In this document: in pieces, positions 1 to 64,000 of the stretch
How the letters are laid out: every line of letters starts with the position of its first letter
Numbering within the stretch: position 1 is the first letter of the stretch
Assembly: GCA_903828595.1 (NCBI GenBank)
Contig: CAIKMS010000026.1
Coordinates: 1 to 64,000, forward strand
Direction: 5' to 3'
From: an uncultured Pseudomonadota bacterium
GTDB lineage: Bacteria; Pseudomonadota; Gammaproteobacteria; Steroidobacterales; Steroidobacteraceae
DNA: 64,000 nucleotides
Notes under the pieces: model-generated
What the model was told of the DNA's origin: nothing
The model's input: the letters and a program-made list of their open reading frames with translations, nothing else
Database searches by the model: none
Translations under genes and position numbers: made by a program

Positions 1-159
1 CGGGGCGGCTTGTGCACGGCTGGAGCGATCAATGGGCAGCAAAGGCAGAACGGCCGCTCCGGTGACGAGTTGACCCAGACTGCCAAGCAGACTGCGTCGG
101 GACGTCTGCTGCGGCAGTGAGCGGGTGCGTCGTTCAATAAACTGATCTAACCATGCCAT
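1..159 (-). CDS. aauA: Aromatic amine dehydrogenase light chain, N-terminal part (runs off window)
   Basis: Only the first 53 codons are inside the window; the gene continues past base 1. The visible part is a long export signal with a twin-arginine-like motif (TSRRSLLG, arginines 21-22) and a hydrophobic stretch ending in PLLPIDR, followed by RAQAAP. This layout matches the leader of the small subunit of TTQ (tryptophan tryptophylquinone) amine dehydrogenases, which carries the cofactor in the periplasm. A strong ribosome binding site (GAAGGAG) lies 9 bases before the ATG. It follows the heavy-chain gene by 37 bases on the same strand, so the two are probably co-transcribed. The cofactor tryptophans and disulfide cysteines lie outside the window, so the assignment rests on the leader and the neighbour. 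Confidence 0.75.
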   Translation of the reverse strand, partial: MAWLDQFIERRTRSLPQQTSRRSLLGSLGQLVTGAAVLPLLPIDRSSRAQAAP

Positions 160-196
160 GTCTTTAACTCCTTCAAAACCACCAACCGATGCACCG

Positions 197-1381
197 TTAA
201 GGGTTAAACATCATCCAGGGGGTTTGGCCTAATTGCTTTTCGGTTCGAATCAGTTTGCCGTTTAGTCCGTCGAAGACGGCTACTTCGCCATCCGTGGTGG
301 CGCCGAATAAGAGCGGCTTTTCATCTTGGGAAATCTGAATAGACACCACGGGTTTTAAATGTGCCGCTGCCATTGGCCAACGGCCAACGCGAGCGTGGTT
401 TTTGGTATCGAAGACCCAGATCTCCGTGCCGCCGTCTTTATGGCCGTCTTGGCCGTCCTTATGCATGGCGACGTAAAGACGGCTGAGTTTGGCATTGATA
501 GCGCCGATCTGCACGCCAGCAGGACGCCAGACGCCCTTCTCAGAGCCTTGTGTTAACGACCACGGTGCTTTGATATTGGCTTTAGCGCCGGTGAAGTCAC
601 CCTCGTAGACTAGACCATCAAACGACAAGAACCAGACCAGATTGTTACTCGGAATTCCTTGAACAAACACCGGGTCTTTTTCGATATCGAAAAAGGGCTC
701 AGAGTTGGCGCGAGAGACCTCTTTGCCCGAGCTATCCAGGGTCACCGTTAGCACCCGCGCGTTTTCACACAGCGAAGAGACCCGATTGGGCCCGCCTGGA
801 ATCGCCAGTACGCAACCTGCCGTATCAATCTCGCCAACGATGGCATTTTTTTGCACATCGATAACGCCGAAAGATGCTGCCGGTGTGAGGTAGGGGACAT
901 ATAAAAGTCGACCATCGCCGGAAAAAGCCAGGCTAAAGAACGTCGGCAGACCCTGTATACGCTTTGGCGGCAGCAGCACTTCTCGCTTGGTCTCCAGCGT
1001 GGTGTTGTCGGTGAATTCCACTACGTCGGTGCGTGTGCCTTTATTACCGCGGCTCCAATAGGTTGTGGCTGCTGCGGTGGTTTTGCCGTCTGGCGAGATA
1101 GCCGTCATGGCCCAGTAACCCAAGTCGATCTGGCCGAGGCGACGACCGGAGTCACCGTCATACAAGAACATCCGCATGTCAATTTCGTTATTCAGCGCAT
1201 CGTCAAAGATCCAAACCCAGTGTGGTGTGGGTGCTGGCAGCTTAGCGACGGTCAAACGCTCTTCGCTTAGTGGGGCAGGCACGGCGGCAAAAACGGTGGA
1301 CAGGGAACTGCAGACCAACGCGCACCCACACAAACTCATCCAACGAAGGGTATTGATGACAGAAGCAGACTTAGTGGGCAT
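197..1381 (-). CDS. aauB: TTQ amine dehydrogenase heavy chain (aromatic amine dehydrogenase type)
   Basis: This 394-residue protein is the large beta-propeller subunit of a periplasmic quinoprotein amine dehydrogenase. The enzyme oxidises primary amines to aldehyde and ammonia and passes electrons to a blue copper protein or cytochrome. Residues 1-33 form a signal peptide. Residues 106-145 (TTYWSRG, then RTDVVEF, then LPPKRIQGL) match the order of motifs I recall from the Alcaligenes aromatic amine dehydrogenase heavy chain, as do a later DPVF segment, PWSL, and MHKDGQDG followed by EIWVFDTK. The match seems closer to aromatic amine dehydrogenase than to methylamine dehydrogenase, but the substrate cannot be fixed from this. 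The light chain follows directly; the accessory genes usually found between the two subunits are absent here. Confidence 0.82.
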   Translation of the reverse strand: MPTKSASVINTLRWMSLCGCALVCSSLSTVFAAVPAPLSEERLTVAKLPAPTPHWVWIFDDALNNEIDMRMFLYDGDSGRRLGQIDLGYWAMTAISPDGKTTAAATTYWSRGNKGTRTDVVEFTDNTTLETKREVLLPPKRIQGLPTFFSLAFSGDGRLLYVPYLTPAASFGVIDVQKNAIVGEIDTAGCVLAIPGGPNRVSSLCENARVLTVTLDSSGKEVSRANSEPFFDIEKDPVFVQGIPSNNLVWFLSFDGLVYEGDFTGAKANIKAPWSLTQGSEKGVWRPAGVQIGAINAKLSRLYVAMHKDGQDGHKDGGTEIWVFDTKNHARVGRWPMAAAHLKPVVSIQISQDEKPLLFGATTDGEVAVFDGLNGKLIRTEKQLGQTPWMMFNP

Positions 1382-1633
1382 CGGAGTTTCCTGATAACGA
1401 TGACGCGTGCCGATACGGCATTCGTCGCGGCTCGACGCCGCAGTGTAAAAAAGTGGCGCTGTCTTGGGCCGTGAGCCTACAAAACGACCAGCTTAGTGGG
1501 TTGTTTACCCAACTCTCACTGTGTTGAAGTTTCTCACAGTGGCTACGGCTTCGAAAGGGAGGGCGCTACTGTGAAAGGCGTGAGCGCCGTGCATAATGAA
1601 TGTCATTAATCGATTAGTGATGGTCTTGCTGCA
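1382..1633. promoter_or_regulatory. Divergent intergenic region between aauB and the FAD oxidase gene
   Basis: These 252 bases separate two divergently transcribed genes and must hold both promoters. An inverted repeat TGGGT-tgttt-ACCCA lies at 1497-1511. The motif CACTGT/CACAGTG recurs at about 1518, 1535 and (as CTACTGTG) 1567. These are possible operator sites; no regulator gene is adjacent and no -35/-10 pair could be assigned with confidence. Confidence 0.35.
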
Positions 1634-2917
1634 ATGCACTATGAAAATGTGGAGTCCCTATGGGCAGCCACGGCCCCACCGGGTCCGGCGCTGACGGCTT
1701 TTGGTGGCGACGCCGTCGCGGACATGGTGGTGATTGGTGGCGGTTTCACTGGACTGTCTGCGGCCTTGCACCTAGCCGACAATGGCGCCGACGTCATGGT
1801 GCTGGATGCCGCTTACCCGGGTTTTGGTGCCTCCGGGCGTAACGGGGGTCAGGTGATTCCCGGACTGAAGTGGAATCCAGGCGAGATTGAGTCACGCTAC
1901 GGTGGGACTTTAGGTCCGCAAGTGGTGCACACGGTTGCCAGTGGCCCGGATTTAGTGTTCTCGCTCATTGAGCGTTTTGGAATCTCCTGCGCTGCCTTGC
2001 GCACAGGTTGGCTGCAGCCCGCGCATACCAGTCAAACGCTCGCCACCGTTTCGGCTCGTGCTGAACAATGGGCGCGACGGGGTGCCCCGGTGCGAGCGGT
2101 AGACGCTAACGAGATGGCCGCCTTGTTAGGCTCATCGTTTTATCGAGGTGGCTTATTTGACGGCCGCGGTGGAACGATTCAGCCGTTGGCATACACGCGT
2201 GGCTTAGCGCAGGCTGCTCTGCAGTTGGGCGCGCGTATTTATCGTGACTCACCGGTACACTCATTGCAGGCTGACGGGGATCATTGGCTGCTAACCTTGC
2301 CCCAAGGAACGGTACGCGCGCGGCGGGTGATACTCGCAACCAACGCGTATAGCGACCAGATCCATGATCCCTTGCGTCGCTCGCTCGTCCCGGTCCCTTC
2401 CTATCAGGTCGCCACCAAGCCTCTATCGGCAGAATTCAGAGCACGGATTTTGCCGGGACAACAGGGCGTTTCCGATACTTTTAACTTGCTGCGTTATTGG
2501 CGTGTCGACGCAACCGGTCGATTAATCATGGGTGCTCGCGGTTTATTTGGGCAACCCTCGCAGGCCGAAGCCTTGCGCAGCCATGATGCGGCGTTGCGTG
2601 AAATCTATCCAATGCTCGGTTCTTTGGACTACGACTATCGCTGGACAGGCATGGTGGCCATTACCGAAGACCATTTGCCTCATTTGCATGACCTAGCTCC
2701 CGGTTTATACGGGGCTGTCGGTTATAACGGTCGTGGTGTTGCCATGGCGACTATGATGGGACGATTAGTCGCCCAACGAGCGCTTGGCCGTGAAGATGGT
2801 GAATATGTATTTCCGGTGACTACGTTAAAGCCGATCTTATTTCATCGTTTTAGTGAGTGGGGGGTACGGGCAACGGTAAGTTACCTGCGTATCCGTGATC
2901 AGCAACGTGCAATCTAA
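1634..2917 (+). CDS. FAD-dependent amine/amino acid oxidase (DAO family, OrdL/PuuB-like)
   Basis: A 427-residue flavoprotein of the D-amino acid oxidase fold. The dinucleotide-binding loop VVIGGGFTG is at residues 32-40, followed by an acidic strand end (LDAAYPG) and the GASGRNGGQV segment at about 65-74 that is characteristic of gamma-glutamylputrescine oxidase and related amine oxidases. The C-terminal part has GYNGRGVAMATMMGR, the second FAD-contact region. It probably oxidises a secondary or primary amine to imine or aldehyde in the cytoplasm. It sits divergent to the amine dehydrogenase genes and 14 bases before a TSUP permease, so a role in amine use is plausible. The other putrescine-pathway genes (puuA, puuC, puuD) are not present, so I do not give it the name puuB. 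Confidence 0.8.
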   Translation: MHYENVESLWAATAPPGPALTAFGGDAVADMVVIGGGFTGLSAALHLADNGADVMVLDAAYPGFGASGRNGGQVIPGLKWNPGEIESRYGGTLGPQVVHTVASGPDLVFSLIERFGISCAALRTGWLQPAHTSQTLATVSARAEQWARRGAPVRAVDANEMAALLGSSFYRGGLFDGRGGTIQPLAYTRGLAQAALQLGARIYRDSPVHSLQADGDHWLLTLPQGTVRARRVILATNAYSDQIHDPLRRSLVPVPSYQVATKPLSAEFRARILPGQQGVSDTFNLLRYWRVDATGRLIMGARGLFGQPSQAEALRSHDAALREIYPMLGSLDYDYRWTGMVAITEDHLPHLHDLAPGLYGAVGYNGRGVAMATMMGRLVAQRALGREDGEYVFPVTTLKPILFHRFSEWGVRATVSYLRIRDQQRAI

Positions 2918-2931
2918 GGAATGATCTGCCG

Positions 2932-3852
2932 ATGAACTTTCTGCCAAATTTGATGGTTCAGATTTTTTCCAAATTTAATGCTGGCCAGATCATTCTTTTT
3001 GCGTCCCTCGCCCTGGTTACTGTGGTTTATTTCGCCAGCTGGTGGCGTCACCGTGCCTCAATTTTGGCTTCCAAGCCGGCCCCCTTGGTTGACTATGTGG
3101 TTGGATTTGCCGTGGCGGTCGGCGACACGCTGGGCATAGGCTCGTTTGCGCCTACGACCGCGATTATTAAACTGCGCGGCAACGTGGCGGATGAGGATAT
3201 TCCTGGCACGCTCAACGTCGGGCTCACGTTGGCGGCTTTGCTGGAAGCCGTGATATTTATTACTTCCGTACTGGTGGATCCGTTACTGCTGGTTTGTATG
3301 ATTTTCAGTGCGGCTGCTGGTGCGTGGTTCGGGGCCGGTGTAGTAGGTCGTATGCCGCGTCGCTCGATACAGTTGGCGATGGGTACGGCGTTATTAATTG
3401 CTTGCACGGTATTTACTGCAATTAACTTACATTTATTACCGGGTGGCGGTGTGGCCATGGCGCTGAGCGGCTGGAAATTTGCTCTTGCTGTCGCCTTAAA
3501 CTTTATCTTTGGCGCGTTAATGAGTGTCGGAATCGGTCTTTATGCCCCGTGCATGATTATGCTTGCCCTGATGGGGATGCATCCTCTAGCGACATTTCCG
3601 ATCATGGGCGGAGCCTGTGCGATCCTACAGCCGGTGGCTGCCATTCAGTTTTTCAATAACCGACGTTTCTCGTGGCCGGCAGTGATTGGATTAACGATTG
3701 GCAGTATTCCCGGGGTGCTGATTGCCGCTTTTGTTATTAAGTCCTTAGATATGACGTATTTGCGCTGGCTGGTAATCCTGGTGGTGTTTTACGCAGCTAC
3801 CTCGATGCTGCTCTCGGCCCGCCAAGAAACCTTGGCGGTGGCCAGCGCCTAG
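2932..3852 (+). CDS. TSUP (TauE/SafE) family membrane exporter
   Basis: A 306-residue hydrophobic protein with about eight predicted membrane segments and the two-fold repeated layout of the TauE/SafE family, which moves sulfite, sulfonates or other organic anions across the inner membrane. The segment at about residues 58-75 (VGDTLGIGSFAPTTA) and its counterpart in the second half (GALMSVGIGLYAP) are the repeated glycine-rich motifs. It starts 14 bases after the FAD oxidase gene behind a good ribosome binding site (AAGGA), so the two form an operon. Its stop codon is separated by a single base from the stop of the convergent ggt gene. The substrate is unknown; an acid product of amine oxidation is one possibility. 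Confidence 0.78.
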   Translation: MNFLPNLMVQIFSKFNAGQIILFASLALVTVVYFASWWRHRASILASKPAPLVDYVVGFAVAVGDTLGIGSFAPTTAIIKLRGNVADEDIPGTLNVGLTLAALLEAVIFITSVLVDPLLLVCMIFSAAAGAWFGAGVVGRMPRRSIQLAMGTALLIACTVFTAINLHLLPGGGVAMALSGWKFALAVALNFIFGALMSVGIGLYAPCMIMLALMGMHPLATFPIMGGACAILQPVAAIQFFNNRRFSWPAVIGLTIGSIPGVLIAAFVIKSLDMTYLRWLVILVVFYAATSMLLSARQETLAVASA

Positions 3853-3853
3853 C

Positions 3854-5566
3854 TTAGTGAGTGCGTAAGCCCACACCAATACCGCGTGGATCGGCCGCGG
3901 GTGTGGGCGTCTGATCTTTGATTTGTATCATTTCAATGTCACCGTTCCATCCTTGATTTTCAAAGCGATAGCCGCGATTGATCAATTGAGTTCGGACCTC
4001 GCTGGTGACCTGGGCATACGGTTCTTCAAATAACGTATCGGCCGGAAGTAGCTGATGATGAACCCGCGGTGCCGCGAGTGCCTGCGCGGGCGCCAGTCCA
4101 AAGTCATACAGATTGCAGATGACCTGGAATACCGACGTGAAAATTCGCGAACCCCCGGGCGTTCCGATGACCAGCGCAATTTGGCCGTTACGCGTCAGAA
4201 GCGTCGGTGTCATTGAGGACAAAGGACGCTTTCCCGGTGCTATAGCGTTTGCTTCTTTGCCCACCACACCAAATAAATTGGGGACACCGGTTTTGACGGA
4301 AAAATCATCCATCTCATTATTTAAAAGAAAGCCGGCCCCTGCCACAACGACGCCGTTGCCGAATTCATCGTTGAGGGTGTAGGTGTTGGCGACCGCATTG
4401 CCATCATGATCCACAATAGAAAAATGAGTCGTCTGATGTGACTCGGTCAGACCAGGCTGCACCACTTCGGTCGCTGAACGATCCTTTACATTAACCTCGT
4501 GCGCCCGAGCAGTCAGATATTGCGGGTCAACTAAGCGAGCTACGGGTACCGATACAAAGTCCGGATCACCCAGATATTCTGCCCGATCAGCGAATACGCG
4601 TTTTTCAATCTCGGCGGACAGATGCAGATATTGCGCTGAATTCAACGCAAGTCCGGCAAAGACATCAGATAACTTTTCTTTCATCGACAACAGCTGGATT
4701 AAACCGATGCCGCCCGAGGAGGGCGGGGGTGCCGTGAGGATGGTGTAGTCACGCCATTGCGCGCTGAGCGGTGCGCGCCAAACGGCCTCGTAGTGATCTA
4801 AATCCGATTGCGCTATCTCGCCATGACCGTGCTTCATTTCGGCTATCAGGTACTGCGCTGTAAGGCCTTGATAAAAACCCGCATCACCCTGAGTCGCGAT
4901 CCGAGACAAAGTTGCGGCCAGCTCGGGTTGCCGCCAGCGCTGACCAACTCGTACCGCATTAAAATAGTGATCAAAATTGGTGCGGCCATGCAGCGACTTT
5001 TGTTCATCATGAACCGAATCCGCGAGGTACGGACTGACCACAAAGCCTTGCCGTGCCAGTCGCAGTGCGGGTTGCAGATCTTGGCGCCAGGAGAGCTTTC
5101 CAAAGCGTTGATGTGCTACCCACAGACCGCGTACCGTGCCAGGAACGCCGCTCGCTTTGTGTCCTACCAAACTCAGATCAGGTATGACATTGCCATCTTT
5201 GTCCAGGTACATGTCGCGCGAAGCGCTGACGGGCGCTCGTTCTCGATAATCCAGAAAATACGGTTTGCCATCCACGTAAAGCGTCATGAAGCCGCCGCCG
5301 CCGAGATTACCGGCCATCGGGTAGGTGACGGCTAACGTGAATGCGGTAGCAACAGCAGCATCCACCGCATTACCACCGGCTTTGAGGATCTCCTGCGCTG
5401 CACGTGCCCCGTAGGGGTCGGGCGCGGCTACGGCGCCGCCGTGTAGAGCTGTGGTGGGCACCGCTGCCCCGGCGAGTGCAACCGCCGGCAATATCGAGCA
5501 GAGCATGAGGCTCAAACGCATAAGACCACTGCGGTATTTGCACGCAACATCACGCATAAGAATCAT
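3854..5566 (-). CDS. ggt: Gamma-glutamyltransferase (glutathione hydrolase), exported
   Basis: A 570-residue precursor that self-cleaves into two chains in the periplasm and hydrolyses or transfers the gamma-glutamyl group of glutathione and other gamma-glutamyl compounds. A signal sequence covers roughly residues 16-35. The processing site and catalytic nucleophile is Thr379 in TTHFSIVD. Supporting motifs are GGNAVDAAVA (64-73), NLGGGGFM (87-94), the PPSSGG loop (281-286), GNAVANTYTLN, and PLSSMTPT before the glycine-rich GTPGGS segment. All key parts are intact and length is normal. Start codons at 5566, 5557 or 5521 are all possible. It is the last gene of a long minus-strand series, 163 bases after the M20 peptidase. 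Confidence 0.93.
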   Translation of the reverse strand: MILMRDVACKYRSGLMRLSLMLCSILPAVALAGAAVPTTALHGGAVAAPDPYGARAAQEILKAGGNAVDAAVATAFTLAVTYPMAGNLGGGGFMTLYVDGKPYFLDYRERAPVSASRDMYLDKDGNVIPDLSLVGHKASGVPGTVRGLWVAHQRFGKLSWRQDLQPALRLARQGFVVSPYLADSVHDEQKSLHGRTNFDHYFNAVRVGQRWRQPELAATLSRIATQGDAGFYQGLTAQYLIAEMKHGHGEIAQSDLDHYEAVWRAPLSAQWRDYTILTAPPPSSGGIGLIQLLSMKEKLSDVFAGLALNSAQYLHLSAEIEKRVFADRAEYLGDPDFVSVPVARLVDPQYLTARAHEVNVKDRSATEVVQPGLTESHQTTHFSIVDHDGNAVANTYTLNDEFGNGVVVAGAGFLLNNEMDDFSVKTGVPNLFGVVGKEANAIAPGKRPLSSMTPTLLTRNGQIALVIGTPGGSRIFTSVFQVICNLYDFGLAPAQALAAPRVHHQLLPADTLFEEPYAQVTSEVRTQLINRGYRFENQGWNGDIEMIQIKDQTPTPAADPRGIGVGLRTH

Positions 5567-5622
5567 TGGTCAGACCTCGCTACTAAATCTCAAGCCAGTT
5601 TACTAGGGCTGAGCTGCTGAAA

Positions 5623-5647
5623 GTTATCCACAGAAACGGTGGATAAC
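5623..5647. other. Perfect inverted repeat containing a DnaA-box-like sequence
   Basis: GTTATCCAC at 5623-5631 and GTGGATAAC at 5639-5647 are perfect 9-base inverted copies with a 7-base spacer. The left arm extended by one base gives TTATCCACA (5624-5632), the consensus DnaA box. It lies in the 163-base gap between the M20 peptidase and ggt. It could equally be a hairpin in the transcript; no U-tract follows on the minus strand. Confidence 0.5.
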
Positions 5648-5729
5648 TCATAGGACAACTCATAAAACTACAAAATGACGGCTCTAAATACGCTCTCGCA
5701 TCTTGACAGAGCCCGGGGAGCTTTACTCT

Positions 5730-7175
5730 TTAAGGCCCGCTTGACAACACGCGCATGAGTTCATAGGTGAACTTAACGTCACCGGAAAATGCGGTCATGC
5801 TGATTCGTTCGTCACGCCCGTGTGCCCGGCCATCGTCTAAGTCGTCAAACATGGCATCAATGCCGTAGCTGGGTAGACCAGCGGTACGCGAGTAGGCACT
5901 GTCGCTGGCACCGGCGGCCATTTGGGGAAGAATGACTACCTCAGGCCACTGAGCATGCACCACTTTTTCTACGGCTGCGAGCAACGAAGAACTCAACGGT
6001 GATTCGGGGCTGGGGCGACCAGCGGTAAGCACATTGAGTTTAATGGTAGGGTCGGCCAACACTTTTGCGAGGATGTCATGTACGTACTCAGCTGACTCAC
6101 CCGGTATAACGCGACATTGCAACGTGGCACGGGCGCGTTGCGGTAGCGCGTTCTCGGCATGCCCTCCGTCAATTTGCGTCGCTGTGCATGTGGTGCGTAA
6201 CAGGATATTGGTCTCTACCGACTGCGATAAACGCGTTAAAGCTGCCTCACTGGGTGGTGTTTGACTCACCGCGATCATGTCCGCCTTAGCCTCACCGGTT
6301 TCCAGGCTAGCCCGCCGAGCGAAATAGACTTTTGTCGTGTCTGTGAGGTGCACTGGAAATTGAAATTTCGCTAGGTGATCCAGTCCCGCACTGAGGCGAT
6401 AGATAGGATTATCGGGCGTCGGGCGCGAACTGTGGCCGCCTTTGTCGGTTACCTCGGCCTGAAAGGACAAGAACATTTTCTCGCTGGTTTCCACGCCAAC
6501 GTACAAACGGCGTCCATTTTTCATGCCGGCTTCACCGCCATCCGGATTAATCACCATTTCGGCATCCACCAAGTCCCGATGATGAGCAATCAGCCAGCCA
6601 ACGCCGTTTGCGTCACCGCCGGCCTCTTCATCAGCTGTAAAGGCAACGATGATGTCTCGATCAGGTACAACACCCTCTCTTTTCAGGCGTAGCAGCGCGG
6701 CCAACACTGCAGCGTCCTGGCCTTTCATATCAATTGTGCCACGGCCGTAGAGCCAGCCATCTTCTTCAGTGAGTTTGAACGGTGCCCGTGTCCAGTCTTC
6801 AGCCTTAGCCTCCACCACGTCCAGGTGGCACAAGTACAAAATAGGTTTTGCCTTGCCACGACCATGGAGTCTGACGACCAAGTTGCCGCTTTGCGGGTAA
6901 TCCGCCGGAGCGAGCAGTTGAGCATCCGAGGCAGCAAAGCCGGCAGCCAGCAAACGTTTTTGAATGGCTTTAGCGGCCATGGTGGTGCCGTTGATGTGCG
7001 TGGAAGGAATTTCAATGAGCTCTGAGAGGATCTCGCGAGCCTGCGTCGTGGCTTTGACCTCAGCGTCTGTCATCGCGGCACCCGCCCACGTCGGACTTGC
7101 CCAAAGGCCGACTAAACTGCTGACGAGGGCAGCCAGCGTTGCGCCACGGTGAATGCGGATGTTTCGGCGTTTCAT
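5730..7175 (-). CDS. Exported M20 family metallopeptidase
   Basis: A 481-residue zinc peptidase of the ArgE/DapE/carboxypeptidase G2 family. Residues 1-34 form a signal peptide, so it acts outside the cytoplasm. Metal ligands are visible: His117 and Asp119 in CHLDVVEA, Asp149 in GRGTIDMKG, and the catalytic/metal glutamates 183-184 in TADEEAGG; a C-terminal His lies in GRAHGRDER. A dimerisation domain fills the middle. It probably releases amino acids from small peptides or acylated amino acids. A good ribosome binding site (AGGAA) precedes the ATG. It lies 35 bases after the TPR glycosyltransferase-like gene and upstream of ggt, in a run of peptide-processing genes. Confidence 0.88.
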   Translation of the reverse strand: MKRRNIRIHRGATLAALVSSLVGLWASPTWAGAAMTDAEVKATTQAREILSELIEIPSTHINGTTMAAKAIQKRLLAAGFAASDAQLLAPADYPQSGNLVVRLHGRGKAKPILYLCHLDVVEAKAEDWTRAPFKLTEEDGWLYGRGTIDMKGQDAAVLAALLRLKREGVVPDRDIIVAFTADEEAGGDANGVGWLIAHHRDLVDAEMVINPDGGEAGMKNGRRLYVGVETSEKMFLSFQAEVTDKGGHSSRPTPDNPIYRLSAGLDHLAKFQFPVHLTDTTKVYFARRASLETGEAKADMIAVSQTPPSEAALTRLSQSVETNILLRTTCTATQIDGGHAENALPQRARATLQCRVIPGESAEYVHDILAKVLADPTIKLNVLTAGRPSPESPLSSSLLAAVEKVVHAQWPEVVILPQMAAGASDSAYSRTAGLPSYGIDAMFDDLDDGRAHGRDERISMTAFSGDVKFTYELMRVLSSGP

Positions 7176-7210
7176 GGGTGGTTCCTACCAAGGGTGAGAA
7201 AACGTGACAT

Positions 7211-9355
7211 TTATAGGTTATCAACAGAGGGAACTTGGATGGCCTGGGGCGCTAAGTAAGACGCATGACGCTTATGCATCGCTTCATAGGCCCACTCCAG
7301 GTGCCGGCGGTAGCGATCCGTATCAAAGTAGGGATGGCTTTCTCGCAGGTCTATCAGTCGCTGACGAAACGCCTTGAGCTGTTCGGGTTGCCTCAGTAGC
7401 GCTAATGCTTTGCGCTCATAGTCCGCCAGGGACAATGTGACCAGATCCGATAAGCCCAAACCCTGCAGCAGGCTGGTGGCCATTCGACCTGCAAAGCTCT
7501 CACCACTGCACGTCAACACCGGCAGGCCCTGAGACAGGGCGTCACTTGCCGTGGCTCCTGCATTAAAAGGCAGCGTATCCAGAAAAAGATCGGCGTGCTG
7601 ATAACGTCCCAGGTGTTCGGCATACAAGACACGGGGCGCAAATATCAAACGATGCTCCGCTATGCCATGTTTTAGTGCTTGGACACGAAGATTAGTCTCG
7701 GTCGCCGGATCGGTTGCAATCAGCCACAGTACGGCATCAGGCACTTCCTGTAGCAGTCGCATCCAGACAGCGAACATCGTTGGGTTGAGTTTGTGAGTGT
7801 GGTTGAACGAGCAAAGCACAATCCCCTGTTCAGGAAGGCCTAAGGCCGAACGACTGTGACTAGCTTGCTGAAGAGGGCGCTGGTCATGGGGTTGAAAGAT
7901 ATCCGGCATCCAGACAATTTTTTCGTTGTAATGAGCCACCTGATCTTCCGGAATCAGATGTCGATCAGCAATCAGATAATCTATGTAGTCTGCACCCATG
8001 GTCGCTGGCAGGCCGAGAAAGTTGACCTGTAAGGGAGCGGCTCGGCGCGCGAAGATTCCGGTACGGTTGCCACGTGTATGTCCCGTGAGGTCAACGGCAA
8101 TATCAATCTCCATCTCTTGCATTTTTTGGTAGATCTGCTCATCGCTAAGCGCCGAGACATCGACAAAATGATCAAAAGCCGCCTCAATGCGCGCTCTTAA
8201 TGGTCCCTCGTTTTGCCGTCCCCAAGAAATCGCTACGGTTTCAAAGCGCTGACGATCATGGCGCTCCAGCACTCCGGCTAGCAGGTAGGTGACCGCATGT
8301 TCACCAAAGTCACCAGACACATACGCGAGACGGATCTTGGTATGCCGGTAGCGCTTGGTTTTGGTGGCGGTAGGAGTCGGTGGAAATTGCTGTTTAGTAA
8401 ACGCACGGGCACAGCGACCCTGACTTGCCGCCCCACCGCACACACTTAAATAGAAAAACGGCACATCTCCGTCCGCACTGGCATCTACCTTCGTAATGAC
8501 TTGTGCCTTAAGGCTGTCAAAATCACGCCAGTCTCCCGTTTGTAGTTTAGCGTGCAACTGATTTCCGCTAACGTGTGGGTAACTCGGCTTCACGGCAGCT
8601 AGGTGATCAAAAACCTGCGCGGCCTCGCCGTAGCGCTTAAGCGTCATATACGCATTGCCCAGGTTATTCAGCGCTCCTGGCAAATCCGGAGACACTGCTA
8701 GCGCCTGGCGAAAGGCGACGATGGCCTCTTCGGTCCGATCCCAGTCGAGAAGAATGAGTCCGCGGTTGTTCAACGCATCCGCGTAGTGCGGCGACATTTG
8801 CAAGCTCTGGTCGAGGCAGGCCATAGCCTCCTCGGTTTGCCGCAAATTGCGCAGTGTTGAACCTAGGTTGTTGAGTGCCTCGGGGAAGTGAGGCTGAAGC
8901 GATAAGGCGCGTCTAAAGCTATCGACGGCCTCAGACATACGTCTTAGTGACAATAGTGCGTTGCCATGGTTATACCAAGTCCCGGCGATAGTAGAGTCGA
9001 TCTGAAGCGACTTCTCCACTGCGGCTAACGCGCCAGCACCATCGCCCATGTCCATGAGAGCACGTGACAGGTTTGATAACGCCGGCGCCTGTCTAGGATT
9101 GCTCTTTAAGGCCGACCGTATAAGTGCGGCCCCATCGCCAGGCGCACCTTGTTGAATCGCGGCGCAGCCCAGTAAGTGCAATGCGTCGAAGCAGTCGGGC
9201 ACCTCAGCCAGAATGGCTTTATAGCCTTGGCTAGCCGCAGCAATATCACCGAGCTGGTGCCGGCCAATGGCTTCCTGCAGTTGCTCCAACTGTTGTGCAG
9301 TCAGGGGTGGGGGCGCTTTGGCTACGCCTCGGCTTAGCTTATGAGACTTAGGCAC
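7211..9355 (-). CDS. TPR protein with SPINDLY/O-GlcNAc transferase-like catalytic domain (GT41)
   Basis: A 714-residue protein. Residues about 20-270 consist of consecutive tetratricopeptide repeats (for example ALNNLGSTL, ALNNRGLIL, ALNNLGNAY). Residues about 340-690 form a GT41 domain: IRLAYVSGDFGEHAV, DIAVDLTGHTRGNR, CSFNHTHKLNP, DLFLDTLPFNAGATASDAL, and GESFAGRMATSLL. The family adds a sugar from a nucleotide donor to serine or threonine of proteins in eukaryotes; bacterial members are mostly uncharacterised. There is no signal peptide, so it should be cytoplasmic. It sits inside a peptide-use gene series, 58 bases after the S9 peptidase. A protein-modifying role is inferred from the family only. 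Confidence 0.88.
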   Translation of the reverse strand: MPKSHKLSRGVAKAPPPLTAQQLEQLQEAIGRHQLGDIAAASQGYKAILAEVPDCFDALHLLGCAAIQQGAPGDGAALIRSALKSNPRQAPALSNLSRALMDMGDGAGALAAVEKSLQIDSTIAGTWYNHGNALLSLRRMSEAVDSFRRALSLQPHFPEALNNLGSTLRNLRQTEEAMACLDQSLQMSPHYADALNNRGLILLDWDRTEEAIVAFRQALAVSPDLPGALNNLGNAYMTLKRYGEAAQVFDHLAAVKPSYPHVSGNQLHAKLQTGDWRDFDSLKAQVITKVDASADGDVPFFYLSVCGGAASQGRCARAFTKQQFPPTPTATKTKRYRHTKIRLAYVSGDFGEHAVTYLLAGVLERHDRQRFETVAISWGRQNEGPLRARIEAAFDHFVDVSALSDEQIYQKMQEMEIDIAVDLTGHTRGNRTGIFARRAAPLQVNFLGLPATMGADYIDYLIADRHLIPEDQVAHYNEKIVWMPDIFQPHDQRPLQQASHSRSALGLPEQGIVLCSFNHTHKLNPTMFAVWMRLLQEVPDAVLWLIATDPATETNLRVQALKHGIAEHRLIFAPRVLYAEHLGRYQHADLFLDTLPFNAGATASDALSQGLPVLTCSGESFAGRMATSLLQGLGLSDLVTLSLADYERKALALLRQPEQLKAFRQRLIDLRESHPYFDTDRYRRHLEWAYEAMHKRHASYLAPQAIQVPSVDNL

Positions 9356-9413
9356 AAGACAAGGTCTGAAAGCGACGAATCGTCTAAACAGCTATGCGTC
9401 ATCGGATGGCTCT

Positions 9414-11432
9414 TCAATTCAGGTGTTTGTTGAACCAGTCAAGAGTCCGATTAATGCGATCGGTCTGATGCTTAGGGTCACTGAAGCGATGGCCTTCGTG
9501 TTCATAAATTACGAACTCAGTCTCAATATTCAGACTTTTAAGCGCGTGCCAAAACTCGTAAGACTGGGGCGCTGGACACTCCGCATCGCTATCGCCGACC
9601 AGAATTAGGGTTGGAGTTTTCACGTTCTTAATAAACTGAATGGGAGAGCTCTTCGCATATACCGCTGGGTCGTCATATACGGAGGCACCGAAAAAAGGCA
9701 CCATCCATTGGTCAATCTTGTTCTGGCCGTAATAGCTTTGCCAGTTGGCAATACCGGCACCCGCCACCGCGGCTTTGAACCGTTGAGTTTGAGTAACGGT
9801 CCACATGGACATAAAGCCACCGTAACTCCAGCCGCTCATGCCCAGGCGATTACCGTCAATGGGCGCATTGCGCAGCGCCTCGTCGACGCCGCTGAGAATG
9901 TCGCGCAGGTCACCGTGTCCAAAATCTTTGACATTGGCACGGGCGAAGGCTTCGCCCTGACCAAAGCTGCCGCGGGGATTCGGCTGTAGGACAAAATAGC
10001 CGGCACTGGCCAGCGCCATCGATACGCTGCCCTGACCCGGCCATTCAGAAGTCACCGCCGCGCCTGGCCCACCATGGACTTGCACGATCATCGGGTAACG
10101 TTTGCTAGGATCAAAATCCACCGGATAGGTTAGCCAGCCTTGGACAGCGTAACCGTCACTGTTCCAGTGTAGTGGCACGCTTTTGCCCCAGACTGGCTTA
10201 ACCGCACTGTTGCGATGGCTAATTTGATGCCAGTTGCCTAGGGCACCGGCCCAGATTTCCGGTGCAGTCGAAAAGGCACTACGAATCACAGCCGATTCGC
10301 GCCCGTCGGCCGCCAGGGATACTTCGATGAGCCCGTTACCGGTCTCTACCGTTTCCGCACCACGCCAAAGGCTGCTGCTGACCTTGCTCGTCGGGTTGAG
10401 TCGCAGAATTTGAGCCTCACCGTTGTTGATCGCGGTCAGTATTAATTCACCGGTCTTAGTCCAGTTCAGCCCGCTCACGCTGTAGTTACTACCCGGCGTG
10501 AGGTTTTCTGCCTGCTGTTTATCGGTCCCAATCAGCATCAAATCGCCACCGACGGAGCCTTCGTCACTCATCAGTCCTTCAATGAGCGCGACATGATGCC
10601 CGTCTGGGGCATACGTGGGCTTGGCGATCTGTAGGGCTGGCTTATATAAAAGCGTCAGAGGACCACCATCGAGGTTTTGTCGGTAGAGCGCCGCGGTCCA
10701 CCAGTTGTTATCGCCGTTTCCACGCGCTGCGATGAGAGCGAAATGGCTCGCATCGGGAGCCCACGTGTACTCGTACACATAGAGGTCCGGTGCAGAAATG
10801 ACACTGACTTTGCCCGTGAGTAAGTCCACCAGAGCCAGTCGTTGTTCAAACCACGAGTCTTTGATCTCTCCGGTTTCATGTGCAGCCGCTGCAAGCGGCC
10901 CTAGATCGTGATTCGCGTTCTCAGTGAGCAGGATCGCAAAATGTTTGCCGTCTGGTGACCAGCTCGGTGTGCTTAGCGTACCCAACACATTAGTTAGACG
11001 ACGAATCGCGCTACCGTCGCTGCCGGCCAGATAGAGTTGGCTTTGGCCATTGCGCGCAGCGTCCGAGGTAAACGCCAGATGCGTACTGTCCGGAGACCAG
11101 GTGATGTTGCCTTCGGTTGCCCGCTTTGCACCCACAGCGGCACTAATTCGATGCAGGTGACTGCCATCGGCCTTGGCCGCGACGTAGATTTCACTTCGAC
11201 CGTCCGGCACGCCATTTTTTCCCACCAGTGTCTCAACCCATGCGACCCATTGGCCATCCGGGGAGATCGCGGTTTCCTGAAAGTGTCGGGTTTCATAAAG
11301 CGCCGCGATGGCTTGTCCTGTGCGTGACCCGTCCCTAGCGGTGGGCTGTGCCTGGACGCAGCTAAGACTCAGCAACCCGACGCAAAGCATGAATGCGCCT
11401 GCTACCTTAGGTTTGGAAAATCGGCTCAACAT
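9414..11432 (-). CDS. Exported S9 family prolyl oligopeptidase / dipeptidyl peptidase-like enzyme
   Basis: A 672-residue serine peptidase with signal peptide (residues 1-28). The N-terminal two thirds is a WD40-like TolB-type propeller with repeated SPDG/APDG segments that gates access to the active site. The C-terminal alpha/beta hydrolase domain carries the catalytic triad: Ser near 533 in GMSGWSYGGF, Asp near 611 in GDSDAECP, and His near 645 in EHEGHRF. The oxyanion region is the HGGPGAA segment. It cleaves short peptides, probably in the periplasm. It stands 130 bases after the TonB receptor gene, a pairing common in peptide-feeding bacteria. Confidence 0.9.
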   Translation of the reverse strand: MLSRFSKPKVAGAFMLCVGLLSLSCVQAQPTARDGSRTGQAIAALYETRHFQETAISPDGQWVAWVETLVGKNGVPDGRSEIYVAAKADGSHLHRISAAVGAKRATEGNITWSPDSTHLAFTSDAARNGQSQLYLAGSDGSAIRRLTNVLGTLSTPSWSPDGKHFAILLTENANHDLGPLAAAAHETGEIKDSWFEQRLALVDLLTGKVSVISAPDLYVYEYTWAPDASHFALIAARGNGDNNWWTAALYRQNLDGGPLTLLYKPALQIAKPTYAPDGHHVALIEGLMSDEGSVGGDLMLIGTDKQQAENLTPGSNYSVSGLNWTKTGELILTAINNGEAQILRLNPTSKVSSSLWRGAETVETGNGLIEVSLAADGRESAVIRSAFSTAPEIWAGALGNWHQISHRNSAVKPVWGKSVPLHWNSDGYAVQGWLTYPVDFDPSKRYPMIVQVHGGPGAAVTSEWPGQGSVSMALASAGYFVLQPNPRGSFGQGEAFARANVKDFGHGDLRDILSGVDEALRNAPIDGNRLGMSGWSYGGFMSMWTVTQTQRFKAAVAGAGIANWQSYYGQNKIDQWMVPFFGASVYDDPAVYAKSSPIQFIKNVKTPTLILVGDSDAECPAPQSYEFWHALKSLNIETEFVIYEHEGHRFSDPKHQTDRINRTLDWFNKHLN

Positions 11433-11562
11433 TAGCTAAAACCTCCCCAACTGGCATTAAGGCCCCGCTTTTTGCATTAGCGTGGGCCGCCGTCGATTTG
11501 AACTCTTTCGAAGCCTTGATAATGTTTAACTCTCAAGGCGGCGAGAAGGGTTAAAAGGTGCG

Positions 11563-14025
11563 TTAAAATCGCTGGCCAAACTGTAACGTATACGTTCTTG
11601 GTCTAATGGGCGTCACGTATGGGCCCGTAGGCAGATTCGTGGAATTACATACGGAACTTGTACATGAAATCGTACGAGTTATTTGTCCGCGACGATCCGC
11701 CAGGTTTTCAATGCTTAGCTCGGCAGTCCAATTGTTGCGCGAAGCGCCCGCCGTGACATCCATCGAGCCATACGCCGGCTGACTACCATAGACCGCGGCG
11801 TCTGCGAGCTTGAGTGCGGGAATTACCGTAGTTTGATAAAGGCCTGAGGCTTGAGCGTGTGCTTTGATACCCTGAATTTGAAACTCGTAGCGTACCGACA
11901 CATTGCCCTTGAAGGCCGGTGAAATCGGTGTGGTTGTGCCGGCAGGTGCGCTGATATTGCCGGGGGTGGGTACGGGCGGGTCACCTAAGGCGCAGTTCGG
12001 TCCGGTTGGGGTGGCATCACAAGTCACTCCCGTCATATCGTGTTTCCACAGGTAGGTGGCGGAGCCACTGAGCGTTAACCCATCCGTGGCAAGCCAGTGA
12101 ATATCTGACTCAATACCCTGTGTTTCAGCTCCGCCGGAGTTAATGATCTGCGTGATGCTGTATTGACCCACCGTGCCAAATTGCGCTTGAGTCCATTTCT
12201 CACTAAACAGTGCTCCGTTTAGGCGCAGGGTTCGTCCAAACCAAGACGTCTTCCAACCGAGCTCAAAGTTGTTTAAATAATCGGGTTTAAACGGCGCTAC
12301 CAGCGGGTTGCGGTTAATGCCGCCGGGTCTAAACCCGGTTGAGTAGGTGGAGTAGATCATCCGATCCGGATCAAACTTATAGGTTAGCGTGAATTTGTCG
12401 GTGTATTTGCCGCCCTGCGAGCCGCTATTAACGTTAAGGCAGGGCAGCACGGATGATAATGCGGTGGTTGGGATTGGAGTACAGCTAACCTCTCCTGCCT
12501 GGTAGTAAGGAGTGCCATCACTGCCTAGCGGTTGAGCGGCAAACCCGAAAAACCCGTTTACGTTAATCCGGTAATCAAATACCCGAGCGCCTACGGTGGC
12601 GATGAGATTATCCGTCAGGTTGTAATTCATCTCGGTGAAAATCGCACGATCTGTGTCGTAGCGCGTGTTCGCGTCTAAGTAATGTACGCCGGGCTGACCG
12701 GTGATGGAGTAGGCATCAGCCAGGCCTGCTACTTCGTATCGATAGAGCGCATCGTTACGCTGCGCCTGATAAAAAGCGCCTAAGACGAATCGGAATCGGT
12801 CAGTGGATGGCGAGGCGATGCGCAATTCGTGCGATCGCTTGGTGAATAAGTTGTGACTGACTACTGACTGAGCCGGGCTAATCGGTTCGCCCGCATTATT
12901 GCGAAAGAGATTACCGAAGGACTGCGGCTGTGAGGCGTAAGCGCGATCGTACGCGTAAGAGTAATCCGAGTAATCAAAGACGTTATCAATCGTTCGGCGC
13001 ATGTAGCCGCCCGAATAAGTCAGGTCTAAATCCGCAATTTTACCTTCAATCGTTAATGCCGATTGATACCACTGATCATTATTCAGTGCCGGCCCGTATT
13101 GAGCAGTTTGCAGATCACCGATCCCAGGCTGGTAATTAAAAGAGCCATAAGCTCCTTGCTTTTGATAGATCACAGAGGGAGACACCGTCCAACGATCATT
13201 GAGATCGATTTTGATATGGGCTCGGCCGCCACTGGTGCCTACACTGTTGAAGTTATTACGCTCCTGGCCCGCGTTGGTGCGAACGACACCTGACGTAGGA
13301 TAGACCTCGTTGGGTCCTAAAACATTATCTATATACCCCGCGTCACGTTCTCCATAACCGACTAAACGAATAGCGACCTGCTCCGTCACTGGAACGTTAA
13401 GAAACCCTTCAACTTTCTCACTGAAGCCGCGGTGACGGCCTTCGCTGAGCGTCAGATCGTATCCACCGTAAATGCCAGTGTGGTCCGGCTTGTTGGTGAT
13501 GTAGCGCAGCGTGCCTTCCATGGAGTTGGCACCAAAGAGCGTGCCCTGAGGGCCTGACAAGGCCTCGATGCGTGCCATGTCATAGACATGTGGATCCAGC
13601 GTATTGCCGATGGTGGTGACCGACTGTTCATCCAGGTAGACACCCACCATGGGTGAGGAGCCCGTGTGGGCACCGTCCGAGCCATTGGTTACCCCACGAA
13701 AATAGATTTGTGCCTGACCCGGGCCATAACTTTGCACCGAGACGCTGGGCAGGTATTTAGCGACCGAATTAAAGTCGGAGATTTTCAGTTCGCCCAAGCG
13801 TTTGTTGTCAATCGCCTCCACGCTTATCGGCACGGATTGCAAGTTCTCGGAGCGCTTTTGCGCGGTGATAATGACTTCTTCGAGTGTGTTGCTGGCGGAG
13901 GCAGGCTGGGCGGCTGGTTGTCCAAGTGCTGCCTGACTTGCAGCTAAAACGGCGGAAGTGACCAGCGCAAGCCGTGTCGATCGTGGTGCTTGGGTCAGTG
14001 GATGACTGGTGGTCGTTGGGGACAC
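11563..14025 (-). CDS. TonB-dependent outer membrane receptor
   Basis: An 820-residue outer membrane receptor. A signal peptide covers roughly residues 1-42; the TonB-box region follows (LEEVIITAQKRSENLQ), then the plug domain (ending about GPQGTLFGANSMEGTLRYITNKP) and a 22-strand barrel ending in the aromatic terminus QFGQRF. The family imports large or scarce substrates using energy from TonB. It is related at the plug domain to the receptor at 34557 but not to the thiamin-type receptor at 57736. The flanking genes (S9 peptidase downstream, peptidase-like hydrolase and MFS permease upstream) suggest peptide uptake; that is inference. Confidence 0.92.
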   Translation of the reverse strand: MSPTTTSHPLTQAPRSTRLALVTSAVLAASQAALGQPAAQPASASNTLEEVIITAQKRSENLQSVPISVEAIDNKRLGELKISDFNSVAKYLPSVSVQSYGPGQAQIYFRGVTNGSDGAHTGSSPMVGVYLDEQSVTTIGNTLDPHVYDMARIEALSGPQGTLFGANSMEGTLRYITNKPDHTGIYGGYDLTLSEGRHRGFSEKVEGFLNVPVTEQVAIRLVGYGERDAGYIDNVLGPNEVYPTSGVVRTNAGQERNNFNSVGTSGGRAHIKIDLNDRWTVSPSVIYQKQGAYGSFNYQPGIGDLQTAQYGPALNNDQWYQSALTIEGKIADLDLTYSGGYMRRTIDNVFDYSDYSYAYDRAYASQPQSFGNLFRNNAGEPISPAQSVVSHNLFTKRSHELRIASPSTDRFRFVLGAFYQAQRNDALYRYEVAGLADAYSITGQPGVHYLDANTRYDTDRAIFTEMNYNLTDNLIATVGARVFDYRINVNGFFGFAAQPLGSDGTPYYQAGEVSCTPIPTTALSSVLPCLNVNSGSQGGKYTDKFTLTYKFDPDRMIYSTYSTGFRPGGINRNPLVAPFKPDYLNNFELGWKTSWFGRTLRLNGALFSEKWTQAQFGTVGQYSITQIINSGGAETQGIESDIHWLATDGLTLSGSATYLWKHDMTGVTCDATPTGPNCALGDPPVPTPGNISAPAGTTTPISPAFKGNVSVRYEFQIQGIKAHAQASGLYQTTVIPALKLADAAVYGSQPAYGSMDVTAGASRNNWTAELSIENLADRRGQITRTISCTSSVCNSTNLPTGPYVTPIRPRTYTLQFGQRF

Positions 14026-14085
14026 GTTGTACTCCGTTGAATGTCCCAGATCTCTCTCTGGCGACAGAATTTCTCAATAAAATTT

Positions 14086-16047
14086 TTAGGGTAACCAAAC
14101 CTGCATTACTCGGGTCCGCCCGGCAAACTGGCCACGAACCGTGACTGGCACCGCCGGGTTCAATGGTTTCCAGCGCAGGTCCAGTAATCGACTGTGTTCG
14201 GGTCCTTCTACTTGGACTTTGGCATGCAGCTGCCTCGTCTTGCTGGCGATTGTAACGGTTCCCGTCAGTTTCGCGTCATCTGTCCAGGCAACGGCCTGCA
14301 GCGTAAGTACGGTTTGTGGATGTTGCGACGCAATATAAAAAGTGCCACCGCGTAATCCTACGCCCGTGCCGGAGCTGTTATTCGCCTGTCGAATTAATAC
14401 GTCCTCAATGCTCTCTAGCGCGATAGCAATCGCCTGACGGTCGGCAACGGTAATCGGGCTAGGGTGCACCAGCCGCACCGGGGGCACTTGCCGGGCATGT
14501 TGATGAAATTCCTGGACTAAAGGCACTGCCGGTATGGACTCGCGGCAGGCTGTGTCGCCGATAGCGGCGCGCTTGATGAAGGCACGCGTGATCTGTGCGC
14601 CGCAGGGACTGCGGGCACGCGCCAGGGCATTCACATGAAAACTGTTCTTGAGAATTACCTGGTGGCCATGAGGAAACTGTTCGGCCACTTCCCGGCCATC
14701 GCTGACGGTGGTCATGTTGTCCAATTCTCCGGAGAGAACCAACACCGGTATCGAGGGGTAGGGCCGCTGCTCTTGTTCGTGCAGGGAAGTGTACCGTGCC
14801 AGCTCGACCGTGGGCCAGAGCACGCACTGGTCAATAAACGCATAATCCAGCGGCAGGCTGCGGTACTCATCGTAACTAAATGGCGCGTAGGCGTCGGGGA
14901 CACGTTGTTGGCGATCCCGTAGCGCCTGATCACGCTCTGCAATTCTTTCAACGGGTGAGCGCGTCATCGTGAAAATCTGCGGCGCATCACCGCACATGAT
15001 CGCGGCCGCTAAACCGCTGCTAAAAATGCGCGGATCTGAACTCTCGTCGCGCGAGTCAACGCTGACGTGGGCCTCGGCCAACAGTCGATGTAACGGCGCG
15101 GGATCATCGGCAAGGTAGGCGCGTGCGGCGGCATCGGCCTCGCGGACCGTAGCCAGTGCGGGAGCGGCGCCAAACAGCATGGTCGCCAGGGCGGCGCCAT
15201 CCGCCTTAAAAGCCACTTTCTTACCATTAAAGTCCACGGCCTGGATGCTCTGGGCATTCTTACGCAGACGACGCAGCACCGACTGCAGGCGATCCATGGA
15301 CGTGCCGGATAACATGGCACAGGTGGGCGATCGTGTGCAGGCGAGGTTGAACTTGTCGCGCATGGCCGGCGCATAACTGGTGTACCAACCTGCCTCCCGG
15401 CCTACTAAGGGGTAGGCTCCATCCAGGGTCAAGGTGCGCAGACGCTCAGGATGACGCAGTGCGAAGGTTTGTGCCGTAAAGGTTCCGTAAGAGTCGCCGT
15501 AAAGATCGATAGTCGAGATGCTCAGGGCATCTAAAACCGCGGCTAAATCATCGGCTGCATACGACGTGCTGTATAGCCAAGCGGCGGGCCCTAAGTCGGC
15601 TCCGCACTGCGCTATCGCCGTCAACGTCAATTCAGCGTCAGAGGCCTGCAGACTCGGACAGTTCAGCGCACCAGATCCACCCGTGCCGCGGTTGTCCATG
15701 ATCAACACATCGTGGGTTTTCATCAGCGGTTTGAATAGATGGAGGTAATCGCGGCGTGACTCGCGCGCCGAAAATCCCGGCCCCCCTTCCGTTGCGACTA
15801 ACGTTCCACGCGCAGGGCCTTTGGCTTGATGGCGATAAAATTCAAAAACGATGGGCAAATTACCCGGAACCTGTCCCAGAGGATCGAGGGGGCGAACGAG
15901 CAGCCCGCACAGCGCCCCTGGCACGCCACACTCAAATAGGGCAGTGGTTTCAGGGCGCTCCAGGCGTAACACGGTGGTTGCCTGGGCCGAAAAGCTTAAT
16001 GCAAATACCGAAAGTAGCCCGACAGCAAGGTAAGAGTAGGGTCTCAT
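14086..16047 (-). CDS. Exported alpha/beta hydrolase, tripeptidyl aminopeptidase (TAP) type
   Basis: A 653-residue S33-type hydrolase with a signal peptide (residues 1-23, cleaved after AQA). The nucleophile is Ser near 186 in LYGDSYGTFTA. The oxyanion segment is GGPGFSA, and the NRGTGGSGAL loop is typical of proline iminopeptidase and tripeptidyl aminopeptidase families. The TAP-like C-terminal domain gives PVLVLSGELDNMTT (acid residue) and the catalytic His in LKNSFHVNALA. A further ~150 residues follow that I do not recognise. It is 14 bases downstream of the MFS permease gene and 60 bases upstream of the receptor gene, so the three probably form one operon for peptide use. Confidence 0.85.
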   Translation of the reverse strand: MRPYSYLAVGLLSVFALSFSAQATTVLRLERPETTALFECGVPGALCGLLVRPLDPLGQVPGNLPIVFEFYRHQAKGPARGTLVATEGGPGFSARESRRDYLHLFKPLMKTHDVLIMDNRGTGGSGALNCPSLQASDAELTLTAIAQCGADLGPAAWLYSTSYAADDLAAVLDALSISTIDLYGDSYGTFTAQTFALRHPERLRTLTLDGAYPLVGREAGWYTSYAPAMRDKFNLACTRSPTCAMLSGTSMDRLQSVLRRLRKNAQSIQAVDFNGKKVAFKADGAALATMLFGAAPALATVREADAAARAYLADDPAPLHRLLAEAHVSVDSRDESSDPRIFSSGLAAAIMCGDAPQIFTMTRSPVERIAERDQALRDRQQRVPDAYAPFSYDEYRSLPLDYAFIDQCVLWPTVELARYTSLHEQEQRPYPSIPVLVLSGELDNMTTVSDGREVAEQFPHGHQVILKNSFHVNALARARSPCGAQITRAFIKRAAIGDTACRESIPAVPLVQEFHQHARQVPPVRLVHPSPITVADRQAIAIALESIEDVLIRQANNSSGTGVGLRGGTFYIASQHPQTVLTLQAVAWTDDAKLTGTVTIASKTRQLHAKVQVEGPEHSRLLDLRWKPLNPAVPVTVRGQFAGRTRVMQVWLP

Positions 16048-16061
16048 GAGCGATGGTCGCC

Positions 16062-17378
16062 TTATTGCCCGGGCTGAGCCTCATCAGTAACCGATGCCTT
16101 GAGCGCGGATTCCGTTGGAGAGGACTCTGGCGCATCAGGGTGATAAGGCAACCACGAGTAAATTTCCGGGGAGGTCTGCGGATAGGCCAGGAAATCCTCG
16201 TGAGTTTCTTCTGAGCGTTCCTGCGGTCGGCGTCTGAGACGCCAGACCGAGAAAAGCGTGAAGCTAACCGCTAAGACGATGGCGTAGACAAAGAATCCGG
16301 ACGGATACGTGTACTGCATGATGACCGCACCCAGGGTAGGACCTATCGCACCACCGAGTGCCCAAACTAACAGCAGGGTGGAGGACAAGGCGATGTAGTC
16401 CGCCGATACAGCACGGTCGTTGGCATGTGCTACGCCAACGGCATACAGGCTCTCGACAAAGCCTCCGAAACTCACAAAAAGCAAGGCTAAGAAAAGGAAA
16501 TTATGAATAGAGGATCCCAAGCAGATGGTCGCCGCCGTCAAACTAACCAACACACCCAGGCCGATTAGCGCATGCAGTCGATCGACCTTGTCCGACAAAA
16601 AGCCGATAGGCCATTGCAACAACAGGCCACCGACGGAGATACAAACCATCAGAATAATGATTCGATCCTGACTTAACCCGATTTGCTGACTGTAAAGGGG
16701 CGCTAAGGTCGTGAATGCGGTGCCAATCAGTCCGGTTAACAGGCAGGCCATGACGCTGGCCGGTGATGTTCTAAGGGCCTGACCGATCTGCATTTTCACG
16801 GGCGGGTTGGGCGGAGGTCCCACAACATCGATAGCAGCCACGGGTACGAGTGCTAGGGCAGTCATGATGCTGGCGATAATCAGTAGCTCAGGTCCTGCTA
16901 AGTTTAAGTAACTGCCCATAAGTTGTCCTACGCCGTAGAACATTCCAAGAACCAAAAGGTACAGCGTTAAAACCCGGCTGCGTTGGTGATTTGGCACCAG
17001 CGCATTCAGCCAGCTCTCGACGATGACAGCCAGTCCAGCCGCATTGAAGCCCAATAAAAAGCGCAACACAGACAGCGGCAGTGCGGCTGAGCAAAAAAAG
17101 ATGAGTAAAATGATGGCGGCTTTCATGGCAGCAAAGGCTGAATAAGCCCGGACCTGACCCACTGGTGCGATGAGTCGATGCACCTGCAAGCACCCGAGCA
17201 TAAAGCCGGCTGCCTCGGCGGTGGCCAGAAGTCCGATGGTGCTTTGCGACATGCCGGCGGCCGAGAAGCGTAGCGGCAACAGGGTCATCAAACCGGTTGC
17301 GATAGAACTTAAAGCCGTACTTAACAAAGGCGGCGCGACACGACGAGCGAGCAGGGCGTTAGGGTTAGCTGGGCGCAT
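16062..17378 (-). CDS. MFS transporter (YcaD-like)
   Basis: A 438-residue inner membrane permease with twelve predicted membrane segments and the loop-2/loop-8 MFS signatures (for example PIGFLSDKVDR after the seventh segment). Overall architecture resembles the YcaD group. About 50 hydrophilic residues follow the last membrane segment (from RRRPQER on). It is the first gene of the minus-strand peptide-use series and lies divergent from frmA. The substrate cannot be told from the sequence; small peptides or amino acids are a guess from context. Confidence 0.78.
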   Translation of the reverse strand: MRPANPNALLARRVAPPLLSTALSSIATGLMTLLPLRFSAAGMSQSTIGLLATAEAAGFMLGCLQVHRLIAPVGQVRAYSAFAAMKAAIILLIFFCSAALPLSVLRFLLGFNAAGLAVIVESWLNALVPNHQRSRVLTLYLLVLGMFYGVGQLMGSYLNLAGPELLIIASIMTALALVPVAAIDVVGPPPNPPVKMQIGQALRTSPASVMACLLTGLIGTAFTTLAPLYSQQIGLSQDRIIILMVCISVGGLLLQWPIGFLSDKVDRLHALIGLGVLVSLTAATICLGSSIHNFLFLALLFVSFGGFVESLYAVGVAHANDRAVSADYIALSSTLLLVWALGGAIGPTLGAVIMQYTYPSGFFVYAIVLAVSFTLFSVWRLRRRPQERSEETHEDFLAYPQTSPEIYSWLPYHPDAPESSPTESALKASVTDEAQPGQ

Positions 17379-17589
17379 GAAGCGAACTCACTCGGACGGT
17401 TAGGGTGCACCGCCTTAGCTTTAACCGCTAAAGCAGGGTACGCGTTGCCGTAGTGTATCTGCAAAACAATGCTGGCCTGCGGATTGTACGGATCGGCGCT
17501 GCCGGGCATAGTTGCAACCGTCGTTGCGTCGTAGTGCCTACCTTGGATCGAAGGTGGGTCGATCTTTATTACAGGATAAGGAAAACCGG
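17379..17589. promoter_or_regulatory. Divergent promoter region between the MFS gene and frmA
   Basis: This 211-base gap must carry the promoters of both the minus-strand peptide-use series and the plus-strand frmA operon. I see no clear palindrome or confident -35/-10 pair. The frmA ribosome binding site is AGGATAAGGA, just before the ATG at 17590. Confidence 0.35.
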
Positions 17590-18699
17590 ATGAAAAGCAG
17601 AGCAGCCGTCGCCTTTGCGGCAGGGCAACCCTTGGAAGTGACCACCGTTGATCTTGCTGGCCCTAAAGCCGGCGAGGTGTTGGTTGAGATCCGTGCTTCA
17701 GGTGTTTGCCACACCGATGAATTTACTCGCTCCGGAGCCGATCCCGAGGGGTTGTTTCCGGCAATCTTTGGTCACGAGGGTGCCGGTGTAGTCGTCGACG
17801 TAGGCCCTGGTGTGAAATCGCTCAAAAAGGGCGATCACGTGATCCCGCTATATACCCCGGAGTGCCGTGAGTGCAAATCCTGCACCTCACAAAAGACCAA
17901 TCTCTGTATGGCCATACGCTCAACTCAAGGTAAAGGCGTAATGCCTGACGGCACCAGTCGGTTTTCGCTGGACGGTAACCTGGTTCACCACTACATGGGG
18001 TGCTCGACTTTTTCGAACTACACGGTGCTGCCTGAAATCGCTCTCGCCAAGATTCGCGAGGACGCTCCCTTCGAGAAGGTCTGCTATATCGGCTGCGGCG
18101 TGACCACCGGCATCGGTGCGGTGATCAACACGGCCAAGGTTGAGCCGGGCGCTAACGTGGTGGTATTCGGCTTGGGCGGAATTGGGCTCAACGTTATTCA
18201 AGGTGCGCGACTGGCCGGTGCGAACAAAATCATCGGGGTAGACCTCAACCCGGCGCGTAAGCCACTGGCTGAGCGCTTTGGTATGACCCACTTTGTCAAT
18301 CCCAAAGAAGTTGAGGGCGATTTGGTGCCCTATTTGGTGGCACTGACCGACGGCGGCGCTGACTACAGCTTTGAATGCGTCGGCAACGTGGATTTAATGC
18401 GCCAGGCTTTGGAATGCTGTCACCGCGGCTGGGGTGAATCGATCATCATCGGTGTTGCCGGCGCCGGCCAAGAAATTAAAACTCGTCCCTTTCAGCTGGT
18501 GACAGGTCGAGTATGGAAGGGCACGGCTTTTGGTGGCGCCCGTGGCCGCACGGACGTGCCGAAGATCGTGGATTGGTACATGGACGGTAAAATTTCCATC
18601 GATCCGTTAATTACGCACGTCATGCCCATTGAGAAAATCAATGATGCCTTTGACTTGATGCACAGCGGGGAGTCCATCCGCAGCGTTGTCACCTTCTGA
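17590..18699 (+). CDS. frmA: S-(hydroxymethyl)glutathione dehydrogenase / class III alcohol dehydrogenase
   Basis: A 369-residue zinc- and NAD-dependent enzyme that oxidises S-hydroxymethylglutathione (formaldehyde plus glutathione) to S-formylglutathione. Catalytic-zinc residues are in GVCHTDEF and GHEGAGVV; the structural zinc is held by the four cysteines of ECRECKSC and the following NLC. The NAD-binding loop is [11 protein letters not shown]. The reading frame is open from 17512, but the ATG at 17590 has the proper ribosome binding site and gives the family's normal length, so I chose it. It is the first gene of a four-gene operon with frmB, a Rieske oxygenase and an aminotransferase. 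This suggests it is there to remove formaldehyde made by oxidative demethylation. Confidence 0.95.
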
Positions 18700-18741
18700 T
18701 GGTGCCGATGCCTTTTAAAAAATGCGATGGAGACAAGGCTT

Positions 18742-19602
18742 ATGAGTGACCTGGAGAGACTCAACGAGCATGCCAGTTTCGGCGGGACGGTGGCCTACTA
18801 CCGTCACACTGCTACGACCACGGCCTGTCCGATGAAGTTTGGTGTGTTCACGCCACCCGCGGCCATGAAAGGTCCGGTACCGGTGCTGTATTACCTAGCC
18901 GGCCTGACGTGTACGGAGGAAACCTTTCTGATCAAGGCCGGAGCCCAGAAACTCGCCTCGGCGTTAGGCTTGATGCTGGTCGCCCCAGATACCAGTCCGC
19001 GAGAGGTGCCCTTACCCGGCGACCGTGACAGCTGGGATTTTGGTTTGGGGGCTGGGTTTTATTTAAACGCCACACAGCAACCGTGGGCTGCGCATTACCA
19101 GATGGAAAGCTACATCACCCAGGAGCTGCCAGCGTTAATCGCTACGCACTTTGCTGCTGATGTCAGCCGCCAAGGCATTTTCGGGCACTCGATGGGCGGA
19201 CACGGCGCCTTGACGCTGGCGCTAAAAAATCCGGCTCTCTATCAGTCGGTGTCAGCCTTTGCACCGATCTGTGCTCCTACTCAGTGTCCGTGGGGCGAAA
19301 AAGCGTTTACCAACTATTTAGGCTCTGACGTACGACACTGGAAATCCTATGATGCGACCGCACTGCTGGCCGAAGCGAGCACGGCCTTTAAGACGCGTTC
19401 GATTCTGATTGATCAGGGCCTGTCAGATGTGTTCTTAGCGCGCGAACTCAAGCCGGAGTTGTTCGAACGGGCATGCCGTGAGGCCGGGGTGCCATTAACG
19501 TTAAGGCGCCACGCCGGCTATGACCACGGCTATTACTTTATATCGACTTTTATCGACGATCATCTGCGCCACCACGCGGATGTGCTCAGTAAAGGGCGTT
19601 AG
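18742..19602 (+). CDS. frmB: S-formylglutathione hydrolase
   Basis: A 286-residue esterase-D family serine hydrolase that converts S-formylglutathione to formate and glutathione, completing formaldehyde oxidation after FrmA. The nucleophile is Ser150 in GHSMGGHGA; the acid is in LIDQGLSDVF and the histidine in YDHGYYF. The YLAGLTCTEETF segment near residue 50 is typical of the family. The start at 18742 follows a GGAGACAAGG ribosome binding site; an upstream in-frame ATG at 18727 would leave no such site. It lies 42 bases after frmA. Confidence 0.95.
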   Translation: MSDLERLNEHASFGGTVAYYRHTATTTACPMKFGVFTPPAAMKGPVPVLYYLAGLTCTEETFLIKAGAQKLASALGLMLVAPDTSPREVPLPGDRDSWDFGLGAGFYLNATQQPWAAHYQMESYITQELPALIATHFAADVSRQGIFGHSMGGHGALTLALKNPALYQSVSAFAPICAPTQCPWGEKAFTNYLGSDVRHWKSYDATALLAEASTAFKTRSILIDQGLSDVFLARELKPELFERACREAGVPLTLRRHAGYDHGYYFISTFIDDHLRHHADVLSKGR

Positions 19603-19622
19603 TCATCGACTCGGGCTCGGGT

Positions 19623-20942
19623 ATGGATGAGCACCACAGGATATCGTTGCGTATGAATCATGAACATCAATCATCAGGCCAGCAGCTATCCCCGTCTGTA
19701 GATGCGTGGCGCGATGTGGTTGCCTCATATCAGGCGGGTCATGCCTTGCCACGGGCGGCCTACACGGATCCGGCGATTTTTGAACTGGAAATGCAGGGTT
19801 TCTTGCGTGATCACTGGTTCTGCGTGGGGCATGAAGCTAAGGTCCGTGAGGCCGGTGATTACTTTTTAGCAACCTTGGGCGGTGAGTCGATCATCATCGT
19901 GCGTGATCGTGAAGGGACGCTCAATGCCCTCGTCAATGTGTGTCGGCATCGCGGCTCGCGAGTCTGTCTGACGCAGCAAGGTACGGCTACGGCCGGACGT
20001 TTTGTGTGTCCGTACCATGCATGGTCATACGGGCTTGATGGCCGCCTGCTGGCCGCACGAAATATGCCAGAGGGCTTCAAGAACGATCAACACGGCCTGC
20101 GAAAGCTGGCCATTGAGGTAGTCGAAGGCCTGATCTTTGTCACGCTTTCTGAAAAGCCCTTAGGCCTAGCCCACGTCCGCACGGCACTAAGTGGTGGAGC
20201 AACAGCCTACGGATGGGCCAACGCCAAGGTGGCATTTCAGGAGACTTACCGAGTTCACGCCAACTGGAAGCTGGCGGTTGAAAATTACATGGAGTGTTAT
20301 CACTGCCAACCCGCGCATCCGGAATACGCACGGCGGCATACCTACGCCCGTCCTATGGATCAGAACGGTCCGGCTGACGAGGCCGCTGATGCGCGGGCGC
20401 GTGCTATGGGTATTGAAGTGGAGCCGGTGGATTTTTACGGCCGTGCCGCCCACGTGGGTCAAGAGGCGGCCGATGCGATTCGCAGCGCGCTAATGGGCGA
20501 ATCTCAAACCGCATCGCGGGATGGCCTGGGTGTCGCGCCGCTGATGGGTAGGTTTACCGATTACGACGGCAGCTCCGTTTTTTTAGACGTCGGTCCGCTA
20601 AGTAATTTTTTGGCCTACCCTGATCACGGAATTATTTACCGTTTCGTTCCAGTGGATTATCAGACCACGGATCTGGAGGTGATCTGGTTGGTCAAGAGTG
20701 ATGCCGTGGAAGGCCGAGATTATGAGTTAGCGAACTTAACCTGGTTGTGGCAAGTGACCAGTGAAGAAGATAAGCGAATCATTGAGCATAACCAGCAGGG
20801 CGTTTCATCGCGTTTTTTTACGCCGGGCCCGTATTCTTTGCAGGAGGCCCATGCGTTGCGCTTCGTGGATTGGTATCTGCATGAAATGACACTCGCCGCT
20901 GACAGTTTGTCGCAGGACCTAGCGAGCGTACAGCATGTTTGA
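19623..20942 (+). CDS. Rieske non-heme iron oxygenase alpha subunit, N-demethylase-like (GbcA-related)
   Basis: A 439-residue oxygenase. The Rieske [2Fe-2S] site is CRHRG near residue 107 and CPYHAW near 127. The mononuclear iron site is in ENYMECYHC and the following PAHPE (residues about 219-233). This ECYHC-x3-HPE pattern is shared with glycine betaine monooxygenase GbcA and stachydrine demethylase, which remove N-methyl groups as formaldehyde. The C-terminal segment (NQQGVSSRFFTPGPYS) also resembles GbcA. It follows frmB by 20 bases, fitting formaldehyde production. No ferredoxin-reductase partner gene is in the window. Start may be 19623 or 19653; the latter is preceded by AGGA. The exact substrate is not determined. 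Confidence 0.85.
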   Translation: MDEHHRISLRMNHEHQSSGQQLSPSVDAWRDVVASYQAGHALPRAAYTDPAIFELEMQGFLRDHWFCVGHEAKVREAGDYFLATLGGESIIIVRDREGTLNALVNVCRHRGSRVCLTQQGTATAGRFVCPYHAWSYGLDGRLLAARNMPEGFKNDQHGLRKLAIEVVEGLIFVTLSEKPLGLAHVRTALSGGATAYGWANAKVAFQETYRVHANWKLAVENYMECYHCQPAHPEYARRHTYARPMDQNGPADEAADARARAMGIEVEPVDFYGRAAHVGQEAADAIRSALMGESQTASRDGLGVAPLMGRFTDYDGSSVFLDVGPLSNFLAYPDHGIIYRFVPVDYQTTDLEVIWLVKSDAVEGRDYELANLTWLWQVTSEEDKRIIEHNQQGVSSRFFTPGPYSLQEAHALRFVDWYLHEMTLAADSLSQDLASVQHV

Positions 20943-22134
20943 GCATCTAAGGGCGTGTCCGCCGGATCCTATTTTAGGTATCTCAGTCCTCTACGCCGCG
21001 GACTCGAATCCAGCCAAGATTGATGTTGGTGTAGGAGTTTATCGAGACGCTACGGGCGCGACGCCAATCATGGAATCGGTGCTACAGGCCCAAGCACTTT
21101 TAGCAGCGACCCAAACTTCTAAAAGTTATCTGCCAACCGCGGGCAATGCGGCTTTTAATAGGGCTATTACCGAACTGGTACTTGGTCTGGATCACGTGGC
21201 GGTGCGTGAAGATCGCGCCGTCACGTTGCAGACTCCCGGTGGTTGCGGAGCACTGCGTTTAGCTGCAGATTTGATTCATACAGCAAACGCAAAGGCGTTA
21301 GTCGCTGTCAGTCGGCCGACTTGGTCGCACCACCATGCTTTAATCGGCGGCGCTGGTGTTTCGATAATTGAGTACCCCTACTACGACCATGGCACGCACA
21401 CGCTGCTTTATGCGTCGATGTTAGAAGCCCTGGAGCAACTGCCATCGGGCAGTGTGGTTTTATTGCAGCCGTCCTGTCACAACCCGACAGGCGCTGATTT
21501 AACTCCAGTCCAGTGGCATGAAATCGGCGCCTTGCTTTTGCGCCGTGGCTTAGTGCCCTTGTTGGATCTGGCTTACCAAGGTTTGGGTGAAGGTCTGCTC
21601 ACGGATGTATACGCCGTGCATCACTTGGCTTCGATTCTTCCGGAGGTATTAATTACCGTCAGTTGCTCGAAAAACTTCGGCTTATATCGTGAGCGCACCG
21701 GTGCTGTGATTTATGTGGGTCGATCGCCGGCTGATAAGCATGCGATTCATACTCAATTAATGACTTTGGCGCGTCGTTTGTATTCGATGGCGCCAGATCA
21801 TGGCGCGGCAATCGTCGGTACATTATGGGAGCAAGCCGCGTTGCGTCAGTTATGGATGGCCGAATTAGAGGCCATGCGCCGGCGCGTGCACAGCTTACGG
21901 CAGCACTTGGCGGCTCAGTTGAAAGAGGCCTCACCGCTCACCGATTTTGAATTTATCGCTAAGCAGTCGGGCATGTTTAGTCTGTTGGGGTTGACCCAAC
22001 CTCAGGTGGAGGCGCTGCGCGTCCATCATCATGTTTACTGCGCCCCCGATAGTCGAATTAACGTGGCGGGTTTAAACGAGGAATCGGTGGCGCGTCTGGC
22101 AGCGGCGATTGCCGCCGTCGTGCGTTCGCCTTGA
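20935..22134 (+). CDS. Class I aspartate/aromatic aminotransferase
   Basis: A 399-residue PLP enzyme of the AspC/TyrB family. The N-terminus (DPILGISVLYAAD and VGVGVYRD) is typical of that group. The PLP lysine is near residue 246 in SCSKNFGLYRERTG; the Asn of SCHNPTG, the Asp of LLDLAYQG and the substrate arginine of SRINVAG are present. The arginine in ARRLYS aligns with the side-chain carboxylate arginine of aspartate aminotransferase. Its start overlaps the Rieske gene by 8 bases, so translation is probably coupled. The genetic link suggests it transaminates the amino acid released by demethylation, or supplies an amino acceptor; this is inference. Confidence 0.88.
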   Translation: MFEHLRACPPDPILGISVLYAADSNPAKIDVGVGVYRDATGATPIMESVLQAQALLAATQTSKSYLPTAGNAAFNRAITELVLGLDHVAVREDRAVTLQTPGGCGALRLAADLIHTANAKALVAVSRPTWSHHHALIGGAGVSIIEYPYYDHGTHTLLYASMLEALEQLPSGSVVLLQPSCHNPTGADLTPVQWHEIGALLLRRGLVPLLDLAYQGLGEGLLTDVYAVHHLASILPEVLITVSCSKNFGLYRERTGAVIYVGRSPADKHAIHTQLMTLARRLYSMAPDHGAAIVGTLWEQAALRQLWMAELEAMRRRVHSLRQHLAAQLKEASPLTDFEFIAKQSGMFSLLGLTQPQVEALRVHHHVYCAPDSRINVAGLNEESVARLAAAIAAVVRSP

Positions 22135-22326
22135 GAACGGGGCATACCTTAGGCTGACTTTGATTAACTTTTCCTAAATTCTGTGCGCCGATGGCCGAGT
22201 CGTGCGTTGACCTTAGTAAGGTGCGTATAGGCAGGTTTATTTGGGTGCCTGTACGCTCGCAGAACCGGCAATACATTTTTTAACGCCGCGTGTGGCTTAC
22301 CGGCTCGGTCAATAGAAAGGATTTTT

Positions 22327-23694
22327 ATGAACACGAAGTCTTGGGTTGCAATCCGTTCCGTCACCGCGCTGACTCTAAGCGCTAGCGTGGCCGTGATTTT
22401 GGCTGGTTGCGTCGTGGAAGAGCCGGTGTACTACCAAACACCTGCTCCCAGACCACAGGCTGTTGTTTATGCGCAGTCTCCGGGTGGCGTGGTAACCGTA
22501 CAGGTCGAGCCCCCGGCGCTGCCTTCATATGAACAGCCGCCTTGCCCTGAAGACGGCTATATCTGGACCCCGGGCTACTGGGCCTGGGCTGATGCCGGTT
22601 ATTACTGGGTTCCGGGTACTTGGGTACAGCCGCCGCGGGTGGGAGTTTATTGGACCCCCGGCTACTGGGGCTATTACGCCGGATCGTACCGTTTTAACCC
22701 GGGCTACTGGGGTTCGCATGTCGGTTTCTACGGTGGCATTAATTACGGTGGTGGCTACATTGGTATCGGCTACGCCGGCGGGCGTTGGGATGATCGTGGG
22801 CGTTTTGCCTACAACACGGCGGTGACTAACGTCAGCAACACGGTGGTTCACAACACCTATAACGTGACGGTAGTGAATAACACCACCGTCAATAACGTGA
22901 GTTACAACGGCGGGCCGCGCGGTGCAGCCGTTGCGCCAACCGCTGCGGAGATTGCCGTCGGACGCGAATCCCACATCGCTGCAACACCGATGCAAGCGCA
23001 GCACGTGCAACAGGCCAGTCAGAACCGCTCCCTGTTCGCTAACGTTAATCAAGGACGTCCGGTGATCGCGGCTACAGTCAAGCCGGCTGTCTTTACCGGT
23101 GCGGGCGTGGTTGCTGCGCAACCCACGGCGGTGGGTAGTCCCGGCAGTCACTCCATGGGGGCACCGCCGGTTACTGTGCGTGCACCTTATGAAGCACGGC
23201 CCGTGCCAGAGCCGCCGGCAACGCCGCGGCCTGCCGGCAATGAGTACCGGACGCCTAGCGCGCCTGGCGCGTCGACTCCCGTACCCGGGGGGCCATCGAA
23301 CACGGTTCACTCACCGACAGGGCCGGCCTCAGTTCCCCCGGCGCCACCCAGGCCGATGATGAATGAGTATCGGGCGCCGAGCTCAGTGCCCGCACCGGCT
23401 TCGTCTGCGCCGGTTTCAGCACCGCCTGCGCCCCTGCGGCCGATGATGAATGAGTATCGGGCGCCGAGCCCAGTGCCCGCACCGGCTTCGTCTGCGCCGG
23501 TTTCGGCACCGCCTGCGCCCCCGCGGCCGATGATGAATGAGTATCGGGCGCCTGCCCCTGCGGCCCCACCGGCAAACTCTTATCGTCCGCCGGCGCCGCC
23601 GGTTTCAGCGCCTGCCCCTGCCAGGGCCGAACCTCAGGCGCAGCCTCGGCCAGGACGGCCAGAACGCGATCATGATGAACATTCTGGCCATTGA
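22327..23694 (+). CDS. YXWGXW-repeat lipoprotein with proline-rich repeated tail
   Basis: A 455-residue predicted lipoprotein: hydrophobic signal with lipobox LAGC (Cys near 28). Residues about 75-150 contain repeated aromatic units (IWTPGYWAW, YYWVPGTW, VYWTPGYWGYY, FNPGYWG) of the YXWGXW family, whose function is unknown. An Asn/Thr/Val-rich segment follows (NTVVHNTYNVTVVNNTTVNN), then a Pro/Ala-rich C-terminus with 2.4 copies of a 29-residue unit containing RPMMNEYRAP. The mature protein should be on the periplasmic face of a membrane. It is a single gene 192 bases after the aminotransferase and ends before two hairpins. The tail is low-complexity and may vary between strains. Confidence 0.8.
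   Translation: MNTKSWVAIRSVTALTLSASVAVILAGCVVEEPVYYQTPAPRPQAVVYAQSPGGVVTVQVEPPALPSYEQPPCPEDGYIWTPGYWAWADAGYYWVPGTWVQPPRVGVYWTPGYWGYYAGSYRFNPGYWGSHVGFYGGINYGGGYIGIGYAGGRWDDRGRFAYNTAVTNVSNTVVHNTYNVTVVNNTTVNNVSYNGGPRGAAVAPTAAEIAVGRESHIAATPMQAQHVQQASQNRSLFANVNQGRPVIAATVKPAVFTGAGVVAAQPTAVGSPGSHSMGAPPVTVRAPYEARPVPEPPATPRPAGNEYRTPSAPGASTPVPGGPSNTVHSPTGPASVPPAPPRPMMNEYRAPSSVPAPASSAPVSAPPAPLRPMMNEYRAPSPVPAPASSAPVSAPPAPPRPMMNEYRAPAPAAPPANSYRPPAPPVSAPAPARAEPQAQPRPGRPERDHDEHSGH
23341..23552 (+). repeat. Tandem 87-base coding repeat (about 2.4 copies)
   Basis: Near-identical 87-base units begin at 23341, 23428 and 23515 (the third is cut short after about 38 bases). Each encodes a 29-residue proline/alanine-rich unit with RPMMNEYRAP. 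An older, diverged copy may lie at about 23212-23262 (RPAGNEYRTP). Confidence 0.85.
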
Positions 23695-23720
23695 TTCGTG
23701 ACGGGCAGGATTTAAAAGCG

Positions 23721-23743
23721 TCTGGCGGGAGAAGCCCGCCAGA
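23721..23743 (+). terminator. Hairpin after the YXWGXW gene
   Basis: TCTGGCGGG and CCCGCCAGA form a 9-base perfect stem with a 5-base loop, 26 bases after the stop codon. No U-run follows, so it may be an mRNA-end hairpin rather than a full intrinsic terminator. Confidence 0.5.
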
Positions 23744-23777
23744 TTCCTGGTTAACGCCACTGACGACAGTGCAATAA

Positions 23778-23804
23778 AAGAGGGCCGCATTATGCGGCCC
23801 TCTT
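23778..23804. terminator. Bidirectional hairpin between convergent genes
   Basis: AAGAGGGCCGCAT and its exact complement ATGCGGCCCTCTT are separated by one base; in practice a 12-base stem with a 3-base loop. A-rich sequence on the left and CTT on the right fit a terminator acting on the plus-strand lipoprotein gene and on the minus-strand small gene that ends at 23846. Confidence 0.7.
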
Positions 23805-23845
23805 AGTATCAGCGGTCAGTCGGCAAATTCCTTTGCCCTGACGTC

Positions 23846-24070
23846 TTACGCTTTGGTCAGCTTCTTCTTGTAACGGGCGTTGGCCTTGCTGAGTGCAACG
23901 ACTTCATCGTGCATGGTGCTCATCATGGCATCGACTAGCGACATCACGCTGGTCTGAACCTTTTCTGGGTGCAGCGTCCAGAGTTCGATCAGCTTCTCGA
24001 TCGTCGAGTTGATTTCAGCGTCAACAATGGCGGTCTTGGAGGCGGCAGACGATTTCTTTTTGGCAGCCAT
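23846..24070 (-). CDS. Small protein of unknown function (74 residues)
   Basis: I do not recognise this protein. It begins with a lysine/alanine/serine-rich stretch (MAAKKKSSAASKT), continues as a probable two-helix segment with regular hydrophobic spacing (STIEKLIELW, then VQTSVMSLVDAMMSTMHDEVVAL), and ends in a basic tail (ARYKKKLTKA). There is no signal peptide or membrane segment. It has a ribosome binding site (AAGGAACC read on the minus strand) close to the ATG, a normal start, and a terminator hairpin behind it, which support a real gene. The basic ends could bind nucleic acid, but nothing specific shows this. Confidence 0.6.
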   Translation of the reverse strand: MAAKKKSSAASKTAIVDAEINSTIEKLIELWTLHPEKVQTSVMSLVDAMMSTMHDEVVALSKANARYKKKLTKA

Positions 24071-24196
24071 GAGGGTTCCTTAATAGATGAACGGGGGTTA
24101 TCCGGTGAACGCATCTGTTCGGGCCGAATCTATAAAACGACTCCCAGTGTAACAGTAATAAATTACAGTCGTTCGCAACACTTTATTTGTGCCCGA

Positions 24197-24724
24197 TCAG
24201 TCTGCTTTTACAATTACTTTTACGTCTAGGGTTTTTAGCATCTCCAAGAAACTGTTTAGATAACTGGATTCCACCCATACGCTGAGCAGGCCGTCATCGG
24301 ATTCAACGATGACAGGGCAATCAAACAGGACAATGGCAGCGCATTGACGTTGCTCGAGTATCAACTCAACCGGCATCCCAGCGCCCAACGGATGACGCAG
24401 CTTATGCGTGGTCTTCGGCGGCAGTAGCCGAATGCATTGCCACTTTCCACTGACCTGCGTCAGCACACCGCATTGACGAGTTTCTGCAGTAAGCAAGAGG
24501 TCTCGCAGCGGTGGCTGCAAATTGGGCAATAACCAGCGGTTAGGTGCATGATGCATCCATTCCACCGGCTCACCGGGCTTGCGCGAGACCGCGCCAGCGG
24601 TCTTCGCTGCCTCACCCAGGACGCCGCTGGCGGGATTAAACTCGCTCCACTCAGCACAGACCGCCGGCGTGATGCAGATGGCGGTCCACGCATCTGTTAG
24701 ATTTTCATTCATTGCTGCATTCAT
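24197..24724 (-). CDS. soxG: Sarcosine oxidase gamma subunit
   Basis: A 175-residue small subunit of heterotetrameric sarcosine oxidase, related to the N-terminal part of T-protein folds. It is identified mainly by position: its start overlaps the soxA stop by 4 bases (ATGA), in the conserved order soxB-soxD-soxA-soxG. Visible family-like features are the WLLPNLQP segment, CGVLTQVSGKW, and a closing VWVESSYLNSFLEMLKTL strand-helix unit. It is thought to help assemble the complex; it has no catalytic residues of its own. Confidence 0.85.
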   Translation of the reverse strand: MNAAMNENLTDAWTAICITPAVCAEWSEFNPASGVLGEAAKTAGAVSRKPGEPVEWMHHAPNRWLLPNLQPPLRDLLLTAETRQCGVLTQVSGKWQCIRLLPPKTTHKLRHPLGAGMPVELILEQRQCAAIVLFDCPVIVESDDGLLSVWVESSYLNSFLEMLKTLDVKVIVKAD

Positions 24725-27669
24725 ACGCGGATACGCTCGTGCGAGGGATCAAAATGGACACTACCGGTAATACGCACGGGTGTGTCTCCACCGCGTATGG
24801 GATCGCGCGCTAACAGCTCGGTGCCGAGGCTAGCCTGATTGCGAGCCACTAAGGCCAGCCCTATCCATTCCTTTAATTGGGGGCTGAATACGGATGACGT
24901 GACGTAACCTAAACTGTGGGCCGGGCTCTCAGGGCGTGTGATTTGCGCGCCGCCCAGGAACGCGCTTTTGCCGTCGCAGGCGCGCACGCCCACCAGGACG
25001 GGGCGATTGTCATCGCTGAATGCGGGGCGGTTAAGCATGGCCTTACCGACTGGTTGGCCCATGGCTTTTAGCATGCTGCTGGCAAACACATCAGCCGGTG
25101 CCGTCTGACCGTTGAGCTCGGAACTGGTCAGATAGCCTTTTTCAACGCGTAACACATCCAGAGCCTCTAAGCCGAAGGGCGCAAGGCCCGCCGCTACCAG
25201 CTCCGACCAGAGGCTGCTGGCGATTGCCGGTGCGCAGTGCAGCTCATAGGCCAGTTCGCCTGTGAAACTGGCACGAAGGAGCCTTAAAGGATAGTCGCGC
25301 CAAGTACCGGACTGATGCCCCATGTGCGTGAGGTCTTTCAGCGTTTCTTGCCAGCTCGTACCCAGTGTCGAGACCAAAGCCTGCCGGCTTTGAGGACCTG
25401 CCACCACGATGACAGACCAAGCCTCGCTAACGTCGGTGACGCTGATACGCTGATTAGCCCACTGCGTATCTTTATAAAACTCTAAATGCGCGAGCACGTG
25501 AGCCGTGTGACTGGTACTGGTGGTTGCCACAAAACGATCCGATGAGAGTCGTAGCAGCAGCCCGTCATCCAGCACGATGCCGTCTTCACGTAGCAGCGCG
25601 GCATACCGCGAACGTCCGATTTTTAGGGTGCTTCCGGGTGTCAAATAAAGGCCGTCGAGGAAAGCGGCCGCGTCGGGTCCCGCAATCTCAATCTTGCCTA
25701 AGGTTGAGGCATCGCAGATTCCGCCGGTCGCCCGCACGCGGGTGGCTTCCACCACACTGGCCGCGAAGGGATCCTGTCCGTTACCGCGATAGTAGCGCGG
25801 TCGCATCCAGCCACTCATCAACTCCATTTCAGCCGCGTGCTGTTGGTGTGCCTGATCCAGTGCAGTTAGGCGTGCGGGGCGTAAGCCAAAGCCCAGACGG
25901 GTACCACTGATCACCATGAGTGGAGTCGGTTGGAAAGGACCACGGCTACGGCTGATCCCGACTTCAGCTAACGGCTCGGTGCGCAACTCGGCGATAATGG
26001 CGGCACCTAAGGTGCCACCGGTACGTCCCTGTTCGGTGCCTACGCCTAATGTGGTGTAGCGCTTTATATGCTCGATATCAACAAACCCTTCTTGCAAGGC
26101 CTGCCGCAGATCGGCAACGGTGACGTCGTTTTGGAGATCAACGAACTGTTGCTTCTCTTCGTGACGGCTTGCCGGTGAGCGCCAGAATGCGATCAGTTGT
26201 GGCACGGCGTCTGCCTGTTGTACCAACCAGGGACTGCCACTAGCGGTCGTGCGATTTAAGCGGCGCACAGATTCGTCCACCGTCACTTGGGCATCGACTA
26301 GCACGTCGTCTAGCGCTAGGTGCCCGGCAGCGGCACCGGCACACAAGCGCCAGTCTGGTTGCCCTTCAGCGACGAAAGCGGCAACAGGTTCGCTGTAGCG
26401 AGGCACGCCGCCATTCTGCAGACCTGCGTAAACGGCTGGTGACCACCCACCGCTGACCAACAACGCGTCCGTTGCAATCGTTTGAGTGGAACGCGGATTA
26501 TTCAAGTGAGCGACTGTAACTGCTTTGATCCGTGGATGGCCTTGGGCGCGCAGGACCGTAAACCCTGACAGGCAGTTGATACCACGACCTTGAAGTTCGG
26601 CACGCACCGGGCTTTGGCTATCAGTGCGTGTATCGACGATGGCTTGTATCTGAGCTCCGGCCTGCAACAGCCGCCTTGCGGTATCGTAGAGCCGATCGTG
26701 ATTGCCAAATAGCACGGGTCGTTGACCGGCCAGTACCCCATAGCGTGAGAGTAAGCGATCAGCAGCCCCTGATAGAATGACACCTGGGCGGTCGTTATTG
26801 ATGAAAGCAATACTGCGCTCCACGGCACCCATAGCATTAATAAACAGTGGTGCGTGGATGCGATAAAGCGTATCCGAGCCTGGCAATCCGGCGGGTTGAC
26901 CGTGCGCGATGGTGATGCCGTTGTTAGCGCTAATCACCGTCGTCTGGGTTAATACTCGAACGCCTAGGTCCGACAGCTCGTCACGAGTTGTTTGGACCCA
27001 ACGCGGAGCTGGCTTGCCCTCAATTACCGCGGCTTCGAACTCCAGCTCACCGCCCAAGACCGGTTCACGCTCACACAAGATAACGCGCGCCCCGGAGCGT
27101 GCTACACCTCGTGCAATGGCCAGACCTGCCGGCCCACCGCCGGCAATGACCACGTCAGCCACGGGATGCTCGACCTTGGGGTTAGGCAGATCACTGCCTG
27201 CTGGTGCGTAACCTAAACCGGCCAATTTGCGAATCAGACCTTCATAGGTTTTCCAGGAGGGCCAGATAAATGTCTTGTAGTAAAACCCTGCACCCCACAG
27301 GGAAGCGCCCGGACCCAACAGCATAGACGCCAGATCCCAGCGCAGGGTCGGCCAACGGTTCTGGCTGCGCAAGACCATGCCTTCAGTAATCAGGACTTGT
27401 GAGGCAGGTACGTTGGGAATCCAGGCCGGATACTCGCCCACCGTTAATAGCGCATTGGGGTCTTCGGGACCCAGCGCTAAAAAACCCCGCAGTCGACGGT
27501 ATTTGATGCTGCGGTTAAAGAGGCGAACACCGGCGCGCCAGAGCGCCGATGAAGCACTATCGCCAAGAAAGCCGGTATACCGTTTTCCATCAAATGTGAA
27601 AGTGAGAGGGCCACCCGTTAGACGCGAGCCATCAGGCGTGCCTTGAGTCAGCGGCGCGTTCTGGTTCAT
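24721..27669 (-). CDS. soxA: Sarcosine oxidase alpha subunit
   Basis: A 982-residue subunit of the cytoplasmic tetramer that oxidises sarcosine to glycine, using tetrahydrofolate to capture the methyl carbon as methylene-THF (or releasing formaldehyde) and producing hydrogen peroxide. The N-terminal domain (TFTFDGKRYTGF, SIKYRRLRGFLALGPEDPNAL) and the FYYKTFIWPSW segment are typical. A nucleotide-binding loop VVIAGGGPAGLAIARGV lies near residue 174. The C-terminal ~380 residues form the folate-binding T-protein-like domain (GSTLKIGRSRYAALL, GELAYELHC, LDVLRVEKGYL). Length is normal. It overlaps soxD and soxG by 4 bases each. Confidence 0.95.
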   Translation of the reverse strand: MNQNAPLTQGTPDGSRLTGGPLTFTFDGKRYTGFLGDSASSALWRAGVRLFNRSIKYRRLRGFLALGPEDPNALLTVGEYPAWIPNVPASQVLITEGMVLRSQNRWPTLRWDLASMLLGPGASLWGAGFYYKTFIWPSWKTYEGLIRKLAGLGYAPAGSDLPNPKVEHPVADVVIAGGGPAGLAIARGVARSGARVILCEREPVLGGELEFEAAVIEGKPAPRWVQTTRDELSDLGVRVLTQTTVISANNGITIAHGQPAGLPGSDTLYRIHAPLFINAMGAVERSIAFINNDRPGVILSGAADRLLSRYGVLAGQRPVLFGNHDRLYDTARRLLQAGAQIQAIVDTRTDSQSPVRAELQGRGINCLSGFTVLRAQGHPRIKAVTVAHLNNPRSTQTIATDALLVSGGWSPAVYAGLQNGGVPRYSEPVAAFVAEGQPDWRLCAGAAAGHLALDDVLVDAQVTVDESVRRLNRTTASGSPWLVQQADAVPQLIAFWRSPASRHEEKQQFVDLQNDVTVADLRQALQEGFVDIEHIKRYTTLGVGTEQGRTGGTLGAAIIAELRTEPLAEVGISRSRGPFQPTPLMVISGTRLGFGLRPARLTALDQAHQQHAAEMELMSGWMRPRYYRGNGQDPFAASVVEATRVRATGGICDASTLGKIEIAGPDAAAFLDGLYLTPGSTLKIGRSRYAALLREDGIVLDDGLLLRLSSDRFVATTSTSHTAHVLAHLEFYKDTQWANQRISVTDVSEAWSVIVVAGPQSRQALVSTLGTSWQETLKDLTHMGHQSGTWRDYPLRLLRASFTGELAYELHCAPAIASSLWSELVAAGLAPFGLEALDVLRVEKGYLTSSELNGQTAPADVFASSMLKAMGQPVGKAMLNRPAFSDDNRPVLVGVRACDGKSAFLGGAQITRPESPAHSLGYVTSSVFSPQLKEWIGLALVARNQASLGTELLARDPIRGGDTPVRITGSVHFDPSHERIRV

Positions 27670-27911
27670 GGGTTGCTACTCGTCAGATTGACGACTTTCA
27701 ACACCGCACCTGTTGAGGGGTTGCGACGCACGTACAGCCAACTGCGGCAACCGAGTCGATGTTGCCAATGTTCATGACTATCTAAGGGGTTATCACGCCG
27801 CTCAAAGGTATCGGAAAAAAGATTCCCGTCGGTGATGTTGGGTAGGGTCTTGTGGAAGGTAAATTCTTCCATGCTGCGCGGTCCGCAAAAAGGACAGGTA
27901 AAAAGGCTCAT
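27666..27911 (-). CDS. soxD: Sarcosine oxidase delta subunit
   Basis: An 81-residue zinc-binding subunit. The N-terminal zinc motif is FTCPFCGPRSMEEF, with the later HWQHRLGCRSW giving further ligands; the protein ends in a short strand region (YVRRNPSTGAV). It bridges the larger subunits. ATGA overlaps at both ends place it tightly between soxB and soxA, as in all known soxBDAG operons. Confidence 0.93.
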   Translation of the reverse strand: MSLFTCPFCGPRSMEEFTFHKTLPNITDGNLFSDTFERRDNPLDSHEHWQHRLGCRSWLYVRRNPSTGAVLKVVNLTSSNP

Positions 27912-29260
27912 TGACGTACCGGGAACGGTCCCGCTCCTTTCTCATCTAAGACGTGACCGGTGGCAAAACGTGACAAGTTAAAGCCCTTGATCAAATCGGG
28001 CGCGCGGCCGCTGGCAACTAAACGTGCGCAGGCAGCTCCGGAAGCCGGGATGGCCTTGAAGCCTCCGTAACACCAGCCGCCGTTGAGAAAGACGTTCTCA
28101 TAGCGCAGACGATCGATAAGTGGACTGCCGTCCATCGTCTGGTCGTTGGTGCCGGCCCAGTGGCGCAGGATTTTGATACCAGCGACTTGCGGCAGCATGG
28201 CGACCGCGCTTTGCACGACCTCTTCTAGTCGGTGCCACAAGGGCTCCCGCGCAAACGACGGAAAGCCGTCCAAGGTACCACCCATCACCAGTCCGCCACG
28301 ATCGGACTGCGCCATATAAACTTCCGAGTGTCCGTACATATAAATCAAAACGGTATGCAGTAACGGTTTAATGGGCTCGGTGACCATAGCCTGCAGCAGA
28401 TGAGTTTCCACCGGTAAGGGGACGCCCAACATCGCGCCAATGTGGCCGGTGTGTCCGGCTACTGCAAAGACGATGCGATCGGCTTTGATTGGGCCTCGCG
28501 TGGTTTCAACGGCGGTTGCTATACCAGCCGTCGTTTGCAGGCCAGTGACCTCACAATGCTCGATGATGTCCACGCCTAAAGCTGCTGCCGCACGGGCATA
28601 CCCCCAGGCGACCGCATCGTGACGTACTGTGCCGCCTCGTTTTTGCACGAGCCCCCCGACAATCGGGTAGCGGCGAGGCAAGGTGGGGTCGAGCACCGGG
28701 GCATATTTCATCAAGCCCTGCCGGTCCATCAACTCGGCATCGATGCCGGCCAGGCGCATCGCGTTTCCACGCCGGGCAAGGCCCACCATTTCATCGTCGG
28801 AGTTGGCCAGATCGACCACGCCGCGAGGGCTATACATGACGTTGTAGTTTAAGTCGTGAGATAGCGTCTCGTAGCGACGCAGGGAGTCTTCGTAAAAGTA
28901 GTGGTTCTCGGGTAACAGGTAGTTAGAGCGTACAATCGTGGTGTTGCGCCCTACGTTGCCATAGCCAATGACTTTTTTTTCCAAAACGGCAATACGTTTG
29001 ATGCCGTGATCGCGGGCCAGATGGTAGGCCGTGGCCAGCCCGTGGCCTCCGCCCCCCACGACAACCACATCGTAGTGTTCTTGCGGCGTGGACCGTCTCC
29101 ACAGCGGTTGCCAGTACTCACGGGACAAACGGGCTCGCAGTAAAGACAGAGCCGAGTAGCGCGGCGCAAGCAGACGGGATGCAGGTGGACGCATGGTGGC
29201 TCCCCACATGGCGCTAGGAGTCATCCGTGCCGCCATGGTGAATGTATTGACTGGGAACAT
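27908..29260 (-). CDS. soxB: Sarcosine oxidase beta subunit
   Basis: A 450-residue FAD/FMN subunit that carries the site of sarcosine oxidation. The dinucleotide loop is VVVGGGGHGLATAYHLA (near residue 66), and the covalent-FMN histidine is expected in the RGGTVRHDAVAWGYARA segment. GGWCYGGFKAIPASG near the C-terminus is typical of SoxB. The reading frame begins at 29260, but the first ~40 residues (TPSAMWGATMRPP) are more variable; an ATG at the second or third methionine is possible. First gene of the minus-strand soxBDAG operon, divergent from the dimethylglycine dehydrogenase-type gene. The usual companion glyA and purU genes are not present. Confidence 0.94.
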   Translation of the reverse strand: MFPVNTFTMAARMTPSAMWGATMRPPASRLLAPRYSALSLLRARLSREYWQPLWRRSTPQEHYDVVVVGGGGHGLATAYHLARDHGIKRIAVLEKKVIGYGNVGRNTTIVRSNYLLPENHYFYEDSLRRYETLSHDLNYNVMYSPRGVVDLANSDDEMVGLARRGNAMRLAGIDAELMDRQGLMKYAPVLDPTLPRRYPIVGGLVQKRGGTVRHDAVAWGYARAAAALGVDIIEHCEVTGLQTTAGIATAVETTRGPIKADRIVFAVAGHTGHIGAMLGVPLPVETHLLQAMVTEPIKPLLHTVLIYMYGHSEVYMAQSDRGGLVMGGTLDGFPSFAREPLWHRLEEVVQSAVAMLPQVAGIKILRHWAGTNDQTMDGSPLIDRLRYENVFLNGGWCYGGFKAIPASGAACARLVASGRAPDLIKGFNLSRFATGHVLDEKGAGPFPVRQ

Positions 29261-29455
29261 TGTACTGAAGTCGCGTGATTAATCGACGCACGCTTAGCCA
29301 AGTTTTTGGCATGGGGATTTACGCAGTGGTGGCTGATCATCCCACTCCTACCGTAGACTTTGGCAAAAGCGGCTATGCGGTTGGGTCGTTGCTGAATGGG
29401 GCTTTTGATCGGGGCTGAATCGGGCGAGTCTTTGGATTGATTAAGGATACCAACG
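29261..29455. promoter_or_regulatory. Divergent promoter region between soxB and the DMGDH-type gene
   Basis: These 195 bases separate two functionally linked, divergently transcribed units and probably hold shared control sites. No clear palindrome was found. The plus-strand gene starts at a GTG (29456) with AAGGA eight to ten bases upstream. Confidence 0.35.
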
Positions 29456-31873
29456 GTGAAGACACATTATCGGGCGGTGGTGATTGGTGGCGGTATCGTG
29501 GGCAGCAGTGTGTTGTATCACCTCACCCGTGCTGGCTGGACGGATGTTGCTTTAATCGAACGTGCTGAGTTAACTGCGGGCTCAACTTGGCATGCCGCGG
29601 CCGGTTTTCATGCACAAAACAAAGACTCCAACATCGCCAGTCTGCAGGCCTACACCATTGCGCTGTATCCAGAAATAGAACGCGAAAGCGGCCAGAGCAT
29701 CGGCATGCGCAAGCCCGGAGGCTTCAGTCTGGCCGGGACATCGGAGCGCTACGCCAGCCTAAAAGCGGAATGGGCTCATTTTCAAAGCTTGGGCCATGAG
29801 ACTCATCTGGTCACGCCCGAGGAAATTGCCGCACGCTGCCCCATTGTGGATGTCACCCATGTGGTCGGCGGATTGTTTGACCCTAATGAAGGGCACATGG
29901 ATCCGCATGGCACCACGCATGCCTACGCCGGTGCCGCGCGTAAGCGCGGTGCGCAAGTCATCTTGCATAACCGGGTGTTAGCGCTCACGCAGCTGCCTTC
30001 GGGTGAGTGGCGACTGGATACCGAGAAGGGACCTATCATCGCCGAGCACGTGGTAAACGCCGCCGGCCTCTGGGCTAGACGCGTAGGTCGCATGGTGGGG
30101 CTGAATCTACCGGTTACACCCATGCAGCATCATTATCTGATTACCGAGGATGTGCCTGAGTTGGCCGCTTTGGCAGAGGAAATGCCGGCCGTAACCGACT
30201 TAGAGGGATACACCTACTTGCAGCAGGAGCGTAAGGGGGTGTTGCTGGGTATTTATGAGCTGAATCCCCGCCACTGGAATGTGGAGGGTGCACCCTGGGA
30301 CTACGGGATGGAGCTCATTCCCGAGGAAATCGATCGTATCTCGGATGAGCTATCCGTAGGCCTGAGCCGATTCCCGGCGCTGGAGCGGGTAGGCATACGC
30401 AAGTGGGTAAACGGTGCTTTTACCTTTACCCCGGACGGTAACCCCTTAGTGGGTCCTGTCCCCGGACTGCGCAACTTCTGGGTCGCTTGCGGTGTGATGG
30501 CCGGCTTCTCACAGGGTGGTGGCGTGGGGCTGGCCTTAGCGAACTGGATGACCGGCGGTGATCCGGGTGCCGATATCTTCGGGATGGATATCGCCCGCTA
30601 CGGAGACTTCGCCGCGAACGACCGTTATCTACGTGACACCACCCGGCAGTTCTACGCCAGGCGCTTTATTTTGTCCCATCCTAATGAGGAGCTGCCGGCT
30701 GGTCGGCCGTTAAAGACTACCCCGGTATATGACGCGATGCGCGCTCAGGGCGCTCGATTTGGGGTGAGTTGGGGTATGGAGTATCCGCAGTATTTCGCCT
30801 TGGGTGAGCCGGATTTTGTGGAAACACCGTCCCAACGACGGTCTGACGCCGAGCGCTTTGTCGCCGAGGAGGTCAAAGCTACCCGTACGGCGGCCGGGCT
30901 TTGGGAGACGGCGATCTATTCGCGTTACGAGGTCAGTGGTCCGGATGCGGAAGTCTGGTTGAATCACCTGCTGGCCTCTCAATTGCCAGCGGAGGGCCGC
31001 GTGCGACTGGCTACCATGCTCAAGCCTAACGGACAGTTGATGGGTGACTTGTCCGTCATGCGCTTAGCCGGGGGCCGTTTCTGGATTGTGGGTTCTTATT
31101 ATCTTCAAGCCTGGCACTGGCGCTGGTTTCAGCAGCACCTGCCAAGTCAGGGCGTGACGCTGACCAATCTCTCGGATGAGTGGATGGGTTTTTCGCTATC
31201 CGGTCCGGCATCGCGCGAGATCCTACAGTCCTTAACTCATGAGGATGTAAGTCACGAAGCCTTACCGTTTATGGCGGCTCGTGCCATGGAAGTCGGCTCC
31301 ACAGACGCAATCGTCGCCCGACTCTCGCTGACCGGTGAGCTGGGTTACGAAATCACCGTGCGCAGCGCCCAGCATCGGGCTTTATGGTCGGCCTTGTTGG
31401 CCGCCGGCTCAGATAAAGGTCTGCGGCAGATCGGCGGGCGGGCGCTGGATTGCTTGCGGCTTGAAAAAGGTTACGGCATTTGGTCTACCGAATTCACTCA
31501 GGACTATACGCCAGCAATGACTGGGCTTGACCGTTACGTCGTGCCGGACAAGGGTAACTTCATTGGCCGGGAGGCTTATCTGCGCCTGCGTGACGAGCCG
31601 GTGAAACAGCGGTTGGTGTTGTTAGCGATTGAGGCTAGCGATGCCGACGCGCATGGAATGGAGCCGGTCTGGAGTGGCACCACGCTGGTGGGCTACGTCA
31701 GTTCCGGAGCTTATGGTCATCATGTAGGGATGAGCTTGGCTTTAGCATTTGTCGACGACGCGGTCGTACGCGCCGGTCCGCCGTTAACCGTGCACGTGGT
31801 CGGTGATCCGCAACCGGCGCGAATCTTATCCGAAGTGCCTTACGATCCGGCCGGTTTAAAGTTGCGTAGTTAA
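29456..31873 (+). CDS. Dimethylglycine dehydrogenase-type FAD/folate flavoprotein
   Basis: An 805-residue two-domain enzyme. The N-terminal half is a DAO-fold FAD domain (VVIGGGIVGSSVLYHL, residues 8-23) with the segment AGSTWHAAAGFH; His46 corresponds to the histidine that covalently binds FAD in dimethylglycine dehydrogenase. The C-terminal ~370 residues are a T-protein-like folate domain (SLTGELGYEITV, ALDCLRLEKGYGIWSTEF). The family demethylates dimethylglycine or sarcosine and hands the one-carbon unit to tetrahydrofolate. It uses a GTG start. Its position opposite soxBDAG suggests dimethylglycine to sarcosine, feeding sarcosine oxidase; a related substrate is possible. Confidence 0.88.
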   Translation: MKTHYRAVVIGGGIVGSSVLYHLTRAGWTDVALIERAELTAGSTWHAAAGFHAQNKDSNIASLQAYTIALYPEIERESGQSIGMRKPGGFSLAGTSERYASLKAEWAHFQSLGHETHLVTPEEIAARCPIVDVTHVVGGLFDPNEGHMDPHGTTHAYAGAARKRGAQVILHNRVLALTQLPSGEWRLDTEKGPIIAEHVVNAAGLWARRVGRMVGLNLPVTPMQHHYLITEDVPELAALAEEMPAVTDLEGYTYLQQERKGVLLGIYELNPRHWNVEGAPWDYGMELIPEEIDRISDELSVGLSRFPALERVGIRKWVNGAFTFTPDGNPLVGPVPGLRNFWVACGVMAGFSQGGGVGLALANWMTGGDPGADIFGMDIARYGDFAANDRYLRDTTRQFYARRFILSHPNEELPAGRPLKTTPVYDAMRAQGARFGVSWGMEYPQYFALGEPDFVETPSQRRSDAERFVAEEVKATRTAAGLWETAIYSRYEVSGPDAEVWLNHLLASQLPAEGRVRLATMLKPNGQLMGDLSVMRLAGGRFWIVGSYYLQAWHWRWFQQHLPSQGVTLTNLSDEWMGFSLSGPASREILQSLTHEDVSHEALPFMAARAMEVGSTDAIVARLSLTGELGYEITVRSAQHRALWSALLAAGSDKGLRQIGGRALDCLRLEKGYGIWSTEFTQDYTPAMTGLDRYVVPDKGNFIGREAYLRLRDEPVKQRLVLLAIEASDADAHGMEPVWSGTTLVGYVSSGAYGHHVGMSLALAFVDDAVVRAGPPLTVHVVGDPQPARILSEVPYDPAGLKLRS

Positions 31874-31877
31874 CACG

Positions 31878-32147
31878 GTGCAAGCGTTAAACGGGTGGCA
31901 GCTGCTGGTCGAGTTTCTGGGCTGGTCGGGCATGGTTTTGATTTTGGGGGCCTATTTGATGGTCTCCATCGGGCGCCTGAAGCCGGATTCCAGAACCTAT
32001 CAATGGATGAACATCGTAGGGTCAGTGAGTTTTGTCGTTAATACTTTGTGGTTGCGCGCTTACCCTTCCGCTGTTTTGAACATTATTTGGGCGATGATTG
32101 GCGTGTATTCCGTAATAAAACGCGCGCGTGCCGTGGCGTCGCTGTAG
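31878..32147 (+). CDS. Small integral membrane protein, CBU_0592-like family
   Basis: An 89-residue protein with three predicted membrane segments (LLVEFLGWSGMVLILGAYLM, IVGSVSFVVNTLWLRAY, VLNIIWAMIGVYSVI) separated by the short polar loop SIGRLKPDSRTYQ. The pattern fits the CBU_0592 domain family of unknown function. It begins at a GTG only four bases after the DMGDH-type stop codon, so it is probably translated from the same transcript. Its function is unknown. Confidence 0.7.
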   Translation: MQALNGWQLLVEFLGWSGMVLILGAYLMVSIGRLKPDSRTYQWMNIVGSVSFVVNTLWLRAYPSAVLNIIWAMIGVYSVIKRARAVASL

Positions 32148-32168
32148 ATCGATTCACGGGTCGTGCCA

Positions 32169-33278
32169 TTACGAATCCGAGCGCGATGCATAGGCCTGTT
32201 CTCGTTCTAGCAGACGGACCTTGCGGTCCAAGCCCCATCGATAACCCCCGAGTGTGCCGTCGCTGCGCAAGATGCGATGGCAAGGAATCAGCACGGCAAT
32301 CCGGTTACGCGCACAAGCGCTGGCTACGGCCCGAAAGGCGGTGGGTGTATTGAGTCGTGTGGCGAGTTCCTGATAGCTCAAAACTTCACCCTCCCGGACC
32401 GTTAACAGACAATTCCAAACGCGCACCTGAAAGGCGGTACCACGAATATCTAAGGGCAGGTCGGGCCGTGGTGCGGGATGGTCTAAGTAATGAGTGATGG
32501 CCTGCAGCCAGGTTCGTAGCTGGCTATGGTTTTTTTGCTCGTAGGCTTTTAGCGTGGCCTTAGGAAACTCCTCCTGCAAAAGTGCGATTAGCGTCTTTTC
32601 ATCGGCGGCAAATTGCACAAAACAGATTCCGCGTTCGGTCGCGCCGATCATCAGGAGGCCTAAGTCTGTCTTTTGACTCAGGTAAGTAATGGACTCACCA
32701 GCGCCGCCGGCTCTATAGGCAGAGGGTGTCATGCCCAGATGACTAGTGGCTTTGGCATGCAGGCGGCTGGTCGAGCTTAGGCCAGCTCGTGCGCCAGCTT
32801 CCAGCACAGGTAAGTCGGCACGCAGGGCTGTTTTAAGCGTCTTTAGGCGAATCGCCGCTTGGAAATCCTTGGGACTGACACCGACCGTCTCGGTAAACGT
32901 GCGTTGTAAATGCGTAGGGCTAAAGCCACTGATTTTGGCCAGACGCGCTAGCGGCAAGTGTTGTTCAGCGTGTGAGCTGATGTACTCGCAGACAGCGCGT
33001 ATGGCTTTGACGGCAGGAGCCTGGGCTCGGTGAGCCAGGGGTTGGCAGCGCGGGCAGGCTCTATAGCCGGCAGCTAGCGCCTGTGCCGTGGTTTTAAAGT
33101 ACTCACGGTGCTCGGATTTAGCGCGACGCGAAGGGCACGAGGCCAGACAAAATATCCCGGTGGTTTTGACGGCGTAATAAAACGCGCCATCAAAGGCGGT
33201 GTTGCGATGGTCAACAGCGTGCTGCCACACAGCCAGAGTCGCCGCGCTGGGAATATTCGAATGAGCTGATGATTTCAT
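32169..33278 (-). CDS. ada: Bifunctional Ada: methyltransferase and adaptive-response regulator
   Basis: A 369-residue protein that removes methyl groups from DNA phosphotriesters and O6-methylguanine and activates its own regulon. The N-terminal zinc domain has the four cysteines Cys44, Cys48, Cys75 and Cys78 (GIFCLASCPSRR and ACPRCQP). An AraC-type HTH covers about residues 90-185 (PLARLAKISGFSPTHLQRTF). The C-terminal methyltransferase carries the acceptor cysteine in LIPCHRILRSDG near residue 332. All parts are intact. It is convergent with the small membrane protein gene, with 21 bases between stops. Its presence next to methylamine catabolism may be chance. Confidence 0.93.
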   Translation of the reverse strand: MKSSAHSNIPSAATLAVWQHAVDHRNTAFDGAFYYAVKTTGIFCLASCPSRRAKSEHREYFKTTAQALAAGYRACPRCQPLAHRAQAPAVKAIRAVCEYISSHAEQHLPLARLAKISGFSPTHLQRTFTETVGVSPKDFQAAIRLKTLKTALRADLPVLEAGARAGLSSTSRLHAKATSHLGMTPSAYRAGGAGESITYLSQKTDLGLLMIGATERGICFVQFAADEKTLIALLQEEFPKATLKAYEQKNHSQLRTWLQAITHYLDHPAPRPDLPLDIRGTAFQVRVWNCLLTVREGEVLSYQELATRLNTPTAFRAVASACARNRIAVLIPCHRILRSDGTLGGYRWGLDRKVRLLEREQAYASRSDS

Positions 33279-33423
33279 GATGGGCCTTTGAGTGCGCTGG
33301 CTAGCGCTCTGCAGTTACTCGGTTAGGGACACTATCTCAATTCGCACGAGCCTACGCACTCCGAACCTTGCGGAATTTAGCTGCTTGCTCCGTGGTTAAT
33401 GGGCGCTAGGCTAGACTGTGGCG

Positions 33424-34209
33424 ATGGAAACTTTTGCGTATGTCGCTGTCGGCGCTTTGGTAGGCCTAGTCATTGGCTTGACCGGTATTGGTGGTGGATC
33501 GCTGATGACGCCGTTGCTGATCGTCGTATTTAGGCAATCGGCTACGGTGGCCGTAGGCACGGACTTACTGTTCGCTGGGTTAACGAAACTGGCGGCTACA
33601 CTTTTATTTGGTCGGCAACGGGGCGTCGATTGGGTGGTGTGTAGGCAGTTACTGTACGGCAGTCTGCCAGCGGCGCTGCTGACGTTGGGGTGGATGGCCA
33701 GCCGGTCGTCAGCCTCACCGAGCGAGTTAGCGGTAATTCGACCGTGCCTTGCCCTTCTTTTGATCGGGTCGGCAATTGCCCTAATGGCGCACCGATTCCT
33801 TAAGGTCGCCGTGATTTCGGTGGATTCGCATCGTCAACCTTTAGATCGTCATCAGGCCTTGTTGACGATCATCGCCGGTCTATTCATTGGTGCTGCGGTT
33901 ACCCTCACCTCCGTGGGCGCCGGTGCATTGGCGACCGCGGCTCTGGTCTATATTTACTCAAAGCGCTTAACGCCGGCGCGACTGGTGGCCACGGATATTG
34001 CCCATGCTTTACCGCTAACTGTCGTCGCGGGTATCGGCCACTCGCTGCAGGGGCACGTCGACTACGCGTTACTGCTGCCTTTATTGGTGGGCTCAATGCC
34101 CGGAGTTTGGCTGGGAACGCGCGTCGCGGTGTATGCACCGCAGTCCATGTTGAGAGCAATTATCGCTTTGATGTTGGCGTTCAGTGGATGGCGTCTTTGG
34201 GCTGGCTGA
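33424..34209 (+). CDS. TSUP (TauE/SafE) family membrane exporter, second copy
   Basis: A 261-residue membrane protein with about eight hydrophobic segments. The repeated family motif is seen as LTGIGGGSLMTPLL near residue 22 and VTLTSVGAGALATAAL in the second half. It is distant in sequence from the TSUP protein at 2932 and closer to the common proteobacterial form. The frame is open from a GTG at 33418, but the ATG two codons later is the more usual start. It stands alone between ada (divergent) and the TonB receptor. The substrate is unknown. Confidence 0.8.
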   Translation: METFAYVAVGALVGLVIGLTGIGGGSLMTPLLIVVFRQSATVAVGTDLLFAGLTKLAATLLFGRQRGVDWVVCRQLLYGSLPAALLTLGWMASRSSASPSELAVIRPCLALLLIGSAIALMAHRFLKVAVISVDSHRQPLDRHQALLTIIAGLFIGAAVTLTSVGAGALATAALVYIYSKRLTPARLVATDIAHALPLTVVAGIGHSLQGHVDYALLLPLLVGSMPGVWLGTRVAVYAPQSMLRAIIALMLAFSGWRLWAG

Positions 34210-34556
34210 CGGTGCGCCGGGTTAAGTCGGTGAGGCGTTTTTGTCGCGGTGCAGGTCGTGTTTGCGCGACTTGTGCGCATTCTGTTGTTTAACTGCAACG
34301 GGAGGCTAGAATGCTGCAATGCGCTACTCATCAGAATTATGTCGGAAAATCGAATATTAATTTGAATTAAATCAATTATTTAAGTACAAACAAATTAACT
34401 AATCACATGGCAAATAAAATCTACCAATGGTGAAAAAAACGTAATTTGCTCTAAACTGACAGTCAGCCCAAATTCGACAGTGAATTTCGGCTTCGGCTGA
34501 GACCTAATTTGTTTGTTGATTGCAATTGTTCTATCGACCCTAAAGGGGGAAACCGG
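34210..34556 (+). promoter_or_regulatory. Long AT-rich leader upstream of the TonB receptor gene
   Basis: This 347-base gap holds no gene. From about 34330 to 34470 it is strikingly AT-rich compared with the surrounding sequence. It includes an inverted repeat TTAAAT-caatt-ATTTAA at 34367-34383 and a run of A at 34434-34439. It probably contains the promoter and regulatory sites for the receptor, whose codon choice suggests high expression. GGGGGAAACC just before the ATG at 34557 acts as the ribosome binding site. I cannot assign -35/-10 boxes with confidence. Confidence 0.5.
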
Positions 34557-37211
34557 ATGAACTGTAAGAAGACGTTGTCCTACGCCGTACTGGCGACACT
34601 GGCTGCCGCCGCTGGCGCTGCTCGTGCTGATGCACCCGCCGCTGAATCATCGATGAGCCTTGAAGAGGTAGTCGTTACCGCACAGCGCCGCTCGGAAAAT
34701 CTGCAGAACGTGCCGATCAGCATTCAAGCGCTGACCGGAGAGACGCTGAAAGAATTGAAGGTCTCGACGCTGGACGAGTTCGTGAAGTATCTGCCTAGCG
34801 TTTCCACGGCTACCTTAGGCCCTGGTCAGGGCAACATCTATATGCGCGGTTTGAGCATCGGTGCTCTGGGTACCCAAGGCCAAGGTTCGGTAGGACAGTG
34901 GCCAAACGTCGCCGTCTATCTGGACGAGCAGTCGACGCAGATCCCAGGCCGTAACCTCGACGTCTACGCGGCTGACCTTGAGCGTATTGAGGTGCTTGAA
35001 GGCCCACAGGGAACGCTCTTTGGTGCGGGCGCTGAGGCTGGCGTGCTTCGTTACATCACGAACAAGCCTAAGCTCGGCGTCACTGAGGGCAACGTTTCTG
35101 CGGGTTACGACACGACCGCTCATGGCGCCTCCAGCGCTAAGGGCGAAGCTGTCATTAACTTGCCGATCACGGAGAACCTCGCTGCTCGCGCGGTGATTTA
35201 CAGCGACTCGCGCGGTGGTTACATCGACAACGTGGGAAGCACGTTCACCCGTCAGGGCACGGACCTTGGCTTTGCACAGCGCACGGGCGGCCAGGTGCCA
35301 GCGGACTCAGTTGTTATCAACAACTACAACATAGCCGGTCGCGCCATCAACCCAGTAACGTACAAGGGCATGCGCCTGGGTCTGAACTACAAGATCAACG
35401 ACGATTGGAGCGCTTTGCTTCAGCAGACGTATCAGGACATGAATGCGTCGGGCGTGTTCTATCAGATGCCAAAGGGCTCTGAGGGCCAAACGCTCAATCC
35501 GCTTGAGGTCACCGTGTTTAACAACGGTGTCACGAACGACAAGTTCTCAAACACCGCGCTGACCGTCAACGGCAAAGTGGGCTTAGTCGACGTTACGTAC
35601 GCCGGTGCCATGCTGACCCGCGATTCGTACCAGATCCAGGACTACACGAACTACGCTCGCGGCGTCTACGGAAGCTACTACCAGTGCACGGGTTATTCCG
35701 GATCCTCGGTAAACAAGTGCTACACCCCATCGTCGGTATGGCGTGACACCACGCATAACAGCAACACAAGTCATGAATTGCGCTTCACGACCCCAAACAC
35801 CTGGATGTTCTCGGGCGTAGGTGGCGTGTTCTGGGAGCAGCGCAAGCTCAACGACGACACCGAGTGGCTGTATAAGTCAGTTCCTGAGTGCACCACGGGT
35901 GGACCCGCCAGCTGCTTCTTGTACCTAGACGCATCGCAGTCACCGAAGTTCCAGAATGCCTCCATGAACAACATGGGTCAACGTGACCCAAGCGTTGGCT
36001 TCGTGGATGACTTCCAGCGTACCTACACGCAACGCGCGGTGTTCGGTTCGGTGGATTGGCATATTGTCGATGACCTGACCTTGACCGTTGGTACCCGTTA
36101 CTTCAACATCGAGAACCAGATGTTGGGCGGCAACATGGGAAGCTTCTTCTGCAAGAACTACGGCGCAACCGCTCCGGCTAGCGCAGCTTGCAACGGCACG
36201 ACGTCCGGTTACGGTGAGGCTTCGGGCAAGGCGCCATACGGCACCAACCTCAACAACCAAGATCCGAATTCGACCACAGCTTCGGGCTTTAAGAGCCGCG
36301 TTAACTTAAGCTGGAAGCCGACCGCTGATACCTTGTTGTATGTCACCTGGTCGCAAGGTTATCGCCCGGGTGGTTTCAACCGTGGTGAAGCTCAGCATCT
36401 ACCAGCTGTCAACGCGGCCGGCAACGGACCTGGTGCTAACCAGTGGCAGGTCCCAGCGGCATACGCCTCCGACGACCTCACCAATAAGGAAGCGGGCTGG
36501 AAGACGTCGTTCATGCACAATCGCATCCAGTTCAACGGTGCGGTGTATCAAGAGGACTGGAATAACGTCCAGACCGGTATCTTTGCACCACAGTTGGGCC
36601 TCGGAAATCTGACCGTTGGTCTGAACGGGCCGAGCTACCAGGTTCGTGGTGTGGAAATGAGCGTGATTGCTCGAGCAACTGAAGGGCTCACCCTCCAGGG
36701 TTCGATGTCTTATAACCAATCGGAGCTCAAAACCTCGCCAGGCTTGGTCGACAACATCGTAGGTTCACCAGGCTATGGTCAGCAAATCACGCAGGCGTGG
36801 GTTGGCGGATCAGCGGCAAACGGTGGTCACGCGGTGCCGGTCGTGAACGTATTCGGTACCCCGGGCGACCCGCTCGCCAACTCGCCGAAGCTTCAGGCTA
36901 ATGCTCGTGCCCGCTACGAGTGGTCGTCGGATCAGTACAACTACTACGCGCAGTTAGGTGCCGCTCATCAGGGCAGCTCCTTCTCATCGGCCACTTCGGT
37001 GAACCGCTTTGAGATGCCAAGCTGGACCACATGGGACGGCTCGGTTGGCGTGTCGAAGGGAGCATGGAACGTTGATCTTGTGGGTTCAAACCTCACGAAC
37101 ATCAACCAGAGCGTGTTCACTTCGGCGGCGCAGTTCATCCAGGTCCAGGTACCGCAACGCCCCCGCACGATCGGGTTGCGTTTCGGTTTCAAGTTCAAGG
37201 ATATGAACTAG
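34557..37211 (+). CDS. TonB-dependent outer membrane receptor
   Basis: An 884-residue receptor counted from the ATG at 34557, which has a ribosome binding site and a proper signal peptide (MNCKKTLSYAVLATLAAAAG, cleaved near ARA-DAP). The frame is open from 34509 but the extra 16 residues do not fit a signal. The TonB-box region is LEEVVVTAQRRSENLQ; the plug includes YMRGLSIG and GPQGTLFGAGAEAGVLRYITNKP; the barrel ends in GLRFGFKFKDMN, with a few residues beyond the usual terminal aromatic. Codon choice is biased (many AAC, AAG, GGC; few rare codons), unlike its neighbours, suggesting strong expression. It is followed by two hairpins and two TPR-sulfotransferase genes. The ligand is unknown. 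Confidence 0.92.
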   Translation: MNCKKTLSYAVLATLAAAAGAARADAPAAESSMSLEEVVVTAQRRSENLQNVPISIQALTGETLKELKVSTLDEFVKYLPSVSTATLGPGQGNIYMRGLSIGALGTQGQGSVGQWPNVAVYLDEQSTQIPGRNLDVYAADLERIEVLEGPQGTLFGAGAEAGVLRYITNKPKLGVTEGNVSAGYDTTAHGASSAKGEAVINLPITENLAARAVIYSDSRGGYIDNVGSTFTRQGTDLGFAQRTGGQVPADSVVINNYNIAGRAINPVTYKGMRLGLNYKINDDWSALLQQTYQDMNASGVFYQMPKGSEGQTLNPLEVTVFNNGVTNDKFSNTALTVNGKVGLVDVTYAGAMLTRDSYQIQDYTNYARGVYGSYYQCTGYSGSSVNKCYTPSSVWRDTTHNSNTSHELRFTTPNTWMFSGVGGVFWEQRKLNDDTEWLYKSVPECTTGGPASCFLYLDASQSPKFQNASMNNMGQRDPSVGFVDDFQRTYTQRAVFGSVDWHIVDDLTLTVGTRYFNIENQMLGGNMGSFFCKNYGATAPASAACNGTTSGYGEASGKAPYGTNLNNQDPNSTTASGFKSRVNLSWKPTADTLLYVTWSQGYRPGGFNRGEAQHLPAVNAAGNGPGANQWQVPAAYASDDLTNKEAGWKTSFMHNRIQFNGAVYQEDWNNVQTGIFAPQLGLGNLTVGLNGPSYQVRGVEMSVIARATEGLTLQGSMSYNQSELKTSPGLVDNIVGSPGYGQQITQAWVGGSAANGGHAVPVVNVFGTPGDPLANSPKLQANARARYEWSSDQYNYYAQLGAAHQGSSFSSATSVNRFEMPSWTTWDGSVGVSKGAWNVDLVGSNLTNINQSVFTSAAQFIQVQVPQRPRTIGLRFGFKFKDMN

Positions 37212-37229
37212 TACTGCAGGCAAGAAACC

Positions 37230-37256
37230 GTAGCAGGCCGCACGTCGGCCTGTTAC
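37230..37256 (+). terminator. First hairpin after the receptor gene
   Basis: GTAGCAGGCCG and CGGCCTGTTAC pair over 11 bases (one G-U) around a 5-base loop, starting 18 bases after the stop codon. No U-tract follows directly; the intrinsic terminator comes next at 37265. Confidence 0.55.
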
Positions 37257-37264
37257 GGACAATG

Positions 37265-37292
37265 ATGGCGGGCCTAGTGCCCGCCATTTTTT
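37265..37292 (+). terminator. Rho-independent terminator after the receptor gene
   Basis: ATGGCGGGC, a CTAGT loop, and GCCCGCCAT form a perfect 9-base stem followed by a run of T. This should stop most receptor transcripts before the first sulfotransferase gene, giving a high receptor to enzyme ratio if they share a promoter. Confidence 0.88.
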
Positions 37293-37319
37293 ATCCCCCA
37301 ATCAGTCCTTATCGAATGA

Positions 37320-39296
37320 GTGAAAACAATGCCTTGGTCTGAAGCGGAGCTACGTGAAGCGCTCAGCACGGGACGTTTCACGGATGTGTTGGCGGCACTA
37401 GACGGCTTACTTGCCGAGGACCCTACACATCGCAACCTGCTCTACTACCGAGCGGTAGCCCAGCGCATGCTGACCAGGATTCCTGAGGCGCTGGTGACCT
37501 TAGCGCGCCTGGAGGAGTTTCATCCAGCCTACTCGCGCGGGTTCCAGGAGCGGGGCCATTGCTATATTTTCTTAAAAGACGCTGACAACGCGATAGCGTC
37601 TTACGAGCGCGCCGTGCAACTCAATCCGGCACTGGACGCAAGTTGGCGAAGCCTGGTGACTCTCTATCGAATGGTAGGTAACGAGTCCGCGGCGGCAAAC
37701 GCCGCCAAACACCTAAATAAACTCGGTTCACTGCCTCGTGAAATCACCACCGCCCGTAGCATGGTCTGTGACCAAGACTTTGCTGAGGCAGAGCAGCTTT
37801 TACGGCCCTATCTGGTGCAGCATCCAGACGACGTAGAGGCGATGCGGCTGCTGGCAACGATTGCCCGCGAGAACGAGTTCACGACGGACGCTGAGGTTAT
37901 TCTCGAGCGCCTGCTGACACTGGCGCCTGACTATAATGCCGCGCGTTACGATTATGTGCTGAATCTGATCGACCTTCACAGACACGAGCGTGCAAGAGTC
38001 GAGTGTGAGCGATTGCTTGAGGCCGAGCCGAACAATCCAGGCGCACGCATAACCTATGCCAGCGTGCTCATGGCCCTAGGCCATCTCGATCGTGCAATCG
38101 AAGGCTACAAAGAAAGCATTCAGGCGTTGCCCAACGATGCCGAGGTGCATCAGTCCCTGGGGCATGCATATAAAACGATCGGCGATCAGGCGCAGGCCGT
38201 GGCTTATTACCGAAAGGCAGCACAGGTTCGCCCAGGGTTTGGCGAGCCATTTTGGAGTCTTGCCAATCTCAAAACTTATCGGTTTACTGAAATCGAACTC
38301 GATCAAATGCGCGAAATTGAGTCAAGCCCCGCGGTCCAGCGTGCGGATCGGTATCACGTCTGCTTCGCCCTAGGAAAAGGGCTGGAGGACACGCACCGTT
38401 ATGCCGAGTCGTTCACCTACTATGCACGCGGCAACGAGTTAAAAAAACAGGAAAATCGTTATCGAGCTGAGCTTCAGGAGCGAGCGATCGCACGGCAGCT
38501 TGAAATTGCCAATGCGGAATTTTATGAGGCGCGGCGTGGCTGGGGCTGCAAAGACGGCGCTCCGATATTCGTGCTGGGCCTGCCCCGGGCCGGCTCGACG
38601 CTACTTGAGCAGATTCTCGCCTCACACTCGATGGTGGAAGGTACGATGGAACTTGCGGACGTGCCGCGGATGGTCGGCTCCCTCGGCAGCTTCGCATCGC
38701 CAACCCAAAAACATTATCCGGAGGCGCTGCTCGAATTAACCGCCGATCAATGCGTTGAGTTTGGTGAACGATACCTTAAGGGCTCGTCAGCCTATCGGGT
38801 GGGGAACCCCTTCTTCATCGATAAAATGCCCAACAACTGGCGAAATATCTCTCTCATTCAGCTCATGCTGCCCAATGCCAAAATTATCGATGCGCGTCGA
38901 GATGCAATGGACTGCAGTTTCTCTAATTTCAAGCAACTTTACGCGTCGGGGCATCAGTTCGCTTACAGCCAAAGTGACATTGGCCGCTATTACCGCAGCT
39001 ATGTAACTGCGATGTCGCACTGGGATCACGTTTTGCCGGGTCGCGTGCTGAAAGTTCAGCACGAAGATGTGCTGAATGATCTGGAGGCAAGCGTGCGCCG
39101 GATCCTCGACTACTGTGGGTTACCGTTTGAGCCGGCCTGCATCGATTTTCATAAAAACACCCGCCGTGTGCATACGGCCAGTGCCGAGCAGGTCAGACGA
39201 CCCATCAATCGGGACGGTGTGGGTCAGTGGCGCCCGTACGGGCCCTATCTGAGTGAGCTCAGGGAGGCTCTTGGAGATCTCGGCTCCAGCGACTAA
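37320..39296 (+). CDS. TPR-sulfotransferase, copy 1
   Basis: A 658-residue cytoplasmic protein: about 350 residues of tetratricopeptide repeats (for example NAIASYERAVQLNPALDASW, AEVHQSLGHAYKTIGDQAQA) followed by a sulfotransferase domain. The 5'-phosphosulfate loop of PAPS binding is GLPRAGSTLLEQIL near residue 419. The 3'-phosphate-binding segment is DARRDAMDCSFSNF near 525. The family transfers sulfate from PAPS to an acceptor; TPR fusions are often thought to act on proteins or peptides. It starts at GTG 37320 or ATG 37329, just after the receptor's terminator. The link to the receptor suggests sulfation of the receptor, its ligand or a related product, but nothing proves it. Confidence 0.85.
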   Translation: MKTMPWSEAELREALSTGRFTDVLAALDGLLAEDPTHRNLLYYRAVAQRMLTRIPEALVTLARLEEFHPAYSRGFQERGHCYIFLKDADNAIASYERAVQLNPALDASWRSLVTLYRMVGNESAAANAAKHLNKLGSLPREITTARSMVCDQDFAEAEQLLRPYLVQHPDDVEAMRLLATIARENEFTTDAEVILERLLTLAPDYNAARYDYVLNLIDLHRHERARVECERLLEAEPNNPGARITYASVLMALGHLDRAIEGYKESIQALPNDAEVHQSLGHAYKTIGDQAQAVAYYRKAAQVRPGFGEPFWSLANLKTYRFTEIELDQMREIESSPAVQRADRYHVCFALGKGLEDTHRYAESFTYYARGNELKKQENRYRAELQERAIARQLEIANAEFYEARRGWGCKDGAPIFVLGLPRAGSTLLEQILASHSMVEGTMELADVPRMVGSLGSFASPTQKHYPEALLELTADQCVEFGERYLKGSSAYRVGNPFFIDKMPNNWRNISLIQLMLPNAKIIDARRDAMDCSFSNFKQLYASGHQFAYSQSDIGRYYRSYVTAMSHWDHVLPGRVLKVQHEDVLNDLEASVRRILDYCGLPFEPACIDFHKNTRRVHTASAEQVRRPINRDGVGQWRPYGPYLSELREALGDLGSSD

Positions 39297-39599
39297 CGCG
39301 CGACGGTCAGTGAGATCTGCCGCCGCACTGGGCCACCCAGTTTCAGGGTGCAGATGCGGGCCTTAGCGTGAGGTCGTGCGATTTAAGCATCCGGCATATT
39401 CACTTGATATCGGTCAAACCGCAGTTATCGTAGGGCCAGCACTGCAGACATCGATTTACTTTAAGTGAAGGGCTGTTGAGCTTTCACGTTAATTGTCAGG
39501 CCTTGGATTTCCTGACGGACTCTTGCGCTGCGACGTATTACCGGTGCTATCGTAGAATCCAGTGTCGAAAGTAGATTCGGCTTATTTGAGAGGCGCTTT
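39297..39599 (+). promoter_or_regulatory. Gap between the two sulfotransferase genes
   Basis: These 303 bases contain no credible gene. An inverted repeat GTCAGG-ccttggattt-CCTGAC lies near 39497-39518. The length suggests that copy 2 has its own promoter. A possible TTGCGC/TATCGT pair near 39530-39555 has a 19-base spacer and is not reliable. Confidence 0.35.
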
Positions 39600-41591
39600 A
39601 TGGAGATAAGGGCGGAGCACGAGGTCTCTTCACTCATTGAGAGTCGGGTGCTTCGGGTTCGGCAATACCTGGAGCAGGATCGATTTGCCGAGGCATTGAG
39701 TCTGAGTGAGGAACTTCGGCATCAAGTCCCGCAAAATCGTGATGTGCTCTATATGCACGCCGTTAGTTTGCGCAATATGCGGCGTACAGCTGAAGCCTTG
39801 CAGACCTTAAAAATATTGGAGGAGCACCACCCCAAGTTCAGTCGTCTCTACCAGGAACGTGGCTATTGCTACGTTGCCTTACGCGACGCACCCAACGCCA
39901 TTGCCGCCTTTCTGATAGGCGTTAACCTAAATCCAGCATTGCCAGCCAGTTGGGCACAACTGGAGGGTTTGTTTAGGATAACCGGGCAGATCGATAACGC
40001 GCGCATGGCTGCTGAACACGTAGCCACGTTGGCGAACTTGGCTCCGGAGGTGACGGCCGCTACGGGCTTGTATTCTGATGGCGAGCTGGTGCCCGCGGAG
40101 AACCTAATCCGGGAGTACTTGCTGCGCGTGGGTAATGACGTGGAAGGCATGCGCCTGCTGGCCAAAATCGGCATGGACTTAGATGTGCTTGATGACGCCG
40201 AGTTTTTGCTAGAGTCGGTTTTGGCTATCACGCCGAATTACTCGGCGGCGCGTTATGACTATGCGCGCGTGCTTTTAAAACGTCATAAACACGTGTTGGC
40301 CATGGCTGAGCTGGATCGGCTTTTAGCAAATGATCCAAAAAACCCGGCGTATCGAACGACTTACGCCACGGCTTGTATCGGCATTAGTGAGCATGAAAAA
40401 GCGCTGGCAATCTATCGAAGTTTGCTGGACGAAACGCCTCGCTCTGCGGACATTCATTTATCGGTTGCGCACGCACTGAAGACTCTGGGGCGTACCCAAG
40501 AGGCTATTGAGACTTATCAAAAATCAGCGGCTCTTCAGCCAAAGTTTGGGGACGCCTATTGGAGTCTGGCGAATTTAAAGACTTATCGTTTTACCGATGC
40601 AGAGTTTGAGGTGATGCGTCGTGAGGAAGCGTCCGATACGACTCAACTCGCGGATCGTTATCACTTATGTTTTGCGTTAGGAAAGGCATTGGAGGATCGC
40701 GGGGACTATTCTGAATCCTTTGCCTATTACCAGCGCGGTAATGCGTTAAAGAAATCTGAGAGTCGATTTAAGATTGAGTCGGTAGAGCGCAACACGCGTC
40801 TGCAGATAAAGGTGTGCACGAAGGAATTCTTCGCCCAACGAAAGCAGGTTGGGTGTGTCGCGCCGGATCCTATTTTTATTGTCGGACTACCACGGTCGGG
40901 TTCTACGCTGCTTGAGCAGATACTGGCTTCGCACTCGCGTGTGGATGGAACGATGGAGCTGGCTGATATTTCTCGTATCGTTCAGGATTTGCTGGGGCGC
41001 GATATGGATTCTGAAACGCCGCGATATCCGGGAATTCTTGCTGAAATGCCCGAGAAGGAATTTTTAAAACTGGGCGAGCGTTACTTAGAAGATACTCGCG
41101 TGTATCGTGGCGACCGGCCGTTTTTTATCGATAAGATGCCCAATAACTTTCGCCATATCGGCTTGATTCATCTGATGCTGCCGAATGCCAAGATTATCGA
41201 CGCTCGCCGTGAACCGATGGCTTGTTGCTTTAGCAACTTTAAGCAACTCTTTGCTACAGGTCAGGAATTCACTTATTCGCTGGATGACATCGCTCGCTAC
41301 TATCGATCTTACGTGCAGCTGATGGCGCATTGGGATATGGTCTTGCCCGGTAGCGTCTTGCGCGTCCAGCATGAGCAGGTAGTGGATGATCTGGAAGCCA
41401 ATGTGCGCCGTATTTTGGATTTTTGTGGATTAGAGTTTGAGCCGGCCTGCGTTGAATTTCACAAAAATTCCCGTAGTGTTCATACCGCGAGCTCTGAGCA
41501 GGTGCGTAAGCCTATTTACCGCGACGGTCTGGATCAATGGCGCAATTACGAGGCGTACTTAGGTCCCTTGCGACAGTCGTTGGATGCGTGA
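39600..41591 (+). CDS. TPR-sulfotransferase, copy 2
   Basis: A 663-residue paralogue of the preceding gene, aligned end to end with it. TPRs fill about residues 1-360 (for example NAIAAFLIGVNLNPALPASW, ADIHLSVAHALKTLGRTQEA). PAPS-binding motifs are GLPRSGSTLLEQIL near residue 428 and DARREPMACCFSNF near 540. The two copies share GTMELAD, PFFIDKMPNN, LMLPNAKIIDARR, YYRSYV and a closing EQVR-P-RDG pattern, but differ widely in the TPR part and in third-base composition (copy 2 uses more A/T-ending codons). The duplication is therefore not recent, and the two may recognise different partners. Confidence 0.85.
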   Translation: MEIRAEHEVSSLIESRVLRVRQYLEQDRFAEALSLSEELRHQVPQNRDVLYMHAVSLRNMRRTAEALQTLKILEEHHPKFSRLYQERGYCYVALRDAPNAIAAFLIGVNLNPALPASWAQLEGLFRITGQIDNARMAAEHVATLANLAPEVTAATGLYSDGELVPAENLIREYLLRVGNDVEGMRLLAKIGMDLDVLDDAEFLLESVLAITPNYSAARYDYARVLLKRHKHVLAMAELDRLLANDPKNPAYRTTYATACIGISEHEKALAIYRSLLDETPRSADIHLSVAHALKTLGRTQEAIETYQKSAALQPKFGDAYWSLANLKTYRFTDAEFEVMRREEASDTTQLADRYHLCFALGKALEDRGDYSESFAYYQRGNALKKSESRFKIESVERNTRLQIKVCTKEFFAQRKQVGCVAPDPIFIVGLPRSGSTLLEQILASHSRVDGTMELADISRIVQDLLGRDMDSETPRYPGILAEMPEKEFLKLGERYLEDTRVYRGDRPFFIDKMPNNFRHIGLIHLMLPNAKIIDARREPMACCFSNFKQLFATGQEFTYSLDDIARYYRSYVQLMAHWDMVLPGSVLRVQHEQVVDDLEANVRRILDFCGLEFEPACVEFHKNSRSVHTASSEQVRKPIYRDGLDQWRNYEAYLGPLRQSLDA

Positions 41592-41654
41592 ACTACGCCT
41601 TTGTTAAGGTGGCCTTCCAGATGATGGGTTTTAGGTTTTTTTTAAGGATTTTTT

Positions 41655-42929
41655 ATGACAGCCAATACACGCCAGTCTGCGAACTCATCGACACGCCTGA
41701 TTGCCCTGGTCATGTCGCTGTTTTTCGCCTTTGGTTTTTGCACGGTCTTGGTCGACACGCTAGTGCCGAAGCTTAAGGGGCTGTTCTCTTTGTCGTATAC
41801 AGAAGTGATGCTGACCCAGTTTTGTTTTTTTGGCGCCTATTTGATTGTGTCGCTTCCGGCGGCGGCGGTGTTGAGTCGAATTGGCTACTTAAAGACGGTG
41901 ACATTGGGCCTGGTGATCATGGCAACGGGATGTTTGCTGTTCACGCCCGCAGCCGAGTTAGGTATTTATTCAGCCTTTTTAGGGGCCTTGTTTGTATTGG
42001 CCACGGGCGTCACTATTGTTCAGGTAGCTGCCAATCCTTTAGCCACTAGCGCTGGTGACCCGGCCAGCGCTTCCAGTCGCCTTACGCTAGCCCAGGCGTT
42101 GAACTCGTTGGCGACCACAGTGGGGCCGTTATTTGGCGCGATGTTAATCCTTTCCAATCAGGCCCCGGCGGATGCCAGTCGATTGGATGCCGCCGCCTTA
42201 GCGGCCGCACGCCACCTAGAGGCGCAGGCGGTGCAGTTGCCGTTTCAGTTAATTGCCGCCGTCGTTCTCACCCTTGCTGTTTTATGCTGGCTGGTTCGGT
42301 CCTGGTCACCGCCGGTTGAGGGCGTTAGCCGTCTGGGCTCAGATAGCGGTCATCTGCTACGTCATCCGCGTTTGATGCTCGGCGCGGTAGCTATTTTCGT
42401 ATACGTGGGTGCGGAGGTGTCCATTGGCAGTGGCATGGCCAACTACCTGATGTTACCTACAACCTTGCATCTGCCGCTGCAGGAGGCGGGTCGCATGGTG
42501 GCATGGTACTGGGGCTTGGCGATGACCGGGCGCTTTATTGGCTCCTACGTACTACGGGTCGTAAACCCCGGGTATGTATTAATGATGGCCGCCGGCGGGG
42601 CGATAGCGCTGGCCTTAGTGTCCAGCGTGTCAACAGGCGCCGTAGCCGGCTACACGCTCATAGCCGTGGGACTTTGCAACTCCATCATGTTTCCCACTAT
42701 TTTTGCCTTGGCTACCGAAGGGCTGGTGGGTGAGGATGCGCCGAAGGCGTCCGGTATTATCTGCGTGGCGATTTTTGGTGGCGCGGTGGTGCCTTTGATC
42801 TATGGTTTTGCGGCCGATCTGGTGGGTTTAGCGCTGGCGCTTTTGGTACCCGTAGTGTGTTACGCGTGGATTGCCTTTTACGGTTATTCCGCGCGCCGGC
42901 CGGCCGTAACACCCATAACGGCCAGTTAA
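41655..42929 (+). CDS. FHS-type MFS sugar transporter (FucP/glucose-galactose permease-like)
   Basis: A 424-residue inner membrane permease with twelve predicted membrane segments. Features of the fucose/glucose-galactose permease group are FFAFGFCTVLVDTLVPKLKGLF in the first segment and loop, TQFCFFGAYLIVSLPAA in the second, VQVAANPLATSAGDPASASSR (fourth/fifth), and the paired Asn-Ser motif near NSIMFPTIFALATEGL. It probably carries a hexose or N-acetylhexosamine by proton symport. No sugar-catabolic gene lies directly next to it, so the substrate is open. Confidence 0.85.
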   Translation: MTANTRQSANSSTRLIALVMSLFFAFGFCTVLVDTLVPKLKGLFSLSYTEVMLTQFCFFGAYLIVSLPAAAVLSRIGYLKTVTLGLVIMATGCLLFTPAAELGIYSAFLGALFVLATGVTIVQVAANPLATSAGDPASASSRLTLAQALNSLATTVGPLFGAMLILSNQAPADASRLDAAALAAARHLEAQAVQLPFQLIAAVVLTLAVLCWLVRSWSPPVEGVSRLGSDSGHLLRHPRLMLGAVAIFVYVGAEVSIGSGMANYLMLPTTLHLPLQEAGRMVAWYWGLAMTGRFIGSYVLRVVNPGYVLMMAAGGAIALALVSSVSTGAVAGYTLIAVGLCNSIMFPTIFALATEGLVGEDAPKASGIICVAIFGGAVVPLIYGFAADLVGLALALLVPVVCYAWIAFYGYSARRPAVTPITAS

Positions 42930-42991
42930 GGCTTTGGTCGTACACTCGCGGTGGCCGTTAATACCGTCTTCGGGTCTTGGGGTGTGATCTG

Positions 42992-44290
42992 ATGCTGGTG
43001 CATCGAGCGAGGGGCATCCTGCTGGCCTTGTTGTGGGCGATGCTCAGCACGACCGGGCAGGCTCAGACGCTGGGTGAGGCGACGCTCTGCGATGAGTCTA
43101 GCCTGGTAGCCGATGTTTTTCGGTTGCTGGATGAGCGCTTACGCCTTATGCCGGGTGTAGCGGCTGCCAAATGGCAAACGCATGGTGCGATTAGCGATCC
43201 GGCGCGGGAGGCTGTGGTGATTGCAGCTGCCGGTAGCCGGGCACGGGCATTAGGCCTGAGTCCTGAACCGGTTGAGGATGTTTTTAAAGTTCAGATTCGC
43301 CTGGCAGTCGAGTTACAGACTCGGCTGACCGCGCACTGGGTGCAAGACGGCTATGAGTATCCCGGCGTAGTTCCCGATTTAGCTAAAGATCTGCGACCCC
43401 GGTTAGATGCGCTGACCGAAGAAATACTGACATCGTTGTATCTAGCCACCCCCGGTCTGGCGGCACTTCCCAGCGAGGAGCTTGATCGGTTGGCCCTACG
43501 CGGACTTCCGGTTGAACGATGGGCAGACGCAGATCGTAAAACGATGGTTGACGCTCTGCGACGTTTAGCACTGGTGGAGCACGGCTCGTGGTCACGGGCT
43601 CGGGCCGTGGGAATTTTGCGCGTGGGCACGCCCGGTGACTACGCGCCATTCAGCGCGATCCACGCAGGATATTTGCTGGGTTCTGACGTCGAGTTAGTGC
43701 AGGCGCTGGCCCGTCAGCTTGGCGTACGTGTCGTGTTTATTCGCTCATCCTGGAAAACCCTTTTGCGGGATTTATCCGAGGATCAGTTTGATCTTGCCGT
43801 AGGCGGCATTTCGCTAACACCGGTGCGATTGGCTATCGCCGAAGGCTCCATCCCATTGGCACATAGTGGAAAAACCGCGCTTGGGCGTTGTGCTGATCGA
43901 AACAAATTATCTACGTTGGCGGCAATAGACCGTCCTTTGGTTGTGGTGGTGGAGAACCCTGGTGGAACCAATGAAGCGTTTGCCCGTGGTCATTTGACCC
44001 ACGCTCAGTTGCGCGTGCACGGCGATAACGTGACCGTATTCAACGAGATCATGGAACACCGTGCGGATGTCATGTTCACGGACGAAACGGAGGTGGATTT
44101 GCAGACCCGGCGCCAGCCTTCGTTATGTCGATTGACCCTGAAGGCATTTGAGATGGCCGACAAGGGCTTTCTTTGGATGGCATCGGGGGGGTGGGCGCCT
44201 CTGGTCAATCCCTGGCTGAAAGCGCAACAGCAGCAAGGCGTTCCGGAGCGGCTCCTGCAGCGATCCGTAGAAGCTTTCGCTGGATTTTAG
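42992..44290 (+). CDS. Exported chorismate mutase (AroQ gamma) fused to cyclohexadienyl dehydratase (PheC-like)
   Basis: A 432-residue exported bifunctional enzyme. Residues 1-24 form a signal peptide (cleaved after GQAQ). Residues about 25-165 are a gamma-class chorismate mutase: LLDERLRLMPGVAAAKW, then DPAREAVV, then VFKVQIRLAVELQ, which carry the expected Arg, Lys, Glu and Gln positions. Residues about 205-430 match the periplasmic cyclohexadienyl/arogenate dehydratase PheC: LRVGTPGDYAPFS, NPGGTNEAFARGHL, VHGDNVTVFNEI, and a TDETEVDLQ acid segment. Together they would turn chorismate to prephenate and then to phenylpyruvate in the periplasm. Frame is open from a TTG at 42977, but ATG 42992 gives a clean signal peptide. 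Confidence 0.85.
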   Translation: MLVHRARGILLALLWAMLSTTGQAQTLGEATLCDESSLVADVFRLLDERLRLMPGVAAAKWQTHGAISDPAREAVVIAAAGSRARALGLSPEPVEDVFKVQIRLAVELQTRLTAHWVQDGYEYPGVVPDLAKDLRPRLDALTEEILTSLYLATPGLAALPSEELDRLALRGLPVERWADADRKTMVDALRRLALVEHGSWSRARAVGILRVGTPGDYAPFSAIHAGYLLGSDVELVQALARQLGVRVVFIRSSWKTLLRDLSEDQFDLAVGGISLTPVRLAIAEGSIPLAHSGKTALGRCADRNKLSTLAAIDRPLVVVVENPGGTNEAFARGHLTHAQLRVHGDNVTVFNEIMEHRADVMFTDETEVDLQTRRQPSLCRLTLKAFEMADKGFLWMASGGWAPLVNPWLKAQQQQGVPERLLQRSVEAFAGF

Positions 44291-44485
44291 CGGTCGTTCT
44301 GGGGGTCCCGGATCCTGGATGGGCGGATTTACTCTTTAAAGTCCTGTACAAAGCCCGGTGATGTCGCCTTAAACTCTCTGCAATACGAGGCTTGGGCTTT
44401 GCATTGCATGTCAGCGTAACCATTCTGCTGTAGGCTATGACTCATTAAGCCTGCTGAGTGTGGCTGTAAATTGCGGAGGAACTAC

Positions 44486-44956
44486 ATGATTCGGTTTAAT
44501 CTCAATGGCCAGTCGGTCTCCATCGATGCCGATCCTGATATGCCTTTACTCTGGGCTCTACGCGAAGATCTCGAACTGACTGGCACTAAATTTGGGTGCG
44601 GTGCAGCGCTGTGTGGTGCGTGTACGGTGCACCTTGACGGGAAGGCAATCCGTTCCTGTTCAACCCCACTTTCCCTGGTGGAGGGTAAGCATGTGACCAC
44701 GATCGAAGCCGTTTCGGCCGAACGCGTGGGCGCGGCGGTTCAAGCCGCGTGGGTGGCCCACGATGTGCCGCAATGTGGATACTGCCAGTCCGGTCAAATC
44801 ATGAGTGCGGTCGCTTTGCTGGCGCAGAAACCGAAGCCGACCGATGCGGATATTGATTCGGCCATGAGCGGCAACATTTGCCGCTGCGGTACCTATAACC
44901 AAATCCGCGCAGCGATCAAGGACGCCGCCACCACGCTGAGCGGAGGAGCACGTTAA
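44486..44956 (+). CDS. iorA: [2Fe-2S] subunit of an isoquinoline 1-oxidoreductase-type molybdenum hydroxylase
   Basis: A 156-residue iron-sulfur subunit. The plant-type cluster is held by [15 protein letters not shown] and the Cys of RSCSTP; the second cluster by CGYCQSGQ and ICRCGTY near the C-terminus. It transfers electrons from the molybdenum subunit encoded next. The start at ATG 44486 follows GGAGGA and gives the family's normal N-terminus; the frame is open 15 bases further upstream. It overlaps iorB by one base. It has no signal of its own and may be exported by piggyback with the Tat-bearing partner. Confidence 0.92.
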
Positions 44957-47130
44957 TGCCTTCTGTAACCTCTTCTGTCGAAAACTCAGTGACTGATGCT
45001 AGTCGCCGTGACTTTTTAAAAGGCAGCATTGCCGGCGCCTTGGTGATTGGAATCAGCCTGAGTACCGGGACTCGGCACGCACTGGCCTCGGCGCAGAGTG
45101 CTGCCTTTACGCCCAATGCGTTTTTGCGTATCTCCGAGGATAACGTCATTACGGTGATCAGCGGGACAGTCGAAATGGGCCAAGGCGTGCTGACGGCTAT
45201 TCCCATGCTGGTGGCTGAAGAGTTGGATGCTGACTGGAGTCGTATTCGCTTTGAGCAGGCACCGACGGCTGCGGTGTACAACAACCCGGCGTTTGGCATG
45301 CAGGCAACCGGTGGCAGCACCACCGTGCGTGCTTTTTGGGCGCCGATGCGCAAGGCCGGCGCCACCGCGCGTCACATGTTAGTTGCGGCTGCTGCGCAGC
45401 AGTGGCAGGTACCGGTTTCCAGCCTGACCACGGCCAATGGCTTCGTTGTGGCCAGTGACGGCCGTAAAGCCTCCTATGGTTCTTTAGTAGCACTGGCTGC
45501 TCAACAGCCGGTACCGACCGATCCGGCGCTCAAAGATCCGAAAGACTTTAAGATATTGGGTAAAGCGCTCAAGCGCCTGGATACCCCGGCTAAGACGAAT
45601 GGCTCAGCTAAGTTTGGACTGGATGCGCCCAAGCTGCCGGGCATGGTGGTGGCCGTGATGGCGCGAGCGCCATTGCCCGGCGCTAAACCGCGTTCGGTGG
45701 ACAGCGCTAAGGCGCTCGCCGTGAAGGGTGTGGTTCAGGTTTTAACCATCCCGAACGGAATAGCCGTACTGGCCACCGGCTACTGGGCTGCAAAGACGGG
45801 TCGCGATCAGTTGGTGATCGATTGGGACATGGGTGAACACGCAGGTTTATCATCGGAAAAAATCAGCGAGTTGCTTGAAGCTAAGGCCCAGATGGCTCAA
45901 ACGGCGGGCGTGGTAGCGCTGGAAACAGGAGACATCGCGAATGCTTCAGGTAAAAATCTAGAGGCCACTTACCAGGCACCGTATCTGGCTCATGCCACCA
46001 TGGAGCCATTGAACTGTACCGCTTGGCTTAAGCCCGACAGTTTAGAGTTGTGGACGGGTACGCAAGGCCAGGGGCCACTGCAAAATATCTTAAGTTCCAT
46101 CACTAAAGTCGCACCGGAAAATATCAAGATCAATGTCTTCCTTCTCGGTGGTGGCTTTGGTCGCCGTATCGCGCCAGACTTCGCCATTGATGCCACGGTT
46201 CTAAGCATGGTGTCAGGCAAGCCGGTCAAGCTCATTTTTAGTCGCGAAGATGATATGGCTGCCGGCTTCTACCGGCCGGCATCAGTAACCCGATTGAGCG
46301 CATCGCTGGATGCGCAGGGTCGACCGGTTAAGCTGAATGTAGGAGTCGGTACCCCATCAATTGCCGTGGCCTCGGGTTTTATTCCTCTGCCACCGAGTGG
46401 CTTGGATGGCCAGGCGATGGAGGGTATCGCGGATCATCCGTACGACATTCCTAATCAGCGAATTGCCTACGGCCGTGCGGAGCCCGGACCTCAGGTCTGG
46501 TTCTGGCGTTCCGTGGGGCACTCCCAGAACATTTTCTTCATGGAAAGTTTTATGGATGAACTGGCCCATGCAGCCGGTCAGGATCCATATCACTATAGAC
46601 ACGGCTTGCTGGGGCACCAGCCGCGCTACAAGGCCGTTCTAGAGGCTGCAGCTGAGAAAGCCGGTTGGGGTAAGCCGTTGCCCAAGGGCGTCTTTCGCGG
46701 TATCGCGGTAGGGCAGAGCTTTGGTTCTTACGTAGCCGAAGTGGCTGAAGTCTCAGTCGATGCCGAAGGCCAGCCGAAGGTGCATCGCGTGGTGGCTGCC
46801 GTTGATTGCGGCATGACCGTCAATCCGGAAATTATTCGTCGTCAAATTGAAGGGGCTATCGTTTACGGCTTGTCTGCCGCGCTGTACGGCCGGATTTCGT
46901 ACAAGGATGGTCGTGTCGAGCAGGGCAACTTCAACGATTATCCGGTCCTACGTATGAATGCTATGCCGAAAGTGGAGGTGCATATTTTGCCTAGCACTGA
47001 AGCGCCTGGCGGCATTGGTGAACCGGGATTGCCGCCCCTGGCCCCGGCTTTGGCAAATGCTATTTACGCAGCGACAGGCAAGCGGGTTCGCCAGCTGCCC
47101 ATTGATCCTAACTTGTTGAAAAAAGCCTGA
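44956..47130 (+). CDS. iorB: Molybdopterin-binding subunit of an isoquinoline 1-oxidoreductase-type hydroxylase
   Basis: A 724-residue catalytic subunit of the xanthine oxidase family. A Tat signal (SRRDFLKGSIAGALVIG, residues about 16-32) shows export to the periplasm after cofactor loading. The molybdopterin-contact loop is LLGGGFGRRIAPDF, and the active-site glutamate of the family lies in GGIGEPGLPPLAPAL near the C-terminus. The family hydroxylates N-heterocycles or oxidises aldehydes; the true substrate is not clear. A dedicated cytochrome c electron acceptor, often found with periplasmic members, is not adjacent. A hairpin follows the stop. Confidence 0.92.
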   Translation: MPSVTSSVENSVTDASRRDFLKGSIAGALVIGISLSTGTRHALASAQSAAFTPNAFLRISEDNVITVISGTVEMGQGVLTAIPMLVAEELDADWSRIRFEQAPTAAVYNNPAFGMQATGGSTTVRAFWAPMRKAGATARHMLVAAAAQQWQVPVSSLTTANGFVVASDGRKASYGSLVALAAQQPVPTDPALKDPKDFKILGKALKRLDTPAKTNGSAKFGLDAPKLPGMVVAVMARAPLPGAKPRSVDSAKALAVKGVVQVLTIPNGIAVLATGYWAAKTGRDQLVIDWDMGEHAGLSSEKISELLEAKAQMAQTAGVVALETGDIANASGKNLEATYQAPYLAHATMEPLNCTAWLKPDSLELWTGTQGQGPLQNILSSITKVAPENIKINVFLLGGGFGRRIAPDFAIDATVLSMVSGKPVKLIFSREDDMAAGFYRPASVTRLSASLDAQGRPVKLNVGVGTPSIAVASGFIPLPPSGLDGQAMEGIADHPYDIPNQRIAYGRAEPGPQVWFWRSVGHSQNIFFMESFMDELAHAAGQDPYHYRHGLLGHQPRYKAVLEAAAEKAGWGKPLPKGVFRGIAVGQSFGSYVAEVAEVSVDAEGQPKVHRVVAAVDCGMTVNPEIIRRQIEGAIVYGLSAALYGRISYKDGRVEQGNFNDYPVLRMNAMPKVEVHILPSTEAPGGIGEPGLPPLAPALANAIYAATGKRVRQLPIDPNLLKKA

Positions 47131-47163
47131 GGGCCAGCGTTTTAAGAACTTGCCCAATTTCTT

Positions 47164-47197
47164 TCACAGCGCAACAGCATAGTCCGTTGCGCTGTGA
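47164..47197. terminator. Hairpin between convergent iorB and GMC genes
   Basis: TCACAGCGCAAC and GTTGCGCTGTGA form a perfect 12-base stem around a 10-base loop, between two converging genes. There is no strong T-run on either side, so it may stabilise transcript ends or act as a weak bidirectional terminator. Confidence 0.6.
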
Positions 47198-47206
47198 GGG
47201 ATTGCC

Positions 47207-48871
47207 TTAGGCCACGTCTTCCAGCAACATCTGCGCACCTTTTTCCGCCACCAGAATGGTAGGGGCGTTGGTGTTGCCTGACGTAACCGTTGGAAAGACG
47301 GACGCATCAATGATGCGCAGCCCTTCAATTCCGTGTACGCGCAGTCTCTGGTCTACGACTGATGTCAGGGGATCTGGTCCCATCTTGCAGGTGCAGGTTG
47401 GGTGATAGACGGTGCTAGCCCGTGCACGAAAGTCCTCCAGCAGTTCCTCGTCACTTTGCTTCTCGCTGCCTGGGAGTATCTCGCCGTTAATAATTTCAGC
47501 CAGCGGCTGCGCGTTGGCGAGCTGTCGCAACAGTTTGATGCCGGCCATCACATCGGCGATGTCTTTGTCCGTCGATAGTGAGTTCGGGTATATCGCTGGT
47601 GCGACCCAAGGGTCTGCTGATTGGATTTCCAAATGTCCCCGACTAGTTGGACGGCAAGCGTTGAACGAGAGCAGAAAGGCCGCGAACGGATCCGGGTTCA
47701 TTAGCTTGCGGCCTAGGCCTAAGCTGGTTGTGTAGCTGGCTGGATTGAAATAAAGCTGCAGATTGGGCGTTGGTTGATTGGCATCACTGCGTATAAAACC
47801 GCCACCTTGGTTGACACTCATGGACAGAGGTCCAGTGCGCGTCAACACGTAACGAATACCGGCTTTTAATTTGCCTAACCATGAGGCCAGCTCGTTATTC
47901 AGTGTGGGAACCTTGGATCGATAGAAATACGAGATACTTAAGTGGTCCTGAAGGTTGCGCCCTACCGCGGGTGCGTTCAAGACGACGGGAATCTGGTGCT
48001 TTTCCAGTAGTTCTTTAGGACCTATACCGGAGAGCTGCAGTAATTGAGGTGAGTTAATTGCACCCCCTGACAGCACGACACTGCGTGTCGCTCGGACTTC
48101 GATCTGCGCCCCGGCTGCGTCACGATAAATAACTCCCACCACACGCTGCCCTTCAAAAGTCAGGCGCGTCACCCGAACCTTGGTGCGCAGGGTAAGGTTG
48201 GGTCGGCTGAGTGCCGGGCGCAGATAACGAATGGAGGTCGATTCGCGAAAGCCATGCCGCGTCAGAATGCGATAGATTCCGACACCTTCAGGGTGTGCGC
48301 CGTTAAAGTCTTTCGTGAATTTGTAGCCGAGTAGGTCGCAGGCTTGGAGGTAGCGTTTGCACAGAGGATGAGCCATTTCCGACACGTCTGTGACGTGCAG
48401 TTTACCGGTGCTGTGACCATCGACCGTGCCGCTGTCTTCGATTCGCGAGAATATCGGTTTGATGCTGTTCCAATCCCAACCGGCGTTACCTTCAGCCGCC
48501 CAGTCATCGTAATCGTTGGGCAGTCCACGCATATAGACCAAGGCATTGATGGACCCGGAGCCACCCATGACCTTGCCGCGCGGCCAGAAGGCGCTGCGGT
48601 TATTGAGACCGGCATCAGGCTGGGCCTCGTACATCCAATTGACCTTAGGGTCCGTGAACGTTCGTCCGTAACCAATCGGGACACGGATCCAGAAGGTACG
48701 ATCCGTGCCGCCGGCTTCCAGGACTAATACTCTATGTTGAGTATTCTCCGTCAAGCGATTCGCGACTACGCAGCCTGCCGAGCCAGCGCCCACCACGATG
48801 TAATCAAACGTCTCCATGCGCCCGCCTTTCATGCCGTGCGCCGACGGGCTAGCCCCGACCGGCGCGCTCAA
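47207..48871 (-). CDS. GMC family FAD oxidoreductase (alcohol/choline dehydrogenase-like)
   Basis: A 554-residue flavoenzyme (536 if started at the ATG at 48817, where METFDYIVVG begins). The FAD loop is IVVGAGSAGCVVANRL. The GMC signature region is GKVMGGSGSINALVYMRG, and the second signature SGGAINSPQLLQLSGIG follows. The catalytic His is in YHPTCTCKMG and the partner Asn in SGNTNAPTILVAEKG. Members include choline dehydrogenase and aliphatic alcohol dehydrogenases; the sequence alone does not tell which. It ends a four-gene unit with a dehydratase, an aldehyde dehydrogenase and an MFS permease, which suggests oxidation of an alcohol or sugar-type substrate rather than choline. Confidence 0.88.
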   Translation of the reverse strand: MSAPVGASPSAHGMKGGRMETFDYIVVGAGSAGCVVANRLTENTQHRVLVLEAGGTDRTFWIRVPIGYGRTFTDPKVNWMYEAQPDAGLNNRSAFWPRGKVMGGSGSINALVYMRGLPNDYDDWAAEGNAGWDWNSIKPIFSRIEDSGTVDGHSTGKLHVTDVSEMAHPLCKRYLQACDLLGYKFTKDFNGAHPEGVGIYRILTRHGFRESTSIRYLRPALSRPNLTLRTKVRVTRLTFEGQRVVGVIYRDAAGAQIEVRATRSVVLSGGAINSPQLLQLSGIGPKELLEKHQIPVVLNAPAVGRNLQDHLSISYFYRSKVPTLNNELASWLGKLKAGIRYVLTRTGPLSMSVNQGGGFIRSDANQPTPNLQLYFNPASYTTSLGLGRKLMNPDPFAAFLLSFNACRPTSRGHLEIQSADPWVAPAIYPNSLSTDKDIADVMAGIKLLRQLANAQPLAEIINGEILPGSEKQSDEELLEDFRARASTVYHPTCTCKMGPDPLTSVVDQRLRVHGIEGLRIIDASVFPTVTSGNTNAPTILVAEKGAQMLLEDVA

Positions 48872-48874
48872 ATC

Positions 48875-50062
48875 TTAGACCACCGGATCCTGCGTCATCT
48901 CCAGATGCAGAGCGCTGTCGGTATACGGGTAGTTGGCGATGAACTCTTCGTTGAGCTCAACTCCCAGCCCGGGATCCTTAGGAGGAATCACATACCCCTC
49001 TTGCCATTGAATAGGCTTTTTCAGGATATCGGCATGGAACCCACCCCACGTCTCGATGCCCTCCAGAATCAGGAAGTTCGGCGTGCTGGTTGCCAGTTGG
49101 ATATTGGCGGCGCCAACGACTGGGCCACAATACAGATGTGGTGCGATCTGTACGTGATAGACCTCAGCCATACCGGCGATCTTTTTGGCTTCTAAGATAC
49201 CGCCGACTCGGCCCAGGTTCATTTGCAGAATGGCTGCCGCTCCCGCATTCAGGAGACGAGCGAAGTCATACTTAGTTGTTAAGCGCTCACCCGTGGCGAT
49301 CGGGATGCTGGTGCCGCGGGCGACGCGAGCCGTTTCTTCTGGCGCATCCGGTGGAACGGGCTCCTCAAACCACAACGGATCGTAGGGTTCCATGCGCTTA
49401 GCCAGACGAATGGCTCCGGCCGCCGTCATCTGTCCATGCGTGCCAAATAGCAGATCAGCCTTGGTACCCACGGCTTCACGCAGCAGCTTGCAGAAGCGCT
49501 CGGAGCGCTCCAAAGCCTCTAGATTCAGCTGTCGGCCATCGAATGCGGTATACGGTCCGGCTGGGTCAAACTTCAGCGCCGTGAAGCCCTGCGCTAAGTA
49601 CTCAGCCGCACGTACGGCGGACAGTTCGGGGTCGGCGTAGACGTCTGTCTTGTCACCAGGCCGCGGATAGATATAGGTGTAGGAGCGCAGCTTCTCGTGT
49701 ACCTGACCACCCAGTAGCTTATAGACCGGCTGATTGGCTTCTTTACCTACAATATCCCAGCAGGCCATCTCCAGAGCGCTTAAGACGCCCATGAGCGAGA
49801 GATCCGGATGTTGAGTAAAGCCGGCGGAGTAGACTCGGCGCCACATTTTTTCAATGTCATGCGGATCTTCGCCGAGCATGTAGCGCCCAAACACGTCCTC
49901 TATCATCTGCGTGACAACGGAGGGATGGAACGGTAAGCAATAGGCTTCACCGATACCACTTACCCCGCCGTCCGTCGTGATTTTGACGAACACAAAATAA
50001 CGCCCGCCAAAATGCGGTGGTGGGTTACCCACTACAAAAGTCTTGATGTCTTTAAGTTTCAT
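48875..50062 (-). CDS. Enolase-superfamily (mandelate racemase/muconate lactonizing) dehydratase-like enzyme
   Basis: A 395-residue protein of the acid-sugar dehydratase branch. The capping domain is at the N-terminus, followed by the barrel. Metal ligands at the second and third positions are the Glu of WFEEPVPP and the Glu of IATGERL; the catalytic His-type segment is IAPHLYCGP. At the first position, where galactonate and mannonate dehydratases have Asp two residues before a histidine (DxH), this protein has FGTHGQ: glycine replaces Asp. I recall the GTHGQ form from other family members, so it is likely a subgroup trait rather than damage. Reaction unknown; probably acid-sugar dehydration or a related lyase reaction. 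Confidence 0.8.
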   Translation of the reverse strand: MKLKDIKTFVVGNPPPHFGGRYFVFVKITTDGGVSGIGEAYCLPFHPSVVTQMIEDVFGRYMLGEDPHDIEKMWRRVYSAGFTQHPDLSLMGVLSALEMACWDIVGKEANQPVYKLLGGQVHEKLRSYTYIYPRPGDKTDVYADPELSAVRAAEYLAQGFTALKFDPAGPYTAFDGRQLNLEALERSERFCKLLREAVGTKADLLFGTHGQMTAAGAIRLAKRMEPYDPLWFEEPVPPDAPEETARVARGTSIPIATGERLTTKYDFARLLNAGAAAILQMNLGRVGGILEAKKIAGMAEVYHVQIAPHLYCGPVVGAANIQLATSTPNFLILEGIETWGGFHADILKKPIQWQEGYVIPPKDPGLGVELNEEFIANYPYTDSALHLEMTQDPVV

Positions 50063-50080
50063 GCGCCTGCTCGATACGGG

Positions 50081-51514
50081 TTAGGCCGGATAAAAACCGT
50101 TGATTGATTTGAGTTCCAAAAACTCCAGCAAACCGTGCTTGCCCCACTCGCGGCCGTTACCGGATTGCTTGTAACCACCAAAGGGTGATTCGTAGTCCTG
50201 CGGCGCACCGTTGAGATAAACGCTGCCGGCACGCAATTTGCGCGCGACGAATTTGCCTTTCGCGTCGTCGCCCGTCTGCACGTAGGCGGCAAGCCCGTAG
50301 ACCGTATCGTTGGCAATTCGGATGGCGTCATCCATATCCTTGAATGGAATCATGCACAGCACCGGCCCGAAGATTTCTTCGCGCTCAATGCGCATGCCAG
50401 GTTTTACATTGGCAAAAATCGTTGGGCGCACGTAGTAACCATTGGCCAGTCCATCAGGGCGACCGGGGCCGCCTAAGACCACGGTGGCGCCTTCCTCAGC
50501 ACCGAGCTTGATGTAGCTCTGGATTTTTTCCCACTGAGCTTTAGAGACTACCGGTCCGATGTGGTTACCGTGTTGAGTAGGGTCACCTACCTGAACTTTG
50601 GCGCCCGCTTCCACAGCCAGTTGAACCGCTTGCTCGTAGACTGAGGCCTCAACCAGCATACGGGTGGGGGCGTTGCAGGACTGACCGGAGTTGTTGAACA
50701 CGTGCATGACGCCGCGCTTAATCGCTTTGGGTAGGTCGGCATCGGCGAAAACGATGTTCGGTGATTTACCGCCTAACTCCTGCGAGACGCGCTTGATCGT
50801 ATCAGCCGCCGCTTTGGCAATCTGGATGCCGGCGCGAGTCGAGCCGGTAAATGACACTAAGTCCACATCCGGGTGCGAGGACAACGGTGCGCCCACGTCA
50901 GGGCCGGTACCGTGCACCATGTTAAAGACACCCGCCGGATAACCTGCCTCGTGGATAAACTCGGCCATTAGCTGTGCCGACAACGGTGATAGTTCGCTGG
51001 GCTTTAAGACCATGGTGCACCCGGCGGCCAGCGCTGGAGCAATCTTCGCTGCTAACTGGTTCATCGGCCAGTTCCATGGCGTGATGAGTGCGCACACCCC
51101 GGCGGCCTCGCGTACCAGATTAGCGCGACTGCCTGAGCGGCTCTCCCAGTCGAGCTCACGGGCCGCAGCAATGGTGGCTTTGATATGGCCGGGACCACAG
51201 GCTGCTTGTGAGTTACGCGATAAATCCGTGGGTGCACCCATTTCTGTGGTGATTGCCTGAACCAGCTCATCGTATCGACGCGTGAATACGGCATCGAGTT
51301 TTTCCAGCAAACTTACGCGCTCTTCCAGTGAAGTCGTGGAGTAGGCGTCAAAGGCTTCGCGGGCCGCTGCCACAGCCAGGTCAACGTCAGCCGGACCGCA
51401 CAGGGCAATCTGAGCCACAGCCGTTTCGGTTGCCGGGTTGATGACCGGCATCAGACCATGGGTGCCGACAGGTTCAACAAAATGGCCAGCGATATAGGGT
51501 TTTAGCGTATTCAT
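50081..51514 (-). CDS. NAD(P)-dependent aldehyde dehydrogenase
   Basis: A 477-residue ALDH superfamily enzyme. The nucleotide-binding segment is TPWNWPMNQLAAKIAPALAA followed by LKPSE; the Rossmann-loop FTGSTRAGIQIAKAA is intact. The general-base Glu is in QELGGKSPN and the nucleophile Cys in NSGQSCNAPTR. EEIFGPV and the closing PFGGYKQSGNGRE segment are typical. Frame is open from 51535, but ATG 51514 has a GAGG ribosome binding site. It belongs to the unit MFS-ALDH-dehydratase-GMC, and probably oxidises the aldehyde formed by the GMC enzyme. It is a paralogue of the ALDH at 60741. Confidence 0.92.
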   Translation of the reverse strand: MNTLKPYIAGHFVEPVGTHGLMPVINPATETAVAQIALCGPADVDLAVAAAREAFDAYSTTSLEERVSLLEKLDAVFTRRYDELVQAITTEMGAPTDLSRNSQAACGPGHIKATIAAARELDWESRSGSRANLVREAAGVCALITPWNWPMNQLAAKIAPALAAGCTMVLKPSELSPLSAQLMAEFIHEAGYPAGVFNMVHGTGPDVGAPLSSHPDVDLVSFTGSTRAGIQIAKAAADTIKRVSQELGGKSPNIVFADADLPKAIKRGVMHVFNNSGQSCNAPTRMLVEASVYEQAVQLAVEAGAKVQVGDPTQHGNHIGPVVSKAQWEKIQSYIKLGAEEGATVVLGGPGRPDGLANGYYVRPTIFANVKPGMRIEREEIFGPVLCMIPFKDMDDAIRIANDTVYGLAAYVQTGDDAKGKFVARKLRAGSVYLNGAPQDYESPFGGYKQSGNGREWGKHGLLEFLELKSINGFYPA

Positions 51515-51595
51515 CGTAAGGTCCTCAAGGTTCAAAATGGTGCTCGCTAAGGGGCGCTACGCGAGTCAAGTTAGCAATTAAAATCTTCAACCACC

Positions 51596-52987
51596 CTAAG
51601 CTGACTGGGTCTCAGCGAGCGTCACGCCCGTGGCCCGCTCCTGATCGGCCAGCATGGTTCGAGTACAGGTGAAGTAATGATACGTCGCCCAGAAGCCCGT
51701 GGGGGCAATACACAACAAAGCCAGACGTAAAGAGCTCGCATCGCCCGTGGCGCCAGCGGCAAAAAAGTCACTGAGCCAGCCACCGATGGCCGGTGCAAGG
51801 ATTAAGTTACCTAAGTTAGCCACCAGCAGCGTGGAGGCGCAAAAAATAGCGCGCATTGGCGGTGGCGACAGGTTATTCAGCAGCCCAAAACAGGGGCCGA
51901 TATAGAAGTAAATCGCGGGCACGAAGATCCACAGCATGGCTTTCGCCAGAGCCAGCGAGTGGGTGTAGTAAATAATGATCGAGGGGATCGTCGCTAATCC
52001 CACACCGGCGCCTAACAGCCAAACAATGCGGCGCGGATCTTTGAACCATGGCTGCGCGATCAACCAACTGGTGAGAAGGGTGGCCAGTATGCCGCCATAA
52101 AGATGCATCGGGCCTGTGACATCACCGGCCTCACCCGGGGTCATTCCGTAGGTGCGCTGTAAGAAGGTGGGTGTGAACCACATCAAGCCCCAGCCCCAGA
52201 AGGCGGTAATAGCGCTGGCCAGCATCAGGTTGATGGCTGATTTTTGGCCCCACAGGAAGGCAAAGGTTTCGCGCAGGCCGGGGGTTATGGACGCCTTTTC
52301 GGCCAGATCCAACTGTCCGCGACGTGGCTCACGCACGGTAAGGTAAATCAGTAAGCCCACCAGAATACCCGGCGCTCCTAAAACAATAAAAACCGAACGC
52401 CAGCCGTGGGTTCCAGCCACGGCAGTGGCTGCATGTGCGGCCCAGCCGTGTCCATCGGCCACGTCACCGGCAAATTGGGCAGCCAGCCACGCACCAATAG
52501 GCGCGCCTAGAGAAAAGACGGTCAGTGCCATGGGGCGCAACGGGGCGGCAAAATAATCCGACAGGATGCTATTAGCACCGGGCGTGCCACCGGCTTCGCC
52601 GACGCCGACGCCAATGCGCGCCAGGCTAAATTGCAGCGCAAATTGCGCCTTTCCACAGAGCATGGTCATCACCGACCAGGTCACCAGCGAGGCCGCGACA
52701 ATGTTACGCCGACTGCCTCGGTCGATCAGCCAGGACAGCGGAAAACCAAAAGCCAGATAGAAAATCGCCAGTGGCAGACCGGCCGCCATATTCACCAGGA
52801 AATCGGTGAGACCCAACTCTTTGCGGATGGGCTCAAGCACGGTGGAGATCACGTATCGATCGGCAATACTTAAGGTATATACCAGACACATCATGATCAA
52901 CACGTACCAGCTTACCGCCAGCGAGGGTGTGTTGGCAGGCGTGGTGTTACTGCCTAGCGAACTGTGCACCGTTTTAGCCACCGTCAT
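51596..52987 (-). CDS. MFS transporter (spinster-like)
   Basis: A 463-residue inner membrane permease with twelve predicted membrane segments. Segment 1 and loop carry YTLSIADRYVISTVLEPIRK, loop 2 has PLSWLIDRGSRR, and RIGVGVGEAGGTPGANSILSDYF is the strongly conserved fourth-to-fifth segment region of this MFS branch. It is the first gene of the minus-strand catabolic unit, 81 bases before the aldehyde dehydrogenase, and should import its substrate. Members of this branch often go with organic acid or aromatic catabolism. Confidence 0.85.
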   Translation of the reverse strand: MTVAKTVHSSLGSNTTPANTPSLAVSWYVLIMMCLVYTLSIADRYVISTVLEPIRKELGLTDFLVNMAAGLPLAIFYLAFGFPLSWLIDRGSRRNIVAASLVTWSVMTMLCGKAQFALQFSLARIGVGVGEAGGTPGANSILSDYFAAPLRPMALTVFSLGAPIGAWLAAQFAGDVADGHGWAAHAATAVAGTHGWRSVFIVLGAPGILVGLLIYLTVREPRRGQLDLAEKASITPGLRETFAFLWGQKSAINLMLASAITAFWGWGLMWFTPTFLQRTYGMTPGEAGDVTGPMHLYGGILATLLTSWLIAQPWFKDPRRIVWLLGAGVGLATIPSIIIYYTHSLALAKAMLWIFVPAIYFYIGPCFGLLNNLSPPPMRAIFCASTLLVANLGNLILAPAIGGWLSDFFAAGATGDASSLRLALLCIAPTGFWATYHYFTCTRTMLADQERATGVTLAETQSA

Positions 52988-53302
52988 AGTTGTGTTTCCT
53001 GACCCGTACTAACCTGAAGGCTGACTCAGACTCAAGTCTGCGGCAGCCACGTTCTTGCTGGGCGGTCGGTGTGTGGCCGTGGCACCCGCCCTAGGGTTGC
53101 TATTATGCGCATGCTCCACGTGTATCGGACAGACTGCCTTAGGCCGATTAAGACGGTATAGAAAAAACTTTCCCTAAGCCCCAATTTTTTTTACTTGTTA
53201 GGAACTTTGGGACGGGACTAGCCTAGTGGTGGTACCGTATTTTTATTGCAGTGCACACGGCGACAGATTCAGTAGAGCAATCTTTACTCACTACAGGATG
53301 CG
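52988..53302. promoter_or_regulatory. Divergent control region of the GMC/dehydratase cluster
   Basis: These 315 bases separate the minus-strand unit from the plus-strand hydroxyacid dehydrogenase and contain no credible gene. The part at 53155-53215 is AT-rich (including a run of T at 53187-53194) with CCTAA and TTAGG half-sites about 20 bases apart, which could be LysR-type operator elements. This is weak evidence. Confidence 0.35.
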
Positions 53303-54286
53303 ATGATGGAAAACCCACGAATTGGCTTTATTGGCCTTGGCAACGTTGGCGGCAAGCTCGCTGGCAGCTTGCTGCGCAATGGCATGAACGTCACGGTGCG
53401 TGATTTAAACCCGGAGTTGGTTGCTGAATACGTCGCCAAGGGCGCTAAGAGCGCCGAGTCGCCGCGAGCCATGGCGGAACACTGTGACATCGTCATTACC
53501 TGCTTGCCATCCCCGGCGGCCTGTGCAGCCGTGGTCGAGGGCGCTGATGGCATTTTATCGGCCATGACCAAGGGCAAAGTCTGGCTGGAGATGAGCACCA
53601 CCGATGCTGACGAAATTCAGCGTTTAGCCGGTCTGGTTCAAGCGACCGGCGCTTTGGCGATGGACTGCCCCGTCTCCGGCGGTTGTCACCGCGCCGACAC
53701 CGGCAACATCTCGATTTTTGCCGGTGGCGATCGAGCAGCTTTTGAAACGGTGCTGCCTATTCTGACCATCTTGGGCCGTCGTGTGCTTCATACCGGTGCC
53801 TTAGGCTCGGCATCGAAGCTGAAGGTGGTCACGAATTACCTGTGCACGGCTCACTTGGTGGCACTGGCAGAAGCCCTCACCGTGTGTAAGGTCGCCGGTA
53901 TGGATATGAATACCGCTTATGAAGCGATTCGTATCTCGTCGGGTAACTCTTTTGTGCACGAGACGGAGTCTCAGGTCATCCTGAACGGTAGCCGTGACAT
54001 CAGCTTTACCATGGATCTGGTCATTAAAGATGTAGGCCTGTTTGACGAAATCGCGCGCGATCTCAAGGTTCCGTTGGAACTGTCCCCCTTGATCCTGAAC
54101 ATCTTCAAGGAGTCGGCCAAGGCCTACGGTCCACGTGAGCTGTCGCCGAACGTGATTCGCCGTTACGAAGAGCCCTGCAACGTCAAAGTGTTGGGAGAAG
54201 GATTCCCAGCGCTGATGGTTGATGATGAGCCTGAAGAGCGTGGTTACGAAGTGGTGCCGCGCAACCGTCAAAAAGCGAAAGCCTAG
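53303..54286 (+). CDS. Beta-hydroxyacid dehydrogenase family (3-hydroxyisobutyrate dehydrogenase-like)
   Basis: A 327-residue NAD(P)-dependent oxidoreductase. The Rossmann loop is IGFIGLGNVGGKLA (residues 5-18). The substrate-binding segment is DCPVSGGCHRADTG (about residues 120-133), and the catalytic lysine lies in ASKLKVVTNYL near 175. The family reduces or oxidises short 3-hydroxy acids, for example tartronate semialdehyde or 3-hydroxyisobutyrate. It is about 30 residues longer than usual, with a basic C-terminal tail. Two ATG codons in tandem (53303, 53306) make the start uncertain by one residue. Divergent from the MFS gene and convergent with the LysR gene. Confidence 0.88.
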   Translation: MMENPRIGFIGLGNVGGKLAGSLLRNGMNVTVRDLNPELVAEYVAKGAKSAESPRAMAEHCDIVITCLPSPAACAAVVEGADGILSAMTKGKVWLEMSTTDADEIQRLAGLVQATGALAMDCPVSGGCHRADTGNISIFAGGDRAAFETVLPILTILGRRVLHTGALGSASKLKVVTNYLCTAHLVALAEALTVCKVAGMDMNTAYEAIRISSGNSFVHETESQVILNGSRDISFTMDLVIKDVGLFDEIARDLKVPLELSPLILNIFKESAKAYGPRELSPNVIRRYEEPCNVKVLGEGFPALMVDDEPEERGYEVVPRNRQKAKA

Positions 54287-54299
54287 TCGGGTCGAGTAA

Positions 54300-54327
54300 G
54301 CCCTCGGTCTTTTCCATGACCGAGGGC
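54300..54327. terminator. Bidirectional terminator between the dehydrogenase and LysR genes
   Basis: GCCCTCGGTC and GACCGAGGGC form a perfect 10-base stem with an 8-base loop, followed by ATTT on the plus strand. It sits between two converging stop codons and can serve both genes. Confidence 0.75.
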
Positions 54328-54329
54328 AT

Positions 54330-55250
54330 TTAGGCCGCTGCGGTAGCCTTCAAGGCGTCGTCGGTCAGCCATTCCATGAATAGCTTCAGTCGCGGACTGT
54401 CCAGTTGGTCTTTGCGGCAGATCAGACCCCAGCTGCCGGGGCAGGCGACCTCTAGCGGGAAGGCTCGAACTAACGACCCCTCGGCAAGTTCACGCTCGGC
54501 AAAAGGCCCGTTCATCAGCGCAACCCCTCGTCCGGCCAGGGCCATCTCTAAGGCCACGGCGAGGGTATCGACCACGATGGCGGGTTGTCCTGAATAGTTC
54601 ACGCCCGCGGCCTCAAACCAGGTATCCCAGTTGCGAGCCTCGGTATAAATGGAGACCAACGGCAGCTGACTTAAGGCTTGCACGCTGCGAGCTTGAGATA
54701 GGCCGTTGAGAAGCTTGGGGCTGCAAACGGGTACGAGTTTGTAGTCAAACAAGGGCACCCAGTGAAAATGCGGGTCGGGCGGGGTCTCGCTGTAGACCAG
54801 CCCCACGTCTGCATTGAGTTCATCAAACTCCCAATCCACCGCACAGGTGGTGAGTAGCAGATTGATTTCCGGGTGACGGTTAGAAAATTCCGGGAGTCGC
54901 CGTGCCAACCAACGGATTGAGGCGGTAACGTAGGTCTGAATACGCAGTGGCTGTAACTCGGCGCTGCGGCGCACGGCTTCAGCGCCCTCAATGAGCGTTT
55001 CTAATGCACTGCGAACGTGGCGATAAAAGAGTAAGCCCGCTGGAGTGGGCGCTACGGTGCGGCCATCTCGCGAGAACAACTGGACCCCTAAATCGCTTTC
55101 TAAAAGCTGAATCTGGTGACTGATGGCAGGGTGAGTCAGGCATAACTCATCGGCGGCCTCACGCACACTTTGACGTCGTGTGGCTGCTTCAAAACCCTTC
55201 AACGCTTTTAACGGCGGCAGCTTGCGTAAATCGATGGGACTTTTAGACAC
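54330..55250 (-). CDS. LysR family transcriptional regulator (GcvA-like)
   Basis: A 306-residue regulator. The N-terminal winged HTH is clear (LPPLKALKGFEAATRRQSVR, then AADELCLTHPAISHQIQLLE, then FSRDGRTVAPTPAG); the effector domain starts near residue 95. The LPPLKALKGFEAA opening is typical of the GcvA/AmpR-like branch. It lies beside the GMC/dehydratase/ALDH cluster and the divergent dehydrogenase, and is the best candidate for their regulator. The inducer is unknown. Confidence 0.92.
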   Translation of the reverse strand: MSKSPIDLRKLPPLKALKGFEAATRRQSVREAADELCLTHPAISHQIQLLESDLGVQLFSRDGRTVAPTPAGLLFYRHVRSALETLIEGAEAVRRSAELQPLRIQTYVTASIRWLARRLPEFSNRHPEINLLLTTCAVDWEFDELNADVGLVYSETPPDPHFHWVPLFDYKLVPVCSPKLLNGLSQARSVQALSQLPLVSIYTEARNWDTWFEAAGVNYSGQPAIVVDTLAVALEMALAGRGVALMNGPFAERELAEGSLVRAFPLEVACPGSWGLICRKDQLDSPRLKLFMEWLTDDALKATAAA

Positions 55251-55289
55251 GAACGGCTACCTTTAAAAATCGCATCGTCACCGACGTCC

Positions 55290-56606
55290 TCACGGCGCAC
55301 GAACGCTGGATGAGCTGTCGATTCGGGTCAGACTCGCGAATAACAAGTTTCTAAAATCCACGTCCGTAGGCTGGGTGACTTTATTACCCAACGGATCGAT
55401 TTGCGTCAGCATGACGCTGACCAATCCGGTTCGCGGGCTAACGATCCAATGGGTATCAAAGACGCCACCCCACGAGTAGTCACCGTTGAAACCGGCGTAG
55501 GGTTCGTGAGTGATATCAACTTCAACGCCTACTCCCAGGCCGTAACCCAATCCTGACCACTGCGCACCCCAATATTTTGGCATCGCATCTGCCGGAACGT
55601 GGTTCTGGGTCATCAGAGCAACCGTCGCCGGCGACAGGTAGCGACGGCCTTCCAAGGCCCCGCCGTTGGCTAGCATCTGCGCGAAGCGCAAATAATCACC
55701 GGCCGTTGAGATCAGGCCACCGCCGCCCGACGGTAGTCGAGTGGTATCCGCAGCATCGCCGTACCATGCGAAACTGCTGGGTTTGACGCCTAGCTCCGCG
55801 CCGCCGTGTGTGTACATGACCGCCAGCTTATCCTGGTCTGTCGGCGGCAGATAAAAGCCCGTGGCGTTCATTTTGAGTGGCTTAAAGAGGTGGGTGTCCA
55901 AGTACTCTGGAAAGGATTGACCCGACACCGCCTCAACCAGTCGGCCTAACACGTCATGGGCGTAGCTGTAGCGCCAGCCTTCGCCCGGCTGGAAGTACAG
56001 CGGTAGCGTAGCTAAGGCCTTAGTCTTTTCTGCCAGTGTGCCCGGGCTACCGAAGTTCACCGTACCGTAGACTTTGGCCAGTGGATGATTGGCATCAAAC
56101 CCCGGGCCATAACCTAAGCCACTGGAATGGGTGAGCAGATCTCTAACCGTGATTTCGCGCTTGGCCGGTTCAGTGATCAGAGTACCGTCGGCATTGGTGC
56201 CTTTATACACCTGCGGGTGGCTAAATTCCGGCAGGAAGCGCGAAATAGGGTCATTCAGATGCAGTACGCCCTGCTCGATAAGCATGAGCACCGCCACGCT
56301 AGTCACCGGCTTGGTCATACTCGCCAGACGGAAACGGGTATCCACGGTCATGGGCAGGCGGCGCTCGATATCGCGCTGACCGATGGCGCTTTGGTAGACG
56401 AGCTTGCCGTCTCGAGCAACCAGCAGGACGTAGCCGGCGCTTATACCGCGTTGCGCCTCGTTCTCGAAGTGGTGAGTGAGGTTTTGCAGGCGCTCAGCCG
56501 ACAGGCCTACCGACTCGGGCGTCGCCGTCGGTAGGGGGCTTGCGGCGTGATTCAGCGATGGAACCCAAAACAGGTTCAAGAGGCTAAGCAAGACAAGTCT
56601 TTTCAT
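55290..56606 (-). CDS. Exported serine hydrolase, class C beta-lactamase/esterase family
   Basis: A 438-residue protein with a signal peptide (residues 1-22). The nucleophile motif S-x-x-K is RLASMTKPVTS near residue 94. The second-motif tyrosine lies in WRYSYAHDVLGR, and GGGGLISTAGDYLRFAQML and SWGGVFDTHW follow, as in EstB-type esterases and D-aminopeptidases. The Asn of the classic YxN motif is replaced (YAH), which fits esterases rather than true beta-lactamases. It probably hydrolyses an ester or a D-amino acid amide in the periplasm. It stands alone, divergent from the next gene. Confidence 0.87.
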   Translation of the reverse strand: MKRLVLLSLLNLFWVPSLNHAASPLPTATPESVGLSAERLQNLTHHFENEAQRGISAGYVLLVARDGKLVYQSAIGQRDIERRLPMTVDTRFRLASMTKPVTSVAVLMLIEQGVLHLNDPISRFLPEFSHPQVYKGTNADGTLITEPAKREITVRDLLTHSSGLGYGPGFDANHPLAKVYGTVNFGSPGTLAEKTKALATLPLYFQPGEGWRYSYAHDVLGRLVEAVSGQSFPEYLDTHLFKPLKMNATGFYLPPTDQDKLAVMYTHGGAELGVKPSSFAWYGDAADTTRLPSGGGGLISTAGDYLRFAQMLANGGALEGRRYLSPATVALMTQNHVPADAMPKYWGAQWSGLGYGLGVGVEVDITHEPYAGFNGDYSWGGVFDTHWIVSPRTGLVSVMLTQIDPLGNKVTQPTDVDFRNLLFASLTRIDSSSSVRAP

Positions 56607-56717
56607 AGGATGCGCCTAAGCTTCCGGGGTTTTGTGCAGGACTGCTGGGGCCTTACGGCCCTGCTGATTCTCCCGGTTGATTCGGGTTTACGCTAGGGGT
56701 CGCGCTACAATGGCGGC

Positions 56718-57335
56718 ATGCGACACGTTCACCCGTCAGCGGCCTACCGAAGCTACGCGGATTTGGCCCGCGCCCAACGCCACGGCGTCGACTACGATAT
56801 TCATGTCGAGCATCGACCACAGTCGCCTGTAGCGATTATTGCTCCCCATGGGGGTCGTATTGAAGGCGGTACGTCGGAGGCCGCGCGCCAGATTGCGGGT
56901 CTGGAACACAGTTATTACCTCTTTGAAGGGCAGCGTCCTGGCCGGGACAATTTCGAGCATTTGCACCTGACCAGCCGTTTTTTTGATGAGCCCCGCTGCT
57001 TGGCTTTGGTAACCGCCAGTGACATTGTGATGGCTGTGCATGGTTATGCCACGGATGGGCCGGATGTCTTAATTGGTGGTCTGGACGTGCAGCTCAAAGG
57101 GCGACTGCAAACTGCGCTCTCGGAGCACGGCCTGACCTGTCTGGCTGATGGGCACCCTTATCCAGGTACGACCCCAAGCAATATCTGTAACCGAGGCCGG
57201 CGTGGTCGTGGCATCCAGCTTGAGTTAAGCGCACGACTTCGTCGTTCCCGCGATTTTACCGCGCTGGCGCTGGCAGTTCGTTCGGTGTTGGCGGACCGTC
57301 CAGGCGAAACACCCTATGAAGAGACCAATCAATGA
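56718..57335 (+). CDS. Poly-gamma-glutamate hydrolase family protein
   Basis: A 205-residue zinc-hydrolase-like protein of the PghP/phage-type gamma-polyglutamate hydrolase family. Visible motifs are APHGGRIEGGTSEAA near residue 42 (metal His and Glu), the VMAVHGYATDGPDVLIGGLD segment with a second His, and GIQLELSARLR near 172. There is no signal peptide. The family cleaves gamma-glutamyl polymers; many chromosomal copies derive from phages but occur alone, as here. Its stop overlaps the start of the yheU gene by 4 bases, so the two are translated together. Confidence 0.82.
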   Translation: MRHVHPSAAYRSYADLARAQRHGVDYDIHVEHRPQSPVAIIAPHGGRIEGGTSEAARQIAGLEHSYYLFEGQRPGRDNFEHLHLTSRFFDEPRCLALVTASDIVMAVHGYATDGPDVLIGGLDVQLKGRLQTALSEHGLTCLADGHPYPGTTPSNICNRGRRGRGIQLELSARLRRSRDFTALALAVRSVLADRPGETPYEETNQ

Positions 57336-57598
57336 CGGATGAGTTGCCTGAAATTACCGAGCCATTAGTGATTCCTCACGCGCAACTTGCCGCTGAGACT
57401 TTAGACCGTGTCATTGAGTCTTTTGTGTTGCGAGAGGGGACGGATTACGGAGATCACTCGTATTCTTTAGCCGATAAGGTCCTGCACGTTCGGGCACAAT
57501 TGGATGCCGGTGATGCGGAGCTGTTTTTTGATCCCGCCACCGAGACCATTGATATCCGACCAGCGGCAAGGCGATCTCGCGCGCAACGCAACGCCTAA
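57332..57598 (+). CDS. yheU: YheU/UPF0270 family protein
   Basis: An 88-residue protein of unknown function. The core (LVIPHAQLAAETLDRVIESF, VLREGTDYGDHSYSLADKV, ETIDIRP) closely follows the YheU family as I remember it from Escherichia coli, in particular the IESFVLREGTDYG segment. It has about ten extra residues at each end. The family is typical of gammaproteobacteria, which supports the placement of this genome. Coupled by an ATGA overlap to the poly-gamma-glutamate hydrolase gene. Confidence 0.9.
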   Translation: MTDELPEITEPLVIPHAQLAAETLDRVIESFVLREGTDYGDHSYSLADKVLHVRAQLDAGDAELFFDPATETIDIRPAARRSRAQRNA

Positions 57599-57643
57599 AG
57601 TGCCTTGCAAAAGAGGCTTTAGTAGTCGATAGTTTCATCCATA

Positions 57644-57731
57644 ACCTTGGGGTGGTCTAAACAGACCTGAGATGCCATAGGGGCAAACCCGTTGAACCTG
57701 ATCCGGTTAAGTCCGGCGTAGGGAGTAGGTG
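57644..57731 (+). ncRNA. TPP riboswitch (THI element)
   Basis: All conserved parts of the thiamin pyrophosphate aptamer are present in order: GGGGTG (57649-57654); the P3 stem GGTCT/AGACC (57654-57667); CTGAGA (57667-57672); a variable stem TGCC/GGCA; ACCC (57687-57690); GAACCTGAT (57694-57702); the P5 stem CCGG/CCGG (57703-57716); and GCGTAGGGA (57716-57724). It lies directly upstream of the receptor gene starting at GTG 57736. The GGGAG at its 3' end is the only good ribosome binding site for that GTG, so binding of TPP should block translation. Confidence 0.95.
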
Positions 57732-57735
57732 CACC

Positions 57736-59847
57736 GTGTCTTATGCGCGTATATCGGGCCTTTTAGGGTCCCTCATAATTCTTTTGCTTGGCGACGCAGC
57801 GAACGCTGACTCGCTTGATGAGGTTGTGGTTACTGCGAGTCTACGCGGTACTACACTGGCTCAATTACCCACCAGTGTGACCGTTCTTGATCAGGATTTC
57901 TTGAGGGGCGCTGGCGTACAACATCTAGAAGATGTTTTAGGTGCTATCCCGGATCTGAATTGGGCGGCGGGCACCTCACGACCAAGGTTTTTTCAACTCC
58001 GCGGGATCGGCGAAGTGGAGCAGTATCAGGGTGCGCCCAACCCTTCCGTGGGATTCCTGATCGATGATATCGATTTTTCCGGGGTGGGGATGCCCGCGAC
58101 TTTGTTTGATACCGAGCAAGTGGAAGTGTTGCGCGGTCCGCAAGGCACGATCCTTGGAGCAAACGCCTTGGCAGGGTTGATCAACGTACGCACCGTAGAG
58201 CCTGGACGTCAGTTTGAATTAAAAACTGAATTAACTGGTGCGGCCTACGGCACGCGATCCCTAGGGTTAGCGGTAGGCGATGGTTTAGGTGTGGGCGATG
58301 GTGGCTGGCGATTGGTGGCGCAACGTTACCTCAGTGATGGTTTTCGTCACAATGCCTTTTTAAATCGCTCAGACACTAACGGATACGATGAGACAACCCT
58401 ACGCGGAAAAATCCATTGGAACCTAGCATCTGACTTAAAAATAGATTTGAGTGCGATGCGCGTTAACCTCGCGAATGGTTATGACGCCTGGTCTATCAAC
58501 AACAGTTACACCACCTACTCGAATCAGCCGGGCTTGGATCGCCAGCGCGCATCGGGTATCGCCTTGAAAGTGACTGGGCCCATGGCTGGTTCGGGTACGT
58601 GGTCTAGTGTTACCAGTGTGGCTGAGTCTTTCATTATCAATTCGTTCGACGGTGATTGGGGTAACGATGTGCTGTGGGGCTCAAATGCTCCTTATGATTA
58701 TTTTCAAGAGGACCATCGAACGCGAAGAACCGTGGCTCAAGATCTCCAATGGAAGAGCACACCGGGCGCATGGTTGGGTGGCCGCAGTGATTGGCTTGCA
58801 GGCATCTATGCTTTGCGCCTGACTGAGTCGGATGACTTACAGTACCTTTATGACACTCAATACAACGATCCGGGCTCCAGCCAACTACACAGCGACTATC
58901 AGGCCACTAACGTGGCGCTGTATGGATCAACGCAGACGGCTTTAAGCCCGATTGATAGTTTGACCGTGGGGCTGCGTCTGGAAAATCGCGTGGCCAACTA
59001 CGCTGATACCGCAGATGCCGCCACACCCTTCCCCTCACAGATTAACCGTATGTGGGGTGGCAATCTGTCATGGACGCGCGCCTTGAGCGCACACACTCAT
59101 GCGTACACGACGTTATCTCGAGGGTATAAAGGCGGTGGATTTAATATAGGGTCTGGAATTCTGTCCGAGCAGCGCAGTTTTGCCCCTGAGTCGTTATGGA
59201 GTCTGGAGGCTGGACTAAAAAGATCTGACGCGGGTCGTTGGGACTGGCAGAGCGACATTTTCTACATGCGCCGCCAGAACATGCAGGTCTATTTATCCGA
59301 ACAGTTACAGCAGAATAATCCGCTGGCGTACGTCTTTTTTACTCAAAACGCGAGTCAGGGTGAAAATTACGGGTTGGAATCCCAGCTTCATTATGCGCTG
59401 AGTTCTCGCTGGCAACTTTCCGGATCAGCCTCCTTACTGTGTACCCGGTACCTCGGTGTTACTGGTTTGTTTGCAGCGCTGGGTCTAGACGGTCGCGCGC
59501 AGCCATTTGCACCCGGCTACAAGCTCGCCGCCGCTGTGGAATACCACCACCCCTCGGGATGGTTTGGACGTCTGGACTCTTCTGCCTTAGACAGTTTTTA
59601 CTATTACACCAGCGATGCGCAGACTTCCAAGGCCTATCACCTTGAAAACCTGCGAGTTGGCTTTGAGCATGGGCCAGTGAGCACAAGCCTTTGGGTGCGC
59701 AATGTTTTTCAAACGCGGTATGCGCAACAGGGTTTTTATTTTGGCTTGATACCGCCGAATTTTCCGAATCAGTCGTTTTTGCAGTTAGGCGATCCTCGGC
59801 AACTGGGCTTCACCATACGATATGAATTTGGTGGTCGGCATGAGTAA
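57736..59847 (+). CDS. TonB-dependent receptor, probable thiamin transporter
   Basis: A 703-residue outer membrane receptor: signal peptide at residues 1-25, TonB-box region LDEVVVTASLRGTTL, plug domain with FFQLRGIGEVEQYQ and RGPQGTILGANALAGLINV, and a barrel ending in GFTIRYEFGGRHE. It starts at GTG 57736 just behind the TPP riboswitch, and is followed by a PnuC-type permease gene. A TPP-controlled receptor next to a PnuT permease is a known thiamin-uptake arrangement in proteobacteria, so thiamin or a derivative is the likely ligand. It belongs to a different receptor subgroup from the two others in this window. Confidence 0.9.
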   Translation: MSYARISGLLGSLIILLLGDAANADSLDEVVVTASLRGTTLAQLPTSVTVLDQDFLRGAGVQHLEDVLGAIPDLNWAAGTSRPRFFQLRGIGEVEQYQGAPNPSVGFLIDDIDFSGVGMPATLFDTEQVEVLRGPQGTILGANALAGLINVRTVEPGRQFELKTELTGAAYGTRSLGLAVGDGLGVGDGGWRLVAQRYLSDGFRHNAFLNRSDTNGYDETTLRGKIHWNLASDLKIDLSAMRVNLANGYDAWSINNSYTTYSNQPGLDRQRASGIALKVTGPMAGSGTWSSVTSVAESFIINSFDGDWGNDVLWGSNAPYDYFQEDHRTRRTVAQDLQWKSTPGAWLGGRSDWLAGIYALRLTESDDLQYLYDTQYNDPGSSQLHSDYQATNVALYGSTQTALSPIDSLTVGLRLENRVANYADTADAATPFPSQINRMWGGNLSWTRALSAHTHAYTTLSRGYKGGGFNIGSGILSEQRSFAPESLWSLEAGLKRSDAGRWDWQSDIFYMRRQNMQVYLSEQLQQNNPLAYVFFTQNASQGENYGLESQLHYALSSRWQLSGSASLLCTRYLGVTGLFAALGLDGRAQPFAPGYKLAAAVEYHHPSGWFGRLDSSALDSFYYYTSDAQTSKAYHLENLRVGFEHGPVSTSLWVRNVFQTRYAQQGFYFGLIPPNFPNQSFLQLGDPRQLGFTIRYEFGGRHE

Positions 59848-59889
59848 AGATCAGTCTGCGGCGATACCGCATGTCACGTTGAGTGATTT

Positions 59890-60471
59890 ATGACGGCTGA
59901 AGAGATACTGGCGGTGGGTGTGTCGGTGCTGGGGGTCTGGCTGACCACGCAACGAAGCCTATGGAACTTTCCGTTTTCCTTGGCCTCGGTAGCCCTTTAC
60001 GGGCACATTTTTTTCACCGTAAAACTGTATGCTGATATGGCGCTGCAGGGCGTATTTGCTCTGACCTTGCTCTATGGCCTAAAGGACTGGCGAGACGCGC
60101 GCGGGCAGGCCAATGAGGTTCCCGTTACGCGCCTAAAATCTGGGGAAGGTTATCGCGGTATGGGGCTAGGAGTGTGTTTGGCTGCCCTGATAGGCGGGCT
60201 ATTGTCGAGTCAAACCGACGCGGCCGTACCCTGGCTGGATGCGAGTTTGACCGCAGCGAGTTTGATTGCGACCTGGTGGGTGGCACGCCGCCGGCTGGAG
60301 AGTTGGTGGCTGTGGATTCTGGCTGATGTTTTCTACGTCGGCGTTTATATTTACAAGGACTTATGGTTAACCGCAGCCTTATACGCGGTTTTTGTGCTGT
60401 TGGCGGTACGCGGGTTGCGGCAGTGGACCGATGCTTATACCGCACACCAGGCAGCGTCAGGCTTGGTCTAA
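59890..60471 (+). CDS. pnuT: PnuC-family permease, probable thiamin transporter
   Basis: A 193-residue inner membrane protein with seven predicted membrane segments. Family traits are the first-half WNFPFSLASVALYGHIFF segment, LQGVFALTLLYGLKDW, and in the second half WWLWILADVFYVGVYIYKDL. PnuC proteins carry nicotinamide riboside; the PnuT branch carries thiamin. The TPP riboswitch upstream of the operon points to thiamin. It begins 42 bases after the receptor stop and overlaps the end of a 17-codon reading frame. The thiamin pyrophosphokinase gene often third in such operons does not follow. Confidence 0.88.
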   Translation: MTAEEILAVGVSVLGVWLTTQRSLWNFPFSLASVALYGHIFFTVKLYADMALQGVFALTLLYGLKDWRDARGQANEVPVTRLKSGEGYRGMGLGVCLAALIGGLLSSQTDAAVPWLDASLTAASLIATWWVARRRLESWWLWILADVFYVGVYIYKDLWLTAALYAVFVLLAVRGLRQWTDAYTAHQAASGLV

Positions 60472-60740
60472 GGTATCAACCGCGAGCGCCGGCCTGGCGC
60501 ATAAAGCCGCGCATCGAGGCGGCGTTTGGCGGGGTTCATTGACAGCACACGCAGGGATCGCCATTCTTCAAAAAAGTTTTTGGGCGCTTGATGCTTTGGG
60601 GCAGGCGCCTGACTTCGGAGGGCTGCACCGGATATCCGCAAGCCCGCTGGGTTTTAACGCTGGATTCTGTCATCGCGCTATCTGCGCGGGCTGAAGTTAA
60701 TTTTTTGAGGCTTTTTTTCCACTTTTAAGAGAGAGCATCT
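60472..60740 (+). other. Gap between pnuT and the second aldehyde dehydrogenase
   Basis: These 269 bases hold no credible gene or obvious terminator. The last 40 bases are T-rich and lead into AAGAGAGAGC, a likely ribosome binding region for the next gene at 60741. Confidence 0.35.
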
Positions 60741-62174
60741 GTGTCAAAAAATCATGACAAGTTTTACATCAATGGTGCCTGGGTCAGCCCGGTGAAGCCG
60801 GCTGCTCTGGATGTGATTAATCCGGCCACCGAGCGGGCGTACACCCAGATCTCGATGGGCAGCCACGCCGATGTGGATCTGGCCATCGCGGCGGCTAAAG
60901 CTGCGTTCCCCTCGTTTTCACGCACGACCCGTGAGCAGAGGCTGGCACTGTTGCGTAAGATCCTAGAGCTATACAACGCGCGTTATAACGAAATTGCGGA
61001 TGCTGTTACCGATGAAATGGGCGCGCCTACCAAGTTTGCTCGTGAGGCTCAGGCTTGGGCAGGCCAGGTGCACATGGAAGCCACCATCAAGGCGCTAGAA
61101 GACCTCGAGTTTCAGTACCAGCGCGGTACGACGCGTATCGTTCGTGAAGCGATTGGCGTGGTGGGCCTGATCACACCCTGGAATTGGCCACTGAACCAGA
61201 TCGTCTGTAAGGTCGCGCCTGCTCTGGCAGCGGGTTGCACGATGGTGCTTAAGCCCTCTGAAATCGCACCTATCAGCGGCATTATTTTTGCTGAAATCAT
61301 GCATGACGCTGGCGTGCCTAAGGGTGTTTTCAACCTGGTCAATGGCGATGGTCCAACGGTAGGTCAGTACCTGTCCGGCCATCGGGACATCGATATGATG
61401 TCGTTCACTGGCTCGACTCGTGCCGGCATCATCGTCGCTAAAACTGCCGCTGAGACCGTGAAGCGTGTTGCCCAGGAATTGGGTGGCAAGTCCGCCAACA
61501 TCATTTTGGATGATGCTGATTTAGTTGATGCAGTGTCGCGTGGTGCAGCCGCTTGCTTTAGCAACTCAGGGCAGTCGTGTGATGCGCCAACTCGCATGTT
61601 TGTTCCGGCTGCCAAGCACGCTCAGGCACTTGAAATTGCCAAGCAGACCGCCCTAACTCACAAAGTTGGCGATCCGCGCGCCGCAGACACGGTGCTCGGT
61701 CCGGTCGTAAGCCAAATCCAGTTCGATAAGATTCAGCGTCTGATTCAAGCCGGCATCGATGAGGGTGCGACCTTGGTGGTGGGTGGCGTGGGTAAGCCCG
61801 AGGGCTTAACCACCGGCTACTACGTCAAGCCGACTGTGTTTGGGAATGTGAATCACGAGATGACAATTTCGCGGGAAGAAATCTTTGGTGCCGTATTGTC
61901 GATTCTTCCTTATCACACGGAGCAGGAAGCTATCGATAAGGCGAACGATTCAGAGTACGGCCTGGCCGCCTATGTATCGTCGACCAATATCGAGCATGCC
62001 CGAGCGGTAGCGATGGAGTTGCGTGCGGGCACGGTCAACATCAACTACCCGGATTGGGATACGCATGCGCCGTTTGGCGGCTACAAGCAGTCAGGCAACG
62101 GTAAGGAATACGCGGATTGGGGAATTTTTGAGTTCCTGGAGACCAAAGGTATCGTTGGTTACGGCAAGCCGTAA
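60741..62174 (+). CDS. NAD(P)-dependent aldehyde dehydrogenase, second copy
   Basis: A 477-residue enzyme of the same ALDH branch as the one at 50081. The nucleotide-binding segment is TPWNWPLNQIVCKVAPALAA followed by LKPSE; FTGSTRAGIIVAKTA, QELGGKSAN (general base) and NSGQSCDAPTR (nucleophile Cys) are intact, and it ends with PFGGYKQSGNGKEY. It may oxidise betaine aldehyde or another amine-derived aldehyde, but the sequence does not decide. It is a single-gene unit with its own terminator at 62233. Confidence 0.93.
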   Translation: MSKNHDKFYINGAWVSPVKPAALDVINPATERAYTQISMGSHADVDLAIAAAKAAFPSFSRTTREQRLALLRKILELYNARYNEIADAVTDEMGAPTKFAREAQAWAGQVHMEATIKALEDLEFQYQRGTTRIVREAIGVVGLITPWNWPLNQIVCKVAPALAAGCTMVLKPSEIAPISGIIFAEIMHDAGVPKGVFNLVNGDGPTVGQYLSGHRDIDMMSFTGSTRAGIIVAKTAAETVKRVAQELGGKSANIILDDADLVDAVSRGAAACFSNSGQSCDAPTRMFVPAAKHAQALEIAKQTALTHKVGDPRAADTVLGPVVSQIQFDKIQRLIQAGIDEGATLVVGGVGKPEGLTTGYYVKPTVFGNVNHEMTISREEIFGAVLSILPYHTEQEAIDKANDSEYGLAAYVSSTNIEHARAVAMELRAGTVNINYPDWDTHAPFGGYKQSGNGKEYADWGIFEFLETKGIVGYGKP

Positions 62175-62232
62175 ATCCTTACGGCCTTGGTTGCGTTAGT
62201 TCGCAGCACGGGGCGTAATAAGGCACGATAGG

Positions 62233-62265
62233 ACGGCGCTAGGAGCAATCCAGCGCCGTTTTTAT
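62233..62265 (+). terminator. Rho-independent terminator after the aldehyde dehydrogenase
   Basis: ACGGCGCT and AGCGCCGT form an 8-base stem; GGA and TCC inside the loop can extend it past one bulged base. A run of T follows. It lies 58 bases after the stop codon. Confidence 0.85.
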
Positions 62266-62359
62266 TGCGAAACTTAATCCGGTGGGGTAGTTCACAACCG
62301 TCAGTGCCAGGCTGTGGTCGCCAACCCGTTTGGCATCCGGTAACGGTCAAAAATAGGTG

Positions 62360-62650
62360 TTAAGTGCCTTCGACTAAACGTAAGTCTCTTACCGCGCCAC
62401 CGTCTAGGGCGGCGAGTGCGGATTGATAGGCCGGGCTGTCGTAAGTGGCTTTGGCCTGCTCCAGAGAGTCAAATTCGATGACAACGACTCGGGAGGCATG
62501 ACCTGATTCAAAGGCATAGGCTGCGGTTCCACGCGCCAGAAACCGGCCGCCACCGGCCTGTATGGCCGGGCCTGCCAGTTGGGCATAAGCAGCTAGTTTG
62601 TTTGTGTCGGTAATCTCTAAATAATTTGAGATCCAATAACCCTTAGGCAT
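62360..62650 (-). CDS. DUF1330 family protein
   Basis: A 96-residue protein of the dimeric alpha-beta barrel type. It opens with GYWISNYLEITDTNKLAAYA, then GGRFLARGT, VVIEFDSLEQAKATYDSPAY and ends AVRDLRLVEG, all typical of DUF1330. The function of the family is unknown. It has no close operon partner; the amino acid hydroxylase gene upstream ends 85 bases before it on the same strand. Confidence 0.88.
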   Translation of the reverse strand: MPKGYWISNYLEITDTNKLAAYAQLAGPAIQAGGGRFLARGTAAYAFESGHASRVVVIEFDSLEQAKATYDSPAYQSALAALDGGAVRDLRLVEGT

Positions 62651-62734
62651 AACAAGCCATCCCTACGTGTGTTAAGGGCCTGAGTATAACAAGCGCCCCG
62701 GCGAGTTGCAGTGGCGATGCCTAATCCTACGGCC

Positions 62735-63685
62735 TTAGGCGGCGCGGGCTTTACCAAAGGGCGTAGTAATGACCCGTCCATCCAGATCGATTGCGCTCAC
62801 CGGCAATTGGTCGATCACAAAAGTACGTTGCAGCCAACGGTCCGTGCCATCAAAACGGGGGGCGTACGGGCTGCGGCCATGGACCGCTCGCGCGTTATCG
62901 ATGATCAATAGATCACCTGCTTGAAGATTGACTCGCGCATGGCAGGCACTGGTTGCCGCACCAAGCTCAGCGAGTGCCGCACTCGCTCCGGCATCAATCC
63001 CTACCATCAGGTCTTCATCGAAAACCATGGTGGGGTCTGATCGGTTGGTCAAAACCGGGAGCGCGTCGCCGAGTACGTTATCTCGGCCGTTGAGAAAGCT
63101 CTCATCGATGGCGGTTCTAAAGCGGGGCTCGAAGAGCGCCTCTTGGGTGGCCTTACTCAGCATCGGCCAGACTTCACGGATGGACGATAAGGTGGTTTGC
63201 GCCGCAAGATCACCGCGCAGGCACAACAGGGCGAGATAGGCGGGACGGTAAGGGTGAAAGGCGGTCTCAGTGTGAAACAGCAAAGGTACCGAGGAGGAGG
63301 TTGATGTTTGTCTATCCTGATTGGCTCGGGTGGGTACCAAATTCTGAATCAAGCGACCACCCAGCTCCGGCTGGTAACCAATCGGCTCACCCAGCAGCGT
63401 CGCAATTGCTAACAGCGTTCGCTCGCTAAAAGCATCTTTGCTGGTGGTATCGGTCGGCAGCGCCGGTGTGGCGGGTACGCTACCAATGGGCAGGCCGCGT
63501 AGGAGTAGCGCGCCGCTGGCGTGTGATTCCCGTCGAAAATCCCCTACAGCCTGGCGAACGTGCTCGGGCAAGGTGGCGGCATAGGCTTTAGACGCGGCGA
63601 TGAAGTGTTCGCAACCAATATCGCCGTCAACATGTTCGGTTGAGGGTAGTGCGGGGCAGAAAACTTCTAAGGGGGCGGCGTGCAT
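62735..63685 (-). CDS. Fe(II)/2-oxoglutarate amino acid hydroxylase, clavaminate synthase-like
   Basis: A 316-residue TauD/TfdA-fold dioxygenase. Iron ligands are His and Glu in LLFHTETAFHPYRP (the H-x-E form used by VioC, AsnO and clavaminate synthase rather than the H-x-D of TauD) and the distal His in AVHGRSPYAPRFDG. The arginine that binds 2-oxoglutarate lies in DRWLQRTFV. The LALLCLRGD segment is also typical of the amino acid beta-hydroxylase group. It probably hydroxylates a free amino acid such as Arg or Asn. No antibiotic biosynthesis genes are visible nearby. It is divergent from an Lrp/AsnC regulator. Confidence 0.85.
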   Translation of the reverse strand: MHAAPLEVFCPALPSTEHVDGDIGCEHFIAASKAYAATLPEHVRQAVGDFRRESHASGALLLRGLPIGSVPATPALPTDTTSKDAFSERTLLAIATLLGEPIGYQPELGGRLIQNLVPTRANQDRQTSTSSSVPLLFHTETAFHPYRPAYLALLCLRGDLAAQTTLSSIREVWPMLSKATQEALFEPRFRTAIDESFLNGRDNVLGDALPVLTNRSDPTMVFDEDLMVGIDAGASAALAELGAATSACHARVNLQAGDLLIIDNARAVHGRSPYAPRFDGTDRWLQRTFVIDQLPVSAIDLDGRVITTPFGKARAA

Positions 63686-63828
63686 GATCCTAATCCTGAC
63701 CAGGGGTGTAGCGACGATGACTTCTGGGCTTCCAGAGTTTCCGCGATTAGAATGTCAGAATGAAGCGATGACTTCGTCGATTAATGAGTTAAACTGGTCA
63801 AAGTGACCAAATTAATGGTTAAAACCAC
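63686..63828. promoter_or_regulatory. Divergent promoter region with a perfect inverted repeat
   Basis: The 143-base gap between the hydroxylase and the Lrp/AsnC gene contains TGGTCA-AAG-TGACCA at 63795-63809, 19 bases before the regulator's ATG and flanked by TTAAT repeats. It is a good candidate operator for autoregulation and control of the hydroxylase. Confidence 0.5.
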
Positions 63829-64000
63829 ATGATCAGCGAACTTGACGATCTCGATCGGCGATTACTGGCTTTGTTACAGACCAATGCCCGTCTGCCGGCA
63901 GCGACCCTGGCGAAAAAGCTCACCGTGGCGCGCACCACGGTGGTGGCACGTATTGCGCGGTTGGAGAAAACCGGTGTCATTAAGGGCTACGGCTTGCGGC
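63829..64000 (+). CDS. Lrp/AsnC family regulator, N-terminal part (runs off window)
   Basis: The first 57 codons are visible. They form the winged HTH domain of the Lrp/AsnC family: LDDLDRRLLALLQTNARLP, LAKKLTVARTTVVARIARLE, and TGVIKGYGLR. The effector-binding RAM domain lies beyond the window. It is divergent from the clavaminate-synthase-like hydroxylase gene and probably regulates it in response to an amino acid. Confidence 0.9.
   Translation, partial: MISELDDLDRRLLALLQTNARLPAATLAKKLTVARTTVVARIARLEKTGVIKGYGLR

Follow-up and report, generated by a model that had tools for sequence, protein, structure and literature searches.

The window, the whole 64,000-nucleotide stretch of DNA that was analysed, carries a gene for a TonB-dependent receptor that is followed on the same strand by an intrinsic terminator and by two genes for sulfotransferases with tetratricopeptide repeats (TPRs). 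The features of this locus are as follows.

34557-37211, plus strand: TonB-dependent receptor, 884 aa, codon-biased; Pfam Plug and beta-barrel domains
35640-35729, plus strand: receptor loop L4 with its flank, residues 362-391 (D362-Y363-T-N-Y366 ... Y374-Y375-x-C377 ... C388 ... P391); proposed sulfation site, from conservation, with the side taken from the predicted model
37264-37298, plus strand: intrinsic terminator in the gap between the receptor and the first sulfotransferase; 10 pairs and a T tract, from a hairpin scan
37320-39296, plus strand: TPR-sulfotransferase 1 (enzyme 1), 658 aa; TPRs and PF13469 (Sulfotransfer_3), E 3e-45
38550-39293, plus strand: TPST-like catalytic domain of enzyme 1; R423 (in PRxGST), E444, K502, S621
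39600-41591, plus strand: TPR-sulfotransferase 2 (enzyme 2), 663 aa; TPRs and PF13469 (Sulfotransfer_3), E 7e-51

The receptor matches the Plug (PF07715, 7e-15) and barrel (PF00593, 8e-23) families in Pfam, and the top PDB folds for its AlphaFold model (mean pLDDT 89.7) are siderophore receptors, including FyuA and PiuA. It shares the plug and barrel fold with FyuA, FhuA and Fiu but, unlike them, has loop L4 with its Tyr/Cys residues and is paired with a sulfotransferase. The initial annotation, made from the letters alone, had described a receptor with biased codons, a strong terminator behind it and two TPR-sulfotransferases that differ mainly in their TPRs, and our analysis bears out this description. 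The receptor has the lowest ENC (42.6) of the 33 scored window genes (median 51.6), with values of 53.4 and 53.0 for enzymes 1 and 2. The terminator, placed by the scan at 37264-37288, ranks first in the scan list of the window, which holds 30 terminator-like sites versus 12.7 (sd 4.4) in shuffled sequence. The two enzymes are 42% identical in the TPR part (133/320) and 63% identical in the catalytic part (154/243), indicating that they diverge chiefly in their TPRs, and the same contrast holds family-wide (mean pairwise 0.42 vs 0.65 in the first 40 of 76 alignment rows). The genes next to the enzymes encode the receptor and a GluP/FucP-type MFS protein. Sarcosine-oxidase-like and dimethylglycine-dehydrogenase-like genes, the latter named from its domains, stop 2.7 kb upstream of the receptor, with an Ada gene and a TauE gene in between. 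The window also contains, at 42977-44290, a family 3 solute-binding protein fused with a chorismate mutase domain (Pfam).

Linkage of receptor and enzyme

The pairing of receptor and TPR-sulfotransferase extends well beyond this locus. In the window's own genome (3.09 Mb, 34 contigs), PF13469 has 7 matches and Plug has 28, and six of the seven PF13469 genes have a receptor gene no more than 2.5 kb away (one on contig C15, three on C21 and two on C26). For the seventh, on C28 (L011), the sole Plug match of the contig is more than 100 kb distant. Assuming a chance of about 9% per enzyme of having a receptor within 5 kb, this linkage has P ~3e-6 for 6/7 genes, or ~3e-4 when counted as 4/5 distinct places. 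In contigs picked solely by enzyme similarity, the best 80 of at least 548 confirmed relatives, the receptor lies no more than 500 bp upstream, on the same strand, for 66 of 83 plus-strand enzymes; of the others, 2 have it downstream and 5 at a distance of 0.5-3 kb, while it is farther away for 2 and lacking for 8. Among the 10 farther or receptor-less enzymes of these best 80, six have less than 1 kb of upstream DNA, and L079, L130, L134 and L143 have at least 2 kb of upstream DNA with no receptor in it. In the same best 80 of at least 548 relatives, the first 3 kb upstream contain 0.301 receptors per kb, compared with 0.005-0.023 per kb in the five other zones. A second set, of 40 regions from 20 near relatives taken among the better matches, contains 49 enzymes. 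For 25 of them a receptor lies on the same strand no more than 500 bp away (upstream of 11, downstream of 14), and for 3 it is on the opposite strand; 7 have one at 0.5-3 kb and 1 has one farther off, 1 shares a single frame with its receptor, and 12 are without one. Two pairs of entries, L072/L053 and L082/L050 (named contig versus near-relative region), match in length and are probably the same DNA in both sets. The single-frame case, L037 (7067-10876, minus strand, in the near relative G001:C77), is a 1269-aa frame in which the enzyme comes first and the receptor signal peptide is internal; this fusion, seen on one contig, may stem from loss of a stop codon or from misassembly.

The same association is found at the level of whole genomes. 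Among 397 Pseudomonadota genomes, a strong receptor match (E<=1e-190) occurs in 34 and a strong enzyme match (E<=1e-200) in the identical 34, the own genome included, with both cut-offs set after the gap in E-values was seen. All of these but the own genome (33 of the 34) are listed at 99-100% completeness, and the Fisher P for co-occurrence, calculated without the own genome and ignoring shared descent, is 6e-49. Weaker matches, left out of the count, are receptors at 1e-102 to 1e-112 in G486, G532 and G581 and enzymes at 1e-141 to 1e-166 in G326, G367, G409 and G547, with enzyme matches covered up to E 1e-140. Of 40 strong receptor matches, 39 have an enzyme match no more than 500 bp away (25 receptor-first, 13 enzyme-first and 1 on opposite strands), and the sole exception is the C33 receptor of the own genome; these counts cover the top two receptor and top three enzyme candidates per genome, so unpaired copies may be missed. 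In 232 gammaproteobacterial genomes a strong receptor (E<=1e-170) is present in 7, all of which have a strong enzyme, and an eighth (G123) has the enzyme with a weaker receptor 1.6 kb on. The neighbourhood check that the initial annotation proposed therefore returns strong conserved linkage on each scale (66/83 enzymes, best 80 of at least 548 relatives; the same 34/397 genomes; 39/40 receptors).

The terminator between the two genes recurs as well. A terminator-like hairpin is present in 48 of 63 receptor-first gaps of 40-400 bp, with 0.55 expected from shuffled gaps, indicating that the order receptor, terminator, enzyme is a layout of the family.

The 23 best receptor relatives from 21 related genomes include 10 that adjoin an enzyme or lie within 2 kb of one, 12 that are unpaired (some near contig ends) and 1 that stops at a contig end. 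The genomes of the 12 unpaired sister receptors carry enzymes elsewhere, and any modification of these receptors would have to occur in trans, if it occurs. In 12 stretches with more distant TPR-sulfotransferases, a receptor is found in 4 and none in 8. One such enzyme (L292, G199:C3, 1784-10072) lies between FlgL and flagellin genes, with FlgK also nearby, an arrangement that makes flagellin sulfation possible, and in L290 a TPR-sulfotransferase adjoins an autotransporter gene.

Enzyme fold and neighbouring genes

By sequence and fold, the enzyme is nearer to protein-tyrosine than to small-molecule sulfotransferases. A PDB sequence search with the catalytic part returned TPSTs as nearest for both enzymes (8w5z, 1e-6 and 2e-7), and the CurM and Ols sulfotransferases were also matched. 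In the AlphaFold model of enzyme 1 (mean pLDDT 92.6), the catalytic domain aligns with TPST1 bound to gastrin peptide (5wrj_A) with Z 22.8 and an rmsd of 2.5 A over 238 residues, compared with Z 18.0 and 3.9 A over 223 residues for Ols and Z 17.3 and 3.5 A over 221 residues for CurM. The TPR half has OGT, SPINDLY and designed TPRs as structural matches. Residues R423, G425-S426-T427, E444, K502 and S621 (enzyme 1 numbering) are invariant in 76 alignment rows, and R423, E444, K502 and S621 align with TPST residues that we take to be the PAPS-binding Arg, the catalytic Glu, the Lys and the Ser. An Ala in enzyme 1 aligns with the TPST substrate-binding Arg, presumably R101, and the acidic-tyrosine rule therefore need not hold. 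The likeness to animal TPST1/TPST2 (5wrj, 3ap1, 8w5z) thus covers the catalytic fold, an alignment across the whole catalytic domain, the PAPS loop PRxGST/T, the position of the catalytic Glu and the DKxP/NKDP Lys. In contrast to those Golgi enzymes, which have no TPRs, the enzymes here carry a TPR superhelix N-terminal to the catalytic domain, show no membrane anchor and have a putative protein substrate, and their TPST-like character suggests that they would transfer sulfate to a protein tyrosine. An obvious N-terminal signal is absent from the enzymes, as an N-terminal hydrophobic stretch >1.5 occurs in 4/76 enzymes versus 58/72 receptors, and one >1.9 in 0/76 versus 22/72, making a signal peptide unlikely. 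An APS kinase gene is present in the own genome.

The genes around the pair were surveyed as those directly beside receptor-first pairs in the named loci (best 80 of at least 548 relatives) with enough DNA. A BCCT (betaine/carnitine/choline) transporter is the commonest neighbour, directly upstream in 20/61 and directly downstream in 8/54, followed by MarR regulators (4 upstream, 5 downstream) and Beta-lactamase-family proteins (4 directly upstream); every other family, MarR-overlapping models apart, occurs in 1 or 2. Protein clustering of 69 loci gave a BCCT-like cluster, taken for BCCT, in 31 and a MarR-like cluster in 15. A general third gene that might be the real substrate was sought and none was found, BCCT and MarR being frequent but not general. 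Together with the sarcosine- and dimethylglycine-type neighbours, the BCCT transporters suggest methylated amines as receptor ligands.

In L109 (8675-11848, Brevundimonas), a Sulfotransfer_2 protein and an Asp/Asn beta-hydroxylase lie between receptor and TPR-sulfotransferase; L115 (Caulobacter) looks alike, Pfam having been run on L109 only. In L010, a receptor lies between two sulfotransferases, and an Asp/Asn hydroxylase fused to TPRs is encoded nearby. In L008 (C15 of the own genome), the pair lies among DAO, HD and HAD-hydrolase genes, which by eye look like a phosphonate degradation set, and the stretch L286 contains a tryptophan halogenase gene (14703-16283) together with four ORFs matching the sulfotransferase profile.

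These data bear on two explanations in which the substrate is not a protein of the cell surface. In the first, which we consider unlikely, the sulfate acceptor is a small molecule or peptide (the ligand, a siderophore-like product or an osmolyte such as choline) and the receptor imports the product. Ols and CurM, the next fold matches after TPST, act on polyketide chains, and uptake or catabolic genes often adjoin the pair; TPST is nonetheless the closer relative, and OGT-like TPRs bind proteins. The catabolic neighbours also vary between loci while receptor and enzyme persist, and no exporter or biosynthesis family stands directly beside the pair in more than two members in the named-loci survey. 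Excerpts of PMC10040529 give near-consecutive cluster numbers for a lasso-peptide B2 protein, sulfotransferases and an aspartyl beta-hydroxylase, and so indicate that sulfotransferases can accompany peptide products; the two gaps of the window, however, hold no ORF of at least 20 aa with Asp-Tyr of the kind expected of a RaxX-like precursor. The excerpts also place receptor, BCCT and sulfotransferase in separate table rows for halotolerance. In the second explanation, which seems very improbable, the enzyme sulfates a cell-surface glycan and its linkage to the receptor is regulatory. No glycosyltransferase family stands directly beside the pair in more than one member (among families listed with at least two), and the enzyme is tied to a single receptor clade. 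Glycans do serve as substrates of some PF13469 enzymes.

Loop L4 of the receptor

The partner receptors have in common a tyrosine-rich loop of unusual constancy, predicted from strand order in the model to be extracellular loop 4 (L4). Y363, Y366 and Y375 are present in 75/75 core paired receptors, and C377 and C388 in 74/75, the core set being 75 of 94 distinct paired receptors with 19 set aside by tree position. In an alignment of 72 rows (70 paired and 2 unpaired receptors), L4 has 7 columns conserved at >=90%, six of them Tyr/Cys, whereas in the other extracellular loops 20 of 316 columns reach this level and none is Tyr/Cys. The 397-genome draw provided 36 further receptors (38 fetched, 2 dropped as identical to earlier ones), with Y363 in 36/36, Y366 in 36/36 and D362 in 34/36; they were found by a profile that includes the loop and are related to the earlier receptors. 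The Cys pair among these 36 is present in 21/22 receptor-first versus 2/14 other receptors.

The conservation of the D-Y-x-x-Y loop suggests that the receptor is the target of the enzyme. The loop marks one receptor clade, however, and ligand binding could therefore account for its invariance. It is retained in the unpaired sisters (Y363 and Y366 in 10/10), and the full L4 pattern is absent from most of 34 more distant unpaired receptors. As a regular expression, D/E-Y-x-x-Y is found in 86/94 paired receptors, with 8/94 lacking it, and in 23/44 unpaired receptors, a count that omits 13 with an enzyme within 3.5 kb and includes the one-frame receptor of L037 as unpaired. We therefore rejected D-Y-x-x-Y as a general marker of pairing. 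Paired receptors outside the clade, including L236, L238, L240 and L241, have no such loop, and several loop-less receptors pair with short or other TPR-sulfotransferases, indicating that pairing is wider than the motif. A general tyrosine enrichment in paired receptors was likewise dropped (4.64% paired vs 4.69% unpaired); tyrosines in an acidic context are mildly more numerous in paired receptors (5.0 vs 3.5 per protein).

These observations leave room for a reading, improbable in our estimate, in which the modification falls on other residues of the receptor, or of another surface protein (for example Ser/Thr or a Tyr outside L4), and L4 is an unsulfated aromatic box for a quaternary amine. 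The BCCT transporter as commonest extra neighbour would fit such a box, as would the loop-less paired receptors and the unpaired sisters that retain the loop. Known TPST and RaxX sulfation sites likewise have Asp before Tyr, which argues instead for L4 itself, as does the substitution seen in distant relatives: in L223/L224 (one genus) and L230 the place of L4 holds D-S-S-E-F, with Ser and Phe replacing both tyrosines, in genomes without a PF13469 frame longer than 334 aa. These represent two lineages only and are not close relatives; a search for further enzyme-free relatives added none.

Proposed mechanism and known systems

The reading that we favour, at a probability of about one half, is that receptor and TPR-sulfotransferase form a dedicated pair in which a cytoplasmic, TPR-guided TPST sulfates L4 of its partner receptor before export and so aids ligand capture. 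The enzyme would remain in the cytoplasm, the site of PAPS synthesis, where its TPR superhelix could grip the receptor chain while still unfolded. The TPST-like domain would then sulfate at least one L4 tyrosine, with Y363 the first candidate because it follows Asp, and Y366 the next. Sulfation would precede Sec export and barrel assembly, after which the sulfated loop, which a disulfide would close in receptor-first systems, may help to capture a ligand that might be a methylated amine, either cationic or zwitterionic. Read-through at a leaky terminator might keep the enzyme level low relative to its abundant substrate receptor. Against this mechanism, unpaired sisters keep the loop and some paired receptors are without it, which may mean ligand binding alone. 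Enzymes also occur without a nearby receptor (C28 of the own genome, 12/49 in near relatives and 8/12 distant stretches). In favour of the mechanism, related enzymes adjoin other exported surface proteins (FlgK/FlgL/flagellin in L292, an autotransporter in L290). The interpretation given in the initial annotation, a modification system in which sulfation of the receptor, of another surface protein or of a secreted ligand matters for uptake, is thus partly supported, with receptor sulfation and its importance for uptake being what we infer.

The closest bacterial precedent is RaxST of the Xanthomonas raxX-raxSTAB system, described in parts of PMC9372746 and PMC6637879 as a bacterial TPST acting in the cytoplasm ahead of export, and modelled on TPST2 in the latter. 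The enzymes here resemble RaxST as TPST-type enzymes of bacteria proposed to work in the cytoplasm before export, but they carry TPRs, whereas the word "tetratricopeptide" is absent from PMC6637879. In addition, the substrate of RaxST is the small secreted RaxX, encoded beside the RaxAB export genes, while the candidate here is an outer-membrane receptor, and no RaxA/RaxB-type exporter lies beside the window enzymes. O-GlcNAc transferase and SPINDLY likewise join a TPR superhelix to a transferase domain, but the catalytic part here is PF13469 rather than the OGT glycosyltransferase domain and the donor is different. Sections of a 2022 review (PMC9372746) describe TPST as sparsely distributed, with most bacteria lacking it and RaxST of Xanthomonas as the bacterial example, and state, citing unpublished observations, that bacterial TPSTs are frequently encoded next to extracytoplasmic proteins. 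Searches of the open-licence PMC literature turned up no account of a receptor paired with a sulfotransferase.

Compared with the "sparse" distribution in those sections of PMC9372746, our survey ties a TPST-like enzyme to one receptor clade in 34/397 sampled Pseudomonadota genomes. More tentatively, tyrosine sulfation of receptors might be widespread in bacteria, with TPR-TPSTs dedicated to TonB receptors, and elsewhere to flagellins and autotransporters, and with an anionic, tyrosine-rich loop that captures methylated amines. The named loop and the named gene pair make receptor sulfation directly testable. If the enzyme sulfates the receptor, gram-negative bacteria would possess a dedicated modification of import receptors. 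Many bacteria keep an outer-membrane import receptor beside an enzyme resembling human tyrosine sulfotransferase, and the receptor may be sulfated before export.
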